A stretch of 64,000 nt of DNA from an uncultured Bacteroidales bacterium (GTDB taxonomy: Bacteria; Bacteroidota; Bacteroidia; Bacteroidales; F082), in the NCBI GenBank assembly GCA_905236635.1, contig CAJOCJ010000004.1, forward strand, positions 62,001 through 126,000, read 5' to 3'. The stretch's first letter is position 1; the number at the start of each line of letters is the position of its first letter. Of the stretch, positions 1 to 64,000 are shown in pieces. A program made the translations under genes and the position numbers. The notes below the pieces were generated by a model. It was not told where the DNA came from and did no database searches. It was given only the letters and a program-made list of their open reading frames with translations.

Positions 1-1261
1 CATAATAGGTTGATGTTCTTCTATATTCCAATACATAAAACTGATTGGGATCAGATGATGCTATTTTGTATGCAATATTGGTTGGTGTTGCTGAATTGAT
101 AGGATTCAGTGAATATATGCCAGGTGAGGTTATTTCAGGGATCTCGTCAAGCCAATGGCCGTATTTCATCTTCATATATGCACCGCAATGTTGTGGAGGC
201 GTTGATGTTGTTTCCATCAAATCCCAACATCCAACGGGCGAGGGGCCTGTGTAGGAATAATGGTAAAGGTCAGGTGCACTTAACGAATGGTTCATCTCGT
301 GGCACATAACCGAGGTGTTGAAATAATCAGTTGCGTCAGCTAATTGGAAATTGAATGTCCAGACACGTTTCCCGTTGATATAAACGGATCTGTCATAGAG
401 TGACCATTTGTGAGGCCACAGCAAATCATTCCAGTTGCCAACATTGCCTTTCACAATAAAACATACATTGTCAACATAACCATCGCTGTCATAGTCTATA
501 TCCAAACTCGTAGGGATAGGGTAGTTGGCATTGACATAATTAACTGCCCGCTGTAGGAGGGAGAATTCGCGATCTCTTCTCTGGCTGTCTCCACTATATC
601 CGTTAGGATTTGTACTTGCGTTATATGGTTCGAAGTAGTTCTTCGGATAGGTGTCTTGATATGATATGATAGTCTCACCATTGTGTCCTGGGTAGAAATA
701 AGTGGGGATTTCAATGTTGTTATATGATGCCTCTCTGAAATATGCTCTCAGTGAAGATGAATTTCCCGAAACATCATTGAACATATTGTCGATGGATGAA
801 TAGCTGTTGGTGAACTGTCCGTCGTCAGAAAAACGGATGAATATCGCAATGTTGTTTAGCGTGCCGTGGTTGGCGTCCTTGCCGGAACTCTTTGGACCAC
901 CAGCCTCAACAGGCACCTCCCAAGCTTTCCTTCTGGCCATCCATTCTTCCGGAGAAATCAGAGCATAAGGCTGTAATCCCTTGCTCGCCGGGTCTTGTCT
1001 GCCCGCTACTATCTCTGTAGCCACCAATTTGCCGTCGCGTTTCTCGGCATAAACATAATAACCCGTCTCAGGATGCTGAATTATTGTATATCCATTTGCA
1101 TCATGCAGGTAATTGAAAAACTCGTCACCTGATGCAAAACATTCCAAAACGGTGCCGTCTGGCTGAGTTACTTTCGTCGGAATGTCTTTTAAATATGCCG
1201 CTTGTGCACTCATCAGGCATATTGTTGTTATCAGAAGTATAAACAATCTTTTCAAAGTCAT
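1..1261 (-). CDS. M6-family (immune inhibitor A-like) secreted metalloprotease, C-terminal part truncated by window edge
   Basis: Reverse-strand translation from ATG at 1261: MTLKRLFILLITTICLMSAQAAYLKDIPTKVTQPDGT..., HExxH-like motif CHEMNHSLSAPDLYHY; signal peptide; open at position 1 (not in ORF track). Confidence 0.8.
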   Translation of the reverse strand, partial: MTLKRLFILLITTICLMSAQAAYLKDIPTKVTQPDGTVLECFASGDEFFNYLHDANGYTIIQHPETGYYVYAEKRDGKLVATEIVAGRQDPASKGLQPYALISPEEWMARRKAWEVPVEAGGPKSSGKDANHGTLNNIAIFIRFSDDGQFTNSYSSIDNMFNDVSGNSSSLRAYFREASYNNIEIPTYFYPGHNGETIISYQDTYPKNYFEPYNASTNPNGYSGDSQRRDREFSLLQRAVNYVNANYPIPTSLDIDYDSDGYVDNVCFIVKGNVGNWNDLLWPHKWSLYDRSVYINGKRVWTFNFQLADATDYFNTSVMCHEMNHSLSAPDLYHYSYTGPSPVGCWDLMETTSTPPQHCGAYMKMKYGHWLDEIPEITSPGIYSLNPINSATPTNIAYKIASSDPNQFYVLEYRRTSTYY

Positions 1262-1293
1262 TAAATTATATATTATATACTTATTTTCCTAAA

Positions 1294-1320
1294 AATCCCA
1301 TCAATCCTAATAATCCTACA
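1294..1320. repeat. Nonamer array 1: AATCCCATC AATCCTAAT AATCCTACA
   Basis: Exact 9-nt period, 3 units. Confidence 0.9.
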
Positions 1321-1357
1321 AAATTATAAAAAATAATTCATTCCTCCAACCAAATTA

Positions 1358-1405
1358 ATAAAAAATTGTTGATAACTCGCTAAAATCTCAAAGTTATCAA
1401 CAATT
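1358..1405 (-). terminator. Perfect 14-bp hairpin with U-tail on minus strand (terminator of the TIGR02757 gene)
   Basis: AATTGTTGATAACT (1364-1377) / AGTTATCAACAATT (1392-1405); minus transcript continues TTTTTTATT. Confidence 0.75.
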
Positions 1406-1418
1406 ATCACTTCCAACC

Positions 1419-1445
1419 AATCCTAAAAATCCTACTAATCCTATC
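1419..1445. repeat. Nonamer array 2: AATCCTAAA AATCCTACT AATCCTATC
   Basis: Exact 9-nt period; one nucleotide from the TIGR02757 stop codon. Confidence 0.9.
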
Positions 1446-1446
1446 T

Positions 1447-2229
1447 CTAGTCCATCACTTCAACTCCAAAAAGTGCAAAATCATATTTCACGGGGTCGTC
1501 TTCATCAAACTCTCGAAGCTTACTCGTCAGCAGTTCTACTGTATGCCTGTCGTTGCTCTTGCGTTCGATGAGTCCCAAATCTCTCGAAACTCTTGCTACG
1601 TGTACGTCTAAAGGTATCATCAAGTCCTTTGGTTTCAGGCGTTTCCATACGCCGAGGTCCACAATGCCGTCGTCTCTCACCAACCATCTCAGTGCCATGT
1701 GAAGTCTTTTGCACGCACTTCCTTTCATCGGTGCCTCACAGCTTGGATTGGAGATGTGTTTGCTTGTACATCCGTTCGCCTCTGCCATAATATCTCTAAA
1801 ATTCTGAATTCCCCTCCAAACATCATGGTTTCCGTCTTTTACAAAAATGTCTTCCAAACTATTGTTCCTACTAATCCCATCAATCCCACCAATCCTATAA
1901 ATCCTATTTAATCCTCTACAATAATACTTCAGATCCCTGCCGAAGAACGTTCTGTGCACACACTTTGTGTCGTCCAGTTTTTCGTATCCGCCCGACATGA
2001 CATAGTCGTATGGCGATTTCCCCATCATATCAAGCATTTTGTTTGCCGAATTCAATATCATTTTTCTATTGCCCCAGGCTATTGTGGCTACCAAAAACGA
2101 CACGATCTCGATATCTCTCAAATCGCAATATCTATGAGGAAACTGCACGGGGTCGTCCTTGATAAACGCCTCCGTGTTATTTTTTTCGACTAGCTCGTCC
2201 AAATATTGTTTTGTATTAATCCTACTCAT
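1447..2229 (-). CDS. TIGR02757 (DUF2400) family protein
   Basis: MSRINTKQYLDELVEKNN...DDPVQFPHRYCDLRDIEIVSFLVATIAWGNRKMI...PLDVHVARVSRDLGL; alternative upstream start at 2259. Confidence 0.8.
   Translation of the reverse strand: MSRINTKQYLDELVEKNNTEAFIKDDPVQFPHRYCDLRDIEIVSFLVATIAWGNRKMILNSANKMLDMMGKSPYDYVMSGGYEKLDDTKCVHRTFFGRDLKYYCRGLNRIYRIGGIDGISRNNSLEDIFVKDGNHDVWRGIQNFRDIMAEANGCTSKHISNPSCEAPMKGSACKRLHMALRWLVRDDGIVDLGVWKRLKPKDLMIPLDVHVARVSRDLGLIERKSNDRHTVELLTSKLREFDEDDPVKYDFALFGVEVMD
1873..1918. repeat. Nonamer array 3 (inside TIGR02757 CDS)
   Basis: AATCCCATC AATCCCACC AATCCTATA AATCCTATT T AATCCTCTA. Confidence 0.9.
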
Positions 2230-2253
2230 CTTAAAAATCCTACCAATCCTAAA
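2218..2253. repeat. Nonamer array 4 (overlaps TIGR02757 start codon)
   Basis: AATCCTACT CATCTTAAA AATCCTACC AATCCTAAA. Confidence 0.9.
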
Positions 2254-2258
2254 AAACA

Positions 2259-2285
2259 TAGAGACGCCATGTTATGACGTCTCTA
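2259..2285. repeat. REP-like palindrome TAGAGACG-CCATGTTATGA-CGTCTCTA
   Basis: 8-bp perfect inverted repeat. Confidence 0.75.
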
Positions 2286-2288
2286 CGT

Positions 2289-2316
2289 TCAATTGTCAAT
2301 TATCAATTGTCAATTA
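2289..2316. repeat. Heptamer array TCAATTG TCAATTA TCAATTG TCAATTA
   Basis: Exact 7-nt period; last TTA is the stop codon of the 2314-4251 CDS. Confidence 0.9.
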
Positions 2317-4251
2317 CTTAACAACAACCTTCTGTGTCTGGTTGCCAGCATTCACGAAGTAAACACCTGGCTCGAGGCTGACGTTGAGTTCGTTAACATT
2401 GTCGTAGGTCTTGACAACCTGACCAACTGTGTTGTAGATAACGACGTCGCTTGTGTTGGTGAGTCTTACGTTGAATGAACCCTGTGCTGGGTTAGGATAA
2501 ACGCTGATCATCTGAGCGATTGTTGCTGTGTGCTCTTCTTCACTATACAGGTCATCTAAGTAAACCTTAGCTGCATAGTAGAAGTTGTTGTCGCCAACAG
2601 CATCCTGGTTGTTGTCGCTTGACATCACGTATGCACCAGCTTCCAAGTCCATTTCGAATACGACCATGAAGTAGTCACCACCTGCATCGCTGTAGAGATA
2701 AGGAACAATGACAGGGTATGCCATCTCATCGTATGAATACTCGAAATCTGTGATGAGGGCTCTTGAGCCTTCCCATGTTGTACCGCCGTCGTATGAAACG
2801 TTAGCGAAGAGTCTCAGATAGTGCAATGCCTGGTCTGATGAATAACCAACGTTCTCTTCGTCACCGGCAATCATTGACCATGTTGCGCAGATTGTGTTAG
2901 ATGTCTGGTCGTATAACATTGATGCGAAAGCAGCAGGACCGCAGTTGTATGAACCGTGATCACCTCTTGTGCTTAAGTCAATCCAATAACCTTCCTGTGC
3001 ATCACGTGGAAGCACCTGGCCGTCTTCGTCAACGATTTCGAACTCGCCAATGTATTCCGGAAGTGGCTCATGTAATGCATCTGACCAGAACCATTCTGAA
3101 TAGTAAAGGTCTCTGAAGATGTAAGCTGAGTCCATGATGAATGGCTGACCGACTTCACCGATACCGCCGATACACAGTTCGTTCTTTGGAAGAACCTCGC
3201 TCCAGTAGCCGATGCCACCGTAAGCAGGATAGTATGAACCTGAACCTGGATCGCCAGTTGAACCATTCCATTCATATACCAAGTGGATGTTGCCATCGCC
3301 ATCATATTCGGCGCATGTCCAACGTGGATAGAGGAACACTGAGTCGCAACCATCGATGTTAGGATGCTGATAGTACACCTTTTCTGTCCAGTTCTGGCCA
3401 TTGTCTTCTGAAATGACGACTTTACCATCTGACCATGCTGTATTCACCACGAAAGCTACAGTATTAGGTGTTTCTGGATTGTAACGCATGAAATAGATTG
3501 AGTTTGAACCCAAATCATGTGTGTGGTTTGTGTCGAGAGGCTCGAGAACAACGTTTGAAGCTGTCCATTCGCCACCTTCATAACGGAAGTAGAGCTGTGG
3601 CTCGTTGCAGTAATCTGGCTGGCCTTCTGTGCCGAATGAACCACCAAAATAGCAAGCAATGACATGGATGATGTCGAGGTTCTCGCCTGAACACTGTACT
3701 GCAGGGTGTGTTGGCTCGTATGTGTTGTCAACATAACCGAGTTTAACCCATTCACCACCGTTACGGAAGTCTTCATTTACCCAAATACCTAATTTGTTTG
3801 CTGTGTGGGCTGCGATGACAAGACCGTTTTCTTTGTAACGGGCGATTGAACCGAAACCTGTTTTCTCATCTTCAATACGGGCTTCTGTGAACTGCCATTC
3901 ACCAACTGCTGGATCATAAACTGCGAGACCAGTACCACGATCTGAGAAAGATTGGTTTGTTGCCTGTGTGAATGCCACTACTGCATAACCGTCAGGCCAT
4001 ACTGCTGTGAAGTTTCTTGGACCTGAGTTTGACTGCCAGTCATAGAATGTCTGGCTTCCTTCGGTGATGTCAGGAGTCACCATAATGCTTCTTGTTGAAG
4101 GAGCATAATTCTCATTAAAGCGTTCAAAACCTTTGAAGCTCATTGTCTGAGCAGGTTCTGCTTTCACTGATTTGCGTGAAAGACCCTTTACCTGAGCGAA
4201 ACTTGTAATAGCCACTGCCATTACGAGAACTAAAGTAAATACTTTTTTCAT
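2314..4251 (-). CDS. Secreted T9SS-cargo protein (C-terminal Por secretion tail), sialidase/BNR-like body
   Basis: Signal peptide MKKVFTLVLVMAVAITSFAQ; C-term ISVYPNPAQGSFNVRL...YNTVGQVVKTYDN...GVYFVNAGNQTQKVVVK. Confidence 0.8.
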   Translation of the reverse strand: MKKVFTLVLVMAVAITSFAQVKGLSRKSVKAEPAQTMSFKGFERFNENYAPSTRSIMVTPDITEGSQTFYDWQSNSGPRNFTAVWPDGYAVVAFTQATNQSFSDRGTGLAVYDPAVGEWQFTEARIEDEKTGFGSIARYKENGLVIAAHTANKLGIWVNEDFRNGGEWVKLGYVDNTYEPTHPAVQCSGENLDIIHVIACYFGGSFGTEGQPDYCNEPQLYFRYEGGEWTASNVVLEPLDTNHTHDLGSNSIYFMRYNPETPNTVAFVVNTAWSDGKVVISEDNGQNWTEKVYYQHPNIDGCDSVFLYPRWTCAEYDGDGNIHLVYEWNGSTGDPGSGSYYPAYGGIGYWSEVLPKNELCIGGIGEVGQPFIMDSAYIFRDLYYSEWFWSDALHEPLPEYIGEFEIVDEDGQVLPRDAQEGYWIDLSTRGDHGSYNCGPAAFASMLYDQTSNTICATWSMIAGDEENVGYSSDQALHYLRLFANVSYDGGTTWEGSRALITDFEYSYDEMAYPVIVPYLYSDAGGDYFMVVFEMDLEAGAYVMSSDNNQDAVGDNNFYYAAKVYLDDLYSEEEHTATIAQMISVYPNPAQGSFNVRLTNTSDVVIYNTVGQVVKTYDNVNELNVSLEPGVYFVNAGNQTQKVVVK

Positions 4252-4398
4252 ACGTTTAAATTTAGTTATTAAAATAATTAAGTTGTATTCTACATATAAT
4301 ACGTGACAAAATTACACATTTTTTTTAAACGAAGAGCAAAAAAAATCAAAAATCGAAAAATATTTTTAAAAAATTTCCCAACACCTATTATTAATATT

Positions 4399-4434
4399 AA
4401 TCCTAAAAATCCCACTAATCCTATAAATCCTAAA
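4399..4434. repeat. Nonamer array 5: AATCCTAAA AATCCCACT AATCCTATA AATCCTAAA
   Basis: Exact 9-nt period. Confidence 0.9.
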
Positions 4435-4440
4435 ATTCTT

Positions 4441-4468
4441 TAACCAATAAACAATAACCAATAAACTT
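4441..4468. repeat. Heptamer array TAACCAA TAAACAA TAACCAA TAAACTT
   Basis: Exact 7-nt period. Confidence 0.85.
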
Positions 4469-4475
4469 TTTTTTT

Positions 4476-4484
4476 TATCTTTGC
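4476..4484 (+). promoter_or_regulatory. Bacteroidetes -7 element TATCTTTGC upstream of kdsA
   Basis: Matches TAnnTTTG. Confidence 0.6.
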
Positions 4485-4499
4485 AAAAAAATTACATCA

Positions 4500-5315
4500 A
4501 TGATAACTCTTAGCAACTATCCGTTCATGAAAGATCTGAAGAAAAACCGTTTTTTCCTCCTTGCCGGCCCATGTGTCATAGAGGATGAGGAATCGCCGTT
4601 TCAGATAGCCGAGCATCTTGTCAAAATCACGAAAAGCCTGGATATTCCTTTTGTTTTCAAGGGCTCATACCGTAAGGCTAACCGCTCGCGTCTCGATTCA
4701 TTTCAAGGGATAGGCGATGAGAAGGCACTTAATGTGCTGAAAAATATTGCCAAGCAGTTCAACGTTCCTGTCGTTACCGATATCCACTCCTGTGAAGAGG
4801 CGGCGATGGCAGCCGAATACGTTGACATACTTCAGATTCCGGCATTTCTGTGCCGCCAGACTGATTTATTGGTAGCTGCTGCAAAAACGGGCAAGATTGT
4901 TAATATAAAGAAGGGACAGTTCCTCTCTGGCGAATCGATGCGCTTTGCTGTTGAGAAGGTGCAACAGTCTGGCAATCAGCGTGTTATGCTGACGGATAGA
5001 GGCAACTTCTTCGGCTATCAAGACCTCGTTGTCGATTATCGTAATATCTACGATATGCAGAAAAACAACGTACCTGTCATCATGGATGTAACTCATTCGC
5101 TGCAGCAGCCTAATCAGACTGCCGGTGTCACTGGTGGCAAGCCCGAACTGATAGAGCTTATCGCCAAGGCTGCCATCGCCGTGGGCGCCGACGGTCTCTT
5201 CATGGAGACGCATCCCAATCCGGCAAAGGCCAAATCCGACGGCGCCAACATGCTCCGTCTTGACTTGATGCAAGATCTTCTTGAAAAACTCGTAAGAATT
5301 AAGGAAGCCCTATAA
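4500..5315 (+). CDS. kdsA: 3-deoxy-8-phosphooctulonate synthase
   Basis: FLLAGPCVIEDEESPFQIAEHL, FKGSYRKANRSRLDSFQGIGDEKAL, DVTHSLQQPN. Confidence 0.95.
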   Translation: MITLSNYPFMKDLKKNRFFLLAGPCVIEDEESPFQIAEHLVKITKSLDIPFVFKGSYRKANRSRLDSFQGIGDEKALNVLKNIAKQFNVPVVTDIHSCEEAAMAAEYVDILQIPAFLCRQTDLLVAAAKTGKIVNIKKGQFLSGESMRFAVEKVQQSGNQRVMLTDRGNFFGYQDLVVDYRNIYDMQKNNVPVIMDVTHSLQQPNQTAGVTGGKPELIELIAKAAIAVGADGLFMETHPNPAKAKSDGANMLRLDLMQDLLEKLVRIKEAL

Positions 5316-5321
5316 AAATTC

Positions 5322-5349
5322 TCAATTGTCAATTCTCAATTGTCAATTT
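5322..5349. repeat. Heptamer array TCAATTG/TCAATTC
   Basis: Between kdsA and aat stops; encodes the aat C-terminus KLTIEN-stop. Confidence 0.85.
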
Positions 5350-6078
5350 CCTAAGCTCCGCTGAACCGTCACCCCAGTTGCCGACGAGGCTCTCTTCGTT
5401 GACTAATGGTTTTAACAGTTTCAAGAACTCTTTCCTTGGGATCGGAGCGGCTCCCATACGTCTCATATGTGCCGTTTCCTGCTGAGCGTCAATGAGTTCA
5501 AACCCGTTTCTTGTTAAGAATTGGCACAGATTATACAACGCCACCTTCGAGGCGTCGGTCTTGGTGTGGAACATAGACTCGGCGCAAAACACCTTGCCGA
5601 TGGCGACGCCGTAGAGTCCTCCCACCAGTTCGTTGTCCTGATAGACCTCCACTGAATGCGCAAAACCAAGGTCATGCAACTCGCAATATGCCGCTATCAT
5701 GTCTTCGCTGATCCATGGGCTGGGCTCGTCGGTGTCGTCTTCCTCTTCGGCCTGGTCATCGGTGCGCGGCACAGTGGCACAAGCACGGATGACACCTTCG
5801 AAATCGGCATCAAATGAACAGGAATATCTATTCGACTCAATGGTCTTCCACAACGATTTGGTGACTTTCAAATCTGCCGGCTTCAGAACCATGCGTGGGT
5901 CGAGCGCCCACCATAATATCGGCTCACCTTCTTGATACCATGGGAAAATGCCTGACGAATAGGCGACGAGCAACCTCTCTGGCGACAAATCACCGCCAAT
6001 TGCAAGTAAGCCGTCTTTTGTCGACTGGCCCACTGGCGGGAAATCCAATACCTCGTCCTTTAACATGTATATCGGCAT
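5329..6078 (-). CDS. aat: Leucyl/phenylalanyl-tRNA--protein transferase
   Basis: DFPPVGQSTKDGLLAIGGDLSPERLLVAYSSGIFPWYQEGEPILWWALDPRMVL. Confidence 0.95.
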   Translation of the reverse strand: MPIYMLKDEVLDFPPVGQSTKDGLLAIGGDLSPERLLVAYSSGIFPWYQEGEPILWWALDPRMVLKPADLKVTKSLWKTIESNRYSCSFDADFEGVIRACATVPRTDDQAEEEDDTDEPSPWISEDMIAAYCELHDLGFAHSVEVYQDNELVGGLYGVAIGKVFCAESMFHTKTDASKVALYNLCQFLTRNGFELIDAQQETAHMRRMGAAPIPRKEFLKLLKPLVNEESLVGNWGDGSAELRKLTIEN

Positions 6079-6185
6079 AGTTTTACGATTTTTGAGGTTA
6101 AATTTCACCACAAAGGTAAAAATTATTTTTCAAATATGCAAGTTTTTTGTGCAATTTTTTTAATTTTGCAGTGCGAATTTTCGAA

Positions 6186-6914
6186 ATGATTAGGTATTTC
6201 TTACATCTGGCGTACAACGGAAAAGCTTATCACGGTTGGCAAATCCAACCGGGCGATATCACCGTGCAGGAGACCCTCGAGAAATGTATCAGTCTGAAGC
6301 TGAAGCAGCAGGTCTCCGTCACTGGATGCGGCCGCACGGACACTGGTGTCAACGCTCGTAACTTCTATGCTCATTTCGAGTCGGAGCCTATCGAAGACTT
6401 GCAACAGTTTGTGTATCAATTGAATATCTTTCTGCCGGATGATATCGTAGTCTATCGCTGCTGGCAAGTCGACCCATACCTGCACGCACGTTTCGATGCC
6501 AAGTCGCGTACCTATCATTACTACATTACGCGCACCAAGAACCCATTCCACACCGACGACACCTTATATATATATGGTCCGCTCGATGTTGATAAGATGA
6601 ATGAGGCAGCAAAGCTTCTTTTTGAATATCAAGACTTTACAAGCTTCTCAAAGCTTCATACCCAAGTCAAGACAAACAACTGCAAAATAATGGAGGCATA
6701 TTGGTTCGAACAAAATGATTTGCTCGTTTTCCATATCAAAGCCGACAGATTCTTGAGAAATATGGTACGAGCCCTCGTTGGGACGCTGTTAGAAGTGGGG
6801 AAGGGGAAGATGACTCTCGAAGGGTTCCGTGCCGTCATCGAACAGAAAGACCGTTGCTCGGCAGGCACCTCCATGCCCGCCCATGCCTTGTTTCTGGAGG
6901 ATGTAACGTATTAA
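6186..6914 (+). CDS. truA: tRNA pseudouridine(38-40) synthase TruA
   Basis: MIRYFLHLAYNGKAYHGWQIQPGDITVQETLE, GCGRTDTGVNARNFYAHF, RFLRNMVRALVGTLLEVGKG. Confidence 0.95.
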   Translation: MIRYFLHLAYNGKAYHGWQIQPGDITVQETLEKCISLKLKQQVSVTGCGRTDTGVNARNFYAHFESEPIEDLQQFVYQLNIFLPDDIVVYRCWQVDPYLHARFDAKSRTYHYYITRTKNPFHTDDTLYIYGPLDVDKMNEAAKLLFEYQDFTSFSKLHTQVKTNNCKIMEAYWFEQNDLLVFHIKADRFLRNMVRALVGTLLEVGKGKMTLEGFRAVIEQKDRCSAGTSMPAHALFLEDVTY

Positions 6915-6920
6915 TTATCA

Positions 6921-6985
6921 AGACCATACGGAAAATCAGCTATGTAAGCGCTTGCGCTTGCCAGGAGTTGATTATTGTATGGTCT
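6921..6985. other. Long imperfect hairpin between convergent truA and GH97 genes
   Basis: AGACCATAC/GTATGGTCT outer stem, AATCAGCT/AGTTGATT middle stem, AAGCG-CTTG-CGCTT apex. Confidence 0.75.
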
Positions 6986-7004
6986 GGAATATCATCTCAA
7001 ATAA

Positions 7005-9002
7005 TTATTTCAATATGATTACTGCACCGCCGCCACTGGCAAGCTCTATCTTTAATCTATTATCTTTTATCTCTTTATCTATTATCTGATAATCCTCAGC
7101 ATTTCTATTGGCATTCACCCCATCTTGATAAATCCTACTCATCCCATTAATCCTACCAATCATATTCAAATCAATCTCTATCGAACGTGCCTTCCAATTC
7201 GTTATCGCCCCAATATACCATGTGTCTCCTTTTCTCCTAGCAATCACTGCATATTCGCCAAGTTTTCCATCCAATGCCACCGTCTCATCCCATACCGTCG
7301 GTACGCTGGCGATGAAATCGACGCATTCCTGGTTCTGAATGTACTTCGTCGGACTGTCGCACATCATGTTGAATGGCGACTCAAATATTACATACTCAGC
7401 GAGTTGTCTGCATCTGGTACCTTGACTCATTGGGTTGGTGTAGATGGCTTTGAAGTGGTACTTCGTGGCGTTGTCCATGGCGCCCTGAGTGTAATCCAAG
7501 TTGCCCGCCACCATCCTGATATAAGGTATCATGCATTCGTAATCCACCTGATGAAGGTTGTCATCCCATTTCGACTGTTCCAAACCATAGACACCCTCGA
7601 AATTAAGCACGTTAGGGTAGGTGCGGCTCAGTCCCGTGGGCTTGTAAGCCCCATGAAAATCAACGAATAAATGGTATTTTGCCGCCATCGCCGCCATCCT
7701 GTAATAGAAGTCCACCACTTTCTGGTCGTCGCGGTCCATGAAATCCACCTTAAAGCCTTTGATTCCCATCTCGCTGTAGTGCTTGCACACATGCTCCATG
7801 TCTCTGTCGATGGCATAATAACCTGCCCAAAGCACCAATCCGACATTGCGTTCTTTGCCGTAAGCGACAAGTTCCTCCAAATCGATTTCGGGTACAATTT
7901 GGAACAAGTCTGCCTGTTTGTTGACAGCCCAGCCTTCGTCCAAAATCACATATTCTATGCCGTTTTTCGAAGCGAAATCAATGTAATACTTATAGGTGTC
8001 GTTATTGATGCCTGCCTTGAAATCGACCCCCCAGATGTTCCAGTTGTTCCACCAGTCCCAAGCCACCTTACCCGGCTTGATCCAACTTACATCCTTCACT
8101 CTCGACGGCGATGCCAGTTTATAAACCATGTCGCTGTTCATCAGCTCGGCGTCGTTCTCCGAAATCACTATCGCTCTCCACGGGAAATCCCTTGTGCCAT
8201 TGGTCTTTGCGACGAAATCCTCTCTTTCTTTCACCACCATCTGCAGCATGTTGTGCCCGCCTTGTTCCTCCACCTTCGGATATGTCGACTGCACCGAAAC
8301 GAGGCTGTTGCCTTCGCCTTTTCTAAAGAAAGTGCCAGGAAAATCTTCAAGATCCGACTCCACGATGACCGCTTTTTTGCCGTCTTTCAAACAGATTAAT
8401 AAAGGTGTGAAAGCGATGCGCTCAACATCCATTTTTGAAATAGAATCGATTGTGTATTGACTCTCAAATGACGTAAAAAACTGCTGTGTCAGGAAGTCGC
8501 CGTCGCCTTTGCGTGCGTTAACGTAAGGTATATATGCCACATAATCATCATCAAAACAATAATTGACATTCTCCTTTTTGACAATAATAGGTTTTTTAAA
8601 ACTCGTCGAAAATCTATAAGCCACCCCGTCGTCAAAAACTCTGAAAGTCAGTTTGTAATTACCTTTGAAATTGATAATCAACTCGTTATAATTATTTCTA
8701 ACTTCATTTTTCTTATAAAAATCAGCGTGTATAGTCTCGTTCACCGTATTTCTTCCTACTTTCCCTACCACTCCTCCTAATCCTAATGTCTTATCCCCAT
8801 TCAGTTCCATTGAAATCTCTGACTCATTGATAATCACTGTGTTATCATGCTTTACACTATACTTTACCTCATTACCGACATTTACCGTCACGCAAATCTT
8901 ACCATCCGGCGACTTTACCTCATAATTATTCCCATAAATCCTACCAATCCCACCAATCTTAATAAATCCTAAAATGAATAATAGAGTCAATAATCTTTTC
9001 AT
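7005..9002 (-). CDS. Glycoside hydrolase family 97 (SusB-like alpha-glucosidase/alpha-galactosidase)
   Basis: VAWDWWNNWNIWGVDFKAGINNDTYKYYIDFASKNGIEYVILDEGW; GIKGFKVDFMDRDDQ; signal peptide. Confidence 0.9.
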   Translation of the reverse strand: MKRLLTLLFILGFIKIGGIGRIYGNNYEVKSPDGKICVTVNVGNEVKYSVKHDNTVIINESEISMELNGDKTLGLGGVVGKVGRNTVNETIHADFYKKNEVRNNYNELIINFKGNYKLTFRVFDDGVAYRFSTSFKKPIIVKKENVNYCFDDDYVAYIPYVNARKGDGDFLTQQFFTSFESQYTIDSISKMDVERIAFTPLLICLKDGKKAVIVESDLEDFPGTFFRKGEGNSLVSVQSTYPKVEEQGGHNMLQMVVKEREDFVAKTNGTRDFPWRAIVISENDAELMNSDMVYKLASPSRVKDVSWIKPGKVAWDWWNNWNIWGVDFKAGINNDTYKYYIDFASKNGIEYVILDEGWAVNKQADLFQIVPEIDLEELVAYGKERNVGLVLWAGYYAIDRDMEHVCKHYSEMGIKGFKVDFMDRDDQKVVDFYYRMAAMAAKYHLFVDFHGAYKPTGLSRTYPNVLNFEGVYGLEQSKWDDNLHQVDYECMIPYIRMVAGNLDYTQGAMDNATKYHFKAIYTNPMSQGTRCRQLAEYVIFESPFNMMCDSPTKYIQNQECVDFIASVPTVWDETVALDGKLGEYAVIARRKGDTWYIGAITNWKARSIEIDLNMIGRINGMSRIYQDGVNANRNAEDYQIIDKEIKDNRLKIELASGGGAVIILK
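7046..7090. repeat. Heptamer-like array (CTATTAT/CTTTTAT) inside GH97 C-terminus
   Basis: CTATCTTTAATCTATTATCTTTTATCTCTTTATCTATTATCTGAT. Confidence 0.65.
7121..7166. repeat. Nonamer array 6 (inside GH97 C-terminus)
   Basis: CATCTTGAT A AATCCTACT CATCCCATT AATCCTACC AATCATATT. Confidence 0.8.
8752..8787. repeat. Nonamer array 7, degenerate (inside GH97)
   Basis: CTTCCTACT TTCCCTACC ACTCCTCCT AATCCTAAT. Confidence 0.6.
8937..8973. repeat. Nonamer array 8 (GH97 signal peptide region)
   Basis: AATCCTACC AATCCCACC AATCTTAAT A AATCCTAAA. Confidence 0.85.
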
Positions 9003-9093
9003 AGTTCTAAATTTTAATCATACAAAATTAAGACAAATTATCATTCATATCAAAAAATTCCCTATTTTTGTACAAAATTTAAAAAATATCGAC

Positions 9094-9858
9094 ATGAGAA
9101 ACTTACTTTTAATCAGCAATTCAACGAATTTTGGTGAGACATATCTGGCTTGGGCGATGACCCAGCTTGAACAGTTTTTTGACAAGAACAAACTTGGTGC
9201 CAAAAGCAAGGTGGCTTTCGTTCCTTTCGCGGGAGTCTTTATCGGCGGTAACCCATATCCGAAGAGCTATGACGCTTATACTGAGAAGGTTAGAAAAGTT
9301 TTTAACGAGAAACTTGGCGTGAAGAAATTCCTCTCGGTGCACGAAGTAGAGGATAAGGTAGGTCTTGTGAAGACTGCTGACTGTATCGTGGTAGGTGGCG
9401 GCAACACATTCCACCTCGTTGCCGAGCTTCATAAATTCGGTTTGATGCAGGCTATCGCCGAATGCGCTAACAACGGAACTCCTTATATTGGCTGGAGTGC
9501 TGGATCGAACATCGCATGTCCGACACTCTGTACCACTAACGACATGCCGATAGTGCAGCCAGCAAGCTTTAACACACTGAATCTCATACCGTTCCAAATC
9601 AATCCTCATTATCTCGACCCACATCCGGAGATTGACAAGATGATAAAACATGGCGGAGAGACACGTCAGGACCGTATCAACGAATACCTCGCGGTACGTC
9701 AGGAGATGAAGGTAGTCGGACTGCGTGAGGCGACGGCAATCTGGGTAGTTGGTGACAAATATTACCTCAAAGGCGGCAAGAAAATGATGATCTTCCAATA
9801 CGGAAAAGAGCCTGTAGAACTTGAGCCGAACCAGGAAATCACCAAGTATGTGCTGTAG
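9094..9858 (+). CDS. pepE: Dipeptidase E (peptidase family S51)
   Basis: MRNLLLISNSTNFGETYL...VGGGNTFHLVAELHKFGL...PYIGWSAGSNIACPTLCTTNDMPIV. Confidence 0.92.
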   Translation: MRNLLLISNSTNFGETYLAWAMTQLEQFFDKNKLGAKSKVAFVPFAGVFIGGNPYPKSYDAYTEKVRKVFNEKLGVKKFLSVHEVEDKVGLVKTADCIVVGGGNTFHLVAELHKFGLMQAIAECANNGTPYIGWSAGSNIACPTLCTTNDMPIVQPASFNTLNLIPFQINPHYLDPHPEIDKMIKHGGETRQDRINEYLAVRQEMKVVGLREATAIWVVGDKYYLKGGKKMMIFQYGKEPVELEPNQEITKYVL

Positions 9859-9895
9859 AAATGCGTTTTTTCTTGCATTGTATTGAAATAATATT

Positions 9896-9904
9896 TATAT
9901 TTGC
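9896..9904 (+). promoter_or_regulatory. Bacteroidetes -7 element TATATTTGC upstream of the exported-protein operon
   Basis: Matches TAnnTTTG. Confidence 0.6.
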
Positions 9905-9955
9905 AAGTTTAAAATTGATTTAAAATTTGGTAAAAATCATTTAAAAGTATTGAAT

Positions 9956-10543
9956 ATGAAGAAGTTACTCTATTTTTTAATTGCTTTAATGTTCATTTCG
10001 GTTATACCGGAAATATCTTATGCTCAGTCGAACGACCCATTTGAGCAGCAGACACTCAAAGCTACCAACAGGTCTGGCAGAAGAGAGAAAAAGGTGAACC
10101 GCAGAAAAGTTGAGGAACAGCCAGTGCAACAAGTAGCTCCGGCACCTAAGCCAGAGCCAAAGCCGGAACCAAAACCGGTTGTCAAACCTTCGACAGTTAA
10201 AATCTCCAATCCTTGCGAAGAATGGCTCGACGTTGAGTTCGTTTCGTTGATCGGAAGCAGAGCATCACAGACGATATCGCTTACCCTCAAAGTCAACAAC
10301 CACGGACTGAATAAAGAGATGAACATCGGTGGCGCTTTTGTCGGATATGACAGCGAAGGCGAGGAGCATACCAGAGGCTGGGCACCTGAGCATTATAAGA
10401 CTTTGACCGACATCCCGTTCAAGACCTCATTCGAGATCCCCGGCAAAATCAACCCGTCGAAGACAACGGTAATGCCTATCATGAAATTCAACATCGGCGA
10501 TTGCAGCGTCGAGATGAGAGATGTCCCGATTGACTGGAAATAA
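9956..10543 (+). CDS. Exported protein with Pro/Lys/Glu-rich linker (PKPEPKPEPKP), hypothetical
   Basis: Signal peptide ...ISYAQS; proline-rich spacer; C-terminal beta-rich domain. Confidence 0.7.
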   Translation: MKKLLYFLIALMFISVIPEISYAQSNDPFEQQTLKATNRSGRREKKVNRRKVEEQPVQQVAPAPKPEPKPEPKPVVKPSTVKISNPCEEWLDVEFVSLIGSRASQTISLTLKVNNHGLNKEMNIGGAFVGYDSEGEEHTRGWAPEHYKTLTDIPFKTSFEIPGKINPSKTTVMPIMKFNIGDCSVEMRDVPIDWK

Positions 10544-10575
10544 TAGAATTCTAACAGAAAATAAATAGAAAGTAT

Positions 10576-12009
10576 ATGAAAGTTTTTATTAAAAGCTTAA
10601 CTCAGATTCTCGTGCTGTTGCTTCTGACAAACACTGCGTTTGCCCAGAAAAACAACGAGAAACGCTCGGTCCTCGACCAACAGTATGAGGTTCAGTACAT
10701 AGGCGTAGGCCAGGATGGAACCAAGGTGTTTACGGTGACCACAACAGTTAAAGACGCTAAAGAAGGCGTTGAGATGGCAAAACGTGACGCGGTGGCGGCA
10801 TGCCTCTTCCGCGGAATCACAGCATCGGAGCAGACAGTGGCAACTCCTGCTATCGTGTCATACGCAGTGGCAGAGGAAAATATCAATTTCTTCGAGGGTT
10901 TCCTCGCATTGCCGACAAAGAAAACCCCTGGCGGAGCATATCACCGTTTCATCAATAAGACCGGACAACCCAGGTCGGTGAAAGAAGGCAGATCCTACAA
11001 CGTATCCGTTGATGTCCAGGTGCTTTACGACGATCTTCTGAAGTATATGCAGGACAAAGGCTATGCCCAGGATGTGAAGAACACTGGCGCCGGAAAATAT
11101 GCTAAACCAATCCTTATGGTGGTGCCTTCCGACGTGTATTGCAACGAGATGGGCTACGTACAGAAATGGACCGACGAAAACGGAATTCAGCGCTCGGTGT
11201 CGGACTACGACGTGTTTGACCGTGAAGACAGCCGTGACCTCCGCCTCGTCATATCTTCGCTCAACGAGATCTTCAACAAGAAGGGTTTTGAGGTGCAGAG
11301 CCTTGAGTTCCTTATGAGAAGCCTCAAACAGGAAGAGCAGGAGAACCAGTTCATCGGCAACGACTACGGCCTCGACGGCGACATCGTAGAATCACCAATC
11401 GACCGCATCAAACGTACAGCAAACGTTGACTTTATCGTTGACCTCGACTTCGAAATCTATGAGGTCGGAACACAACGTTATGTGTCGTTCAACATGAAAG
11501 CTGTCGACGTCAGCTCCAACGCAAGAGAGATAGCCCACGCCCATGGCGACGGTAAACCTTCTAACTCAGCATCAATCAACACGTTGCTGGAGGAGGCGGT
11601 GCTTAACCACATGGACTCATTCTGCAAGAAACTGCAAAATGAATATGACCGTATGTCGAAGAACGGCCGTCAGATCACCGTCAAGGTCAAGAGAACCGAC
11701 AACTCCGACTACGACCTGCTTCGCACCACATTCGTATTCGAAGGCAAGCAGACTCCACTGGGCGACATCATCTATTATTGGCTGCAGGACAACACTGTCG
11801 ACAACAACCCGACCAGATCTATCACACCTAACGTCATCACATTCAACCAGGTGATGATCCCGATTACAAAGGTCGGTCGCCGCGGTCAGATGCAACGCGT
11901 TGACACTCAGGAATATTTAATGGATTTACAAGCATATCTCAGAGACACCTATAACGTGGATGGCACCATCTACATGCGTGGTCCGAGCGAGGTATGGATA
12001 GTTTTATAA
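10576..12009 (+). CDS. Exported hypothetical protein, possibly a Bacteroidetes DUF6175-like family
   Basis: Signal peptide MKVFIKSLTQILVLLLLTNTAFAQ; 477 aa; family recalled, not verified. Confidence 0.6.
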   Translation: MKVFIKSLTQILVLLLLTNTAFAQKNNEKRSVLDQQYEVQYIGVGQDGTKVFTVTTTVKDAKEGVEMAKRDAVAACLFRGITASEQTVATPAIVSYAVAEENINFFEGFLALPTKKTPGGAYHRFINKTGQPRSVKEGRSYNVSVDVQVLYDDLLKYMQDKGYAQDVKNTGAGKYAKPILMVVPSDVYCNEMGYVQKWTDENGIQRSVSDYDVFDREDSRDLRLVISSLNEIFNKKGFEVQSLEFLMRSLKQEEQENQFIGNDYGLDGDIVESPIDRIKRTANVDFIVDLDFEIYEVGTQRYVSFNMKAVDVSSNAREIAHAHGDGKPSNSASINTLLEEAVLNHMDSFCKKLQNEYDRMSKNGRQITVKVKRTDNSDYDLLRTTFVFEGKQTPLGDIIYYWLQDNTVDNNPTRSITPNVITFNQVMIPITKVGRRGQMQRVDTQEYLMDLQAYLRDTYNVDGTIYMRGPSEVWIVL

Positions 12010-12025
12010 TAAAAAATTGACAGAC

Positions 12026-12574
12026 ATGAAAAATATCAAATTCTTACTTCTGGCATTGCTTTTAGCATTCACTGGCATGCTTAAGGCTCAAGATGAGATG
12101 ACACTCGATCAGATGATACCTGTTCGTGTGCTTATGCCAATCAACGATGACATCAAAGGCGACGCCCTCACGGTCCTTTACAACAGACTGAATCAGGCGG
12201 TAACACTCAACGGACTTGGTTCGACAACCAACGAGAGCCGTTTCCTTATCGTGAGTTCAGTGACAGTGCTCTCGAAAAACGTCACCACATCAATTCCTCC
12301 ACAACATGTGGCTGAGGTAGAGGTTGCTCTTTATTTCGTGGATAACGTCAACAAAGTGATTCTGTCACAAGAGATTATCAACAAGAACGGAATGGCCGAC
12401 AACGACGTAGCTGCATTGTCAAAGGCAATAAAATCCATACCAGCCCGCGACCGTAAGCTGAAGAAACTCATCACAGTGGGTAAGAAGAGAGCTATGGAGT
12501 ATTATCAGGCTTTGGGTGAAACAGAAACCGAAGAAGGCAATGAGACACCTGATGTTTCCTGGATTTTTGAATAA
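12026..12574 (+). CDS. Exported hypothetical protein
   Basis: Signal peptide MKNIKFLLLALLLAFTGMLKAQ; same-strand operon spacing. Confidence 0.65.
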   Translation: MKNIKFLLLALLLAFTGMLKAQDEMTLDQMIPVRVLMPINDDIKGDALTVLYNRLNQAVTLNGLGSTTNESRFLIVSSVTVLSKNVTTSIPPQHVAEVEVALYFVDNVNKVILSQEIINKNGMADNDVAALSKAIKSIPARDRKLKKLITVGKKRAMEYYQALGETETEEGNETPDVSWIFE

Positions 12575-12586
12575 AAATTTGGAATT

Positions 12587-13519
12587 ATGAGAAAAATATT
12601 GATAATAGCACTCGCGATGATGCTTCCTCTCTGCACTATGGCGCAGAAGAAAGGTTATAAGCTCATCGAGAAAAGCGGCCCCAAACCGGAATGGGTAGGC
12701 AAGGGCAGCGTGAAAGGCTTCATCATTGTGCAGGCCGACAAACCCACTTTGGAGGAGGTTAAGAATGATGCCATGGCGAAAGTGCGCGCAGAGATCGCCT
12801 CGTCAGTTGCAACAAACGTGCAGCGTACCGTGAGCTCATATTCGATGAAAGAGATTGACGGCGACGACGTCCATCAAAATGTGTCAATGTCAATAGAATC
12901 GACATCGAAAATCGCTAAAATGCCAGCTATTCAGGGAGTTAGCATTACGAAAGCCGAGACATACCAAGAGCTTTACAGAAACAAGAAGACAGGTGATGAG
13001 TATTATAACCTCTATGTGAAATACCCATTCTCAAGTTTCGACTTGGTTGACCTGGTAACGGCATACGAAGAACATGAAGCTCAGATCAACAACCAGATCA
13101 AGTCGTATGAAAACGGTTTGGACGATATCAAATCGGTAGATCAGGTCGACAGCGCCATCACGGCACTTAGCGCTCTTGCGAAAGAAATCGGCGACGATGA
13201 CAACAGATTCTTCAAGATTGAAGGTGTCATCAACAGATACATTGCGGTCTATGACAATATCACCATCAATGTGGTCAGCAATGTCCCTGGAAAACTGAGT
13301 CTGGAACTGCTTTACGACGGAAAGACAATCACTACATCGCAGAACCCGCGCATATCATCAAACTGCGCAGAACAGTTCAACGTGAAAAACCTCGGTGAAA
13401 CCACAGTCATAACCTATGTCAATGAATATTGCTATTCGCAGGATGACAACTATATCGAGGTGCGTTACCGTTTCGGTTCGAAATATATCAAAGAACAAAT
13501 ATTTTTTAAATTGAAATAA
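12587..13519 (+). CDS. Exported LPP20/FlgT-N-like protein
   Basis: Signal peptide; KPEWVGKGSVKGFIIVQADKPTLEEVKNDAMAKVRAEIASSVATNVQRTVSSYS resembles LPP20 architecture by eye. Confidence 0.6.
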   Translation: MRKILIIALAMMLPLCTMAQKKGYKLIEKSGPKPEWVGKGSVKGFIIVQADKPTLEEVKNDAMAKVRAEIASSVATNVQRTVSSYSMKEIDGDDVHQNVSMSIESTSKIAKMPAIQGVSITKAETYQELYRNKKTGDEYYNLYVKYPFSSFDLVDLVTAYEEHEAQINNQIKSYENGLDDIKSVDQVDSAITALSALAKEIGDDDNRFFKIEGVINRYIAVYDNITINVVSNVPGKLSLELLYDGKTITTSQNPRISSNCAEQFNVKNLGETTVITYVNEYCYSQDDNYIEVRYRFGSKYIKEQIFFKLK

Positions 13520-13548
13520 ACTTAATTATTAACTAAATTCTATTAATC

Positions 13549-14139
13549 ATGAAAAAAATCAGCTTACTTTTAGGAATCGCATTGATTTCATTAGCAGTCG
13601 TTTCATGCGGCTCAAGCAAAGAAACTGCACAGCAGAAGCCAGTTCCACAGAATCAGCCGAAAAACATGCCATGTCCTGACTGCGTTGCTACACCAGGCGG
13701 AACATTCAAATATCTCGGCCAGACAGTGGCAGAAAGCGAATATGATGTGCAGAATGCAAGAATTTTTGCAGCACAGTCAGCCCGCGACGAACTCCAGGCT
13801 ATGATTGAGTCAGTTGTTGAGAGAGCAGTCAAGAGCTTCAGCCAGCAACATCGCGAGAATTCTGAGTCAACAGCAATCGAGAAGAGAACGATTCAGGCAT
13901 TGGACGTCATCAAAGCTAAGGTAAAGAATACTCCTGTAACATGCTGGGATGCTGCTCCAAGCAAACTTACACCTGGTAAGATTTCTGTCTATGTCTGCGT
14001 TGAAATGGACGCCAACTCAGTCTACAACGAGGTCGTTGAGACATTCGCTGCCGACAAGGAAATTAAGATTGACTTTAAAGAGCACCAGTTCAAAGAGGAG
14101 TTCGACAAAGCCATGGAAGATTACGAGGGCATTAGATAA
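13549..14139 (+). CDS. LPP20-like lipoprotein
   Basis: Lipobox LAVVSCGSS; ARIFAAQSARDELQAMIESVVERAVKSFSQQH pattern. Confidence 0.65.
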   Translation: MKKISLLLGIALISLAVVSCGSSKETAQQKPVPQNQPKNMPCPDCVATPGGTFKYLGQTVAESEYDVQNARIFAAQSARDELQAMIESVVERAVKSFSQQHRENSESTAIEKRTIQALDVIKAKVKNTPVTCWDAAPSKLTPGKISVYVCVEMDANSVYNEVVETFAADKEIKIDFKEHQFKEEFDKAMEDYEGIR

Positions 14140-16865
14140 TGAAATATCAAGGGCTTAGTAAAGAACAAGTAGAACAAAGCCGTGCTATGCACGGCTTTAA
14201 TATTCTCACCTCTCCGCAAAAGGAGTCGGTGTTTCATCAGTTTCTGGGCAAATTCAAAGACCCGTTGATCGAGATTCTTTTGGTTGCCCTCGCACTCTCA
14301 ATCGGCGTGTCGATATACCAATATGTCACCACCGACGATGGGGTACATGTTTTGTTTGAGCCACTTGGAATTTTTGTGGCTATAATGTTGGCGACATGTG
14401 TTGGGTTTATCTTTGAGCTTAACGCCAACAAAAAATTCGATATCCTCAATCAAGTTAACGATGAGGAGAGTGTCAAGGTTATCCGCGACGGCAACGTCAC
14501 CCTTGTGCAACGCAAGGAGATAGTGGTGGGCGACATCGTCATCATCGAGACAGGTGATGAGGTGCCTGCCGACGGCGTGCTGCTCGACGCCTTCTCGTTG
14601 CAAGTCAACGAGTCGGACCTCACAGGAGAACCGATGGCAAGAAAAACAATAGAAGAAAAAGATTTTAATGAAGAAGCTACATATTCGTCAAACTGGGTGA
14701 TGCGTGGAAGCAAAATCATTGACGGTCATGGAGTTATGCAGGTCGAGAGGGTGGGTGACGCCACCGAATGGGGCAAGGTGTACAAGGGTTCACAAATTGA
14801 TAACAACGTAAAGACACCTCTTAACATACAGCTCGACAGGCTCGGCAAGCTTATATGCTATGCCAGTTATATCGTGGCAGGCATAATCATCGTTGCCCGC
14901 TTCGCGATGTATTTCATTTTCGACGACCCCATCAGCGACGGCGTCGACTGGATGCGTTTTGCCCAGTATGCCCTGAATTCACTGATGATTGCCGTCACCC
15001 TCATCGTGGTGGCGGTGCCTGAAGGCCTCCCGATGAGCGTCACGCTGAGCCTTGCCTTGAGCATGCATAGGATGCTGAGTACCAATAACTTGGTGCGTAA
15101 GATGCATGCCTGCGAGACCATGGGAGCTGCCACGGTCATCTGCACCGACAAGACTGGCACCCTGACACAGAACCAGATGAGTGTCAGCGAGGTGCTGACT
15201 TATTGTAAATCAATAGATGTTCTTAAAGAGTGTATCTCGGTAAACACCACAGCATACCTCGATTGCTCAAATAAGGAAAAGATTAAGGCGATTGGCAACC
15301 CGACCGAGGGAGCGCTTCTGTTATGGCTTTATAATCAAGGAGTTAACTACTACGATTATAGGGAAGACATGAAGCTGTTGCAACAAGTGCCATTCTCCAC
15401 GAAATATAAATTCATGGCCACCGTCGTCGATTCTAAGACGTTCGGAAAGCCGATGTTTTATGTCAAAGGCGCTCCGGAGATCATCCTGGCGCATTGTAAT
15501 AAGATACTCACCGATAAGGGCGTCGGCGACATCGCTCCTTACCGCGCAGCCATTGAAGACCAGTTGCTGGAATATGGCAGCAGGGCGATGCGCACTCTCG
15601 CTTTGGCATATAAGGAAGCCGACGTCAACGAGCAGTCATTCGACAAGAAGACCGACAACCTCGTGGCCGAGAACCTCATCTTTGTGGCTGCTGTCGCCAT
15701 TGCCGACCCAATACGTCCCGATGTCGCCGACGCCGTCGCCAAGTGCATGAAAGCCGGCATCGACGTGAAGATAGTGACCGGCGACACTCCTGGCACAGCC
15801 ATAGAGATAGGCCGTCAGCTCGGGTTATGGAAAGACACCGACCAGAAGGACTTCAACCACATCTCAGGCAAGGACTTTGAGGCTCTCTCCGATGAAGAGG
15901 CGAAGCGTCGTATCCCGATGATAAAGATCATGTCGCGGGCGCGTCCGATGGATAAGGAACGCCTGGTGCGACTTCAGCAGGCTTGCGGCGAGGTCGTGGC
16001 TGTCACCGGCGACGGCACCAATGACGCGCCCGCTCTTAAGGCAGCTCAGGTGGGACTCTCCATGGGCGACGGCACCACGGTGGCAAAGGAAGCGTCGGAC
16101 ATCACCATCCTTGACAACTCGTTCCGAAGCATAGGCCGTGCCGTGATGTGGGGACGCTCGCTGTACCTCAACATCCAGCGTTTTCTGCTGTTCCAGATGA
16201 CTATCAACGTGGCGGCATGCCTCGTGGTGATGATAGGCGCACTGCTCGGCACCGACGCCGTGCTCACTGTGACACAGATGCTGTGGGTGAACCTGATAAT
16301 GGACACCTTCGCCGCTCTGGCATTGGCGTCACTGCCACCGTCAGAGAGCGTGATGAACGACAAACCGCGCCCGCGTAACGCCCATATCCTCACGAGAGAG
16401 ATGACGAAGTCGCTGTTTACCGTAGGTTTGATATTTACAGTGATACTACTCGGCTTTGTGCAGTATTTTAAGCATATTGAGATAAACTCGCTGACGGAGT
16501 TCAACATCTTCGATTATTTCGATGCGTTCTTCAACTTCAACATCGCCGATGCCAAGAGTTACACCACCTACGAGCATTCACTGACATTTACGATATTCGT
16601 GTTCCTGCAGTTCTGGAACCTCTTCAACGCCAAGGCATATCATACTGGAAAGTCGGGATTATCCAATCCTACAAGGAGTTTCGGCGGCTTTGAGCTTGCC
16701 TTGACGATAATTCTCATCGGACAGGTGCTGATCATCAGCTTCGGCGGCGAGATGTTCAACGTGGAGCCTCTGAAATGGCAGGACTGGCTGATTATCGTAG
16801 TCGGTACAAGTCCGGTTTTGTGGATTGGCGAGATAATGCGTAGTATAAAAAGGAAAAAAGTCTGA
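14139..16865 (+). CDS. Calcium-translocating P-type ATPase, PMCA type
   Basis: DKTGTLTQNQM, TGDGTNDAPAL, ESDLTGEP motifs; ATG overlaps previous stop (TAATG). Confidence 0.93.
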   Translation: MKYQGLSKEQVEQSRAMHGFNILTSPQKESVFHQFLGKFKDPLIEILLVALALSIGVSIYQYVTTDDGVHVLFEPLGIFVAIMLATCVGFIFELNANKKFDILNQVNDEESVKVIRDGNVTLVQRKEIVVGDIVIIETGDEVPADGVLLDAFSLQVNESDLTGEPMARKTIEEKDFNEEATYSSNWVMRGSKIIDGHGVMQVERVGDATEWGKVYKGSQIDNNVKTPLNIQLDRLGKLICYASYIVAGIIIVARFAMYFIFDDPISDGVDWMRFAQYALNSLMIAVTLIVVAVPEGLPMSVTLSLALSMHRMLSTNNLVRKMHACETMGAATVICTDKTGTLTQNQMSVSEVLTYCKSIDVLKECISVNTTAYLDCSNKEKIKAIGNPTEGALLLWLYNQGVNYYDYREDMKLLQQVPFSTKYKFMATVVDSKTFGKPMFYVKGAPEIILAHCNKILTDKGVGDIAPYRAAIEDQLLEYGSRAMRTLALAYKEADVNEQSFDKKTDNLVAENLIFVAAVAIADPIRPDVADAVAKCMKAGIDVKIVTGDTPGTAIEIGRQLGLWKDTDQKDFNHISGKDFEALSDEEAKRRIPMIKIMSRARPMDKERLVRLQQACGEVVAVTGDGTNDAPALKAAQVGLSMGDGTTVAKEASDITILDNSFRSIGRAVMWGRSLYLNIQRFLLFQMTINVAACLVVMIGALLGTDAVLTVTQMLWVNLIMDTFAALALASLPPSESVMNDKPRPRNAHILTREMTKSLFTVGLIFTVILLGFVQYFKHIEINSLTEFNIFDYFDAFFNFNIADAKSYTTYEHSLTFTIFVFLQFWNLFNAKAYHTGKSGLSNPTRSFGGFELALTIILIGQVLIISFGGEMFNVEPLKWQDWLIIVVGTSPVLWIGEIMRSIKRKKV

Positions 16866-16867
16866 TT

Positions 16868-17287
16868 ATGAAGATATTGGTATTAAACGGCCCTAATCTG
16901 AACCTTATCGGCAAAAGAGAGCCTGCAATTTATGGCGATCAGTCGCTTGACGATTATCTGAAATCGCTTAAAAAACGTTTTAATGATGTGAAAATAGATG
17001 CATTCCAGTCGAATCATGAAGGCGTTTTGATTGATAAGTTACAGGAGGCGATGAAGAAATATGATGGCGTGGTCTTCAACCCAGGCGGCTATGCACATAC
17101 ATCGATAGCGTTGGCGGATACCATACGTGCGATACAGATTCCTGTTGTGGAGGTGCATATCTCAAATATCTATGAAAGGGAGGAATACAGGCATCATTCG
17201 TTCACTGCAGAGGCTGCTGTGCATTCAATAGTGGGGCATGGCTTGGAGGGCTATGCCGAGGCTGTCGTTTTCTTGATAGGACGTTAA
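16868..17287 (+). CDS. aroQ: Type II 3-dehydroquinate dehydratase
   Basis: MKILVLNGPNLNLIGKREPAIYG; VVFNPGGYAHTSIALADTIRAI; EVHISNIYEREEYRHHS. Confidence 0.95.
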   Translation: MKILVLNGPNLNLIGKREPAIYGDQSLDDYLKSLKKRFNDVKIDAFQSNHEGVLIDKLQEAMKKYDGVVFNPGGYAHTSIALADTIRAIQIPVVEVHISNIYEREEYRHHSFTAEAAVHSIVGHGLEGYAEAVVFLIGR

Positions 17288-18303
17288 GAAAAATCCTTCT
17301 CGTTTAATTCGGTGTACAGTTTCTTCTTTCCCAAGAAGTGCTTGAACACTATGTTTTTCTGGTAAACCTGCGACACTCGTTTGTGTGGCAGCGCTCTTCT
17401 CTTTTTTCTTAAAACAGGAAGATGACGATAGAAGCTGAGGTGGGCTCTCGTCACTGCCCAGACGTCGGCGAAACAGCCGTCAAACAAGAATTTCATCCCT
17501 GCCACCCAGTCGAGTAATATACGGTAGGAGAGGGTGCCGAAGACGGTGCCGTCGGGGAGGTTCTTCATCAGCAGCGACAGGTTATTGCGAAAGTTGAGGT
17601 ATGTCTTGCGCGCCGAGCTCTTCGGCAAGGTACCGCCACCAATGTGATACACTTTCGACTGAGGACAGTACATCACCTTGTAATCCTGGTTTTTCACGCG
17701 CCAGCAGAAGTCTATTTCCTCCATGTGTGCGAAGAAGCTGTCGTCCAGCCCGCCGAACTTATGATATACGTCAGATCTAACAAACATACAGGCCCCCGTT
17801 GCCCAGAACACCTCTCTGCTGTCGTCGTATTGTCCGTTGTCGTTCTCGAGATGCTGGAACACCCTGCCGCGGCAGAACGGATAGCCGTACTTGTCGATGA
17901 AACCGCCACCGGCGCCAGCATATTCGAACTTTGTCTTGTCTTGATACGACAATATCTTGGGTTGACAGGCGGCAATGCTTTCGTCGCTGTCCATGAGCTC
18001 TATCACCGGCTCAATCCAATGTGGTGTCACCTCAATGTCGGAATTCAACAGACAATAATATTTCGCCTCCACCTGACGTAGGGCGAGGTTGTAGCCCGTT
18101 GAGAAGCCGCCGTTGCTCTCGTTGAGTATTAGTCTTATATCCGGGAATGTCTTCTGCATGAAAGCCACGGAGTCATCGGTGGAGGCGTTGTCGGCAACAA
18201 CGATGTCGGCAACCTCCGCGCTGTACTCAATCACAGTTGGAAGAAACTTCTCGAGGAATTTCTTTCCGTTGTAATTCAATATGACTACCGCTACTTTTTT
18301 CAT
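17284..18303 (-). CDS. Glycosyltransferase family 2
   Basis: VAVVILNYNGKKFLEKFLPTV...DIVVADNASTDDSV...LLNSDIEVTPHWI. Confidence 0.9.
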   Translation of the reverse strand: MKKVAVVILNYNGKKFLEKFLPTVIEYSAEVADIVVADNASTDDSVAFMQKTFPDIRLILNESNGGFSTGYNLALRQVEAKYYCLLNSDIEVTPHWIEPVIELMDSDESIAACQPKILSYQDKTKFEYAGAGGGFIDKYGYPFCRGRVFQHLENDNGQYDDSREVFWATGACMFVRSDVYHKFGGLDDSFFAHMEEIDFCWRVKNQDYKVMYCPQSKVYHIGGGTLPKSSARKTYLNFRNNLSLLMKNLPDGTVFGTLSYRILLDWVAGMKFLFDGCFADVWAVTRAHLSFYRHLPVLRKKRRALPHKRVSQVYQKNIVFKHFLGKKKLYTELNEKDFS

Positions 18304-18360
18304 TGCCGCAAAAATACAAAAAAAAACAATATAGCCATTATTTTTTCGTCATCCAAAAAC

Positions 18361-18394
18361 GATAAGGGACTCGGAAAATCCAAGTCCCATTATC
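18361..18394 (-). terminator. Terminator of the GWxTD gene
   Basis: Stem GATAAGGGACT / AGTCCCATTATC followed by GTTTTT on the minus strand. Confidence 0.7.
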
Positions 18395-18441
18395 AAACAA
18401 AGTATGTGTGGTGTGGTATGTTTAAAAATTACTATTCGTTA

Positions 18442-19926
18442 TTATCGTGGATTTTGGTAGTAATCCAAGGCTTTGTCGCCATATGAGTCTGGCTGTGCGT
18501 AGTCATCGACGCCGTAATCGAAGTAGGTGCCGTATGTTCTCTGATAGATCTCCGTGGTCCACCTGAAGTTGTTGATTTCGCCGATGGCGTCAGAGTGGAT
18601 GAGCTGGAAATCGTTGGTCACCAGGTCGCGTGTCATGAACACGAACTTCTTGTTACGCTGTGTGCCGAGAGTGTAATAATGCCATATCTCGTAAGGGTAG
18701 GCGCCCGGCTCGTTGTAGCTCTGCACGATTCTGTCTGGAGCGCCATATTTCAGGAACACAATGCCTCTGTCGGTGTCGTAGCCTTTGGCGTTTACCGAGT
18801 TGAATGAGGCGTTGACTCTCCAAACCTGTGTGTGGTAGTCCTGCCATGCCTGCTCGGGGTTGAATCTGTCGCGGCTCGACCAGAAGGTGTAGAAATACTG
18901 CTGCATCGTCTTGATGTCGTCAGTTTTGATGAGCTCGCTGGCATAGTCTTTCTCAACCAAAGTCGAGATAGGGGACAGTGTCCTTATATATTCGCGGATC
19001 GAGTCGAGGTTGTCGATGCGGCCGCTGAAGACATTCTCAGGGTTGATGGAGGCAAGAAGCGAGTTGTCGATCTGATAATATGGGTTGCTTCTCTGGAAGA
19101 AGTAGCGGTTAAGACCGATGATCTCGTTGTTTCTGTTACGTGCCTCGAGGATGAGATAATAGTTGCCCGAGGGGAGGTTTGTGATGTCCATGCTGTTTAT
19201 GATGACATCTATGTCCTTGGCAGTCATACGTTTAGTGACATAATAACTGCTCAATACCGTGTTGTTCTCGAATGCGCAAAGGTAGGTGTTGAGGAGGTAT
19301 TTCTCGCCTTCGCCCAATGCTTTCTTTGCGTTGTATATCTCAGCGTAGAACGTGAGTTTGTTGACGTTTTCAGGATAATACGGCATTATCATCGGGATGA
19401 GTTCGTAGCCGTTTTTGGTATTGTTGCCTTCGCCGCTGGCTTTCGAGAAACTCTCCAGCCCCAGGATGCTCGAGAAACAGAACTTCTCCGGGAAGTCCAT
19501 GATAAGCTGGTCTTGCACTTTGAATGGCCTATCGCTCTTGTTGTTCTGGTCTTCCAGTATCACCTCTAAATTATATGTGCCGTTGTCGAGGCTGTAACGC
19601 TGCACGTCCATGAAGAAACCCTGAATGCCTGTTGTGTCGGCTTCCGAAGGACTTGACAATGAATATTTTCCGAAGTTTTTGACACTCTCACCTTGTTTAA
19701 ACATGATAGTCACGTCGATGGTGGCGTTGTACTGTCCGTTGGCGCCTTTCACGTAAACGAGACTGCTCTTGTCGAAGGTGATATAAGTCTCGACGTATGG
19801 AGTAGCGTCATCGCCAGGCATGTTAAACGTAGCGTAGGAGATATATGAGTTCAATGCCTTAGGCTGCTGGGCGCTGGCTGCTATCCCAAGCAGAAGCATT
19901 AAGCTGATGATCAAAGTTCTTTTCAT
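18442..19926 (-). CDS. GWxTD domain-containing secreted protein
   Basis: SRDRFNPEQAWQDYHTQVWRVNASFNSVNAKGYDTDRGIVFLKYGAPDRI...PYEIWHYY. Confidence 0.82.
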   Translation of the reverse strand: MKRTLIISLMLLLGIAASAQQPKALNSYISYATFNMPGDDATPYVETYITFDKSSLVYVKGANGQYNATIDVTIMFKQGESVKNFGKYSLSSPSEADTTGIQGFFMDVQRYSLDNGTYNLEVILEDQNNKSDRPFKVQDQLIMDFPEKFCFSSILGLESFSKASGEGNNTKNGYELIPMIMPYYPENVNKLTFYAEIYNAKKALGEGEKYLLNTYLCAFENNTVLSSYYVTKRMTAKDIDVIINSMDITNLPSGNYYLILEARNRNNEIIGLNRYFFQRSNPYYQIDNSLLASINPENVFSGRIDNLDSIREYIRTLSPISTLVEKDYASELIKTDDIKTMQQYFYTFWSSRDRFNPEQAWQDYHTQVWRVNASFNSVNAKGYDTDRGIVFLKYGAPDRIVQSYNEPGAYPYEIWHYYTLGTQRNKKFVFMTRDLVTNDFQLIHSDAIGEINNFRWTTEIYQRTYGTYFDYGVDDYAQPDSYGDKALDYYQNPR

Positions 19927-20058
19927 GATACACACATAATTTTGTTTCGACAGCAAAATTACTATCGTGAAAATTGTTTGTCAAGTTGTTTTTTGTGGAA
20001 AAATATGGAAGAAAATCTTGTAACTTATTGTAATATAATAAATTACGCTATATAGATT

Positions 20059-21579
20059 TTAGTATTTAAAGCTGCTTAAAAAGCCTTGGATGAAGTGATT
20101 CATCTCCAACGGGGTGTTGAAAATGGTCTCTAGACGGTTTCCTCTTTTGTTGGTCGAGCTGTAAGTTTGTTTTAGGAGCACTGCAATCTCCGGGTCGGAG
20201 AAACCCATCAGACTGAGGATTATAAACCTGAAGTCGGCTTGTGTCAAATCGGGATAAGCTTCTGATAATGAGTGTGTTAAGTTAGGGAAAGACTCGTTGA
20301 AAGTTGTCGTGAGGGTTATCAGTTTGTTGCGTGTCAAGGCCAGACGAGGGTAGTCGCCGACGGTCTTGATAAGTATCTCCTTGCCTTCGAGCGATGCCTT
20401 GATTTCCTTGTAGATCTTGGTGTTTACAAAGACTTGATAATCCTCCTCGAATGAGCGTTTCGGTTGTTCTGGCACCGCGACGGTGATATCTTTTCTGCTG
20501 TTTTTAAGATAAAAATGAAGTATGATGATACCTATTATTAATAATACTATGATGCCTGACAGTATCCATATCCACTTGCCGTAATTGTCTGATTTTTTAG
20601 TGTTTTTCGGATTATTTTCATCAATGAAACTTTCATAAATCGTGTCGAGTTCCACCTTTATCGGGGTGAGACGAGCCTCTGCCGACTGTGCTTTTGCCTG
20701 ATATTGGGCGTAGTATAGTTCTTTGTCATGGTCGTTGAGCGAAAAGTAAACGCTGGCAAGCATTTCCGCCGCTTCGACCTTCATTTTTGCGTTGCCTTCA
20801 TCAAAACATTTCAGCAAATGGGGTAGTGCTTCTTCGAATTTGTTGCTGTTGTAAAAATGACACGCTGTAAAATAATGATATTCAATTGTTTGTGGCGGTT
20901 TTGTTGATAATCTTCCATATAGCGAATCGGCAGTTTCAGTGTCGAAAATGTCATATAAGGCTATACCTTTCTTAATTTGGATGAGGTTGTATTGATCCTC
21001 GGTGAGGTTTTTCTTTTCTTCGGCAATCTCGTAGTTCAGAAGTGCGATGTTCGAGATGTGGTTTTGCTGATAAAGGTCGCCAATTTTTAATAAAATGTCT
21101 ATCACCTCATGCTGGCGGCTGGCGTTCTCGAATTGTGTGAGTGCCTGGTCGTAGAAATACGATGCCGGTTTGAGGCTGTTGACGTCGGAATACACGTCGG
21201 CGATGTTTTCAAGTATCTGTCCGAGGTAGTGACGGTCGTCGTTGTCGGCTTCTTTCTTCAGAGATATCAGGTTTTTCTGGGATTTATACGACTCGATGAA
21301 CGATTTTGCGGCGTTCAGGTAATCGGCGTTTTTATGCTCGTTTCGACCTTTTTGGAAGAATATTTGTGCTTTTTTTTCTAAAAAAACGTGGTCGTTGGCG
21401 TAAAATCGGGTGCAGCTGTCGGCAATTCTCGCCAGTTCCTCGAGATGGTCGCTGGAGTTTTCATAGTTGTTTTTAAACTCCAACATCTCGTTCGGAATCG
21501 AGCGGCTGTTACATGCTGCAAAACCTAACGCTATGATTAGCAATGCGATAAAAGCAATATGTCGATAAAAAATATTCAT
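20059..21579 (-). CDS. TPR-containing membrane-anchored regulator with C-terminal LuxR-like HTH
   Basis: N-term lipobox-like GFAACNS; TPR region; TM segment WIWILSGIIVLLIIGIIILHFYL; C-term SLMGFSDPEIAVLLKQTYSSTNKRGNRLETIF. Confidence 0.7.
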   Translation of the reverse strand: MNIFYRHIAFIALLIIALGFAACNSRSIPNEMLEFKNNYENSSDHLEELARIADSCTRFYANDHVFLEKKAQIFFQKGRNEHKNADYLNAAKSFIESYKSQKNLISLKKEADNDDRHYLGQILENIADVYSDVNSLKPASYFYDQALTQFENASRQHEVIDILLKIGDLYQQNHISNIALLNYEIAEEKKNLTEDQYNLIQIKKGIALYDIFDTETADSLYGRLSTKPPQTIEYHYFTACHFYNSNKFEEALPHLLKCFDEGNAKMKVEAAEMLASVYFSLNDHDKELYYAQYQAKAQSAEARLTPIKVELDTIYESFIDENNPKNTKKSDNYGKWIWILSGIIVLLIIGIIILHFYLKNSRKDITVAVPEQPKRSFEEDYQVFVNTKIYKEIKASLEGKEILIKTVGDYPRLALTRNKLITLTTTFNESFPNLTHSLSEAYPDLTQADFRFIILSLMGFSDPEIAVLLKQTYSSTNKRGNRLETIFNTPLEMNHFIQGFLSSFKY

Positions 21580-21671
21580 AATCGGGAACAAAGATAAGGA
21601 ATTTTTGGTGAAATTTTAAAAAATTTTCTAAAAAAATGCTGTCGCATTAAAAACTTTTGTATTTTTGCAGC

Positions 21672-21756
21672 GGAGATATGGCAGAGCGGTCGATCGCGGC
21701 GGTCTTGAAAACCGTTATACAGAAATGTATCGGGGGTTCGAATCCCTCACAAGGGT
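21672..21756 (+). tRNA. tRNA-Ser(TGA) with non-pairing 3' acceptor strand (possible pseudogene)
   Basis: GGAGATA-TG-GCAGAGCGGTCG..., anticodon loop CTTGAAA, variable stem ATACA-GAAA-TGTAT, T-arm GGGGGTTCGAATCCCTC; 3' strand ACAAGGG instead of TATCTCC. Confidence 0.75.
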
Positions 21757-21781
21757 TGCTTTTTATTTGTTAAAAGGTTGG

Positions 21782-21868
21782 GGAGAGATGCCAGAGTGGT
21801 CGAATGGGGCGGTCTCGAAAACCGTTGAACGCTTTTGCGTTCCAAGGGTTCGAATCCCTTTCTCTCCG
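21782..21868 (+). tRNA. tRNA-Ser(CGA)
   Basis: Acceptor GGAGAGA/TCTCTCC pairs fully; anticodon loop CTCGAAA; long variable arm; T-arm AAGGGTTCGAATCCCTT. Confidence 0.93.
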
Positions 21869-21872
21869 CAAA

Positions 21873-21918
21873 AAAATCGGGATAGCTTGATGAGTCATGT
21901 TATCCCGATTTTGTTTTT
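21873..21918 (+). terminator. Rho-independent terminator after tRNA-Ser(CGA)
   Basis: AAAATCGGGATA...TATCCCGATTTT followed by GTTTTTT. Confidence 0.85.
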
Positions 21919-22081
21919 TCTGTAAGTTCGTTTCAAGGGAAAATTGTAAAAATATTTTTAGATTTCTTGCAAAATCCTGCAATTTATGTTAAAAATGCAG
22001 ATGAAACGTCATTTTGTGAGGTTTCGATGAGGCTCGTTTGAATTTCTGTTTTTAAGTTTGCAGAGTATAAAATTTAAAAAT

Positions 22082-22630
22082 ATGAAAGGAAAAATTATCA
22101 AAAACGAGCAGATCGAAGATAAGATTATCGAACTGCGTGGAGTCAGGGTGATTCTGGACGCCGATGTGGCTGCATTGTACGAGGTAGAAACAAAAGAAGT
22201 GAATCAAGCAGTAAAAAATAATCCGAGGAAATTTCCGAAAGGATATGTTTTTACTATTGATGACAAAGAAAAAGAGGAGGTCAAAAATTTTGACCACCTC
22301 GCTAAAAGCAAGTTTTCTAATGTTAATCCCAAGGCTTTTACCGAAAAGGGATTATATATGTTGGCTACCATATTAAAAGGTGATAAGGCGTCTGATACAA
22401 CAATTGCCATTATCGAGGCCTTTGCAAAACTGAGGGAATTGTCAAGAACGGTCACTGAACTTTCAAAAACCAAAGATCAAGAAGAACAGAAGAGCCTCAT
22501 GAAGAAGGGAGGAGGACTCATTGCTGATATCATCGGCGATAACCTTGAGACGAGCGAAACTGAGTCGGAGTTTGAGTTGAATCTGGCTCTAGTCAAGCTT
22601 CGTCATAAGATTAAAAGAAAGTCGAAATGA
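22082..22630 (+). CDS. ORF6N domain-containing protein
   Basis: IIELRGVRVILDADVAALYEVETKEVNQAVKNNPRKFPKGYVFTIDDKEKEEV. Confidence 0.88.
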   Translation: MKGKIIKNEQIEDKIIELRGVRVILDADVAALYEVETKEVNQAVKNNPRKFPKGYVFTIDDKEKEEVKNFDHLAKSKFSNVNPKAFTEKGLYMLATILKGDKASDTTIAIIEAFAKLRELSRTVTELSKTKDQEEQKSLMKKGGGLIADIIGDNLETSETESEFELNLALVKLRHKIKRKSK

Positions 22631-22781
22631 CAGCAGCGGTGTCAAATTGTCGCCATTTCTGCCAAATTGTCCATCTTAATCCTCTGGCACATAATTTGAT
22701 TTATTTCCAAGCGAACGCTGAAGCGAAAGCCGAGGCGGTCAAACAAAAAGATTGTTTAACAAATTATGGAGGTATAAAATT

Positions 22782-23204
22782 ATGTTACCAGTATTTAAAA
22801 ACAGTTGGTTCCCAACAGTATTTGACGAATTCTTCGACAATGATTTGATGCCTCGTGCCAACACAACAGCACCGGCAGTCAATGTGAAAGAGGACGACAA
22901 GGCCTACACAATGGAGCTCGCAGCCCCAGGCATCAGAAAAGAGTTTTGCCGCGTAAACATCAACGAGGACGGTAATCTTAACATCGCCATCGAAAACAAG
23001 ACAGAACATAAAGACGAAGACCGCAAGCACCACTACCTGCGCCGCGAGTTCTCGTACGCCAACTATGAACAGAACTACACGCTGCCTGATGACGTGGAAA
23101 CCGATAAGATCTCCGCAAAGGTCGAACATGGCATCCTGACCGTGGTCCTGCCAAAGAAGACGAAACAAGAAATGAAGATTTCGAAGAACATTGATGTTCT
23201 TTAG
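22782..23204 (+). CDS. Small heat shock protein, Hsp20/alpha-crystallin family
   Basis: MLPVFKNSWFPTVFDEFFDNDLMP...VNVKEDDKAYTMELAAPGIRKEFCRVNINEDGNLNIAIENK; GGAGG RBS at about 22769. Confidence 0.93.
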   Translation: MLPVFKNSWFPTVFDEFFDNDLMPRANTTAPAVNVKEDDKAYTMELAAPGIRKEFCRVNINEDGNLNIAIENKTEHKDEDRKHHYLRREFSYANYEQNYTLPDDVETDKISAKVEHGILTVVLPKKTKQEMKISKNIDVL

Positions 23205-23227
23205 TTAAAAGTTGAGAGTTAAAAGAG

Positions 23228-23260
23228 CGCGAAGCGACCAAAGGCCGCTTCGCGTTTTTA
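23228..23260 (+). terminator. Rho-independent terminator after hsp20
   Basis: CGCGAAGCG-loop-CGCTTCGCG-TTTTT. Confidence 0.85.
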
Positions 23261-23263
23261 TTT

Positions 23264-23291
23264 GTCAATTATCAATTATCAATTATCAATT
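23264..23291. repeat. Heptamer array (TCAATTA)4
   Basis: Exact 7-nt period, 2 nt from the stop codon of the 23294-24481 CDS. Confidence 0.9.
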
Positions 23292-23293
23292 AT

Positions 23294-24481
23294 CTAAAAT
23301 CCTATAAGAAGTCCCGCGATTCCTACTGCCAATCCCAACACAATTTTAATGCCCTTGGATAGGACGAAGGCCCTGCGCGACTCGGCAAGCAACGGCAACG
23401 CCCCATGTCCGTCCTGGACTATCGAACTGGCCAGCAAGATGCTTAATGGCAAGGTGCCGTTGGCAAACAACAACACGAAAATCAAATGCGGCCCCGACTG
23501 CGGGATGATTCCAATTAAAATCGCAACTAATAGGACGATATATGGGTTTTTAGTCACAACACCTTGAATATCAACGAAATAGTTGATGACGGTCAGGGCT
23601 ATCATGACTCCTAAAGTCCAGAGGAAGACCTTCGGGAGGTGCACCTTAATGACGTGCTCCCAGATGTGTTCTTCGAGGAAATGCTCCTTGGCGACAATGA
23701 CAATCACAAGGATTATAGAGAACATCGCGATGAGCGTGTAACGGATCCAGTCGGCTTCGCCCTCGTGGTCGTGATGATGTCCTTCATGATGATGCTCGTC
23801 ACATTCAAAATGCTCATGGTCATGATAATCAACCACTTCGTGATGGTGGCCGCCCTCAAACGACTCTATTGCCATCTCTTCACTTTGTCCGCCCATGAGT
23901 ATGTTGAGCTGGTGCTCTCCGTTGATGACGCCGCTCAAAATTAGTCCTAAAACCATGACACACATGGCGATAAGCAGGGCTCTCACGAAGGTGATGTTCT
24001 TGAAATTCTTTCTAACCGTGTGCTCGTGGTGGTGATGATGGCATTCTGGTTCATCGTGAAGAGGGAACGACATCTCCGATAGTCCGATGAATTTGTTTTT
24101 CATCGTCAGCTGGAGGATGCCGCCTATGACTATTGCCGCAACGAACAATATGACGGTGATTTTCAACGCATCGCCAGGGAATAGCGAGAACATGAAAAAC
24201 GCCTCGTCGCCAGCCGTAGCTATCAAAGCCGCTATCAGAGCAGGGAAGTTCACGACACGATGGACATACAGCGACACTATGGTGTAAGTGCCCAGACATC
24301 CCGGGATAACACCCATAAGAGCACCTATTAATATCTGCACCCACGGCGACGCCTGCAGCCGTTTTGACCACAATCCGTCGGTTTTCACGTTGATGTACTC
24401 GATGATAATCATCAGGCCAATGACGAATGCGGCAATGATAAGTGTCTGTTGCAGAATAAGATACAACGTATGTAATGTCAT
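23294..24481 (-). CDS. ArsP_2-type putative 10-TM heavy-metal (manganese?) exporter with His-rich loops
   Basis: Multi-TM; HDEPECHHHHHEHTVRK and GGHHHEVVDYHDHEHFECDEHHHEGHHHDHEGE loops; GALMGVIPGCLGTY / GIIPQSGPHLIF paired halves. Confidence 0.75.
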   Translation of the reverse strand: MTLHTLYLILQQTLIIAAFVIGLMIIIEYINVKTDGLWSKRLQASPWVQILIGALMGVIPGCLGTYTIVSLYVHRVVNFPALIAALIATAGDEAFFMFSLFPGDALKITVILFVAAIVIGGILQLTMKNKFIGLSEMSFPLHDEPECHHHHHEHTVRKNFKNITFVRALLIAMCVMVLGLILSGVINGEHQLNILMGGQSEEMAIESFEGGHHHEVVDYHDHEHFECDEHHHEGHHHDHEGEADWIRYTLIAMFSIILVIVIVAKEHFLEEHIWEHVIKVHLPKVFLWTLGVMIALTVINYFVDIQGVVTKNPYIVLLVAILIGIIPQSGPHLIFVLLFANGTLPLSILLASSIVQDGHGALPLLAESRRAFVLSKGIKIVLGLAVGIAGLLIGF

Positions 24482-24525
24482 GTTTTTTTAAAATTTACAG
24501 CATGCAAAGATAACTTAAAAATGCT

Positions 24526-24534
24526 TATCTTTGC
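24526..24534 (+). promoter_or_regulatory. Bacteroidetes -7 element TATCTTTGC upstream of rimM
   Basis: Matches TAnnTTTG. Confidence 0.6.
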
Positions 24535-24547
24535 AAAAAATAAAATT

Positions 24548-25075
24548 ATGACAAAAAACGACTGCTTTTTCTTCGGTAAGATTACGAAAACACACGGTTT
24601 GAAAGGCGAACTGACAGTCAAACTCGATGTGGCCAATCCTAGCGATTTCAAGGATCTCAGATATCTTTTGATTGAAGAAAAAGGAAATCTGATTCCATAT
24701 TTTATCGATTATCAAAAGATTAGCGGTGACAAAATGTTTGTCCAGCTTCAGGATGTGAAGAAGATGGATATGGCTATCACTTTTATCGGAAAAGCGGTGT
24801 TTCTGCCCAACGAGCTGATGCCGGAGTTAGACGAGGATGAGTTTTATTATGATGAAATAAAAGGCTATAAGCTTATCGACAAGACGAAAGGCGAAATAGG
24901 GGACATCTCCGACGTGTTGGAATACCCGACGCAGGCTGTCATACAGGTGATGTGCGACGGAAAAGAGATCCTCATCCCGATTCACGACGACATTATCGAA
25001 AAGGTGGATAAGAAAGCTAAAACATTGACAGTCAACGCTCCAGAGGGGCTTATCGACATGTATCTCAATTTGTAA
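24548..25075 (+). CDS. rimM: Ribosome maturation factor RimM
   Basis: CFFFGKITKTHGLKGELTVKLDV...GYKLID...GDISDVLEYPTQAVIQV...IPIHDDIIEKVD. Confidence 0.93.
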   Translation: MTKNDCFFFGKITKTHGLKGELTVKLDVANPSDFKDLRYLLIEEKGNLIPYFIDYQKISGDKMFVQLQDVKKMDMAITFIGKAVFLPNELMPELDEDEFYYDEIKGYKLIDKTKGEIGDISDVLEYPTQAVIQVMCDGKEILIPIHDDIIEKVDKKAKTLTVNAPEGLIDMYLNL

Positions 25076-25077
25076 AG

Positions 25078-25788
25078 ATGGATTCCCGCCCGTTTTTCTT
25101 CAAGAAATTTGCGTTGTTTCACCATCGCTCGACCATGAAGATCGGGACGGATGCCATCTTGCTTGCCCGTTGGGTGGAGGTGTCGCCCGATGATGAGGTT
25201 CTCGACATCGGGACGGGCTGCGGTCTCATCCCGCTCATGCTTGCCCAGAAGGGCATAAAAAGTGCCGACGCAGTGGAAATCGACAATGATTCATACGAAG
25301 AGGCGGCGCAAAATTTCAGCAATTCGGCGTGGAAATCGCAACTTTTTGCCGTAAATGACGACGTAAAACACTATTCCGAGGTGTGTACGAAAAAGTATGA
25401 TCTGATAGTGTCAAACCCACCGTTTTTCTTTGGTGACAACATCCCGGAGAAGGCTAAAAAAGGTCTTGCAAGACATACTAACACATTGAGTTACAATGAT
25501 TTGCTTGTGTCTGTAAAGAAATTGTTAAAACCCGACGGACGCTTTTCCTTGGTGCTTCCTGCACGCGAATCGAAGACATTTTTGAAAGATGCTGAAAATC
25601 AAGGATTTTATTTAAAAAAAGAGATGAAAATTGTGCCCATTGAAGGCAAAGAACCGAATAGAATAAATATGCAACTCGTTGTAAATCAAGTGGATAAGAC
25701 TGAAAGTGAGGTTTTTGTTTTGAGGAATCAAGACCATTCATTTACAAAAGATTACAAAGAGTTTTTAAAAGATTATTATTTGGATTGA
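25078..25788 (+). CDS. tRNA1(Val) (adenine(37)-N6)-methyltransferase-like methyltransferase
   Basis: FAL FHHRSTMKIGTDAILLARWVEV...VLDIGTGCGLIPLMLAQKG...DLIVSNPPFF (NPPF). Confidence 0.9.
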   Translation: MDSRPFFFKKFALFHHRSTMKIGTDAILLARWVEVSPDDEVLDIGTGCGLIPLMLAQKGIKSADAVEIDNDSYEEAAQNFSNSAWKSQLFAVNDDVKHYSEVCTKKYDLIVSNPPFFFGDNIPEKAKKGLARHTNTLSYNDLLVSVKKLLKPDGRFSLVLPARESKTFLKDAENQGFYLKKEMKIVPIEGKEPNRINMQLVVNQVDKTESEVFVLRNQDHSFTKDYKEFLKDYYLD

Positions 25789-25818
25789 AAAATTACGTAA
25801 TTTTGCAAAAATTTTGAA

Positions 25819-26169
25819 ATGTTCAAACTGATAATAACAGCGATAATTCAATCGGCCTTCCTAGCCGTCGCCCAATACTTCATGAAGGTTGGCATGGAAA
25901 GGGTGGTAGAGTACAGCATGTCGTGGGCTTTTTACAGGAGTTTCCTGAACTGGCAGCTCGGCTTGTCGTTGCTTCTGTATATCATTGCGATGATTATCTA
26001 TATGTTTATGCTGAAGAGCTATTCGTTGTCGCTGGTTTATCCGTTGACAAGTATTAGTTATATATTCACAATTCTTCTGGCGATGTTCCTCTTGGGTGAG
26101 ACGGTCCCGGTCGTCAGATGGGTCGGCGTCCTTTTCGTGATGCTCGGCGTCGGATTGATAGCAAGATAG
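25819..26169 (+). CDS. Small 4-TM DMT/EamA-like transporter
   Basis: 116 aa hydrophobic; YPLTSISYIFTILLAMFLLGETVPVVRWVGVLFVMLGVGLIAR. Confidence 0.75.
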   Translation: MFKLIITAIIQSAFLAVAQYFMKVGMERVVEYSMSWAFYRSFLNWQLGLSLLLYIIAMIIYMFMLKSYSLSLVYPLTSISYIFTILLAMFLLGETVPVVRWVGVLFVMLGVGLIAR

Positions 26170-26179
26170 TTTAATAGAT

Positions 26180-26515
26180 ATGAAAAAAGTATTGTTATTC
26201 AGTGCTTTGGCACTTTCTTTTGTGATGATTTCATGCACCAACCCGCTGGTGGGAACATGGGTGCAGCCAAGTACAGTCTATACCCAGGAGCAGGGCTTCG
26301 TCTTGGAGAAAGACGGTACAGCATCCGACATCAACATGGATTATGTGGCTTTCACATCATGGGAGAAAAAAGGTGATATGTTAATTTTAAACGGTGAGAA
26401 TGTCGGTTCGGCTCCAAGCGAATTTTCCGACACTCTGATCATCGAAAACGTGACTGAAGATGAATTGACTCTTTCACAATCAGGCTATTCGGTCACATAT
26501 AAAAAGAAAAAATAG
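26180..26515 (+). CDS. Lipocalin-like lipoprotein
   Basis: Lipobox FVMISCTNPLVGTW; small beta-rich. Confidence 0.7.
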   Translation: MKKVLLFSALALSFVMISCTNPLVGTWVQPSTVYTQEQGFVLEKDGTASDINMDYVAFTSWEKKGDMLILNGENVGSAPSEFSDTLIIENVTEDELTLSQSGYSVTYKKKK

Positions 26516-26523
26516 TTTTTATC

Positions 26524-27465
26524 ATGGGTAAATTAGTTGTTGTAGCTCTTGGCGGAAACGCTTTGTTGAGGAGCAACCAAAAAGGTACTTACAAAGAACA
26601 GATTGAGAACGTCACCGAGACATGTGAGGCTTTGATGAGCTTCATCAAAAACGGCGACAATTTGATTATCGGTCACGGCAACGGCCCTCAGGTGGGCAAC
26701 GTGATGCTTCAGCACGAGGCGGGCGCCAAGATGTTTGAAGTGCAGGCGATGCCAATGGATTTCTGCGTCTCCGAGACACAGGGTTCTATCGGTTATATGA
26801 TTGAGACTGGTTTCCGTAAAGTGTTGTCACAGCACGGATATAAGCATAACATCGTCACATTGGTGACACGCGTGTTGGTCGACGCCAACGACCCGATGTT
26901 TAAGAATCCTACCAAGCCTGTCGGTCCTTATTATGATAAGGAAGAGGCTGAGGATTATGCCGCCGCCACCGGGGCCATCTTCAAGGAGGACCCGAAGGGC
27001 AGGGGCTGGCGTAAGGTCGTGGCTTCACCTAAGCCATTGGAGATAAATAACATCGAACTCGTCGAGTTGCTCGCACGTCAAGGTAATATCGTTGTCACAG
27101 CGGGTGGCGGCGGCATTCCAGTGGTAGAAAAAGACGGCTACTATGTTGGCGTTGAGGCAGTCATCGACAAGGATCTCGCTTCGTCGCTGGCAGCGGTGCA
27201 GGTGAAAGCCGATGAGTTCTACATTCTCACCGACGTCCCTCAGGCTTACATCAACTTCCGCAAGGAGAACGAGAAGGCTCTGGGAAGAATTACCGTGGCT
27301 GAAGCCAAGAAATACCTTGAAGAAGGACAGTTTACAGAAGGCTCGATGGCACCTAAGATGCGCGCTGCCGTCAAGTTTGTCGAAGAGACAGGCCACGACG
27401 CCGTCATCACCGACGCTACAAGCCTTGGTAACCCTAACGCAGGAACGAGAATAGTTAAAAGATAA
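26524..27465 (+). CDS. arcC: Carbamate kinase
   Basis: VVVALGGNALL...IIGHGNGPQVGNVMLQ...VTAGGGGIPVV...ILTDVPQAYINF. Confidence 0.94.
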   Translation: MGKLVVVALGGNALLRSNQKGTYKEQIENVTETCEALMSFIKNGDNLIIGHGNGPQVGNVMLQHEAGAKMFEVQAMPMDFCVSETQGSIGYMIETGFRKVLSQHGYKHNIVTLVTRVLVDANDPMFKNPTKPVGPYYDKEEAEDYAAATGAIFKEDPKGRGWRKVVASPKPLEINNIELVELLARQGNIVVTAGGGGIPVVEKDGYYVGVEAVIDKDLASSLAAVQVKADEFYILTDVPQAYINFRKENEKALGRITVAEAKKYLEEGQFTEGSMAPKMRAAVKFVEETGHDAVITDATSLGNPNAGTRIVKR

Positions 27466-27483
27466 GAGTTAAAAGATAAAAGA

Positions 27484-27521
27484 GAAGGAGGGGCTGTCAT
27501 TTATTTGATGGCTCCTCCTTT
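27484..27521. terminator. Bidirectional terminator between convergent arcC and dnaB
   Basis: AAGGAGGGGCTGTCA-TTTATT-TGATGGCTCCTCCTT. Confidence 0.8.
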
Positions 27522-27544
27522 AACTTTCCTCCTTTAACTTTTAA

Positions 27545-29104
27545 CTAAAATGGCAGTGAACTATCTCCGGTGTCGTCGTTCATTCGAGAGCCGACTCTTC
27601 GCTCATTAGGGGCGTTGAAGTTGGCGTTCGGAGCCATCTGTGCCGGTTGGTCGTTGTTGCTGCCGGCATTATTATCATCACTCTTGGCGTAATCCAGTTC
27701 AATGTCTTCGAAACGTGCATATTTTCCGACGAAACGCAACTCCACATCGCCGAGTTTGCCGTTACGGTGTTTTGCAATATTAATGATTGCCTTGCCCTGT
27801 GTTGATTTGTTGTTCTCATCTTCGTTAAGTCCATAATACTCGGGACGATAGATGAATACAACCATATCTGCGTCTTGTTCGATAGCGCCCGATTCACGTA
27901 AGTCGGATAGGATAGGCTTCTTTGAACCTGGACGCGATTCCACGTTACGCGACAACTGTGATAGCGCCAAAACAGGGACGTTCAACTCTTTAGCCAAGCT
28001 CTTCAGCGAACGTGAGATGGTACTGATTTCCTGTTCGCGGTTGCCGTTTTTCTCGGTCTTTGCCGTCATAAGTTGCAGATAATCAATAAAAATCATCTGT
28101 ATGTCGTACTGCTGTTTCATTCGGCGGCATTTGGCACGAAGGTCGAACACCGAGAGCTGTGGGGTGTCGTCGATATACAGCTTGGCGTTTGTGAGCGGCG
28201 TGACTTTGGTGTTGAGTTGTTGCCACTCGTATTCGGCGAGCTGTCCGGAACGAAGTTTCTCGGCAGGCAGTGAGGTCTCCGAAGCAATCAGACGGGTAAC
28301 AAGCTGCACCGATGACATCTCGAGTGAGAAGAATGCTATCGGTTTGTTGAAGTCAACAGCGGCGTTGCGTGCCATGTTGAGTGCGAATGCCGTCTTACCC
28401 ATACTCGGACGTGCCGCGAGGATGATGAGGTCTGATTTCTGCCATCCTTGTGTGATGCGGTCGAGTTGTGTATAGCCCGAAGGTACGCCACGAAGTGTGG
28501 AACCGGCATTTTTGGCTTTTTCGATGTCGTCGATAGCGAGTTTCACGAGGTCCGGCATTTGTTCGCTGTTGCGGCGCAGGTTGTTCTCGCTGATCTGGAA
28601 CAGCTTGTTTTCAGCGGTGTCCAGAAGGTCGAACACGTCGGTGGAGTCCTCGTAAGCGTCTTTTATCGTCTCCGAAGAAATCTTAATCAGCTGACGCTGG
28701 ATATATTTCTGCAGGATGATGCGTGTGTGATACTCGATATTTGCCGAGGAAACCACACGGTTGGTCAGCTGCGAGATGTAATACGGACCGCCTATGGCTT
28801 CGAGGTCGCCTGTTGACTTTAGATGGTTAGTAACCGTAAGAATATCAATGGGTTCTGACTTTGTGAACAGGTCTTTGATGGCTGCGAAAATTATCTGATG
28901 CGCCTCCTTGTAAAACACCTCTGGCGACAGTATGTCGATCACGGCGTTCACGGCCTCTTTTTCGAGCATGAGCGCACCCAGGACCACCTCTTCCAAATCT
29001 ACCGCTTGTGGCGGTATTCTCCCTTGACTATTAAGCACATCCACACTCTGAGTGGCGGATTGTGACCTAACAAAACTCGATTTTTTTATGCTTTCATTAT
29101 TCAT
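27545..29104 (-). CDS. dnaB: Replicative DNA helicase DnaB
   Basis: IPPQAVDLEEVVLGALMLEKEAVNAVIDIL, LIILAARPSMGKTAFALNMA, FIDYLQLM. Confidence 0.96.
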   Translation of the reverse strand: MNNESIKKSSFVRSQSATQSVDVLNSQGRIPPQAVDLEEVVLGALMLEKEAVNAVIDILSPEVFYKEAHQIIFAAIKDLFTKSEPIDILTVTNHLKSTGDLEAIGGPYYISQLTNRVVSSANIEYHTRIILQKYIQRQLIKISSETIKDAYEDSTDVFDLLDTAENKLFQISENNLRRNSEQMPDLVKLAIDDIEKAKNAGSTLRGVPSGYTQLDRITQGWQKSDLIILAARPSMGKTAFALNMARNAAVDFNKPIAFFSLEMSSVQLVTRLIASETSLPAEKLRSGQLAEYEWQQLNTKVTPLTNAKLYIDDTPQLSVFDLRAKCRRMKQQYDIQMIFIDYLQLMTAKTEKNGNREQEISTISRSLKSLAKELNVPVLALSQLSRNVESRPGSKKPILSDLRESGAIEQDADMVVFIYRPEYYGLNEDENNKSTQGKAIINIAKHRNGKLGDVELRFVGKYARFEDIELDYAKSDDNNAGSNNDQPAQMAPNANFNAPNERRVGSRMNDDTGDSSLPF

Positions 29105-29137
29105 GTGACAAAATTATGAATAATGACTATTTGATTT

Positions 29138-30415
29138 TTATATGTTGATAACTTTTTTGAAAATCTCACGCAAGGCTTTGTTCTCTTGTTCTAAGTCGTT
29201 GGTTATCAAACTGCGTTCCATGATGTTGTCGGATAACGCGTTTAAGATTATGCGGCTATGCTCGAAAAGGATCTTGTCGGGGAAGACACTTTCGTAAACA
29301 TTTTTCAATGAGAAGTCAGATTTGACTTTTTCGTGACAAAAGACTGATTGCTGTAATACCTCTCTGAAATTCAAGATTTTATAATTTAAATTCTTGGATG
29401 TCAACGAGTTATATTTCTGTAAGGATGCTGAGATGTTTTGCGGGGCAAAGCATATGACACGCTCAAAACCGGCCAGCCGTTCTTGTAAGATGTCGAGGCT
29501 TTCTTTCCATTTCGAGAGGTCATCGAGACAGTTCCAGTCGTAGATGTCATCGCATTGGCCGTTGTTTGAGAGTATTGAAAATCCTATGATAAACTCTGTA
29601 TATGGCTTGTCGCCGTCGAATAATGGAACGGCTGGCCGGTAAAACAACAAGTTAAGGAAAGCTGTGGTCTGGTTTTTATCGCCGATGAGTTCGTAAAGTG
29701 TCTTGTAATCAATGGAATACGGCTTGTCGGCATCGTTTGGGACGTCTTTCCAGCAATGACCGTGAAACTCGCAACGGTATGGGTTTTCGCATTGGTCGCC
29801 TATAGCGATCTTTGGCGAATGAGGCTGCTTTATGATGTCCTTGAAATGGGCGATGTTTTTGGCTATTATATCCTGATACTGCTCGGCGTAGTCTTTAACG
29901 GATTGAAACACAAACAGTTGCGACAAGTCTAAATCGCCATGTCTTATATAATCGGCATTTATGTACATCAGTTGGATGTCGGAGAGAGGCACTTCGCAGC
30001 CCTTGAGGACATAGTACTGCAAGGCGGCGTCTTTCATGTAGGTCTGACTGATGCCGAGCGAGCTTTTCACTTCTATGGCGCGCCATTTGTCGCCGTCGCG
30101 TACGAGGATGTCGAGCATGATGAGGGTGTCGTCGTATTTGAACACTGCCTCGTACATCACGTTGACGTCCGGATTTGTCAGGTTTTGCTGGGTCTCCGCT
30201 GCTTTTTTGTCGAACTGCGATGGGGAGCTGGGCGTCATGTTGATGCCACCTGGAAACAGCTGCTGGGCTAAGATTCCAACGTCGGTGCCGCGTTTGAATT
30301 TGGCACGTTGCTCCATGCTCAGCTTGTCACGCAAAAACGGCCTGTTTTTAAAAAGATACAAAGCTTTTTCGCATTGCTCGCCTTTGATATATGTCGATTT
30401 GGATAAAATATGCAT
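29138..30415 (-). CDS. DUF2779-like protein with Cas4-like PD-(D/E)XK nuclease fold
   Basis: YIKGEQCEKALYLFKN...MLDILVRDGDKWRAIEVKSSLG...CENPYRCEFHGHCW; AVPLFDGDKPYTEFIIGFSI. Confidence 0.75.
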   Translation of the reverse strand: MHILSKSTYIKGEQCEKALYLFKNRPFLRDKLSMEQRAKFKRGTDVGILAQQLFPGGINMTPSSPSQFDKKAAETQQNLTNPDVNVMYEAVFKYDDTLIMLDILVRDGDKWRAIEVKSSLGISQTYMKDAALQYYVLKGCEVPLSDIQLMYINADYIRHGDLDLSQLFVFQSVKDYAEQYQDIIAKNIAHFKDIIKQPHSPKIAIGDQCENPYRCEFHGHCWKDVPNDADKPYSIDYKTLYELIGDKNQTTAFLNLLFYRPAVPLFDGDKPYTEFIIGFSILSNNGQCDDIYDWNCLDDLSKWKESLDILQERLAGFERVICFAPQNISASLQKYNSLTSKNLNYKILNFREVLQQSVFCHEKVKSDFSLKNVYESVFPDKILFEHSRIILNALSDNIMERSLITNDLEQENKALREIFKKVINI

Positions 30416-30416
30416 C

Positions 30417-31742
30417 TTATTGATTATTAGGAAGTTGTAGTATATTTTTCTTCGCAAAAAAGGTCATGGAGATGCCTCTTGCGAGCATGAAGCTGAGGAA
30501 TGCGATCCAGAGTCCGTGGTTGCCGTATATTGGCATCAGGAAGTACCACATCGGCAGGAAGACCAGGATTGACGAGATAATCATGGTGTTGCGGATGGCT
30601 TTTGAGGCCGTCGCCCCGATGTAGATGCCGTCCCACAGGAAGGCGGCGAAGGTGATGATCGGAATCAACACCATATATATATAATAAGGTTGTATCTGTT
30701 CGATGATGACAGGCTGGTCGGAAATGAGTTTCACGAAAGGGGTGGGGAAGAGGGCGTAGAGTATGGCGAAAGGCACGCATATGTAGGCACCCCATTTGAA
30801 GAGATGCATTACCACACTGCGGAGGTTTTTCTCGTCTCTCGCTCCCACAAACTTGCCTACAAGGGCCTCTCCCGCGTAAGCGAAGCCGTCGGTGAAATAT
30901 GAGAAGATATAGAAGAACTGCAGGAGTATCATGTTGATACTCAGCACGTTATCGCCAAGTCTTGCCGATTGGTTAGTAAAGAAGGCTATTGTCAAGACCA
31001 GGAGGATGCTTCTTATCATCAGGTCGGTGTTGACAACGAAAAACTTCTTTAATTTCTTGATATCCAATAATATACGTGTATTGATCTTTATGATATATCT
31101 CTTGTATTTTGTAAAAATGAAGATGATGGCTGTGGCTAGTCCGCAATACTGAGCGATGACGGTACCGAGGGCGACGCCGGTGACGTCTTGATGCATCACC
31201 ACCACGAAGAAGATGCTGAAGACTATGTTTAACACATTGATAATGATGGCAATGGCCATTGGAATCTTGGTGTTTTGCATCCCTATAAACCAGCCGTTGA
31301 GGCAGTAAAGCAGCATATTTGCCGGTGCTGCCCATATTCTGACAAAGAAATATGTGATAGCCAGGTCCTTCACCTCATCGCTTCCATCGAGCAGTATCAG
31401 GCTGAGGTTGGCGATGGGTTTTTGCATACATAATATTAATAGGAATGCTATTATTGCAATTATAGTCGAGCGGTAGAGCGAGTAGCTGACTTCGGAGATG
31501 TCGTTGGCACCGTAGGATTGGGCGGTAAAACCGGTCGTTCCTGCACGCAGGAAGCTGAAGAAGGAATATAGCACGCTGAAGATCGTTCCGCCAAGCGCGA
31601 TAGCTCCGATATAAACCGGCGAACTGAGGTGTCCCATCAATATCATATCCACCAAACCCAGCAGCGGAATGGTTATGTTGCTGATAATGTTTGGTATTGC
31701 GAGTTTGAGTATTGACCGATTCACGAAATAAATTTTATGCAA
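30417..31742 (-). CDS. MATE family efflux transporter
   Basis: ILKLAIPNIISNITIPLLGLVDMILMGHLSSPVYIGAIALGGTIF; 12 TM. Confidence 0.93.
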   Translation of the reverse strand: MHKIYFVNRSILKLAIPNIISNITIPLLGLVDMILMGHLSSPVYIGAIALGGTIFSVLYSFFSFLRAGTTGFTAQSYGANDISEVSYSLYRSTIIAIIAFLLILCMQKPIANLSLILLDGSDEVKDLAITYFFVRIWAAPANMLLYCLNGWFIGMQNTKIPMAIAIIINVLNIVFSIFFVVVMHQDVTGVALGTVIAQYCGLATAIIFIFTKYKRYIIKINTRILLDIKKLKKFFVVNTDLMIRSILLVLTIAFFTNQSARLGDNVLSINMILLQFFYIFSYFTDGFAYAGEALVGKFVGARDEKNLRSVVMHLFKWGAYICVPFAILYALFPTPFVKLISDQPVIIEQIQPYYIYMVLIPIITFAAFLWDGIYIGATASKAIRNTMIISSILVFLPMWYFLMPIYGNHGLWIAFLSFMLARGISMTFFAKKNILQLPNNQ

Positions 31743-31931
31743 AAATAAAAAATATTGTACAATGTATTAAAAAAATCCGTACATTTGCGCTGTAAAATCT
31801 TGAGTGTGTGGATTTTTGTGGAACAATTCCACACTTTTCCACACTTTGAGATTGTGGAAACGAAAAAAGTAGAAAATTATAAAATATTGATTATCAACAA
31901 ATTAAAAAATTAAATTAACAAAAACGATAGT

Positions 31932-31948
31932 TTGGCACGATTTTGGCA
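31932..31948 (+). promoter_or_regulatory. Candidate sigma-54 promoter (TTGGCACGATTTTGGCA)
   Basis: GG (31934-31935) N10 GC (31946-31947); one mismatch from TTGC at -12; 46 bp upstream of ATG. Confidence 0.55.
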
Positions 31949-31993
31949 CAAACTACATTCGTTAGCATCGACTAATCTTAAATTATAACAACA

Positions 31994-32854
31994 ATGAAAA
32001 AAGTATTTACAATTTTGTCAGTCGCATTAGTAGCTTTAGTATTAAGCTCATGCGTTGAAAGTTCAAAGAAGTATCAGGCATTATTAGCTGAAAAGGAAGC
32101 TCTTGCAGTTGAAAACCAGAACTTGGAGAATGAGTACAATACCACAATCGGTATTATCAACGAAGTTGAGAACAACCTTCAGGCTATCCGTGATGCAGAG
32201 GGTATGTTAACAGTCCAGCAGGAAGGCAGCGAAAGAGACCAGATCGTTTCTGAACTCCTCCAGATCAAAGAAAAGATGGCTGAGAACCGTGCTCGTTTGG
32301 ATTCACTGAACGATGTGCTCGCAAAATCCAACAGAAACAATGGCAACCTCCGCGCTCAGATCAAGAAGCTCCAGGATCAGATTGCTGAAAAAGAAGAGAT
32401 GATTGCTGGCTTGCAGGCTCAGATCGTTGAAAAAGACGGTAAGATCGCTGACCTTAACACACAGGTTGAAACCCTCAACACAGATTTGAACAATGCTAAC
32501 ACAGAGATCGAGAATCTCAGCAACCAGAACTTGGCTCAGACCGACGAGATGAACACAGTTTACTATGTCGGTGGCAAGCTCAAAGAGTTGAAAGAGAAAG
32601 GCGTTATCCTCAGCGCAAAGAAAGTGCTCCAGGGCGATGTCCCAACAGAGCAGTTCACAAAAGCTGACAAGCGCGAACTCAACACAATCGTCTTCAATAC
32701 AAAGAAGGCTGTTGTCCTCTCAACACACCCAGTTGAGTCATACACACTCACAAAAGGTAAAGATGCAGAAGGCAACAAGATCGTGACCCTTGAAATTACA
32801 AATCCAGAGATGTTCTGGAAAGTAACAAGATATTTGGTTGTTCTAACCAAGTAA
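31994..32854 (+). CDS. Coiled-coil lipoprotein, hypothetical
   Basis: Lipobox LVLSSCVESSKKY; long heptad coiled coil; C-term globular domain. Confidence 0.75.
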   Translation: MKKVFTILSVALVALVLSSCVESSKKYQALLAEKEALAVENQNLENEYNTTIGIINEVENNLQAIRDAEGMLTVQQEGSERDQIVSELLQIKEKMAENRARLDSLNDVLAKSNRNNGNLRAQIKKLQDQIAEKEEMIAGLQAQIVEKDGKIADLNTQVETLNTDLNNANTEIENLSNQNLAQTDEMNTVYYVGGKLKELKEKGVILSAKKVLQGDVPTEQFTKADKRELNTIVFNTKKAVVLSTHPVESYTLTKGKDAEGNKIVTLEITNPEMFWKVTRYLVVLTK

Positions 32855-32879
32855 TTTTTCTGCTCGTTTTCAATATTTA

Positions 32880-32920
32880 CGGAAATCCGGTGCCGCCTGG
32901 CGCCGGATTTCTTTTTTTTG
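32880..32920 (+). terminator. Rho-independent terminator after coiled-coil lipoprotein
   Basis: AAATCCGGTGCC-GCCT-GGCGCCGGATTT-CTTTTTTTT. Confidence 0.9.
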
Positions 32921-32982
32921 ACATTTTTTTGCGCAGATAAAAAGAAAATGTATAATTTTGCAAGACGAGCAGAATGATTATT

Positions 32983-34323
32983 ATGTCAAAGAAGATTTTG
33001 ATAGTTGACGACGATGTCGCCTTCGGCGTGATGATAAAGACATGGCTCCAGAAAAACAGCTGGGAGACCGACCTCGTGGCATCTCTGGATAGGGCCTTGC
33101 AAGCCGCCAAGACATCGCGTTATGATTTGATACTCAGCGATTTACGTCTGCCAGACGGCGACGGAATCATGTTTTTAACATACCTCCGCGAGAAGAAAAT
33201 CATGACACCGTTTATCATAATGACAGGCTATGCCGACGTGCAGACCGCCGTCAACGCGATAAAACTCGGTGCCTTCGACTATCTGCAGAAACCTATTGTC
33301 CCCGAGATACTTCAGCAGAAGATAGAGCTGGCGATGAGTCAGGACGACGCTGCCGCTCCCAAGGAGAGAAAAACTGCTCGCAAAGAAGACTACTCCGATA
33401 TGGTGAAGGGTAAGAGTCCCGTGATACAAAGAGTTTACACGCATATCGGATTGGTGGCACCCACCAAGATGTCGGTGCTTGTGCTTGGCGAGAGCGGCAC
33501 AGGCAAGGAATATATCGCACGTATGATCCACGAGCAGAGCGGACGTAAGAACAACCCGTTTATCGCCGTCGACTGCGGCAGTCTATCTATGGAACTGGCA
33601 CCTTCGGAGCTATTCGGACATAAGAAAGGCTCGTTTACCTCGGCCATCGCCGATAAGAAAGGCGTCTTCGAAGAGGCAAAAGGCGGCACGGTGTTCCTCG
33701 ATGAGGTGGGTAACCTGCCTTATGAGGTGCAGAAACAGCTGCTGAGAGCCTTGCAGGAGCAGAAGGTGCGCCCGGTGGGCTCGGCACAGGATGTGGATGT
33801 CGACGTCAGGATCATAGCAGCAACCAACGTGGACTTGGAGAAAGCCATTGAAGACGGCAGCTTCCGCCAGGACCTGTATCATAGAATCAACGAGTTCTCG
33901 TTGGAGGTGCCGCCGTTACGCGAGCGCCTGGAAGACCTCGAGGAGTTTGCGTATCATTTCCTGGCACAGGCCAACGAAGAGCTGGGCAAGGACGTGAAAT
34001 CGATATCGGCCGAGGCAATAGAGAAACTCAAACAACACAAGTGGGACGGCAACCTCCGCGAGCTGAGAAACGTGATACGTCGCGCAACATTATTCGCTGA
34101 AAATCAAGAGATCACGCTTGACAATCTTCCCATGCTGGGCGCTCGCGTACAGAAGACACAGGAGGTCGACGACATGGCATTACAGCCTGGCGACGAGAAG
34201 GAGCAGATACTCGCGGCATTGAATAAGGCGAGGGGTAATAAGACCGTGGCGGCGAAACTGCTTCAGATCGACCGTAAGACCTTATACAACAAGATGCATC
34301 TCTACGGGATGGATCTTACTTAA
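32983..34323 (+). CDS. NtrC-family sigma-54-type response regulator (REC-AAA+-Fis HTH)
   Basis: MSKKILIVDDDVAFGVM; GESGTGKEYIARMIH; GSFTSA in place of GAFTGA; Fis-type HTH NKTVAAKLLQIDRKTLYNKM. Confidence 0.92.
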   Translation: MSKKILIVDDDVAFGVMIKTWLQKNSWETDLVASLDRALQAAKTSRYDLILSDLRLPDGDGIMFLTYLREKKIMTPFIIMTGYADVQTAVNAIKLGAFDYLQKPIVPEILQQKIELAMSQDDAAAPKERKTARKEDYSDMVKGKSPVIQRVYTHIGLVAPTKMSVLVLGESGTGKEYIARMIHEQSGRKNNPFIAVDCGSLSMELAPSELFGHKKGSFTSAIADKKGVFEEAKGGTVFLDEVGNLPYEVQKQLLRALQEQKVRPVGSAQDVDVDVRIIAATNVDLEKAIEDGSFRQDLYHRINEFSLEVPPLRERLEDLEEFAYHFLAQANEELGKDVKSISAEAIEKLKQHKWDGNLRELRNVIRRATLFAENQEITLDNLPMLGARVQKTQEVDDMALQPGDEKEQILAALNKARGNKTVAAKLLQIDRKTLYNKMHLYGMDLT

Positions 34324-35002
34324 ACTCAGGATATAATTCGTAAAACTTGTTCTCGAACGTTCGGACACGGTTCAATGACTTGCGTGTCCAGTCGAGGCGT
34401 AACTCTTGCTTCTCTTCTTCGGAGAGATGCCAGTCGATGTCGCTTTTATGGAGGCGCTGTGTCAGCGTGTACATCAGCAAAGCCGCGGAGACACTGATGT
34501 TGAAACTCTCCGTGAAGCCATGCATCGGAATCTGGACGTACATGTCGGAATGCTCGAGGGCATAGTCGGTGAGGCCCGTCTTCTCGGTGCCGAACACCAC
34601 TGCTATCGGTTGGTCGAGAGGCAGCGTGTCGGGCGTGTAGTCGTTCTGATGAGGACAGGTGGCGACGATCTTATAGCCTTTGCTGTGCAGATAGTCGAAA
34701 GTCTCGGGCGTGTTGAACTCTCCTACGTTGTATTTATGCAGGTCGAGCCATTTGACGCTGCCAACCACGATGTCAGGATTGATATCGTAAACCCATTTGT
34801 TTTCGATGATGTGGATGTCTTGGACGCCGGTCAGGTCGCAGGAACGTAAGACGGCGCTGGCATTGTGCGACTGATAGATGTCTTCAAGCACTATGGTGAG
34901 GTGACGGGTGCGATATTGAAGCACCTGCTCGAAGCGCCGTTTTCTCTCGTCGGTGATATAGTTCGAAAGAAACTCGTATAATTTTTGTTCTTTTGCGTTC
35001 AA
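34316..35002 (-). CDS. TrmH/SpoU-family RNA methyltransferase
   Basis: RHLTIVLEDIYQSHNASAVLRSCDLTGVQDIHIIE...AVVFGTEKTGLTDYAL...FTESFNISVSAAL. Confidence 0.92.
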   Translation of the reverse strand: MNAKEQKLYEFLSNYITDERKRRFEQVLQYRTRHLTIVLEDIYQSHNASAVLRSCDLTGVQDIHIIENKWVYDINPDIVVGSVKWLDLHKYNVGEFNTPETFDYLHSKGYKIVATCPHQNDYTPDTLPLDQPIAVVFGTEKTGLTDYALEHSDMYVQIPMHGFTESFNISVSAALLMYTLTQRLHKSDIDWHLSEEEKQELRLDWTRKSLNRVRTFENKFYELYPEFK

Positions 35003-35123
35003 AATGAATGAGTTACGTGTTTTATGCCTTTATTTGAAAATTTTTACAAATATATTAAAAAATTTGTTCAAACATAAACAAAAAAAGCGTATTTTTGCAG
35101 TTCGAAAAAAATTGTTTTTAGAT

Positions 35124-35816
35124 ATGGCAAAAGAAAATGTAAAGAAAGACGAGGAACGTCTCGAACAGATTGAGTCAACATTAGGTAAAACTGAAATGTT
35201 TGTTGAAAATAACAAGAAGACGATCACCATCGCTGTCATCGCTGTTGTGGTTGTCGTTTTGGCTATTTTCGGAATAAAGAAATTCGTCATGGAGCCACGT
35301 GAAGAGGCTGCAGAAAAGGCTATGTTCCATGCAGAACAGCTTTTCAGAGCAGACGATTATGCTACAGCTCTTAATGGTGACGGTAATTTCGATGGTTTCC
35401 TTGAGGTTATCAATGAATATGGCGGTACAAAATCAGGCAATTTGGCAAAATGCTATGCTGGTTTGTGCTATCTCAATATGGGTGAGTTTGAAAATGCCAT
35501 CAAGTATTTGAAAGAGTTCAAAGGCAAAGACCAGTTCATGAAGCCATTGGCAATGGGCGCTATGGGCGATGCTTATTTGGAGCTTGACAATGTCGCTGAG
35601 GCAGCTTCATGCTATGAGAAGGCAGCAAAGGACACAAAGAACATCACAACTGCTCCTATGTTCCTGATGAAAGCCGGCTATACATACGAAATGCTTGAAA
35701 ACTATAACAAGGCGTTGGAAATGTACACCATCATTAGAGATGAGTATCCTACAAGCACTGAAGGTTTCCACGTTTTGAAGAACATCGCCTACGTAGAGGC
35801 AAAACTCGCAGAATAG
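35124..35816 (+). CDS. Tetratricopeptide repeat membrane protein
   Basis: MAKENVKKDEERLEQIESTLGKTEMFVENNKKTITIAVIAVVVVVLAIFGIKKFV; TPR-like repeats. Confidence 0.85.
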   Translation: MAKENVKKDEERLEQIESTLGKTEMFVENNKKTITIAVIAVVVVVLAIFGIKKFVMEPREEAAEKAMFHAEQLFRADDYATALNGDGNFDGFLEVINEYGGTKSGNLAKCYAGLCYLNMGEFENAIKYLKEFKGKDQFMKPLAMGAMGDAYLELDNVAEAASCYEKAAKDTKNITTAPMFLMKAGYTYEMLENYNKALEMYTIIRDEYPTSTEGFHVLKNIAYVEAKLAE

Positions 35817-35839
35817 GTTATTGGTTATAGGTTATATAG

Positions 35840-35872
35840 ATGCCTGATTCTTGAGGGAGTCAGGCATTTTTA
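35840..35872 (+). terminator. Rho-independent terminator
   Basis: ATGCCTGATTC-TTGAGG-GAGTCAGGCAT-TTTT. Confidence 0.85.
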
Positions 35873-35884
35873 ATAAGTGTAAAA

Positions 35885-36850
35885 ATGAAGATTGTTTATT
35901 TCGGAACACCTGAATTCGCTGCATCTCAGCTTGAGGCTATCTTGGCTGCCGGCTATGAGGTGCCAGCCGTTGTCACCACCCCCGACAAGCCTGCGGGACG
36001 TGGCAAGCAGATGCATTCGTCGGAGGTGAAGGAATGCGCCTTGAGGCATGGATTACCTGTCTTGCAGCCAGAGAAGCTTAAAGACGAGGCTTTCGTGAAG
36101 CGGCTGCGTTCGTTCAACGCCGACCTGTTTGTCGTGGTGGCATTCAGGATGCTTCCCGAGGTTATCTGGAGCATGCCTCCGAAAGGGACCATCAACCTTC
36201 ATGCCTCGCTGCTGCCGCAGTACAGAGGCGCAGCGCCCATCAACCACGCAATCATCAACGGGGAGACTGAGACGGGCTTGACGACCTTCATCCTCGATAA
36301 GGAGATCGACACCGGCGCCATGATTATGCAGGAGAAGCTGGCGATAGGAGAGACCATGACAGCAGGTGAGCTGCACGACGCATTGATGACCCTTGGCAAC
36401 GATGTCATCGTCAAGACTATAAAGAAGATTGAAAACGGTGAGGTCAAAGCACTGAGCCAGACATCGGTCATAGAGAAGGAGAAATTGACGCTGAAACCGG
36501 CGCCTAAGATCTTTAAGGAGGACTGTTACATCGACTGGCACAAGTCGGGAAAAGAGATTTATGACTTCGTGAGAGGCCTCTCACCGTATCCTGCGGCACA
36601 CGCCAAGATACAGAATCCTAACGGCGAGATTTTGGATTTGAAGATTTTTAAGACGGAATTGGCGTCGAAAGACGGCGTAAAAAATGAGGTTTTCAGCCTT
36701 AAAACCGACGAAAAAACGTATCTGGAGGTCGTTTTGGGCGATTCATGCATAAAAATTATCGAAATACAGCAGGCGGGGAAGAAAGCGATGCAAATTGCGG
36801 AATTCCTAAGAGGGGCGCGGCTTTCCGAAGATTGGAAGATAGTTTTGTGA
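35885..36850 (+). CDS. fmt: Methionyl-tRNA formyltransferase
   Basis: MKIVYFGTPEFAASQLEAIL...NLHASLLPQYRGAAPINHAIINGETETGLTTF. Confidence 0.96.
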   Translation: MKIVYFGTPEFAASQLEAILAAGYEVPAVVTTPDKPAGRGKQMHSSEVKECALRHGLPVLQPEKLKDEAFVKRLRSFNADLFVVVAFRMLPEVIWSMPPKGTINLHASLLPQYRGAAPINHAIINGETETGLTTFILDKEIDTGAMIMQEKLAIGETMTAGELHDALMTLGNDVIVKTIKKIENGEVKALSQTSVIEKEKLTLKPAPKIFKEDCYIDWHKSGKEIYDFVRGLSPYPAAHAKIQNPNGEILDLKIFKTELASKDGVKNEVFSLKTDEKTYLEVVLGDSCIKIIEIQQAGKKAMQIAEFLRGARLSEDWKIVL

Positions 36851-36922
36851 GCCGTTTTCAAAAAATTTTCAAAAAAAATTAAAATTTTTTCAAAAAAACT
36901 TTGTAAGTAATTGATTATTGAT

Positions 36923-36931
36923 TATATTTGC
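36923..36931 (+). promoter_or_regulatory. Bacteroidetes -7 element TATATTTGC upstream of HU gene
   Basis: Matches TAnnTTTG. Confidence 0.6.
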
Positions 36932-36967
36932 AATGTCAAATATTACAAACTTATTAAAACTTACAAA

Positions 36968-37231
36968 ATGAATAAGGCAGAATTAGTAAATGTGATGGCA
37001 GAAAAAGCTGGCCTCACAAAAGTGGACGCAAAGAAAGCATTAGACGCTTTCCTTACAGCAGCAAAAGGTGCAATCCGTAAAGGTGAAAGAATCTCATTAG
37101 TCGGATTTGGTACATTATCAACAACCAAACGCCCAGCTCGTAAAGGTCGTAACCCACAAACTGGCAAAGAAATCACAATCCCTGCAAAGAAGGTCGTGAA
37201 ATTCAAAGCTAGTGCAGACTTAGTAAAATAA
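36968..37231 (+). CDS. HU family DNA-binding protein
   Basis: MNKAELVNVMAEKAGLTKVDAKKALDAFL...GFGTLSTTKRPARKGRNPQTGKEITIPAKKVVKFKAS. Confidence 0.95.
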   Translation: MNKAELVNVMAEKAGLTKVDAKKALDAFLTAAKGAIRKGERISLVGFGTLSTTKRPARKGRNPQTGKEITIPAKKVVKFKASADLVK

Positions 37232-37252
37232 TAGGTTTTGCTATTGACACTT

Positions 37253-37279
37253 AGGGCCGCATTCAAGCGGCCTTTTTTG
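37253..37279. terminator. Terminator between convergent HU and recQ genes
   Basis: GGCCGC-ATTCAA-GCGGCC-TTTTTT. Confidence 0.85.
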
Positions 37280-37281
37280 TT

Positions 37282-39213
37282 TTAGAACAGTGTCCACTGG
37301 CGGCCTTTCTCCTTGAGGTTGCCGTTCTCGTCCTGTTCGATGACGCCGCTGTCAAGCATCCAGCGCACCGTCTCGAGGACCTTCTCTTCCATGTAGTTTT
37401 TGGCTATCGACGGCGTCTCGTAGAGTGGCACCACGCGTTTCTTCAACTCTTCGAGTATGAGCTCGCTGATGTTCTTGAACTCTTCGTCGTTGATATTCAT
37501 CTGGTTACGAATGCTGCAGACGTCACATTTGCCGCAGCGTGATTTGATCTTTTCTCCGAAATACCGTAGCAACTGCACGCTGCGGCATTCCGCGTCGTTG
37601 TTTACGAAGTCGATGACCGCCTGTACACGCTTTGTGGCATCTTCCTTGCGGTCTTTATACACCTCGTCGGAAAGCGCGAAGTGGCGGGTGTCCTGACGCT
37701 CTGTGAGGAATAGTATCTGAGGCCTGTCGCTGCGTTGGATATATGTGAGGAAGTTGAAACTCTCCAGCTTCTTCAGTGTCTGCTCGACTTTCTCGATGTC
37801 GATGCCGAGTTTATGGCTTATCTGTTCCTCCTTGATCTTGACGAAGTCGGAGAGTATGCCCGGGTAGTTGCGCAACAGATATTTTATCATGACGTCGAAG
37901 TCGGGGTATTCCACCTGGAAGCGGTAGAGGTCTTCGCGGCTCGCCTTGATGAAGATCTGCGATGGCGTGTCCATGGCCTCCGAGAGCGAGAAGAAACCTT
38001 CTCTCTCCATGAGTTTCAATGAGTTAAACACCTCGAGCAACTGGAATCCGTAGCTCTGGGCGAACTCGTTCATGTCGAATGGGTAGCTCTGTCCGTTGCC
38101 AGCGCCCACTGGTATCTGCAGGTAGTTGCCGAGTGCTTCATATATCGTCTTGATGCGGTCGAGTTCGGGATACGACTGCTGCAGGTTGTCCTTGAGCTGT
38201 TTGATGTCGGTGTCGGCGACGAGGAGGAATGCCTCTGAAGGCTTAAGGTCACGTCCGGCACGGCCTGCCTCCTGGAAATAAGCCTCGAGGCTGTCGGGGA
38301 GGTCCATGTGCACCACGACGCGTACGTCAGGCTTGTCGATGCCCATGCCGAACGCATTAGTCGCCACGATGACCTTGATCTTGCCGTCCATCCACATCTT
38401 CTGGCGTTCGTCGCGTGTCTTGGCGTCGATGCCGGCGTGATAGAACGTGGCGCTAATGCCCGCCGACTGTAGCCAGTCGGCGATGACCTTAGTGCGCTTG
38501 CGGCTGCGGACATACACTATGCCGCTGCCTGTGGTCATCTTGCTGAAGAGACGAAACATCACCCCATATTTGTCGGGCACCTTGATGACGTTGTAGGTGA
38601 CGTTCTTACGCTCGTAGCTCGTCTGAAACACGTTGCGTTCCTTGAAACCAAGGCGATACTGTATGTCCTCGACCACGTTGGGTGTGGCCGTCGCGGTGAG
38701 CGCCAGCACCGGCGTGGTGGGGATATAAGGCCGTATCTCCGCTATCTTTAAATAAGGAGGACGGAAGTCATAGCCCCATTGCGAGATACAGTGCGACTCG
38801 TCGATGGCGAGGAGGCATACCTTCATCTTCTTAATCGCCTCGATGAAGGCGTCGGTCATCAGACGCTCGGGGGAGACATATAGAAACTTAAGGCCGCCGA
38901 AGACAGCTTTGTTGTAAGCTATCTCGACCTCGCTGGGATGAAGCCCTGAGTAGATGGCAGCAGCCGGGATGTTGATGTTCCTCAGATGCTGCACCTGGTC
39001 TTTCATCAGCGAGATGAGGGGAGTGACGACGATGCAGACGCCTTCCATCGCCATGGCAGGCACCTGGAAACATATCGACTTGCCGCCGCCAGTAGGCAAG
39101 AGGGCAAGGGTGTCGCGTCCGTCAATGACGGAATCGACGATGTCTTCCTGCATTGGACGAAACGAGGGATAACCCCAATATTTCACCAAAACCGATCGTG
39201 TCAACTCACTCAT
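37282..39213 (-). CDS. recQ: ATP-dependent DNA helicase RecQ
   Basis: YWGYPSFRPMQEDIVDSVIDGRDTLALLPTGGGKSICFQVPA; DESHCISQWGYDFRPPYLKI; RQC domain. Confidence 0.95.
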   Translation of the reverse strand: MSELTRSVLVKYWGYPSFRPMQEDIVDSVIDGRDTLALLPTGGGKSICFQVPAMAMEGVCIVVTPLISLMKDQVQHLRNINIPAAAIYSGLHPSEVEIAYNKAVFGGLKFLYVSPERLMTDAFIEAIKKMKVCLLAIDESHCISQWGYDFRPPYLKIAEIRPYIPTTPVLALTATATPNVVEDIQYRLGFKERNVFQTSYERKNVTYNVIKVPDKYGVMFRLFSKMTTGSGIVYVRSRKRTKVIADWLQSAGISATFYHAGIDAKTRDERQKMWMDGKIKVIVATNAFGMGIDKPDVRVVVHMDLPDSLEAYFQEAGRAGRDLKPSEAFLLVADTDIKQLKDNLQQSYPELDRIKTIYEALGNYLQIPVGAGNGQSYPFDMNEFAQSYGFQLLEVFNSLKLMEREGFFSLSEAMDTPSQIFIKASREDLYRFQVEYPDFDVMIKYLLRNYPGILSDFVKIKEEQISHKLGIDIEKVEQTLKKLESFNFLTYIQRSDRPQILFLTERQDTRHFALSDEVYKDRKEDATKRVQAVIDFVNNDAECRSVQLLRYFGEKIKSRCGKCDVCSIRNQMNINDEEFKNISELILEELKKRVVPLYETPSIAKNYMEEKVLETVRWMLDSGVIEQDENGNLKEKGRQWTLF

Positions 39214-39292
39214 CGAACTTTTTTTTGCAAAGATAAAAATATTTCGTAAAAAATTCGTATTTTTGCGCCCGATTTTTCAAAAAAATAAGAAA

Positions 39293-41113
39293 ATGACAAG
39301 TATTCGTAATGTTGCAATCATCGCTCACGTTGACCACGGAAAGACCACCTTGGTGGACCGTATCCTGTATCAATCAAAGCTTTTCAGAGAGGATAAAGAT
39401 AATGGGGATTTGATTTTGGATAACAACGACCTGGAGCGTGAACGAGGTATCACCATCTTGTCGAAGAACGTCTCAGTGCGTTATAAAGATGTGAAAATCA
39501 ACATTATAGATACTCCTGGCCACAGCGATTTCGGTGGCGAGGTGGAACGTGTTCTTAACATGGCAGACGGCGTGCTGCTGCTCGTCGACGCCTTCGAAGG
39601 TCCTATGCCGCAGACTCGTTTTGTGCTCGAAAAAGCCATCCAACTCGGATTGAAGCCTATCGTCGTCGTCAACAAGGTCGACAAGCCTAACTGCACGCCT
39701 GAAGAGACTCAGGAAGCCGTGTTCGACCTGATGTACAACCTCGGCGCTACCGACGACCAGCTTGACTTCCCGACAGTGTTCGGCTCGTCGAAACAAGGCT
39801 GGATGTCGGATCACTGGACACATGTCACCAACGACGTCTCATATCTTTTGGATGTCATAATCAACACCATTCCGGAGGCGAAATACGAAGAGGGAACACC
39901 TCAGATGCTTATCACCTCACTCGACTACAGCTCGTATGTGGGCCGTATCGCCGTGGGTCGTCTGAAACGCGGTATCCTCCAGGCAGGTATGAACGTCTCA
40001 TTGGTGAAGCGCGACGGCTCTATCGAGAAGAATCAGATTAAAGAATTATACACTTTCGAAGGCCTTGGCAAGGAAAGAACAAAGAAGCCTGTTATGGCAG
40101 GTGATATCGTGGCGTTGATGGGCCTTGAGAACTTCGAGATTGGTGACACCGTCGCCGACTTCGAGAACCCTGAGGCATTGCCTCCAATCCATGTTGACGA
40201 GCCTACGATGAGCATGCTGTTCACCATCAACAACTCGCCGTTCTTCGGAAGAGAAGGTAAATTCGTCACCTCACGCCATCTGCGTGACCGTCTTTACAGA
40301 GAGACCGAGAAGAACCTCGCTTTGCGTGTGGAAGACACCGATTCGCCTGATTCTCTTATGGTTTACGGACGTGGTATCCTTCACCTCAGCATCCTCGTTG
40401 AGACGATGCGTCGTGAGGGTTATGAGTTCCAGATCGGTCAGCCTAAGGTTCTCTTGAAAGAGATCGACGGAAAGAAATGCGAGCCTATCGAGGTGATGAA
40501 CGTGCAGGTGCCTGAGAACTTCGCAGGCCGTGTTATTGAGCTGGCGTCACAGCACAAAGGCGAGATGACCAACATGACACCTAAAGGCGATCGTATGAAC
40601 CTCGACTTCGACATCCCGGCGAGAGGTCTCATCGGCTTGCGTAGCGCCATGCTTACTGCGACAGAAGGCGAGGCTGTGATGTCGCACCGTTTCAAAGACT
40701 ACGAGCCATGGAAAGGGGAGATGGACACTCATGAGGTGGGCGCTCTCATCGCTATGGAGACAGGTACAGCGGTGCCTTATGCTTTATGGAAACTTCAGGA
40801 TCGTGGTAAGTTCTTCGTCCAGCCTAATGAAGACGTCTATATGGGCGAGGTCATCGGCGAGAACACCCGCGCAAACGACATAGTGCTGAATATCAACAAG
40901 ACCAAGCACCTTACCAACGTGCGTGCTTCGGGTTCCGACGATAAGATTGTGCTTATCCCGCCGGTTAGGATGTCGCTTGAAGAATACATGGAATATATCC
41001 GTGACGACGAGTATCTCGAGGTCACTCCGAAGAGCTTGCGTCTACGTAAGATAATCCTCGACGAGATCGAGCGTAAGCGCAGCGGCAGAAGAAGCGAGGA
41101 AGTCAGCGACTAG
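39293..41113 (+). CDS. typA: Translational GTPase TypA/BipA
   Basis: [56 protein letters not shown]. Confidence 0.97.
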
Positions 41114-43569
41114 TCGCAGATATCATATTTATCGGCTAACAGAGCCAAGAGGGCGTCGGCTTGATTCATGAAGTCGATGCCTTTTTGTTCCCAGTCGGGG
41201 AGTGGAGTGGCATCAGGTCCGCGACGGTTGTCCACATCGACGAGGTAATCCGCCGATTTCTGTTCCAGCTGGATGAACATCGGGCGCATCTTATGGCATA
41301 CAGCCTGAGCCTTTGCGAAGTCATGCTCGGTGATGGCGTCGTTGAGAACCACGAGGTTGTCAGTGGTTGACTGCACGAAGGTCATCAGGATCTCGTGGAT
41401 GGCGCTGCTGTCGTTGTCAAACATCTCGCAAAGCATCGGGAAGTCGGAGGCATATTCGCAGCTCTGACGTTCCTCTTCGGTCCATTTGACGTTGAGTAAT
41501 GTCGCCAAGTCCTTGATGCTGAATGGCTTTTTGAGATATCCGTTGAAGCCCTCGTTGGCGGCGAACTTCTCGGTGTATTCGTCGCTGGCGGTCATCAGGA
41601 TAACGACCTTGTCTTTGTCGACATTCTTTATAGTCTTCATGATGTCGTTGCCGGAGAATGTGCCCATTTCACGGTCAGTGATGACCACATCGTATCTGTC
41701 GAGTTCCTTGATGTATTTGTTGAACTCGATGTAGGAACGGCAGATGTCGGAGTTGTGCCCGAGCTTGTCGAGCATTGATTTGATAACAGCAAGTAGGCTG
41801 TTGTCGTCGTCGATGAGAAGTATATTCATTTTTTCCTTAGTATTTGCTAATATATTAGTAGGTTTTTTCTGTTCCTTAGTTTGAGGCTTGTCGACAATCT
41901 TTATAGGGATTGAGATTTCGAAATGACTACCTTTTTCAAGCTCAGACATCACTTTGATGTTGCCTCCGAGAATCTCGAGCATGCCTTTCACCACGAAGAG
42001 TCCGAAGCCGTTACCCTCGGCGAGACCTGGGTTGTTGTCGGCCTTACTGAATGGCTTGAACATCTCTTCAATCTTCTCGTTAGGGATGCCGATGCCATTG
42101 TCTATCACGTTGAAAATCAATTTGTTTTTGACGATATAGACACCGAAATGGACCTCGCCTTCGATGGTGTATTTGATAGCGTTGGATATGATGTTGCTAA
42201 CCACTTGCTTGATCTTCAGAGCATCGGAGTTGATGTAAATGTTGTCGGCAATGTTTTTATGATAGAAGAACTTGAGTTGTTTGTTTTCCGCTATAGGCTT
42301 GAACATCGTGGCGAGCTGGTCGCTGAGTTCTGACACGTTGAAGTCGGCACGACGGATAAACTGCTTGCCTTGTTCGAGGCTCGAGAAGTCCAGCAGATTC
42401 GACAGGAGCGAGAGGATGTGCTGCGATGAGTATTTCATCGAGTTGAGACGCTTCATGTCTTCGTCGCTGTGTTTCTCCATCTGCATCAACTCGATGTAAC
42501 CAATGACAGAAGAGAGAGGCGCTTTGATGTCGTGTGACACCGAGAGAAGCAGCTTGTGACGGCTCTCCATAATCTCTTCGGTACGGCGCTGGGCTTCCTC
42601 CATGGCGCGTCGAGCTCGCGAGACGCGCTGTATATCTCTGGAAATCAAGAGGATAAACAATAAAATACTGCATAGCGCCACAGTGCCGCCGTAAATCGAA
42701 TAATCAAGGCTTCGTTGGATGATCTCCTCGCTCTTTTGGATGGCTATCATCACCGATGTCAGCGTCTGTTTGTGTAGAACGATAAGCAGGTCTGAGATCT
42801 CTTCAGAAATCTCCTGGTCTGACTTAATAAAGCTTTGATATTGATTTTCAATGGTTTGCAGTCTTTTGATGTACTCCTGCTTGCCTTTGTCGGTATAAAT
42901 CTTAATACCCGCCATAAGGTCGACCTTGTTCTCCGGAGTCTCTTCAGTGATGGTGTCGTAAGTGGTGGTCGTTACCACAATGATGCTGTCGCGAGGCGTC
43001 TCGGAGTTAAAGACACGCTGGAAGAAACTTTGGCGTTCGCCTTGTATGATAATGGTGTCTTGATGAGTTCTAGCGATGATTCTTGTCGTTTTCTCCCTCG
43101 GCTTGTATTGCGATAGCAGTTTGTAAATCTCATCATAGGGGTTAAAGACATCATATTGATGCGTTATATCCTTGATAATGCTTTCCTTACGATTCAAGAG
43201 ATCAACGATGTCGTTGAGCAGCTGCTGGTTTTTAATGTCGTCTTCCGAATATAAGATTATGGAATCCTTGATGGCAGAAGTGAGCTGTAGATTCTCGCTG
43301 AATTTCAACAGATGCTCGGCATTTCCAGAGATTGTATAAAGCTGGGCGTGCGACTGCGCCTCATTCACATTTTGAATCAATTCATTTGTGAAATTGAGCA
43401 CTTTTTCATTTTTATCTATCGCAACGCGTTGATTAAGAATGGTTTTCTTAAGGTTTGAGATGTAATAAATCATAAAGGCGCACATTATGGTGATAAGGAT
43501 ATAAATCACTATCGTCTCCCAGCGGATACGACCTTCATAATGTTTCCTTATGGATTTGACTTTACTCAT
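41110..43569 (-). CDS. Hybrid sensor histidine kinase with REC and HPt domains
   Basis: HKLLLSVSHDIKAPLSSVIGYIEL; NGFGLFVVKGMLEILGG; MNILLIDDDNSLL; C-term HPt-like AKAQAVCHKMRPMF. Confidence 0.92.
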   Translation of the reverse strand: MSKVKSIRKHYEGRIRWETIVIYILITIMCAFMIYYISNLKKTILNQRVAIDKNEKVLNFTNELIQNVNEAQSHAQLYTISGNAEHLLKFSENLQLTSAIKDSIILYSEDDIKNQQLLNDIVDLLNRKESIIKDITHQYDVFNPYDEIYKLLSQYKPREKTTRIIARTHQDTIIIQGERQSFFQRVFNSETPRDSIIVVTTTTYDTITEETPENKVDLMAGIKIYTDKGKQEYIKRLQTIENQYQSFIKSDQEISEEISDLLIVLHKQTLTSVMIAIQKSEEIIQRSLDYSIYGGTVALCSILLFILLISRDIQRVSRARRAMEEAQRRTEEIMESRHKLLLSVSHDIKAPLSSVIGYIELMQMEKHSDEDMKRLNSMKYSSQHILSLLSNLLDFSSLEQGKQFIRRADFNVSELSDQLATMFKPIAENKQLKFFYHKNIADNIYINSDALKIKQVVSNIISNAIKYTIEGEVHFGVYIVKNKLIFNVIDNGIGIPNEKIEEMFKPFSKADNNPGLAEGNGFGLFVVKGMLEILGGNIKVMSELEKGSHFEISIPIKIVDKPQTKEQKKPTNILANTKEKMNILLIDDDNSLLAVIKSMLDKLGHNSDICRSYIEFNKYIKELDRYDVVITDREMGTFSGNDIMKTIKNVDKDKVVILMTASDEYTEKFAANEGFNGYLKKPFSIKDLATLLNVKWTEEERQSCEYASDFPMLCEMFDNDSSAIHEILMTFVQSTTDNLVVLNDAITEHDFAKAQAVCHKMRPMFIQLEQKSADYLVDVDNRRGPDATPLPDWEQKGIDFMNQADALLALLADKYDICD

Positions 43570-43640
43570 CGTGACAAAATTACTAAAAAAATGAATAATA
43601 TCAGAAATAATTTATAATTTTGCATAATAAGTTTAAAAAT

Positions 43641-44729
43641 ATGAAGAAAGTTTTGCTTATAGCGCTTTGCGCAATGGTTATAATCGGTTGTACAACGAAA
43701 AATGAGGTTAATCTTATGAATATCAATGATTTCAACGCTGAAGTAGATGGCAAAAAAGTGTCATTGTACACTTTGAAAAACGGGTTTCTTACCATGCAGG
43801 TGACGAATTACGGCGGACGTGTCGTGTCGTTATGGATGCCAGATAATAAAGGCAAATCCGACAATATTGTTCTTGGCTACGACAATATCGACAAGTATAT
43901 TAATAATAAAGGTGAGAGATATCTGGGCGCTGTCGTCGGCCGTTATGCCAACCGCATCGGACATGGCGAATTCATGCTTGACGGCAAAAAATATGAGCTT
44001 TATAAAAATGACCATGGCAACACTCTTCATGGCGGCGAGTTCGGCGTTGACCGCGTAGTCTGGGATGTTGATTCGGTTACCGACAACGCCATAGTGCTGC
44101 ATGTTGTTCTGCCTGATGGCTTGGACGGCTTCCCGGGCAACCTCGACATCACCATGACCTATACCTTGACTCCCGATAACGAATTCCGTGTCGATTACCT
44201 CGCTAAAACGGATGCTCCGACCGTCTGCAACCTCTCACATCACTCATTCTTCAACATGAGAGGCGAGGGCAACGGCACCGTCCTTGACCATGAGCTGATG
44301 ATAAACAGCGCCAGTATAACACCTGTTGACGAAAAGCTTATTCCCACAGGGGAATTCTTAAGTGTCAAAGGCACTCCGATGGATTTTACAGAGGCTAAAC
44401 CTATTGGTCGTGACATCGAAAAAGACCATCCTCAGATGAAATATGGCGGTGGCTATGACTTTAACTGGGTCTTGAATAAGCCGATGGGTGAGATGGGACA
44501 GGCAGCAAGTGTCTGTGAGCCGGCATCAGGCCGAGTGATGGAGGTATTCACCGACCAACCGGGAATGCAGTTCTACAGTGGTAATTTCTTTGAAGAGAAA
44601 TATTGTTCGTTTGCCCTTGAAACACAGCTGTTTCCGGACTCTCCAAACCAGCCTGATTTCCCAAGTGCGGTGTTAAGGCCTGGCGAGGAATATCATCATA
44701 CTTGTATCTACAAGTTCAGCGTTAAATAG
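43641..44729 (+). CDS. galM: Aldose 1-epimerase (lipoprotein form)
   Basis: Lipobox MVIIGCTTK; VTNYGGRVVSLWMPDN; GAVVGRYANRIGHGEF; NLSHHSFFNMRGEG. Confidence 0.93.
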   Translation: MKKVLLIALCAMVIIGCTTKNEVNLMNINDFNAEVDGKKVSLYTLKNGFLTMQVTNYGGRVVSLWMPDNKGKSDNIVLGYDNIDKYINNKGERYLGAVVGRYANRIGHGEFMLDGKKYELYKNDHGNTLHGGEFGVDRVVWDVDSVTDNAIVLHVVLPDGLDGFPGNLDITMTYTLTPDNEFRVDYLAKTDAPTVCNLSHHSFFNMRGEGNGTVLDHELMINSASITPVDEKLIPTGEFLSVKGTPMDFTEAKPIGRDIEKDHPQMKYGGGYDFNWVLNKPMGEMGQAASVCEPASGRVMEVFTDQPGMQFYSGNFFEEKYCSFALETQLFPDSPNQPDFPSAVLRPGEEYHHTCIYKFSVK

Positions 44730-45015
44730 ACTTATCTATCTTCCAGGCGAACGCTCTCAGGCCTAACTCTGGCGTCTGTTGGTCGTGTTCGTGCAGCATG
44801 TTCATTATCGTCTCGACTTTCTCGTCATCGACGAAGGTGAGCATGGCGTCGTTGAACGTAGGCCAGGTGTGTGTGCCATAATGCGGCTCGCCTGTCTCTG
44901 AGCCTCTTCCTGTTATCTCGTTCCAACGGGTGAATCCGCGAACTCCCTGTTTTTCAAGGAGTTCGGAGATCTCTTCGTAATAGGCTTGATTATATGCTAT
45001 GAATATTGCTGTCAT
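44722..45015 (-). CDS. Small PII-like / ferredoxin-fold protein linked to RND efflux operon
   Basis: 97 aa MTAIFIAYNQAYYEEISELLEKQGVRGFTRWNEITGRGSETGEP...; 12 bp downstream of RND permease. Confidence 0.6.
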   Translation of the reverse strand: MTAIFIAYNQAYYEEISELLEKQGVRGFTRWNEITGRGSETGEPHYGTHTWPTFNDAMLTFVDDEKVETIMNMLHEHDQQTPELGLRAFAWKIDKSI

Positions 45016-45027
45016 TTTTCTTCATTT

Positions 45028-48000
45028 TTAGTTAGCCATTGCAAGTCTTGCTGCTTTTCTTTCCTGACGTCTTCTTCTTCTCGAGATGAAGATGGCGTAG
45101 AGGGTAGGGATGAGCACGAGGGTGATGAGGGTGGAGAAGGTAAGTCCCCACGACACCACCACGCCGAGGCCGTTCCACATCTCAGCGCCTTCGCCTGTTC
45201 CGATAGCCATAGGCACCATACCGAGCACGGTGGTGAGTGTTGTCATCAAGATAGGACGCAGACGTTGGCGCGAGGCGGTGACGACCGATTCGTTGACGCC
45301 CATGCCGCGCTCGAGGCACAACCTGGTGTAGTCGATGAGCACGATGCCGTTTTTCACCACGATACCCATCAGGATCATGACGCCGATGAGCGCCATCACG
45401 CCGAGCGCCATACCGTTGACTCTCAAGCCGATAAGCACGCCAGTGATAGCGAACGGCACGGAGAACATGATGACGAACGGGTCGAGCAACGACTCAAACT
45501 GTGACGCCATAACCACGTAAACAAGGATGACGATGAGGATGATGAGTGTGAACATGTCCTTGAATGCATCCTGCTGGTCTTCGTAGTCACCGGCAATCTT
45601 CACCATGAACTCGGCAGGTATCTCGACCTTGTCGATACATCTCTCTGATGCTGCCACACCGTCGCTCAAGGCATAGCCTTTTGCCACGATGCCTGTGATG
45701 GTGACGATACGCTCACGGTCTTTACGTTCGATGGTAGGAGGGGTGCGGCCTTCCACAATCTTTGCCACCTCGCTGAGGCGCACTGCGTTGCCTGACGCTC
45801 CGTAGAGCACTATGTTTTCGATGTTTTCTACGCCTGTGCGGAACTCAGGAGCGTAACGTACGCGGATGTTATATTCGTCGCCGTCTTCGCGGAAATATGT
45901 CATTACCGAGCCGTTTATGCGGTTTCTCACATATTGTGACGCTGTGGTGATGTTGATGCCGTTGAGCATCAGCTTCTCGCGGTCGAAGTCGACATGCATC
46001 TCAGGGGTGTATTCGTCGCGGCTGATGAGCACCTGCGAAATCTCAGGGCAGTCACGTAACTCGGCAGCCAGGTCGTTGGCGATGCGGTCGGAAACGTTGA
46101 AGTCATAGCCGTAGATCTCGAGTTTCACGCTCGCTGTCGAACCCATGCCCATGCCTTCCGACACGTTGTATTTCTTGATGACAGCGTTCTCACGCAGGTT
46201 TTTACGGATGTATTCCGCTATCTCCTGTGAGCTTCTATTACGCGTCTCCTTGCTTCCGAGGTTGAAGTTCATCGCGAGGATGTGTGTGCCGTTGCTCTGC
46301 ATGGATGCGAAGGCGTTCTCCTCATCGGCCACGCCGTAACGGTAGTTCATAACCTTGATCTCAGGGATCTCGCGCATATATTTCTCAGCTAACTCGGCGC
46401 CAAGCTGGCCTGTAATGTCTTCTTGGGTACCTACAGGCAGCTCGATATTAGCTGTCAGACGCCCTTGGTCCATGCTTGGCAGGTATTCTGTCTTCATGCC
46501 CGGCATTGTGGTGACGATGGTCACCACAAAGATGACCACTGCTATGATGAGGGTGAGGGCGCGGTGTGTCACTGCCCAGTTGATGAGACGGCCGTAGCCG
46601 CGGCTGAGGGCGTCGAGACCTTTGTTAATAGGTGTGAACACTATCTTATGCCACGCGTGTGAGCGCGGGTTCCTCTTGAGCATCCTGGAACACATCATCG
46701 GGACCAGCGTCAGAGCGGCCGAGGTTGACACAATCATGATGATACTCACGATCCAACCGAGCTGGTGGAAGAACACGCCGACTGCGCCGCTGACCATGGT
46801 GAGAGGCAGGAACACCGCCAACATGGTGAGGGTAGAGGCGATAACAGAGATTGACACCTCTTGAGTGGCATGTACTGCCGCTTCCTTTGGCTTGGCGCCT
46901 CGGTCGATATGTGAGGTGATGTTCTCCAACACCACGATAGCGTCGTCGACGACCATACCGATGGCGATGGTCAAAGCACTCATTGATATGATATTCAATG
47001 TGTTACCCGTCGCGAAGAGGTACACCACCGATGCCACCAACGAGATTGGGATTGAGAGCACGATGATGATGGTGGCTCTCCATCTGCCGAGGAAGATGAA
47101 CACCACCAACATAACCACCATGAAGGTGATGAAGATGGTCTCTTTCAACGAATCGATAGTGTTTACGATGCTTTCGCTGGTATCGTTGATCAGGTTGATT
47201 TGGATATCCGACGGCAGAGTCTTCTTAATCTTCACCAATTCTTTATGAATACCTTGACAGACCTTGACGGAGTTGGCGTCGGTCTGTTTCTGGATTGTCA
47301 CCATGGCGCCTTGGATTCCGTTGGAGAACACCTTCTGCAGACGTTCCTGCTCGCCGTCGTTGACGCGTGCCACGTCTTTCAGATAGATAGGAGTGCCTTG
47401 GAATGTGCCGACCACCACGTCGAGCATCTCTTTTGCCGACTTGAACTCTTTCTCCACGCGCACAGCATAGGTGTTGGAGCCTATGTCGATGTTGCCGGCA
47501 GGAGTGTTGCGGTTTTCGTATGCCAACGCCTGTGAAATCTGCTCCACAGTGAGGTTATATGCCTCGAGTTTGTTAGGGTCAACATACACCTGGATCTCAC
47601 GTTTCGGAGCACCTGCGACAGACACTGTACCCACGCCAGCCACACGTGCCAACGGTGTCGTCAGCTTGTCGTCGAGGATCTTGTCGAGACCCGAGAGGCT
47701 CTCTTCTGCCGTGACGGAGAGGAACATGACTGGGATGTCCTCCATGCTGAACTTGAAGATGGTAGGGTTACCTGCCCCGTCGGGGAGGTACTGCCGTACC
47801 ATATCTAGCTTGTCGCGCACGTTGTTGGTTGCCTCCTCTATGTCAATACCATATTCAAACTGCAGCGTGATGACGCACACATTCTCCTTCGAAGATGATG
47901 AGAGGTGCTTCAGGTCACTCACGCCGTTCAGAGTGTTTTCAAGTGTTTTGGTGATATTCGTCTCAATATCTTCCGCGCTCGCACCCGAATAGGACGTCAT

Positions 48001-48141
48001 CACCATGATGGCGTTGGTTCCCATGTCAGGGAAGAGGTTGATCGACAGCTTCGTGAGCGCGAAGACACCCAGAATCGCTACCGTGATGAAGACCAGCGAT
48101 ACCGTTACCGGGTGGTTGACTGATGTTCTATATAAACTCAT
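45028..48141 (-). CDS. RND efflux permease (AcrB/HAE1 type)
   Basis: 1037 aa; PVTVSLVFITVAILGVFALTKLSINLFPDM; GMVVDDAIVVLENI; VILMGIVVKNGIVLIDY. Confidence 0.95.
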   Translation of the reverse strand: MSLYRTSVNHPVTVSLVFITVAILGVFALTKLSINLFPDMGTNAIMVMTSYSGASAEDIETNITKTLENTLNGVSDLKHLSSSSKENVCVITLQFEYGIDIEEATNNVRDKLDMVRQYLPDGAGNPTIFKFSMEDIPVMFLSVTAEESLSGLDKILDDKLTTPLARVAGVGTVSVAGAPKREIQVYVDPNKLEAYNLTVEQISQALAYENRNTPAGNIDIGSNTYAVRVEKEFKSAKEMLDVVVGTFQGTPIYLKDVARVNDGEQERLQKVFSNGIQGAMVTIQKQTDANSVKVCQGIHKELVKIKKTLPSDIQINLINDTSESIVNTIDSLKETIFITFMVVMLVVFIFLGRWRATIIIVLSIPISLVASVVYLFATGNTLNIISMSALTIAIGMVVDDAIVVLENITSHIDRGAKPKEAAVHATQEVSISVIASTLTMLAVFLPLTMVSGAVGVFFHQLGWIVSIIMIVSTSAALTLVPMMCSRMLKRNPRSHAWHKIVFTPINKGLDALSRGYGRLINWAVTHRALTLIIAVVIFVVTIVTTMPGMKTEYLPSMDQGRLTANIELPVGTQEDITGQLGAELAEKYMREIPEIKVMNYRYGVADEENAFASMQSNGTHILAMNFNLGSKETRNRSSQEIAEYIRKNLRENAVIKKYNVSEGMGMGSTASVKLEIYGYDFNVSDRIANDLAAELRDCPEISQVLISRDEYTPEMHVDFDREKLMLNGINITTASQYVRNRINGSVMTYFREDGDEYNIRVRYAPEFRTGVENIENIVLYGASGNAVRLSEVAKIVEGRTPPTIERKDRERIVTITGIVAKGYALSDGVAASERCIDKVEIPAEFMVKIAGDYEDQQDAFKDMFTLIILIVILVYVVMASQFESLLDPFVIMFSVPFAITGVLIGLRVNGMALGVMALIGVMILMGIVVKNGIVLIDYTRLCLERGMGVNESVVTASRQRLRPILMTTLTTVLGMVPMAIGTGEGAEMWNGLGVVVSWGLTFSTLITLVLIPTLYAIFISRRRRRQERKAARLAMAN

Positions 48142-48162
48142 GATACTCTTTGATTTACAACA

Positions 48163-49179
48163 TTATTTCACCACTTCGACTGCGATGCCGTTCTTCAACT
48201 TGGTCTGACCTGTCATGACGACTGTCGCGTTGTCGTCCAGTCCACTGATGACCTCGTATTTGTTGCCCATCCTGCGGCCTAGTTCAACGACGGTGTATGT
48301 CACGGTGCCGTCATCATTGAGGACGTAGACATACTGTTCGCCCGAGCCGACCTGCTTCAGCACTGCCCTGTCAGGGACGACAACGCGGAAGTTATCGCCG
48401 TAGTTGACAGTGACGCGTGCAAACATACCCGGACGAAGTGCCATGTCTTTGTTGGCATATTTCACCTCGACAGGGAAAGTATGCGTCATCGAGTTGATGG
48501 TAGGGTAGATGAGGTCCACAGTGCCTTTGAAAACCTGGTCCCCGTAGGCGTCGGTAGTGATATCGACCTCCATGCCTTTCTTTATCTGCGAATATTTGCT
48601 TTCCGAGATGTTGATGAGCATCTTTACCGGGTTGATCTTCTGGATCACGAACAACGGCTGTGCCATGGCGTACATATCGCCTTCGTCGTAGTTACGGGCT
48701 GTCACGATGCCGCTGATAGGGCTTTTCAACACTGTGTTTTCCAGAAGGTTTTTATAGGTCTTCTTTGAGACATCGTATTTCAATGTCATAGCCTCGTAAT
48801 CCGACTGTGACGTGGCTCCTATCTCATGAAGCTGTTTGATACGGCCGAACTCGATAGAGTCGTTGACGAGCTGGAGACGTGCCTTCTCGAGGTTCACGGC
48901 GTCCATCTTTGCGAGTGTCTGTCCTGCATTGACCTTGTCGCCAATCTCCACGTAAATCTTGCTGATACGTGCTGAAGCCTGTGGCGCGATGTTGTTCACG
49001 ATGTCGGCCTCGATGGTGGTGGGATATACCTGAAGCTGCGAGACGTTCTCGGCGTTGACAGTGGCAACGGTCACTTTCGGGTTCTCTGTCACGACCTGTT
49101 GCGTGTTCTGATTCTGCTCACCGCACGACATCATGAAGAGGGCGGCTGTAGCGATTAATAATGTGTTAAACCTTTTCAT
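48163..49179 (-). CDS. RND efflux periplasmic adaptor subunit
   Basis: Lipoprotein signal LFMMSCGEQ; IYVEIGDKVNAGQTLAKMD; LRPGMFARVTV. Confidence 0.93.
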   Translation of the reverse strand: MKRFNTLLIATAALFMMSCGEQNQNTQQVVTENPKVTVATVNAENVSQLQVYPTTIEADIVNNIAPQASARISKIYVEIGDKVNAGQTLAKMDAVNLEKARLQLVNDSIEFGRIKQLHEIGATSQSDYEAMTLKYDVSKKTYKNLLENTVLKSPISGIVTARNYDEGDMYAMAQPLFVIQKINPVKMLINISESKYSQIKKGMEVDITTDAYGDQVFKGTVDLIYPTINSMTHTFPVEVKYANKDMALRPGMFARVTVNYGDNFRVVVPDRAVLKQVGSGEQYVYVLNDDGTVTYTVVELGRRMGNKYEVISGLDDNATVVMTGQTKLKNGIAVEVVK

Positions 49180-49190
49180 TGTATGTGTAT

Positions 49191-50522
49191 TTATTCTTCT
49201 TTTCCTGCTAATTCATCCATTGCGGCCTTCGTCACCATAAAATTGTAAACCGCTTGGCTCATAGTGAGCTGTGCCTGTACCAATGCCAGCTGGGCGTCGT
49301 TGAGCTCCAGGAGCGTGGCTTTACCTAACTGATACATCTTTTCGGCTATGTCGTAGCTTCTTTGAGCCATCTCGAGCGTAGACTCTGCCGCTGAATAGTT
49401 CTTCATGCACGTCGCAATCTGGTTTTCGTAGTTCTTAAAGGCAATCTGAAGATTACGCTCTGTGTCTTCAAGATTGAGCTCCATAATGTCTTGGGTGGCC
49501 TCGTACTGACGGATGCTGTTGTGTTTTGAGAATCCATTGAACAGCGGGATGTTAAGCGTCAGGCCTGCCACCGAATACGGATACCATTTGAAGTTGAAGT
49601 CGTCACCCATCGCCAGGTAATTATATGAGAATGAGGCTGATAGGGTAGGTATATACTGGTATTTCGTCATCTTGATGGTGCGCTCAATCTGTTGCTGTTG
49701 CAGCTTGAACTGTACGATGGAGCTGTTGTTTTCGAGGTCTGTGTCCTCGGCCATCAGGTTATATGCCAGCAAATCGTCTTTGTATTGGTCTATCTCGCCT
49801 TGCACGCCTATTTTCTCGTTAAGGTCAACACCCATCACGGCTTTGAGCTGCCAGATGGCGAGGTCTATTGCCAGCAGCGAGCTGTACACGTTGGGTTCGG
49901 TGTTTTTCACGTTGACTTGAGCCCTGAGATACTCATATTCAGAGGTCTTGCCTGCGTTGTAGTTCTGCTCGGTGCGTTCGAGGTTGCTGGCGGCGTTCTC
50001 GTAAACGTCTTTATAAACCTCATACACCTGCTGAGCTAGCAACACCGCATAGAAACTCTGTTTTACCTTCGAAACCATCGCTATCTTCGACGAGCGTGCC
50101 TGTTCCACGGCGAGTTCCACGTCAAGGGCCGACAGCTTCAGCGACTGCCACAGTTGTGCGTTGATGAGTGGCATGGATGCACTGATGCCGGCATTTACGT
50201 TGTTCCATTTACCAACCTCGATCTCCATTGCCTGGCCACCGAAATCCATAGCCATGATCTGCTTTTTGATGGTGCGCTGGTAGCTTCCCGATGCGGCGAT
50301 GTTAGGATATAAAGCGGCGTAGCTGCCTTTTTTAGCATACCCCGACTTCTTGATGGTGAGGTCGGCGATTTTTATGCTGTTGCTCTCCTCCAAGGCTATC
50401 TCGATGGCCTGGTCAAGGGTGATGATGAGCGAATCCTGAACTTGCTGCGCATTCAAGATGCTGCCCGACATCATCAGAAAGAGGCTTAAAATCAATAAAA
50501 ATAAACGTTTTTGCCTATACAT
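49191..50522 (-). CDS. TolC family outer membrane efflux protein
   Basis: LTLNIPLFNGFSKHNSIRQYEATQ; LEMAQRSYDIAEKMYQLGKATLLELNDAQLALVQAQL. Confidence 0.93.
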   Translation of the reverse strand: MYRQKRLFLLILSLFLMMSGSILNAQQVQDSLIITLDQAIEIALEESNSIKIADLTIKKSGYAKKGSYAALYPNIAASGSYQRTIKKQIMAMDFGGQAMEIEVGKWNNVNAGISASMPLINAQLWQSLKLSALDVELAVEQARSSKIAMVSKVKQSFYAVLLAQQVYEVYKDVYENAASNLERTEQNYNAGKTSEYEYLRAQVNVKNTEPNVYSSLLAIDLAIWQLKAVMGVDLNEKIGVQGEIDQYKDDLLAYNLMAEDTDLENNSSIVQFKLQQQQIERTIKMTKYQYIPTLSASFSYNYLAMGDDFNFKWYPYSVAGLTLNIPLFNGFSKHNSIRQYEATQDIMELNLEDTERNLQIAFKNYENQIATCMKNYSAAESTLEMAQRSYDIAEKMYQLGKATLLELNDAQLALVQAQLTMSQAVYNFMVTKAAMDELAGKEE

Positions 50523-50690
50523 TTTATCTTAATTTTTTTCTTTTTTACCTATTTAATATAAACTTGCAAAAATACTAATTTTATCGAAACGTGACTTAGA
50601 AAATTTCAGATTTTGACGATGATTTTAAAAAAAGATTTGTTTGTATTTAAAAAATATATATTTTTGCGAGCAAGAGATTTGTAAAAATAG

Positions 50691-52220
50691 ATGAAAGCGA
50701 AGATCTACGGTGTCTTTATTCTTGTCGAGGCGTTCTTTATGTTGGTAGCTTCGATGGTGGCGTTGCATTATAATATGGTATGTGGCGAGAAAGACGTGGT
50801 GTCGCTGCTTGCCTCCACGATGATTACTGGAATCTTCGGATTCATCCTGCTCTCCGCAGGCCGCGAAAGGGCGAGGAAAGGAGGCGGTCGTGTGCAGAAG
50901 TTCGAAAGCCTCACAATGAAAGACTCTTTCGTGCTCGTCACGGTGGCATGGGTGCTCTTTGCAGTGTTCGGCATGCTACCGTTCATCTTCACAGGCGCCA
51001 TCGACAATGTCACCGATGCCTTCTTTGAGTCGATGTCAGGATTCACCACCACTGGCGCGACAATCATGAATAACATTGATTCTCAACCACATGGAATACT
51101 GTTCTGGCGTAGCATGACGCAGTGGCTCGGCGGCTTGGGTATCATCGTGTTGTTCCTTGCCATCATCCCTGCGTTGAATAAAAACTCTAACAAAACGACA
51201 CTGTATGCGGCGGAGATGTCTGGCTTGAGCGTCAAGAAGTTACACCCGAAGATGGCTGTCACGGCACGTCATCTCTACATAATCTACATGTTTCTGACCG
51301 TGGTTTGCGCTTTGGTTTATTGGGCTGGTCCGATGAACCTATACGACGCTGTGTGTCATGCACTTACGACAATGTCGAGCGGCGGATTCAGCACACATCA
51401 GGCAAGCATAGGATACTTCAACTCGAGCTATGTCGAGTATTTCTGCTCCTTGTTTATGATAATGTCGGGTATCAACTTTTCCCTTTATTATTTCCTTTCG
51501 AGAGGCGATGTGAAGTATTTCTTGAAAAACGAGGAATTACGCTGGTTCTTCGGTGTCATCGTGATAATGGTGGCCGTTATGACGGCCTTGTTCTACTATG
51601 CTCCGACGGTTGAGACTATCACCACCGACACCTCGGCATATCCTGAACCTACGTTTGAGTCGAGGTTCCGCGCCGCCTTATTCCACGTGGTGACAATTGT
51701 ATCATCGACAGGATACCAGGGCTCGTATTACGATTACACGCTTTGGGGTGGAATGTTCCTCTTCCCGACACTGCTGCTGATGCTCAGCGGTTCTTGCGCT
51801 GGATCAACATCGGGAGGTATCAAAATCATCCGCTGGATGGTGTGCCTCAAGTCTATCCGCATAACTATCAAGCAGTTCCTGCATCCAAGCGCAGTTTTCT
51901 CGGTAAAAGTGTCGAAAGAGGTGGTGTCTAACGAAATTCTTCTTAGAACCTTGAATTTCCTGTTCTTCTACGTCATAATATGCATCGTCAGCGTCATCGT
52001 GCTGTCAATCAGCGGGTGCGAGTTCGAAGAGAGCGTGTTTAATGTCGTTACAGCCCTAAGTAACATGGGACCTGGCTACAAGTCGACAGGCCCGGCCACG
52101 ACATTCTCCGATCTCACCGTCACAGCGAAATGGGTGATGTCGTTCTTGATGCTCATCGGTCGTCTGGAAATCTACACAGTGCTGCTGATTTTCACCCCGA
52201 CGTTCTGGAACAAAAAATAA
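50691..52220 (+). CDS. TrkH family potassium uptake protein
   Basis: AFFESMSGFTTTGATIM; WRSMTQWLGGLGIIVLFLAIIP; MLSGSCAGSTSGGIKIIR. Confidence 0.94.
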   Translation: MKAKIYGVFILVEAFFMLVASMVALHYNMVCGEKDVVSLLASTMITGIFGFILLSAGRERARKGGGRVQKFESLTMKDSFVLVTVAWVLFAVFGMLPFIFTGAIDNVTDAFFESMSGFTTTGATIMNNIDSQPHGILFWRSMTQWLGGLGIIVLFLAIIPALNKNSNKTTLYAAEMSGLSVKKLHPKMAVTARHLYIIYMFLTVVCALVYWAGPMNLYDAVCHALTTMSSGGFSTHQASIGYFNSSYVEYFCSLFMIMSGINFSLYYFLSRGDVKYFLKNEELRWFFGVIVIMVAVMTALFYYAPTVETITTDTSAYPEPTFESRFRAALFHVVTIVSSTGYQGSYYDYTLWGGMFLFPTLLLMLSGSCAGSTSGGIKIIRWMVCLKSIRITIKQFLHPSAVFSVKVSKEVVSNEILLRTLNFLFFYVIICIVSVIVLSISGCEFEESVFNVVTALSNMGPGYKSTGPATTFSDLTVTAKWVMSFLMLIGRLEIYTVLLIFTPTFWNKK

Positions 52221-52225
52221 TCTAA

Positions 52226-53479
52226 CTATTTGTCACTCATCATGTTAATCGAGTACGACGAAGGTCTCTGATAGACTTTCAGGTCGAACTGGTTCACCAC
52301 TGCATATACGTGGTCGAAGATGTCGTTCTGTATTGCCTCATACGACAGCCAGTCGGTCTTTGCGCTGAAGCAGTAGATCTGCATCGGGACACCGAATTCT
52401 GTCGGGTCTTTCTGGCGAACCAGCATCGTCAGATTGTGGTTCAGGTTAGGATTTTGCTTGATATAAGCAGTCAGATAAGCCCTGAAGATACCGAGGTTGG
52501 TCTGACGGCGTCCGTTGACGAGGTTGCTGGTATCTATATTGTTTTGCTTGTTGAATTTCTCTATTTCCTTTTCTTTAGTGTCGATATAATCCTTGACAAG
52601 TTGGAATTTCCTATATTTCTCTAACATTTCCGGGGTGCAGAACTTCACCGTGTCTAGGTCGATGATGATAGAACGTGAGATACGACGGCCTCCAGCCTCG
52701 CTCATGCCACGCCAGTTGATGAACGGATCGGTGATCATCGAATATGTCGGGATGGTGGAGATGGTGTTGTCCCAGTTCTGTACCTTAACGGTGGTAAGAC
52801 CTATGTCTATGACGTTACCGTCGGCGTCGCCTTTCACAATCCAGTCGCCGATACGCACCATGTCGTTGGAAGTCAATTGGATACCTCCCACAAAGCCGAG
52901 GATAGGGTCTTTGAAAACAAGCATCAGCACCGCGGAGAGAGTACCTAGTCCGATGAAGATGTCGCTCATGTCTTTGTGTATCAGGACTCCAATGACTAAC
53001 AGGATGCAAATCATTATTGAGATGATCTTCGCGACCTGCATGAAGCCTTTCATTGGCTTGTTCTTTGAGACGTCAAACGAGTTGTAAACGTCTGATATTG
53101 AGTCGGTTATGGAAATGATAATGCCAGTGTATGTCGTTATTTCGCATATTCTGGTTACCACCATGATGAAGGAGTTGAGAGAATCCAGATCAGGGGCGAC
53201 AGTGTATAGTAAATACTTTATCATGTAAACCGGCACAAGGAATGCCAGTCGTCTCTCAAGCTTGCGGCCGAGGAAGAAGTCGTCGTATTTGAATGAGGTC
53301 TTTCTGATGAGCCCGCCGACGTATTTCTTCAAGATCCATTTCACTAGGAAAAACAGGCCGAAAGATACCACCAATAACGAGATAATCCCGATTCCTTGTG
53401 CAAAGTCTTTCGCTAATTCTTCGCTGAGATGCATGCTGAGGAATAGTCTCTCTAAAATATCTAAATACTTGGTAATCAT
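52226..53479 (-). CDS. Mechanosensitive ion channel (MscS family, YbdG-like)
   Basis: LGFVGGIQLTSNDMVRIGDWIVKGDADGNVIDIGLTTVKVQNWDNTISTIPTYSM. Confidence 0.93.
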   Translation of the reverse strand: MITKYLDILERLFLSMHLSEELAKDFAQGIGIISLLVVSFGLFFLVKWILKKYVGGLIRKTSFKYDDFFLGRKLERRLAFLVPVYMIKYLLYTVAPDLDSLNSFIMVVTRICEITTYTGIIISITDSISDVYNSFDVSKNKPMKGFMQVAKIISIMICILLVIGVLIHKDMSDIFIGLGTLSAVLMLVFKDPILGFVGGIQLTSNDMVRIGDWIVKGDADGNVIDIGLTTVKVQNWDNTISTIPTYSMITDPFINWRGMSEAGGRRISRSIIIDLDTVKFCTPEMLEKYRKFQLVKDYIDTKEKEIEKFNKQNNIDTSNLVNGRRQTNLGIFRAYLTAYIKQNPNLNHNLTMLVRQKDPTEFGVPMQIYCFSAKTDWLSYEAIQNDIFDHVYAVVNQFDLKVYQRPSSYSINMMSDK

Positions 53480-53512
53480 ATTATTATAAATTGTATTATT
53501 TGTTTTTATTAT

Positions 53513-53550
53513 GAGATTTCTCCACTACACTTCGTTTCGGTCGAAATGAC
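53513..53550. repeat. REP-like palindromic element (GAGATTTCTCCACT...GGTCGAAATGAC)
   Basis: Shares GATTTCTCCACT and GTTTCGGTCGAAATGACGA with the 60187-60287 element. Confidence 0.65.
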
Positions 53551-53571
53551 GAAGAAACATTGATAATCATT

Positions 53572-54459
53572 TTAAGGTGTTGGTAATAATATATTTAATG
53601 ACAAAGGATTGATTTGCACTTCGATGTCCTTGGTCATCATAATAGGTTCTCCGTCGATATTTGCGTAGTCTTCTTTATTGCGTATCACCTTGATATTCTG
53701 TGCTTTATGAATGTCAACAAAACGTGTTTTGTCGATACGCTTGGTCATCAGTCGTTCGGCGACAAACGGCATAACCAAGAGATTGGGCTTCTTGAAGATG
53801 CATACGTCGAGCAGACCGTCGTTGAGCGAGGCGTGAGGGGAGACGGCAGCGTTGAAGCCAAACTGGTTGCTGTTAGCAAAGGAGATGAACAGAGGCTCAC
53901 AGTCGAGTTCCTCTTTGTCGTCAAGAATCAGGTGATATTTCTCTGGTTTGAACTTGAAATACTTTTCTGTGACGAGTTTTACGTATGTTTTGAACCCGCG
54001 ATTCGGGTCTCTGGCAAAATAATCTGCTATGATGGCGTCGAAGCCCACACCAGCAATGCTTACATAAGGCACTCCGTTCACTGTGGCGGTGTCGATCTTT
54101 GACTTCACGCCTTTGTTTATCACCTCGGTTATGACTTTCTTAGGTTTTAAAGGCAGATGCAGATGGCGCGCGAGTCCGTTGCCGGAACCGTAAGGCACGA
54201 TGGCGAAGGTCTGTGACGCTCCAATCATGTTGGTGGCCACCTCGTTTATGGTGCCGTCGCCACCGACAGCCACGATGATATCATATTGATCCTCAATGGC
54301 TTGCTTGGTCAACTCAGCAGCATGCCCGCCATATTCTGTCAGCGTGATGGTGTAGTCGTATTTGTCCTTGTCAATAAGCTTCTCGACAATCGATGGGAAT
54401 TTCGACTTGTCGTGATGGCCCGAGATGGGGTTGACAATAAACAATATCTTCTCTTTCAT
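53572..54459 (-). CDS. Diacylglycerol/lipid kinase family protein (YegS/DagK type)
   Basis: ILFIVNPISGHHDKSKFPSIVEKL; DIIVAVGGDGTINEVATNMIG; IVPYGSGNGLARHLHLP. Confidence 0.93.
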   Translation of the reverse strand: MKEKILFIVNPISGHHDKSKFPSIVEKLIDKDKYDYTITLTEYGGHAAELTKQAIEDQYDIIVAVGGDGTINEVATNMIGASQTFAIVPYGSGNGLARHLHLPLKPKKVITEVINKGVKSKIDTATVNGVPYVSIAGVGFDAIIADYFARDPNRGFKTYVKLVTEKYFKFKPEKYHLILDDKEELDCEPLFISFANSNQFGFNAAVSPHASLNDGLLDVCIFKKPNLLVMPFVAERLMTKRIDKTRFVDIHKAQNIKVIRNKEDYANIDGEPIMMTKDIEVQINPLSLNILLPTP

Positions 54460-56384
54460 TGTATGTATAACTTATTGTTAATCATTCTGTTGTTGTATTG
54501 CTGCAGGCGCATCTTAAACTTGCCGTCAAGCTCTGTCCAAGGTTCGACGTCGCCTTCATTGTAGAGATTGTGCTCTAACGTCGGGTCGTTTTCTATGTCG
54601 AAGACGGAGGTGATGTTTTGACCATCTGACTGCAGCATATATCTGCCATCGGAATACTCGTAAATGTTGTTGAGATAGCTAGCAAAACAAGGCTCTTGCA
54701 GGCTGTCGAACACGTTACGTCCGAAGGTGAAGACGGTGTCGTTGTATCCCAATGCCGCCAGCAAGCTGATGCCGAGGTCGGTCTGCTGTGCTAAGATATT
54801 GGTTTTCAAAGGTTTGATGACGCTCGGGGCATAGAAAGCAGTCACTATCTGATACTGTCCGTAGCCGTTGAGGTAGTTGTCGAAGCAATGTTCGGGGTTC
54901 ACGTGGTCGCCCACCAGGACGAAGATGGTGCTGTCGAACCAGCTGTAGCTGCTCATGGTTTCGAAGAAATGGCGCATGGCGTCATCGGTGTAACGCATGC
55001 TGCGTTCGAAGTCGGTTTTATAGTCGCCTTCGGGCAGCTCGTAGCCCTTAGGGAGCTTGAACGGGTGGTGCGACGAGAGCGTGAAGACACCAGCAGCGAA
55101 AGGCTTTTTCATGGCATCAAGCTTGCTGGCGGTGTATTGCAGGAACGGCATGTCGGAGATGCCCCAGGTGCCGTCGTAATCGTCATCGTTGCCGTATTCA
55201 TTGCGTCCATAATAGCTGTCGAACCCGGCGGCAATAGAGGAAGCGTCGAAGTTCATGGTGCCGTTGTTGCCGCCGTGGAAGAACGCGGTAGAATAGCCGT
55301 GTTTCTTTAAAATACTGCCGATTCCGTCGAGTCTGTTGACCGCATAGCGTGACTCGACATAGTCTTTCGACATCAGCGATGGCAGGCCAGAGAGGATGGA
55401 AGTGAGCGCCTCTATCGACTGTCTGCCGTTGGCCATCCCATTGAAACTCAAGCTGTTGGCTAGTAATGAGTCGAGGAACGGGGTGATGGTCGTCTCACGT
55501 TGCTCATTATAAAACCTCACCATTTCCTGGCCGTGGCTCTCCAAGATGATGATCAAGACATTGTAGCCTTGGGCGTTGCCATCGAGGAAACGGTTGACTG
55601 TCAAGTCGTTACGGATAGGAGAGTAGAGGCTTTCGAGTTCGTCGTCGTCGTAGAAGTCGAGTCTTTTCAGCACGTCGCCAGAAGAGCCACGGCCGATTGT
55701 AAACGGCGTGTTCAGTACCAGCGGAATGTTCTGTGTTTTCGTATAGTTTGCGGCCGTTATGATGCTTATCGGCTTGTTTTGCAGTCCGCCCCTGAGTCCT
55801 ATTATCGAGGCAGCCACCAGACCTAAGAATATCAGCGAACGCGTGAAATACCAATACTTTCGGTTTGTTATGACGGCCGGCTTAACTCTCGTCTTCCTTG
55901 TTAAGATGATTATCGCGAGTAGAAACACAGCAAATATCACCACCATAAACCAGAAATCAACAAGGAATTGGAGCATCAGACCGCCTTGGTTGTCGTCGGT
56001 ATGTTGGGCGAAACCGAGCAGCTCGGAGGTCATTCTCTTGTCGATATAGCGGTAATAAATGACGTCAATAAGATTTAAAGTAATACTTGAAATATTCGTT
56101 ATAACAAAAAGAATATCAACGACTTTGCAATAGTATTTGTTGTATTTGAATTCTAACGGGATGCCGTAAAAAATGAGGAATGGCAGGTTGGCTATGATGA
56201 GTGTCCAGATGTCGAACCTCATGCCTATGAAGAAGAGTCGGAGCTGCCCGCCTCGGCCAAGGCCGGGGAAGTTGCCGACATTGAAAAGGAACAGCAGCCA
56301 ACGGCTTAATGCAAGCAACAAAAGCATCACGCCGAGGCGGGCAATGAACACTTTCCAGAGCGGCAATTCCTTGTTTTTGAACAT
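54456..56384 (-). CDS. LTA synthase family phosphoglycerol transferase/sulfatase
   Basis: 5 TM N-term; NVLIIILESHGQEMV; STAFFHGGNNGTMNFDA; DSTIFVLVGDHVNPE. Confidence 0.9.
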   Translation of the reverse strand: MFKNKELPLWKVFIARLGVMLLLLALSRWLLFLFNVGNFPGLGRGGQLRLFFIGMRFDIWTLIIANLPFLIFYGIPLEFKYNKYYCKVVDILFVITNISSITLNLIDVIYYRYIDKRMTSELLGFAQHTDDNQGGLMLQFLVDFWFMVVIFAVFLLAIIILTRKTRVKPAVITNRKYWYFTRSLIFLGLVAASIIGLRGGLQNKPISIITAANYTKTQNIPLVLNTPFTIGRGSSGDVLKRLDFYDDDELESLYSPIRNDLTVNRFLDGNAQGYNVLIIILESHGQEMVRFYNEQRETTITPFLDSLLANSLSFNGMANGRQSIEALTSILSGLPSLMSKDYVESRYAVNRLDGIGSILKKHGYSTAFFHGGNNGTMNFDASSIAAGFDSYYGRNEYGNDDDYDGTWGISDMPFLQYTASKLDAMKKPFAAGVFTLSSHHPFKLPKGYELPEGDYKTDFERSMRYTDDAMRHFFETMSSYSWFDSTIFVLVGDHVNPEHCFDNYLNGYGQYQIVTAFYAPSVIKPLKTNILAQQTDLGISLLAALGYNDTVFTFGRNVFDSLQEPCFASYLNNIYEYSDGRYMLQSDGQNITSVFDIENDPTLEHNLYNEGDVEPWTELDGKFKMRLQQYNNRMINNKLYIQ

Positions 56385-56413
56385 ATTTTTATTTTTCGCA
56401 AAAATAATAAAAA

Positions 56414-56442
56414 TCTTTTAACTTTTAACCTTTATCTTTTAA
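56414..56442. repeat. Heptamer array CTTTTAA CTTTTAA CCTTTAT CTTTTAA
   Basis: 7-nt period in the divergent LTA-synthase / M23 promoter region. Confidence 0.75.
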
Positions 56443-56452
56443 CAAAAATTAT

Positions 56453-56461
56453 TATCTTTGT
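56453..56461 (+). promoter_or_regulatory. Bacteroidetes -7 element TATCTTTGT upstream of M23 peptidase
   Basis: Matches TAnnTTTG. Confidence 0.55.
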
Positions 56462-56479
56462 ACATCAAATTTATTGAAG

Positions 56480-58195
56480 ATGAGAGTAAAACTTTGTGTT
56501 GCTTTATTATTGATTGTCAATGTTTTAAATGCTCAAAACAAGTCAAAATACCCGCAGTATCCCGATCCCGTGAAGTTTCCGATATATCTTTCGGCAAATT
56601 TCGGTGAGCTTCGCAACAACACGTTTCATGCCGGCGTGGATATAAAAACAAATGGTGAGACTGGCAAGAAGGTGTATGCTGTCGCTGACGGCTATGTTAG
56701 CCGCATCGGAGTGTCGCCTTGGGGTTATGGCAACGTGGTGTATGTCACTCATAATGATGGATATATGTCGGTTTATGCCCATCTGGAAAGCTTCAATAAA
56801 AAGATTGGCGCTTATGTCCGCAACAAACAGCTTAAAAGCAAGTCGTTCAAACAGAGTCTGTTTTTGGAAAAAGACGAGATTCCTGTGAAAGCAGGCGAGA
56901 TGCTTGGACTTAGCGGTAACAGCGGTAGTTCGGGAGGTCCTCATCTGCATTATGAGCTTCGCGACGCCAACCAACATCCGGTGAATCCATTTTATTTTGG
57001 ATTCAAAATAGCCGACAATATCAAGCCTACAATCGATGGAATAGCAGTATATCCTGGGGAAAAGTCATCGGTGAACGGCTCTGATAAAGTTGCATTTCTT
57101 GAACTTATTAATGAAAATGGCGATTATTCTGTCAAAAATGGCGACATCAAAGTCAACGGGACAATCAATTTCGGTATCTCGCTCTATGACAAGGCCGATG
57201 ATTCGCATAACAAATGCGGCGTTTATTCAATCGAGCTTTTTGCTGATAACAGATTGATATACAAGGTTTTATTTGACTCATATTCATATGATGAGACACG
57301 TTATGTCAATAGTTTGATTGATTATGCAAAATTTATAAAAAGCAATACGAAATATATTAGGACTGAAGTTGACGAGTATAATATCCTAAGTTTATATGAT
57401 GAAAAAACCAGCGGAATCACTGTAAATGAAGGGGATAAGGTGGAGATGAAATATGTCGTCAAGGATTATTTCGGCAACACTTCCACCGTTAATTTTACTT
57501 TAATTGGCGACAAGCCGTTGACGGAATTCTCTGAAAATCAATATGGTAGGGCTTATTATCGTGTCGATGGCAAGACGGAGACAGAGATTAACCTTGATGG
57601 CTTCACTGCCAAGATTCCTGAAAAGGCGTTTTATAAGTTTGAATATATCTTGGCACGCCAAATTGACTCTATTGAGAATATCGCCTCGGATTATGCGTAT
57701 GTGCTTGGTACTGAAGATATTCCGGTTCAGAAAAATATCGAAATCAAGATCCGTCCTGCCAAAGAATATGCCAATTCCGATAAGTTGTATGTCGTCAAGG
57801 TGGCAAAAAACGGCAACTTCAGTGCGGTGGGAGGCAAGATGGTCGATGGCATGATGACGGCTAATGTACGTAATTGCGGCACTTATGCTTTGGCTGTTGA
57901 CAATACTGCGCCGACAATAACACCTGACAACTTCAAAAACAACAGCAAGGTTATCAAGTGTAAACGCTTGAAAGCCAAGATCTCTGATAAGGGTTCGGGT
58001 ATCGACAAATATGATATTTACCTTAACGGGAAATGGGTTATTGGCGCTTACGATGGCAAAAACGCCTTGTTGTATTACGATGTCGATGACTACCTGAAGA
58101 TGGGTAATAATAAGATGGAAATCGTTGTCACTGATGTGGTTGGCAACAAAAGGACCAGCACATACAACATCATCAGGGAAGCTCCAAAGAAATAA
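56480..58195 (+). CDS. M23 family metallopeptidase
   Basis: FHAGVDIKTNGETGKKVYAVADGYVSRIGVSPWGYGNVVYVTHNDGYMSVYAHL; SSGGPHLHYELRD. Confidence 0.92.
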   Translation: MRVKLCVALLLIVNVLNAQNKSKYPQYPDPVKFPIYLSANFGELRNNTFHAGVDIKTNGETGKKVYAVADGYVSRIGVSPWGYGNVVYVTHNDGYMSVYAHLESFNKKIGAYVRNKQLKSKSFKQSLFLEKDEIPVKAGEMLGLSGNSGSSGGPHLHYELRDANQHPVNPFYFGFKIADNIKPTIDGIAVYPGEKSSVNGSDKVAFLELINENGDYSVKNGDIKVNGTINFGISLYDKADDSHNKCGVYSIELFADNRLIYKVLFDSYSYDETRYVNSLIDYAKFIKSNTKYIRTEVDEYNILSLYDEKTSGITVNEGDKVEMKYVVKDYFGNTSTVNFTLIGDKPLTEFSENQYGRAYYRVDGKTETEINLDGFTAKIPEKAFYKFEYILARQIDSIENIASDYAYVLGTEDIPVQKNIEIKIRPAKEYANSDKLYVVKVAKNGNFSAVGGKMVDGMMTANVRNCGTYALAVDNTAPTITPDNFKNNSKVIKCKRLKAKISDKGSGIDKYDIYLNGKWVIGAYDGKNALLYYDVDDYLKMGNNKMEIVVTDVVGNKRTSTYNIIREAPKK

Positions 58196-59671
58196 CTATC
58201 GTCCTTGCGGCACAAACTGATATGCTCCGGCATCCGGGCGGTCGCCTCTGTCGACGCCATCCAAGTCGAACCTCAGATCGCCGATGCAATAGCACGGATT
58301 GCCAATGCCTATTGCAGGTGACAAGGTGTCGAGGTGGAAATCGAACTCATCAGTATTCTTGAATTTTGGACTTTTATTGAACATGCACTGCTCGTAAAGC
58401 TGCGACAGCTGCGGTCTCATCGTGCGAATGAGGCTGTTTTTGAACTTGTACAAGGTGTCGTTGGAAGGGTAGAAGTCGGTGCCGAACTCGTTCTCCCTGT
58501 TGCCGTACACTATGCTGTTGATGATGTTACATTCAAACGGCACATGATATGTCAGTCCGTCGCTTGGATTGGTGTATAAGTTATTGAAAAACAACGTTTC
58601 AGTCGTTCTTGTGGAGCCTGTCCAGTAGTTGGCGATGGTGCTGTGGGTGAACATATAGCTGCCGCCGCCGGTGAGTGCCATGCAGTAGTTTCCGCAGTTG
58701 TTAATTACGGTATTATATGCGTTGATGGTGTAACAGTTGGCATACAGGCCCATTCCGGTGTGGTTTTCGATGATGGTGTTGGTGATGTATGCCGGTTCCA
58801 TGTTATCTGTCAGCATCCGCTGAATCTGTAGTCCTATAAAGCCATTTCTGATGATGGCGTGGTCGATGGTATGAGGATGGCCTTCGCGCGCCTCCATGAG
58901 CCATATTCTGTCCCATTGTCCCGGCTGGTTGTCGTAGTAATGCTCGAGCCTGTCGCCTTGAAACACAACGGGGTTCTCGGCTGTTCCGTTGACGACGAGC
59001 TGTCCCTCGCTCCATGCCCACAAGCCTGATCCTCCATGGAAATACACGTGTGTTCCTGGTTCTATGGTCAGGGTGCCGTCGGAGTCGATAAGTGCCACAT
59101 TATAAATGACATACGGTTTCTCTGCTGTCCAGTGGACGTCCTTCAACGTGTCGTTGGTCAAAGGGTAGTAATAGTTGGTGTAATGCCCGTTTTGGTCGGG
59201 GAATATGCCAATGCGGCCTATGATATAGTTCGCGTTTTGGCCGTAAGCCGTAAGGTGGACGACCTTCTCGTTGCCGTTGGTGTTGAAAATAAGGCGGTCC
59301 TGGACGAAGAACGGGTTGTTGTCGTCATTCGGGTTGATCGTGACCTTGATAAACACGTAGAGGCTGTCTTTTGCGTAAATTTCGGTATTGTTGAATGACG
59401 TTCCCGACTCGCCGTCGACATTGATGCTGTACGGCGACGAGCTGCCACCCTCGAGACGGATGGAGTTGATTTTGAGGTTCTCGGAGTTGTCATTGTATAT
59501 CATCAACACTCTCGTCGAGGAGCCCACAGTGGTGAACACGGTGTCGAATGCGATGGTGTCGGTCGACAGGCTGATGTTCATCGACGGCGAGTCGGAGAAC
59601 ACCTGTTTTTTGCGACAAGAAATCGCTAAAACGACCATTGATAATAATATGACAATCAAATATTTACGCAT
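58196..59671 (-). CDS. Lipoprotein with right-handed beta-helix-like region, hypothetical
   Basis: Lipobox LAISCRKKQ; GTHVYFHGGSGLWAWSEGQLVVNGTAENPVVFQGDR; repeated short beta-helix rungs. Confidence 0.75.
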   Translation of the reverse strand: MRKYLIVILLSMVVLAISCRKKQVFSDSPSMNISLSTDTIAFDTVFTTVGSSTRVLMIYNDNSENLKINSIRLEGGSSSPYSINVDGESGTSFNNTEIYAKDSLYVFIKVTINPNDDNNPFFVQDRLIFNTNGNEKVVHLTAYGQNANYIIGRIGIFPDQNGHYTNYYYPLTNDTLKDVHWTAEKPYVIYNVALIDSDGTLTIEPGTHVYFHGGSGLWAWSEGQLVVNGTAENPVVFQGDRLEHYYDNQPGQWDRIWLMEAREGHPHTIDHAIIRNGFIGLQIQRMLTDNMEPAYITNTIIENHTGMGLYANCYTINAYNTVINNCGNYCMALTGGGSYMFTHSTIANYWTGSTRTTETLFFNNLYTNPSDGLTYHVPFECNIINSIVYGNRENEFGTDFYPSNDTLYKFKNSLIRTMRPQLSQLYEQCMFNKSPKFKNTDEFDFHLDTLSPAIGIGNPCYCIGDLRFDLDGVDRGDRPDAGAYQFVPQGR

Positions 59672-59673
59672 TG

Positions 59674-60180
59674 TTACTTAATGTAATCCTTGAATGGTTG
59701 TTTTAGATAGGCATCGGAGCCGATATACTTCATTATTGGCATGAAATCGCTGACTTCGAGGTAGCCTGATACAGGTGTTATGAGCTGGCTTTTCTCGTTC
59801 ATGAAGACGTAGGTCGGATACGACATCTTGCCTTGAAGCAAAGCTGCCGCAAGCTGGTGGGTGCCTCTGCGTCCGTTCATCCCGCCCTCATTTACGAAGG
59901 TATAGCCTGCAAATTCGATGGTGTCGTTGCACTCGGCGTTGAATTTCACGGCATAATAGTGTTCGTTCATATAGGCGGCCACATCAGGGTTTTTGAATGT
60001 GGTCTGGTCCATTTTCTTGCACCACCCGCACCAGTCGGTAAACACGTCGATGAAGATCTTCTTGGGTGCTGTCTTGTTCAGCTCCACAGCCTCCTGAAAC
60101 GTCATCCAGTTGATTTTCTGGGCGTTACAGAATATCGGCAATGCTAGAACTATCGTTAATGCCAATAATAATTTTTTCAT
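59674..60180 (-). CDS. Thioredoxin-fold protein
   Basis: Signal peptide; KIFIDVFTDWCGWCKKMDQTTFKNPDVAAYMNEHYYAVKFNAE (WCGWC). Confidence 0.9.
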   Translation of the reverse strand: MKKLLLALTIVLALPIFCNAQKINWMTFQEAVELNKTAPKKIFIDVFTDWCGWCKKMDQTTFKNPDVAAYMNEHYYAVKFNAECNDTIEFAGYTFVNEGGMNGRRGTHQLAAALLQGKMSYPTYVFMNEKSQLITPVSGYLEVSDFMPIMKYIGSDAYLKQPFKDYIK

Positions 60181-60186
60181 TTATCT

Positions 60187-60287
60187 GTCATTTCGAGCTT
60201 GTCGAGAAATCCTTATTATTCAATAGTCTTTTGAAAAAGAAGATTTCTCCACTTCACTCCATTTCATTACGTTTCGGTCGAAATGAC
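60187..60287. repeat. Composite inverted REP-like element
   Basis: GTCATTTCGAGCTTGTCGAGAAATC (60187-60211) and inverted copy GATTTCTCCACTTCACTCC...GGTCGAAATGAC (60242-60287). Confidence 0.7.
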
Positions 60288-60294
60288 GACCTTT

Positions 60295-60750
60295 TTAATA
60301 TTCTCTAATTTCTTTTTTAGAATCCTTCTCCTTCAAGCTGTCGCGTTTATCGTAGAAATGCTTGCCTTTTGCCAACGCTATCTCCATTTTCGCCAAACCG
60401 CGGTCATTGACAAACATCTCTATAGGAACAATGGTGAAGCCTTTCTCCGAGCTCTTGGCCTTGAGTTTGCGCAGCTCCTTCATGGTGAGCAGGAGTTTGC
60501 GGTCGCGTTTCGGCACGTGGTTGTTATACGTCCCGAAGCGGTATTCCGCTATGTGCATGCCCACGACGAACAACTCGTCCTTGATAAAGGTACAGTAAGA
60601 GTCGGCGAGACTTGCCTTGCCTTCACGTATGCTCTTGATCTCCGTGCCTGTCAGGACGATACCGGCGGTGTATCTGTCGATGAGGAAATATTCGAAAGAA
60701 GCCCGCTGGTTCTTGATGCTTATTCTGACCTGTTTGACCTTATTTGCCAT
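60295..60750 (-). CDS. smpB: SsrA-binding protein SmpB
   Basis: [61 protein letters not shown]. Confidence 0.95.
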
Positions 60751-61610
60751 TACTTGATGTCTCCTAATATCAACGGCATTCCGTCTTTGCTATTGCCCAC
60801 GATGACGATTTTCGAATTTGGCGACTCGGCGAGTTTCAGTGTGGCGTCGATGCCTTTCTCACGCAAAATCTTATCGTTGATACTGGCACTCACGATGTTG
60901 TTGGCTCTGGCTTTACCTTCTGCCTCAACACGTTGACGCTCAGCCTCTTGCGATGCTTTCTCGAGCTTAAACTCATACTCCAAAGCTTCCTGTTCCTGTT
61001 TCAACTTGCTCTCGATAGCCGACTTGATGGTCGGAGGGAGGGTGACGGAACGGATGAGCACCTGGTTGAGCTGTATATGCTTGCCGTCCAAGAGGTTCTT
61101 CGTCTCAATGAAGATCTCTTCCTGGATGGCGTCACGCTTAGTCGAGTAGATTTGCTCAGGGGTGTAACGTCCCAAAACGCTTCTTGCCGCTGAACGCATG
61201 GCTGGATATACCGCTCTGGTGAGGTATTGTGTGCCTATGGTAGCGTGCAGCTGGCCTAATTCCTGCCACATCGGCTGATACCAGGTTGAGAATTCTATCT
61301 TTATCTCCAAGCCGTTCGACGAGAGAGCGCTCATCTCCTCATCGGCGACCTGTTGACGTGTCTCATAAAGCGTCATGCTGTTCCAAGGAGCAATGAAATG
61401 GAAACCTTCCTCGTAGGTCCTGGAAGTGTCAATACCGCCTCCAAACAAACGATAAAGCACTCCACCGTGACCTGCCGGGATGGTGACCGTGATGCGGCTC
61501 CAGAAAACTATGAGCAACACGATGATTATTCCAAGCAGTATGAATGGACCGTATTTTTTGCCATTAGATGGCTTATTCTGATGATAATCATTAGTTTGTG
61601 TGTATTCCAT
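60750..61610 (-). CDS. SPFH/prohibitin family protein
   Basis: [17 protein letters not shown]...[22 protein letters not shown]...[19 protein letters not shown]. Confidence 0.92.
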
Positions 61611-61708
61611 ATCCTAAAATTTTTAATTTATTAATTTTTGCAAAGATAATAAAAAAAACGATAATTTTGCAATCATATTATTGGAATTATTAATTAAAAA
61701 TAAAAATA

Positions 61709-64000
61709 ATGAAGAAAATTGTTATGATTCTAGGATTTGCAGGGCTTTTAACTGCTTGTGTATCATGCGAAAAGAAAGCTCAAAATGGAGAATTCAAGTA
61801 TCTCGTCGACGAGTTTGCCGACCTTAAGGTTATGCGTTATCAGATCCCTAATTGGGACGAGCTGACGCTGCAACAGAAAGAATATGTGTATTACCTCGGA
61901 GAGGCTGCAAAATGCGGTCGCGACATCCTTGCCGACCAGAATTTCAAGTATAACCTGACGGTTCGTAAGACCCTTGAGGCTATCCTTAACTCTTACAAAG
62001 GCGATACGAAATGCGCTGACTATCAGAACTTTGTGGTCTACGCAAAACGCGTGTTCTTCAGTAACGGCATCCATCACCACTATGCCGAAGATAAGATGTT
62101 CCCGGAGATTTCTCAGGAATATTTCGCACAATTGGTGAAAAACTCGGATAAGAATCTCCTTCCATTGGCTGAAGGCGAGACTGTCGATGCGTTTTTGGAT
62201 TTCATCACTCCGGTCATCTTTGACAAAGACCTGTATAAGATGCGCCGCAGTGGGGAAGAGGACATCATCCAAAACTCATGTGTCAATTTCTATGAAGGCA
62301 CAATAAACAAAGGCGAAGTCGAGGCATTTTACGATGCACAGCGCGTCCCGAACGACCCTACACCGATTTCATACGGTCTGAATTCAAAACTTGTCAAGGA
62401 AAACGGCAAGCTTCGTGAAGAGGTCTATAAGGTTGACGGCCTTTACGGAAAAGCCATTGAGCAGATTATCTATTGGCTCAAGAAGGCTAACGAGGTGGCA
62501 GAAAACGACAGCCAACGTAACTACACCAATTTGCTAATCGATTATTACACAACGGGTGACCTCAAGACTTGGGACGAATACAACATCGCCTGGGTTGAGG
62601 ATTCAATCTCGAATATCGACTTTGTGAACGGCTTCATAGAGGACTACAACGACCCGATGGGCATGAAAGCCACCTGGGAGGCCATTGTCGACTATAAAGA
62701 CATGGAAGCCACAAAACGCTCTGAGATCATCAGCGCCAACGCACAGTGGTTCGAGGACAACTCACCTGTTGATGAGCGTTTCAAGAAGAAAGAATGCAAG
62801 GGCGTGAGCGCAAAGGGCATCATCGTAACCACCTTGGCTGGCGACTGCTTCCCGGCACCTCCGATTGGCATCAACCTGCCGAACGCCGACTGGATTCGCA
62901 AGGAACACGGCTCTAAGTCAGTGACTATCACCAACTTGATGGATGCTTACGACAAAGCCGCCAACGAGTCACCAAAGAGTGTCTTGGCTGAGTTTGCTTA
63001 CTCACAGGAAGAGATTGACCTCTGCAAGCAGTGGAGCAGTCTCGCCGATGTTCTTCACACCGACTTACACGAATGCCTCGGCCACGGCTCGGGACAGCTG
63101 CTTCCGACGACACCTCAGAATGCTCTGAAAGAATACAGCTCAGCGCTCGAAGAGGCACGTGCCGACCTGTTTGGCCTGTACTACTGCGCCGATCCTAAGA
63201 TGGTGGAACTCGGCATCCTTCCAAATATGGAATGCTACAAGGCACAATATGCCGACTTCATCCGCAACGGCCTTATGAGCCAGCTCGCAAGAATAGAGTT
63301 GGGCAAGGACATCACCGAGGCTCACATGCAGGACCGCGCCCTCATCAGCTGGTGGTGCTATGAGAAAGGCTTGAACGACAACGTGATTGAAAAGGTCGTC
63401 CGCGACGGCAAGACATACTTCGTCATCAACGACTACGAGAAACTCCGTGGCCTGTTTGGTGAGCTCCTCGCTGAGATACAGCGTGTCAAGTCGGAAGGCG
63501 ACTACGAGGAAGGCAAGCGTCTCATCGAGACCTACGCTGTGAAGATCGACCCAGAGCTTCATAAAGAGGTCAAGGCTCGTTACGAAGCCCTCGGACTGAA
63601 GCCTTACGGCGGATTCATCAACCCCGACATCGTTCCTGTCGTTAAGAACGGCGAAGTCGTTGACTATCAAGTCAATTACCCAACCGACTTCCTGCAGCAG
63701 CACCTCGATTATGGCAAGAACTACAGCTTCGTAGAGGAGAATCACGAGGCCCCGACACATCTCGTTGTTGATATGCTTTATGACTTCATTGATGGCACAC
63801 TGGCTTGCGGCAATGCTGAAAACGCTGTGCATGAGGTCGTGAAATACATCAACGCTCACCCTGAGCAGCGTGTCATCTACATCACCGATTATCATCCGGC
63901 AAACCACAGCTCATTCGCCGATTACGGTGGCATCTGGCCTGTTCACTGCGTGCAGGGTACACGCGGCGGCGCTATCCATGAGGCGTTCTACAACGACGTC
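61709..64000 (+). CDS. Dipeptidyl-peptidase III-like (M49) lipoprotein, truncated by window end
   Basis: ATG at 61709, lipobox-like ACVSCEKK; HEXXGH motif LHTDLHECLGHGSGQLL and EEARADLFGLYY; open to 64000 (not in ORF track). Confidence 0.9.
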   Translation, partial: MKKIVMILGFAGLLTACVSCEKKAQNGEFKYLVDEFADLKVMRYQIPNWDELTLQQKEYVYYLGEAAKCGRDILADQNFKYNLTVRKTLEAILNSYKGDTKCADYQNFVVYAKRVFFSNGIHHHYAEDKMFPEISQEYFAQLVKNSDKNLLPLAEGETVDAFLDFITPVIFDKDLYKMRRSGEEDIIQNSCVNFYEGTINKGEVEAFYDAQRVPNDPTPISYGLNSKLVKENGKLREEVYKVDGLYGKAIEQIIYWLKKANEVAENDSQRNYTNLLIDYYTTGDLKTWDEYNIAWVEDSISNIDFVNGFIEDYNDPMGMKATWEAIVDYKDMEATKRSEIISANAQWFEDNSPVDERFKKKECKGVSAKGIIVTTLAGDCFPAPPIGINLPNADWIRKEHGSKSVTITNLMDAYDKAANESPKSVLAEFAYSQEEIDLCKQWSSLADVLHTDLHECLGHGSGQLLPTTPQNALKEYSSALEEARADLFGLYYCADPKMVELGILPNMECYKAQYADFIRNGLMSQLARIELGKDITEAHMQDRALISWWCYEKGLNDNVIEKVVRDGKTYFVINDYEKLRGLFGELLAEIQRVKSEGDYEEGKRLIETYAVKIDPELHKEVKARYEALGLKPYGGFINPDIVPVVKNGEVVDYQVNYPTDFLQQHLDYGKNYSFVEENHEAPTHLVVDMLYDFIDGTLACGNAENAVHEVVKYINAHPEQRVIYITDYHPANHSSFADYGGIWPVHCVQGTRGGAIHEAFYNDV

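Follow-up and report, generated by a model that had tools for sequence, protein, structure and literature searches.

A clustered family of degenerate nine-nucleotide tandem repeats in intergenic DNA and enzyme loops of a Bacteroidales genome

STRR and LSSR repeats include the TAACTGA heptamers of Beggiatoaceae, Cyanobacteria and some Bacteroidetes (PMC4679880); repeat units whose length is a multiple of three are those likeliest to be found in coding regions (PMC4679880, reviewing Mrazek et al. 2007). Repeats of another kind, the REP/GTAG-tagged palindromes and the Rickettsia palindromic elements, are inserted in reading frames (PMC3733652). Here we describe arrays of a 9-nt unit in a Bacteroidales genome; our literature search found no paper describing 9-nt arrays in Bacteroidales.

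The nonamer arrays resemble STRR and LSSR repeats in that short, lineage-specific units are directly and tandemly repeated at many loci; head-to-tail units within the 5–11 nt range exceed chance at several loci, which bears out a preliminary description that had likened them to the heptanucleotide STRR repeats of cyanobacteria. They differ in having a 9-nt unit, made of a core of about 7 nt and two free bases, rather than the heptanucleotide of a classic STRR (true heptamers coexist in the same genome). Their spread is neither genome-wide nor mainly intergenic, being limited to one block and one other contig, with more arrays inside ORFs (6 of 11) than outside them, and a given loop holds different units in different species. 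Like REP and Rickettsia elements, they are small interspersed repeats lying in frame within housekeeping genes, and in related species those same loops are taken up by REP-type palindromes. In contrast to those elements, however, the nonamers are repeated directly and in tandem, with almost no G on the + strand, rather than forming palindromic stem-loops, and have no known mobilising enzyme, so that their in-frame presence in functional genes means that they work alike, not that they belong to that group. As they fit neither the heptamer nor the palindrome definition, they are classed as a variant of the short-tandem-repeat kind, with STRR/LSSR as the closest known class and REP/Rickettsia palindromic elements as the closest precedent for in-frame repeats.

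The window (64,000 nucleotides of contig C4 of the 2.05-Mb genome studied, G000) contains eight degenerate arrays of the nonamer AATCC-Y-A-N-N, each a direct tandem repeat of 3–5 units (Table 1). All eight arrays reported in the preliminary description were recovered at slightly shifted coordinates; as it had stated, all are on the + strand, with none on the - strand at comparable stringency, and no array of similar strength occurs in the remainder of the window. Across contig C4, places where a three-unit stretch matches the core at 18 or more of 21 positions number nine on the + strand and zero on the - strand, against an expectation, for both strands together, of 0.017 under codon shuffling and 0.8 under synonymous-codon shuffling, the latter control being conservative because it preserves the repeat peptides. 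The arrays are thus commoner than in codon-matched shuffles. A reversed-pattern control of the CCT searches is invalid, because TCC likewise recurs with a period of 9. The consensus first given, AATCCYANN, stands in its core; positions 8 and 9, taken there to be fully free, are nearly without G, so that AATCCYAHH comes closer.

Table 1. Arrays, other repeats and host genes in the window, with the repeats found at corresponding places in related genomes.
Feature	Position	Strand	Context	Corresponding place in relatives
Nonamer array, 4 units	1285..1320	+	Intergenic, probable 5' UTR of a - strand gene, directly downstream of its TAnnTTTG-type promoter-like element	Array in G127 (L327:3885-3946)
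Nonamer array, 3 units	1419..1445	+	Overlaps DUF2400 gene stop codon	Heptamers in G017 and G051, other nonamers in G011
DUF2400 (PF09674) gene	1447..2259	-	Carries two arrays	
Nonamer array, 5 units	1864..1908	+	Inside DUF2400, antisense reading RIYRIGGIDGIS	Nonamers in G127 and G032, REP-type palindrome in most others
Nonamer array, 4–5 units	2218..2262	+	Spans likely DUF2400 start codon (MSRIN)	TATCCTCTT units in G026, CCTATTNGT-like units in G032
REP-type palindrome (GTAGAGACG...CGTCTCTAC-like)	2256..2288		Adjoins the 2218..2262 array	Similar palindrome at the same place in most relatives read
TCAATTG/A heptamer array	2289..2316			
Nonamer array, 4 units	4399..4434	+	Divergent spacer between T9SS-tail protein gene and DAHP-synthetase-family (kdsA-like) gene	Array upstream of the kdsA-like gene in G127 too
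TCAATTN heptamer array	5317..5348		3' end of kdsA-like gene	Nonamer array in G127
GH97 glycosidase gene	7005..9002	-	Carries three in-frame arrays	
Nonamer array, 4 units	7131..7166	+	GH97 C-terminal domain (IGRINGMSRIYQDG)	See text
Degenerate array, 4 CCT-core units, weak (16/21 core matches)	8752..8787	+	GH97 N-terminal domain (GLGGVVGKVGRN)	Similar array in G127 (L327:9239)
Nonamer array, 4 units	8928..8963	+	GH97 signal peptide (FIKIGGIGRIYG)	

Two more arrays lie 34 kb upstream of the window, in aroB (C4:27775-27819) and aroA (C4:28442-28495), and one is on the - strand of contig C26 (12216-12260). Pattern searches of the 2.05-Mb genome returned no other strong array and, with 3 mismatches allowed, one further weak match, on C17. 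The de novo array scan covered sampled stretches of the genome, the remainder being covered by pattern search; in a 400-kb sample of other contigs, heptamer arrays were present and nonamer arrays of the AATCCYANN family absent. Together these searches give 11 arrays, which are clustered: ten of them fall within 43 kb, a stretch in which random placement puts at most 5.

Tolerance of the arrays inside reading frames, also proposed at the outset, is evident in aroA, aroB, DUF2400 and GH97, where they lie in frame. The + strand genes aroB and aroA read NPTNPINPT and SPTNPTNPTNPI through their arrays, and in the - strand genes DUF2400 and GH97 readings of the type RIGGIDGIS occur (RIYRIGGIDGIS and GRINGMSRIY). 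Arrays are therefore read oppositely in + and - strand genes, so that their orientation, described earlier as locked, is tied to the chromosome strand within the block and not to transcription, for which locking is rejected, with arrays lying both ways relative to genes. Nor is fixed orientation a rule for the genus, because contig G025:C56 has its own nonamer family in both directions under one GC-skew sign, which also leads us to reject locking to the replication strand. The uniform orientation in the block is partly a matter of shared ancestry. Among the intergenic nonamers of relatives, the C-rich strand of the repeat coincides with the locally C-rich strand in 18 cases and does not in 7 (P=0.04), a bias that may reflect composition alone.

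Array settings range over a probable 5' UTR, a stop codon, a start codon, a divergent spacer, a signal peptide and protein loops. An RNA-level element, one of the functions first considered, is rejected: neither a consistent placement nor a consistent sense strand was seen, and an Rfam search of window positions 1-12000 (E up to 0.1) returned no match to a structured RNA family. In G000, 4 of 46 heptamer arrays and 6 of 11 nonamer arrays lie in ORFs (P=0.002), a difference that fits a reading-frame filter; heptamer contexts roughly track the available intergenic length, with no clear preference for promoters or terminators.

Members of the genus were searched with AroB, DUF2400, GH97 and AroA as queries, and the results contradict the idea that the family is limited to this genome. 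In G127, some five places that correspond to sites in the block hold AATCCYANN arrays, and these all point the same way; the unit is also present in G106 (in MurD, an endonuclease-like gene and the end of an RNA-methyltransferase-like gene) and in MurD of G017, and relatives carry other nonamers at the same sites. A tree of trimmed AroA plus AroB reads (G017,(G000,(G127,(G005,G046)))), with support of 95/88 or better at the last three forks and 81/95 at the G017 fork. Despite their position in this tree, G005 and G046 bear CCCTANNGC-like arrays in both AroA and AroB. The AroA units of G127 are AATGGCATT-like, and where G000 and G127 have arrays at corresponding places, their unit content is not the same. 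Over 560 kb (C4 and its counterparts in relatives), period 7 gave 52 matches and period 9 gave 28, some of these 28 being low-complexity or ordinary coding sequence, versus zero in a Markov control; tandem arrays of 7- and 9-nt units are numerous in species of this genus, those of 7 nt being mostly intergenic and those of 9 nt lying in ORFs as well. Spread by phage, or a phage-borne element, is rejected, as the unit is not concentrated in viral contigs (30 scattered carriers among 2.9 million, nearly all single matches).

Three species together provide 19 arrays with 83 units, in which the division of the unit into core and spacer is apparent: entropy is 0.32–0.81 bit at positions 1–5 and 7 and 1.7 bit at positions 8–9, which have almost no G; position 6 is mostly Y, giving a core of about 7 nt (AATCCTA) and, behind it, two bases that are almost free. 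Many Bacteroidota are among the matches listed for an exact three-unit search of named genomes, including USDE_metabat.41 (Bacteroidota bacterium), which has 27 intergenic AATCCTANN arrays with 197 units in the loci read. These arrays comprise 3–23 units and occur on many contigs, those sampled being all intergenic; core entropy is 0.05–0.52 versus 1.6 at positions 8–9, in loci retrieved with a search pattern in which three units have a fixed core and which many arrays extend far past. Spacer variants in that genome are duplicated block-wise (e.g. CC TT CC TT). In G000, arrays have no ordered unit pairs in common (0 versus 0.8 expected by permutation) and thus give no sign of whole-array duplication, which is rejected.

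With about even confidence, we interpret the arrays as a local family of a dispersed STRR/LSSR-type minisatellite, spread by slippage and core-dependent template switching and filtered by what frame and protein tolerate. An array would be born where native sequence already resembles the core, and near-matches occur at the kdsA-like stop (CCTATAA), in MurD (AATCCYAAR) and in AroB (AATCCTGAT), three sites picked out after the fact. New arrays would be copied from an existing one by replication slippage and microhomology-driven template switching; were re-annealing and copying limited to units with an intact core, the core would be preserved while the two spacer bases drift. Arrays would persist in genes at non-critical loops, termini and signal peptides because the unit length is a multiple of three, as 7-mers mostly would not, and no host function would be required. 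Template switching over a short range would not alone explain how the family crossed the 35 kb that separates the two sub-clusters, or how it came to a further contig. Even mutation would not spare seven positions and lose two; the core is therefore either selected or needed for copying, and we favour a copying requirement over a selected site. The arrays have no fixed position relative to genes and are replaced from one close relative to the next, both of which count against a conserved host function. Less probably, the arrays might be a selfish replicator of about 7 conserved bases, with the next two bases free, whose intact-core units would be copied by template switching and move between noncoding DNA and enzyme loops, each species evolving its own core and overwriting the same loops. 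Such a replicator, if real, would be a bacterial counterpart of satellite-DNA molecular drive, and one that writes protein sequence.

The main rival of copying is that each unit is a putative site for a sequence-specific DNA- or RNA-binding protein, with selection keeping the core. Iterons and DnaA-box clusters are directly repeated short sites with conserved cores, as are the nonamers, which differ from them in a unit that does not match the DnaA box and in arrays inside unrelated genes; no association with a replication gene was seen in the block. A conserved core with a free spacer, a pattern that noncoding arrays share and that returns in a second Bacteroidota genome, is also to be expected from selection for protein binding; its recurrence there makes the spread of STRR repeats testable, by asking whether the core is a copying requirement or a binding site. 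We nevertheless consider binding rather unlikely: the sites are inconsistently positioned (gene interiors, 3' ends, 5' UTRs, a divergent spacer), close relatives have, at the site in question, either an array of a different unit or none at all, and the 9-bp spacing is not a whole helical turn. Pure local slippage, in which each array grew independently from a native quasi-repeat and nothing was copied between loci, would fit the native quasi-repeats at several sites (GISGIY in the GH97 signal peptide, LNPD in AroB, CCTATAA at the kdsA-like gene) and the absence of shared ordered unit pairs; it is unlikely, however, as it leaves unexplained both the position-specific wobble and why one core recurs at some ten loci within 43 kb but nowhere in the 400-kb sample. 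We judge it quite improbable that the arrays are copy-number-variable contingency loci tuning gene expression or protein loops, a role that would suit the placement of their tandem units (5' UTRs, a signal peptide, protein loops) and the differing unit content of G000 and G127: at 3–5 imperfect units the arrays are so short that slippage should be slow, their hosts are mostly housekeeping enzymes and not surface antigens, and changes by 9-nt units cause no frameshift that could turn a gene off. Chance, codon usage or assembly error is scarcely credible as the origin of the arrays, being refuted by shuffle controls that give almost none, by clustering within 43 kb and by arrays at corresponding places of independently assembled genomes, although a signal-peptide match in G017 (NHLPILKILIIPLIL, L001), likely due to chance, indicates that lone matches can arise in hydrophobic coding sequence.

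The content of loops in AroA, AroB, MurD, DUF2400 and GH97 changes with the species: one or another nonamer family, a REP-type palindrome in frame, or nothing. In about 20 related species, several kinds of small repeat thus share the same hypervariable loops of housekeeping enzymes. The AroA loop has AATCCYANN, CCCTANNGC, TATCCTTCT or AATGGCATT units, an in-frame REP-type palindrome, or nothing, and G114 has TATCCATCT units in AroA and AroB alike. The GH97 C-terminal loop carries nonamers in G000, G127, G046 and G026 and a palindrome (CCTCGC...GGAATGACA) in G005, G011, G015, G032 and G017, with no recognisable repeat in G039, G035, G051, G041 and G053. Simple insertion is rejected for the arrays in DUF2400 and at the GH97 C-terminus, which replace a loop of about equal length. 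Given such variety at the same places, much of the loop sequence in these enzymes seems to stem from repeat turnover rather than point mutation. In the AlphaFold model of AroA, the only segments with pLDDT below 50 are residues 62-70, which are the nonamer array, and 148-152 and 363-373, which are palindrome-derived peptides, so that the repeat-derived residues are probably flexible.

A second palindromic repeat, CCTCxCxxCGxTCGGAATGACA, reads in frame as EVPRSARND and occupies loops of DUF2400 and GH97 in which other species have nonamers. In the AroA protein of G000, the genome that contains the window, further loops resemble REP-type palindromes translated in frame, with the peptides VETCHGASM and THGRASQSSVQTCHGASL; AroA loop peptides in relatives are VETRHGTSL, VGTDRVCPP and VKTRFIASH. 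Arrays of TATCCTTCT in three related species (G011, G035 and G051) give rise to lysine/aspartate linkers (KDKKDKEDK) within many proteins, the C-rich strand being mostly antisense to the host gene.

A hairpin (TTGATAACT...AGTTATCAA) located 3' of DUF2400 is conserved among the relatives read, while the repeats on its flanks vary. Many-unit heptamer arrays are found all over the G000 genome, and some of those in relatives form facing inverted pairs (G046, contig C6; G041, contig C32). In USDE_metabat.41, another Bacteroidota MAG, long arrays of AATCCTANN lie between genes, some in one orientation and some in the other.

Locations of the repeats and the hairpin
Feature	Location
EVPRSARND palindrome, DUF2400	L165, L166, L169, L171, L173
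EVPRSARND palindrome, GH97	L182, L186, L189, L191, L193
AroA loops resembling translated palindromes, G000	L297, residues about 145-153 and 360-375
TATCCTTCT arrays	L248-L270
Hairpin	window 1364-1405
Heptamer arrays, G000 (examples)	C4:85255-85301, C4:130817-130886
AATCCTANN arrays	L025, L063, L086, L087, L097
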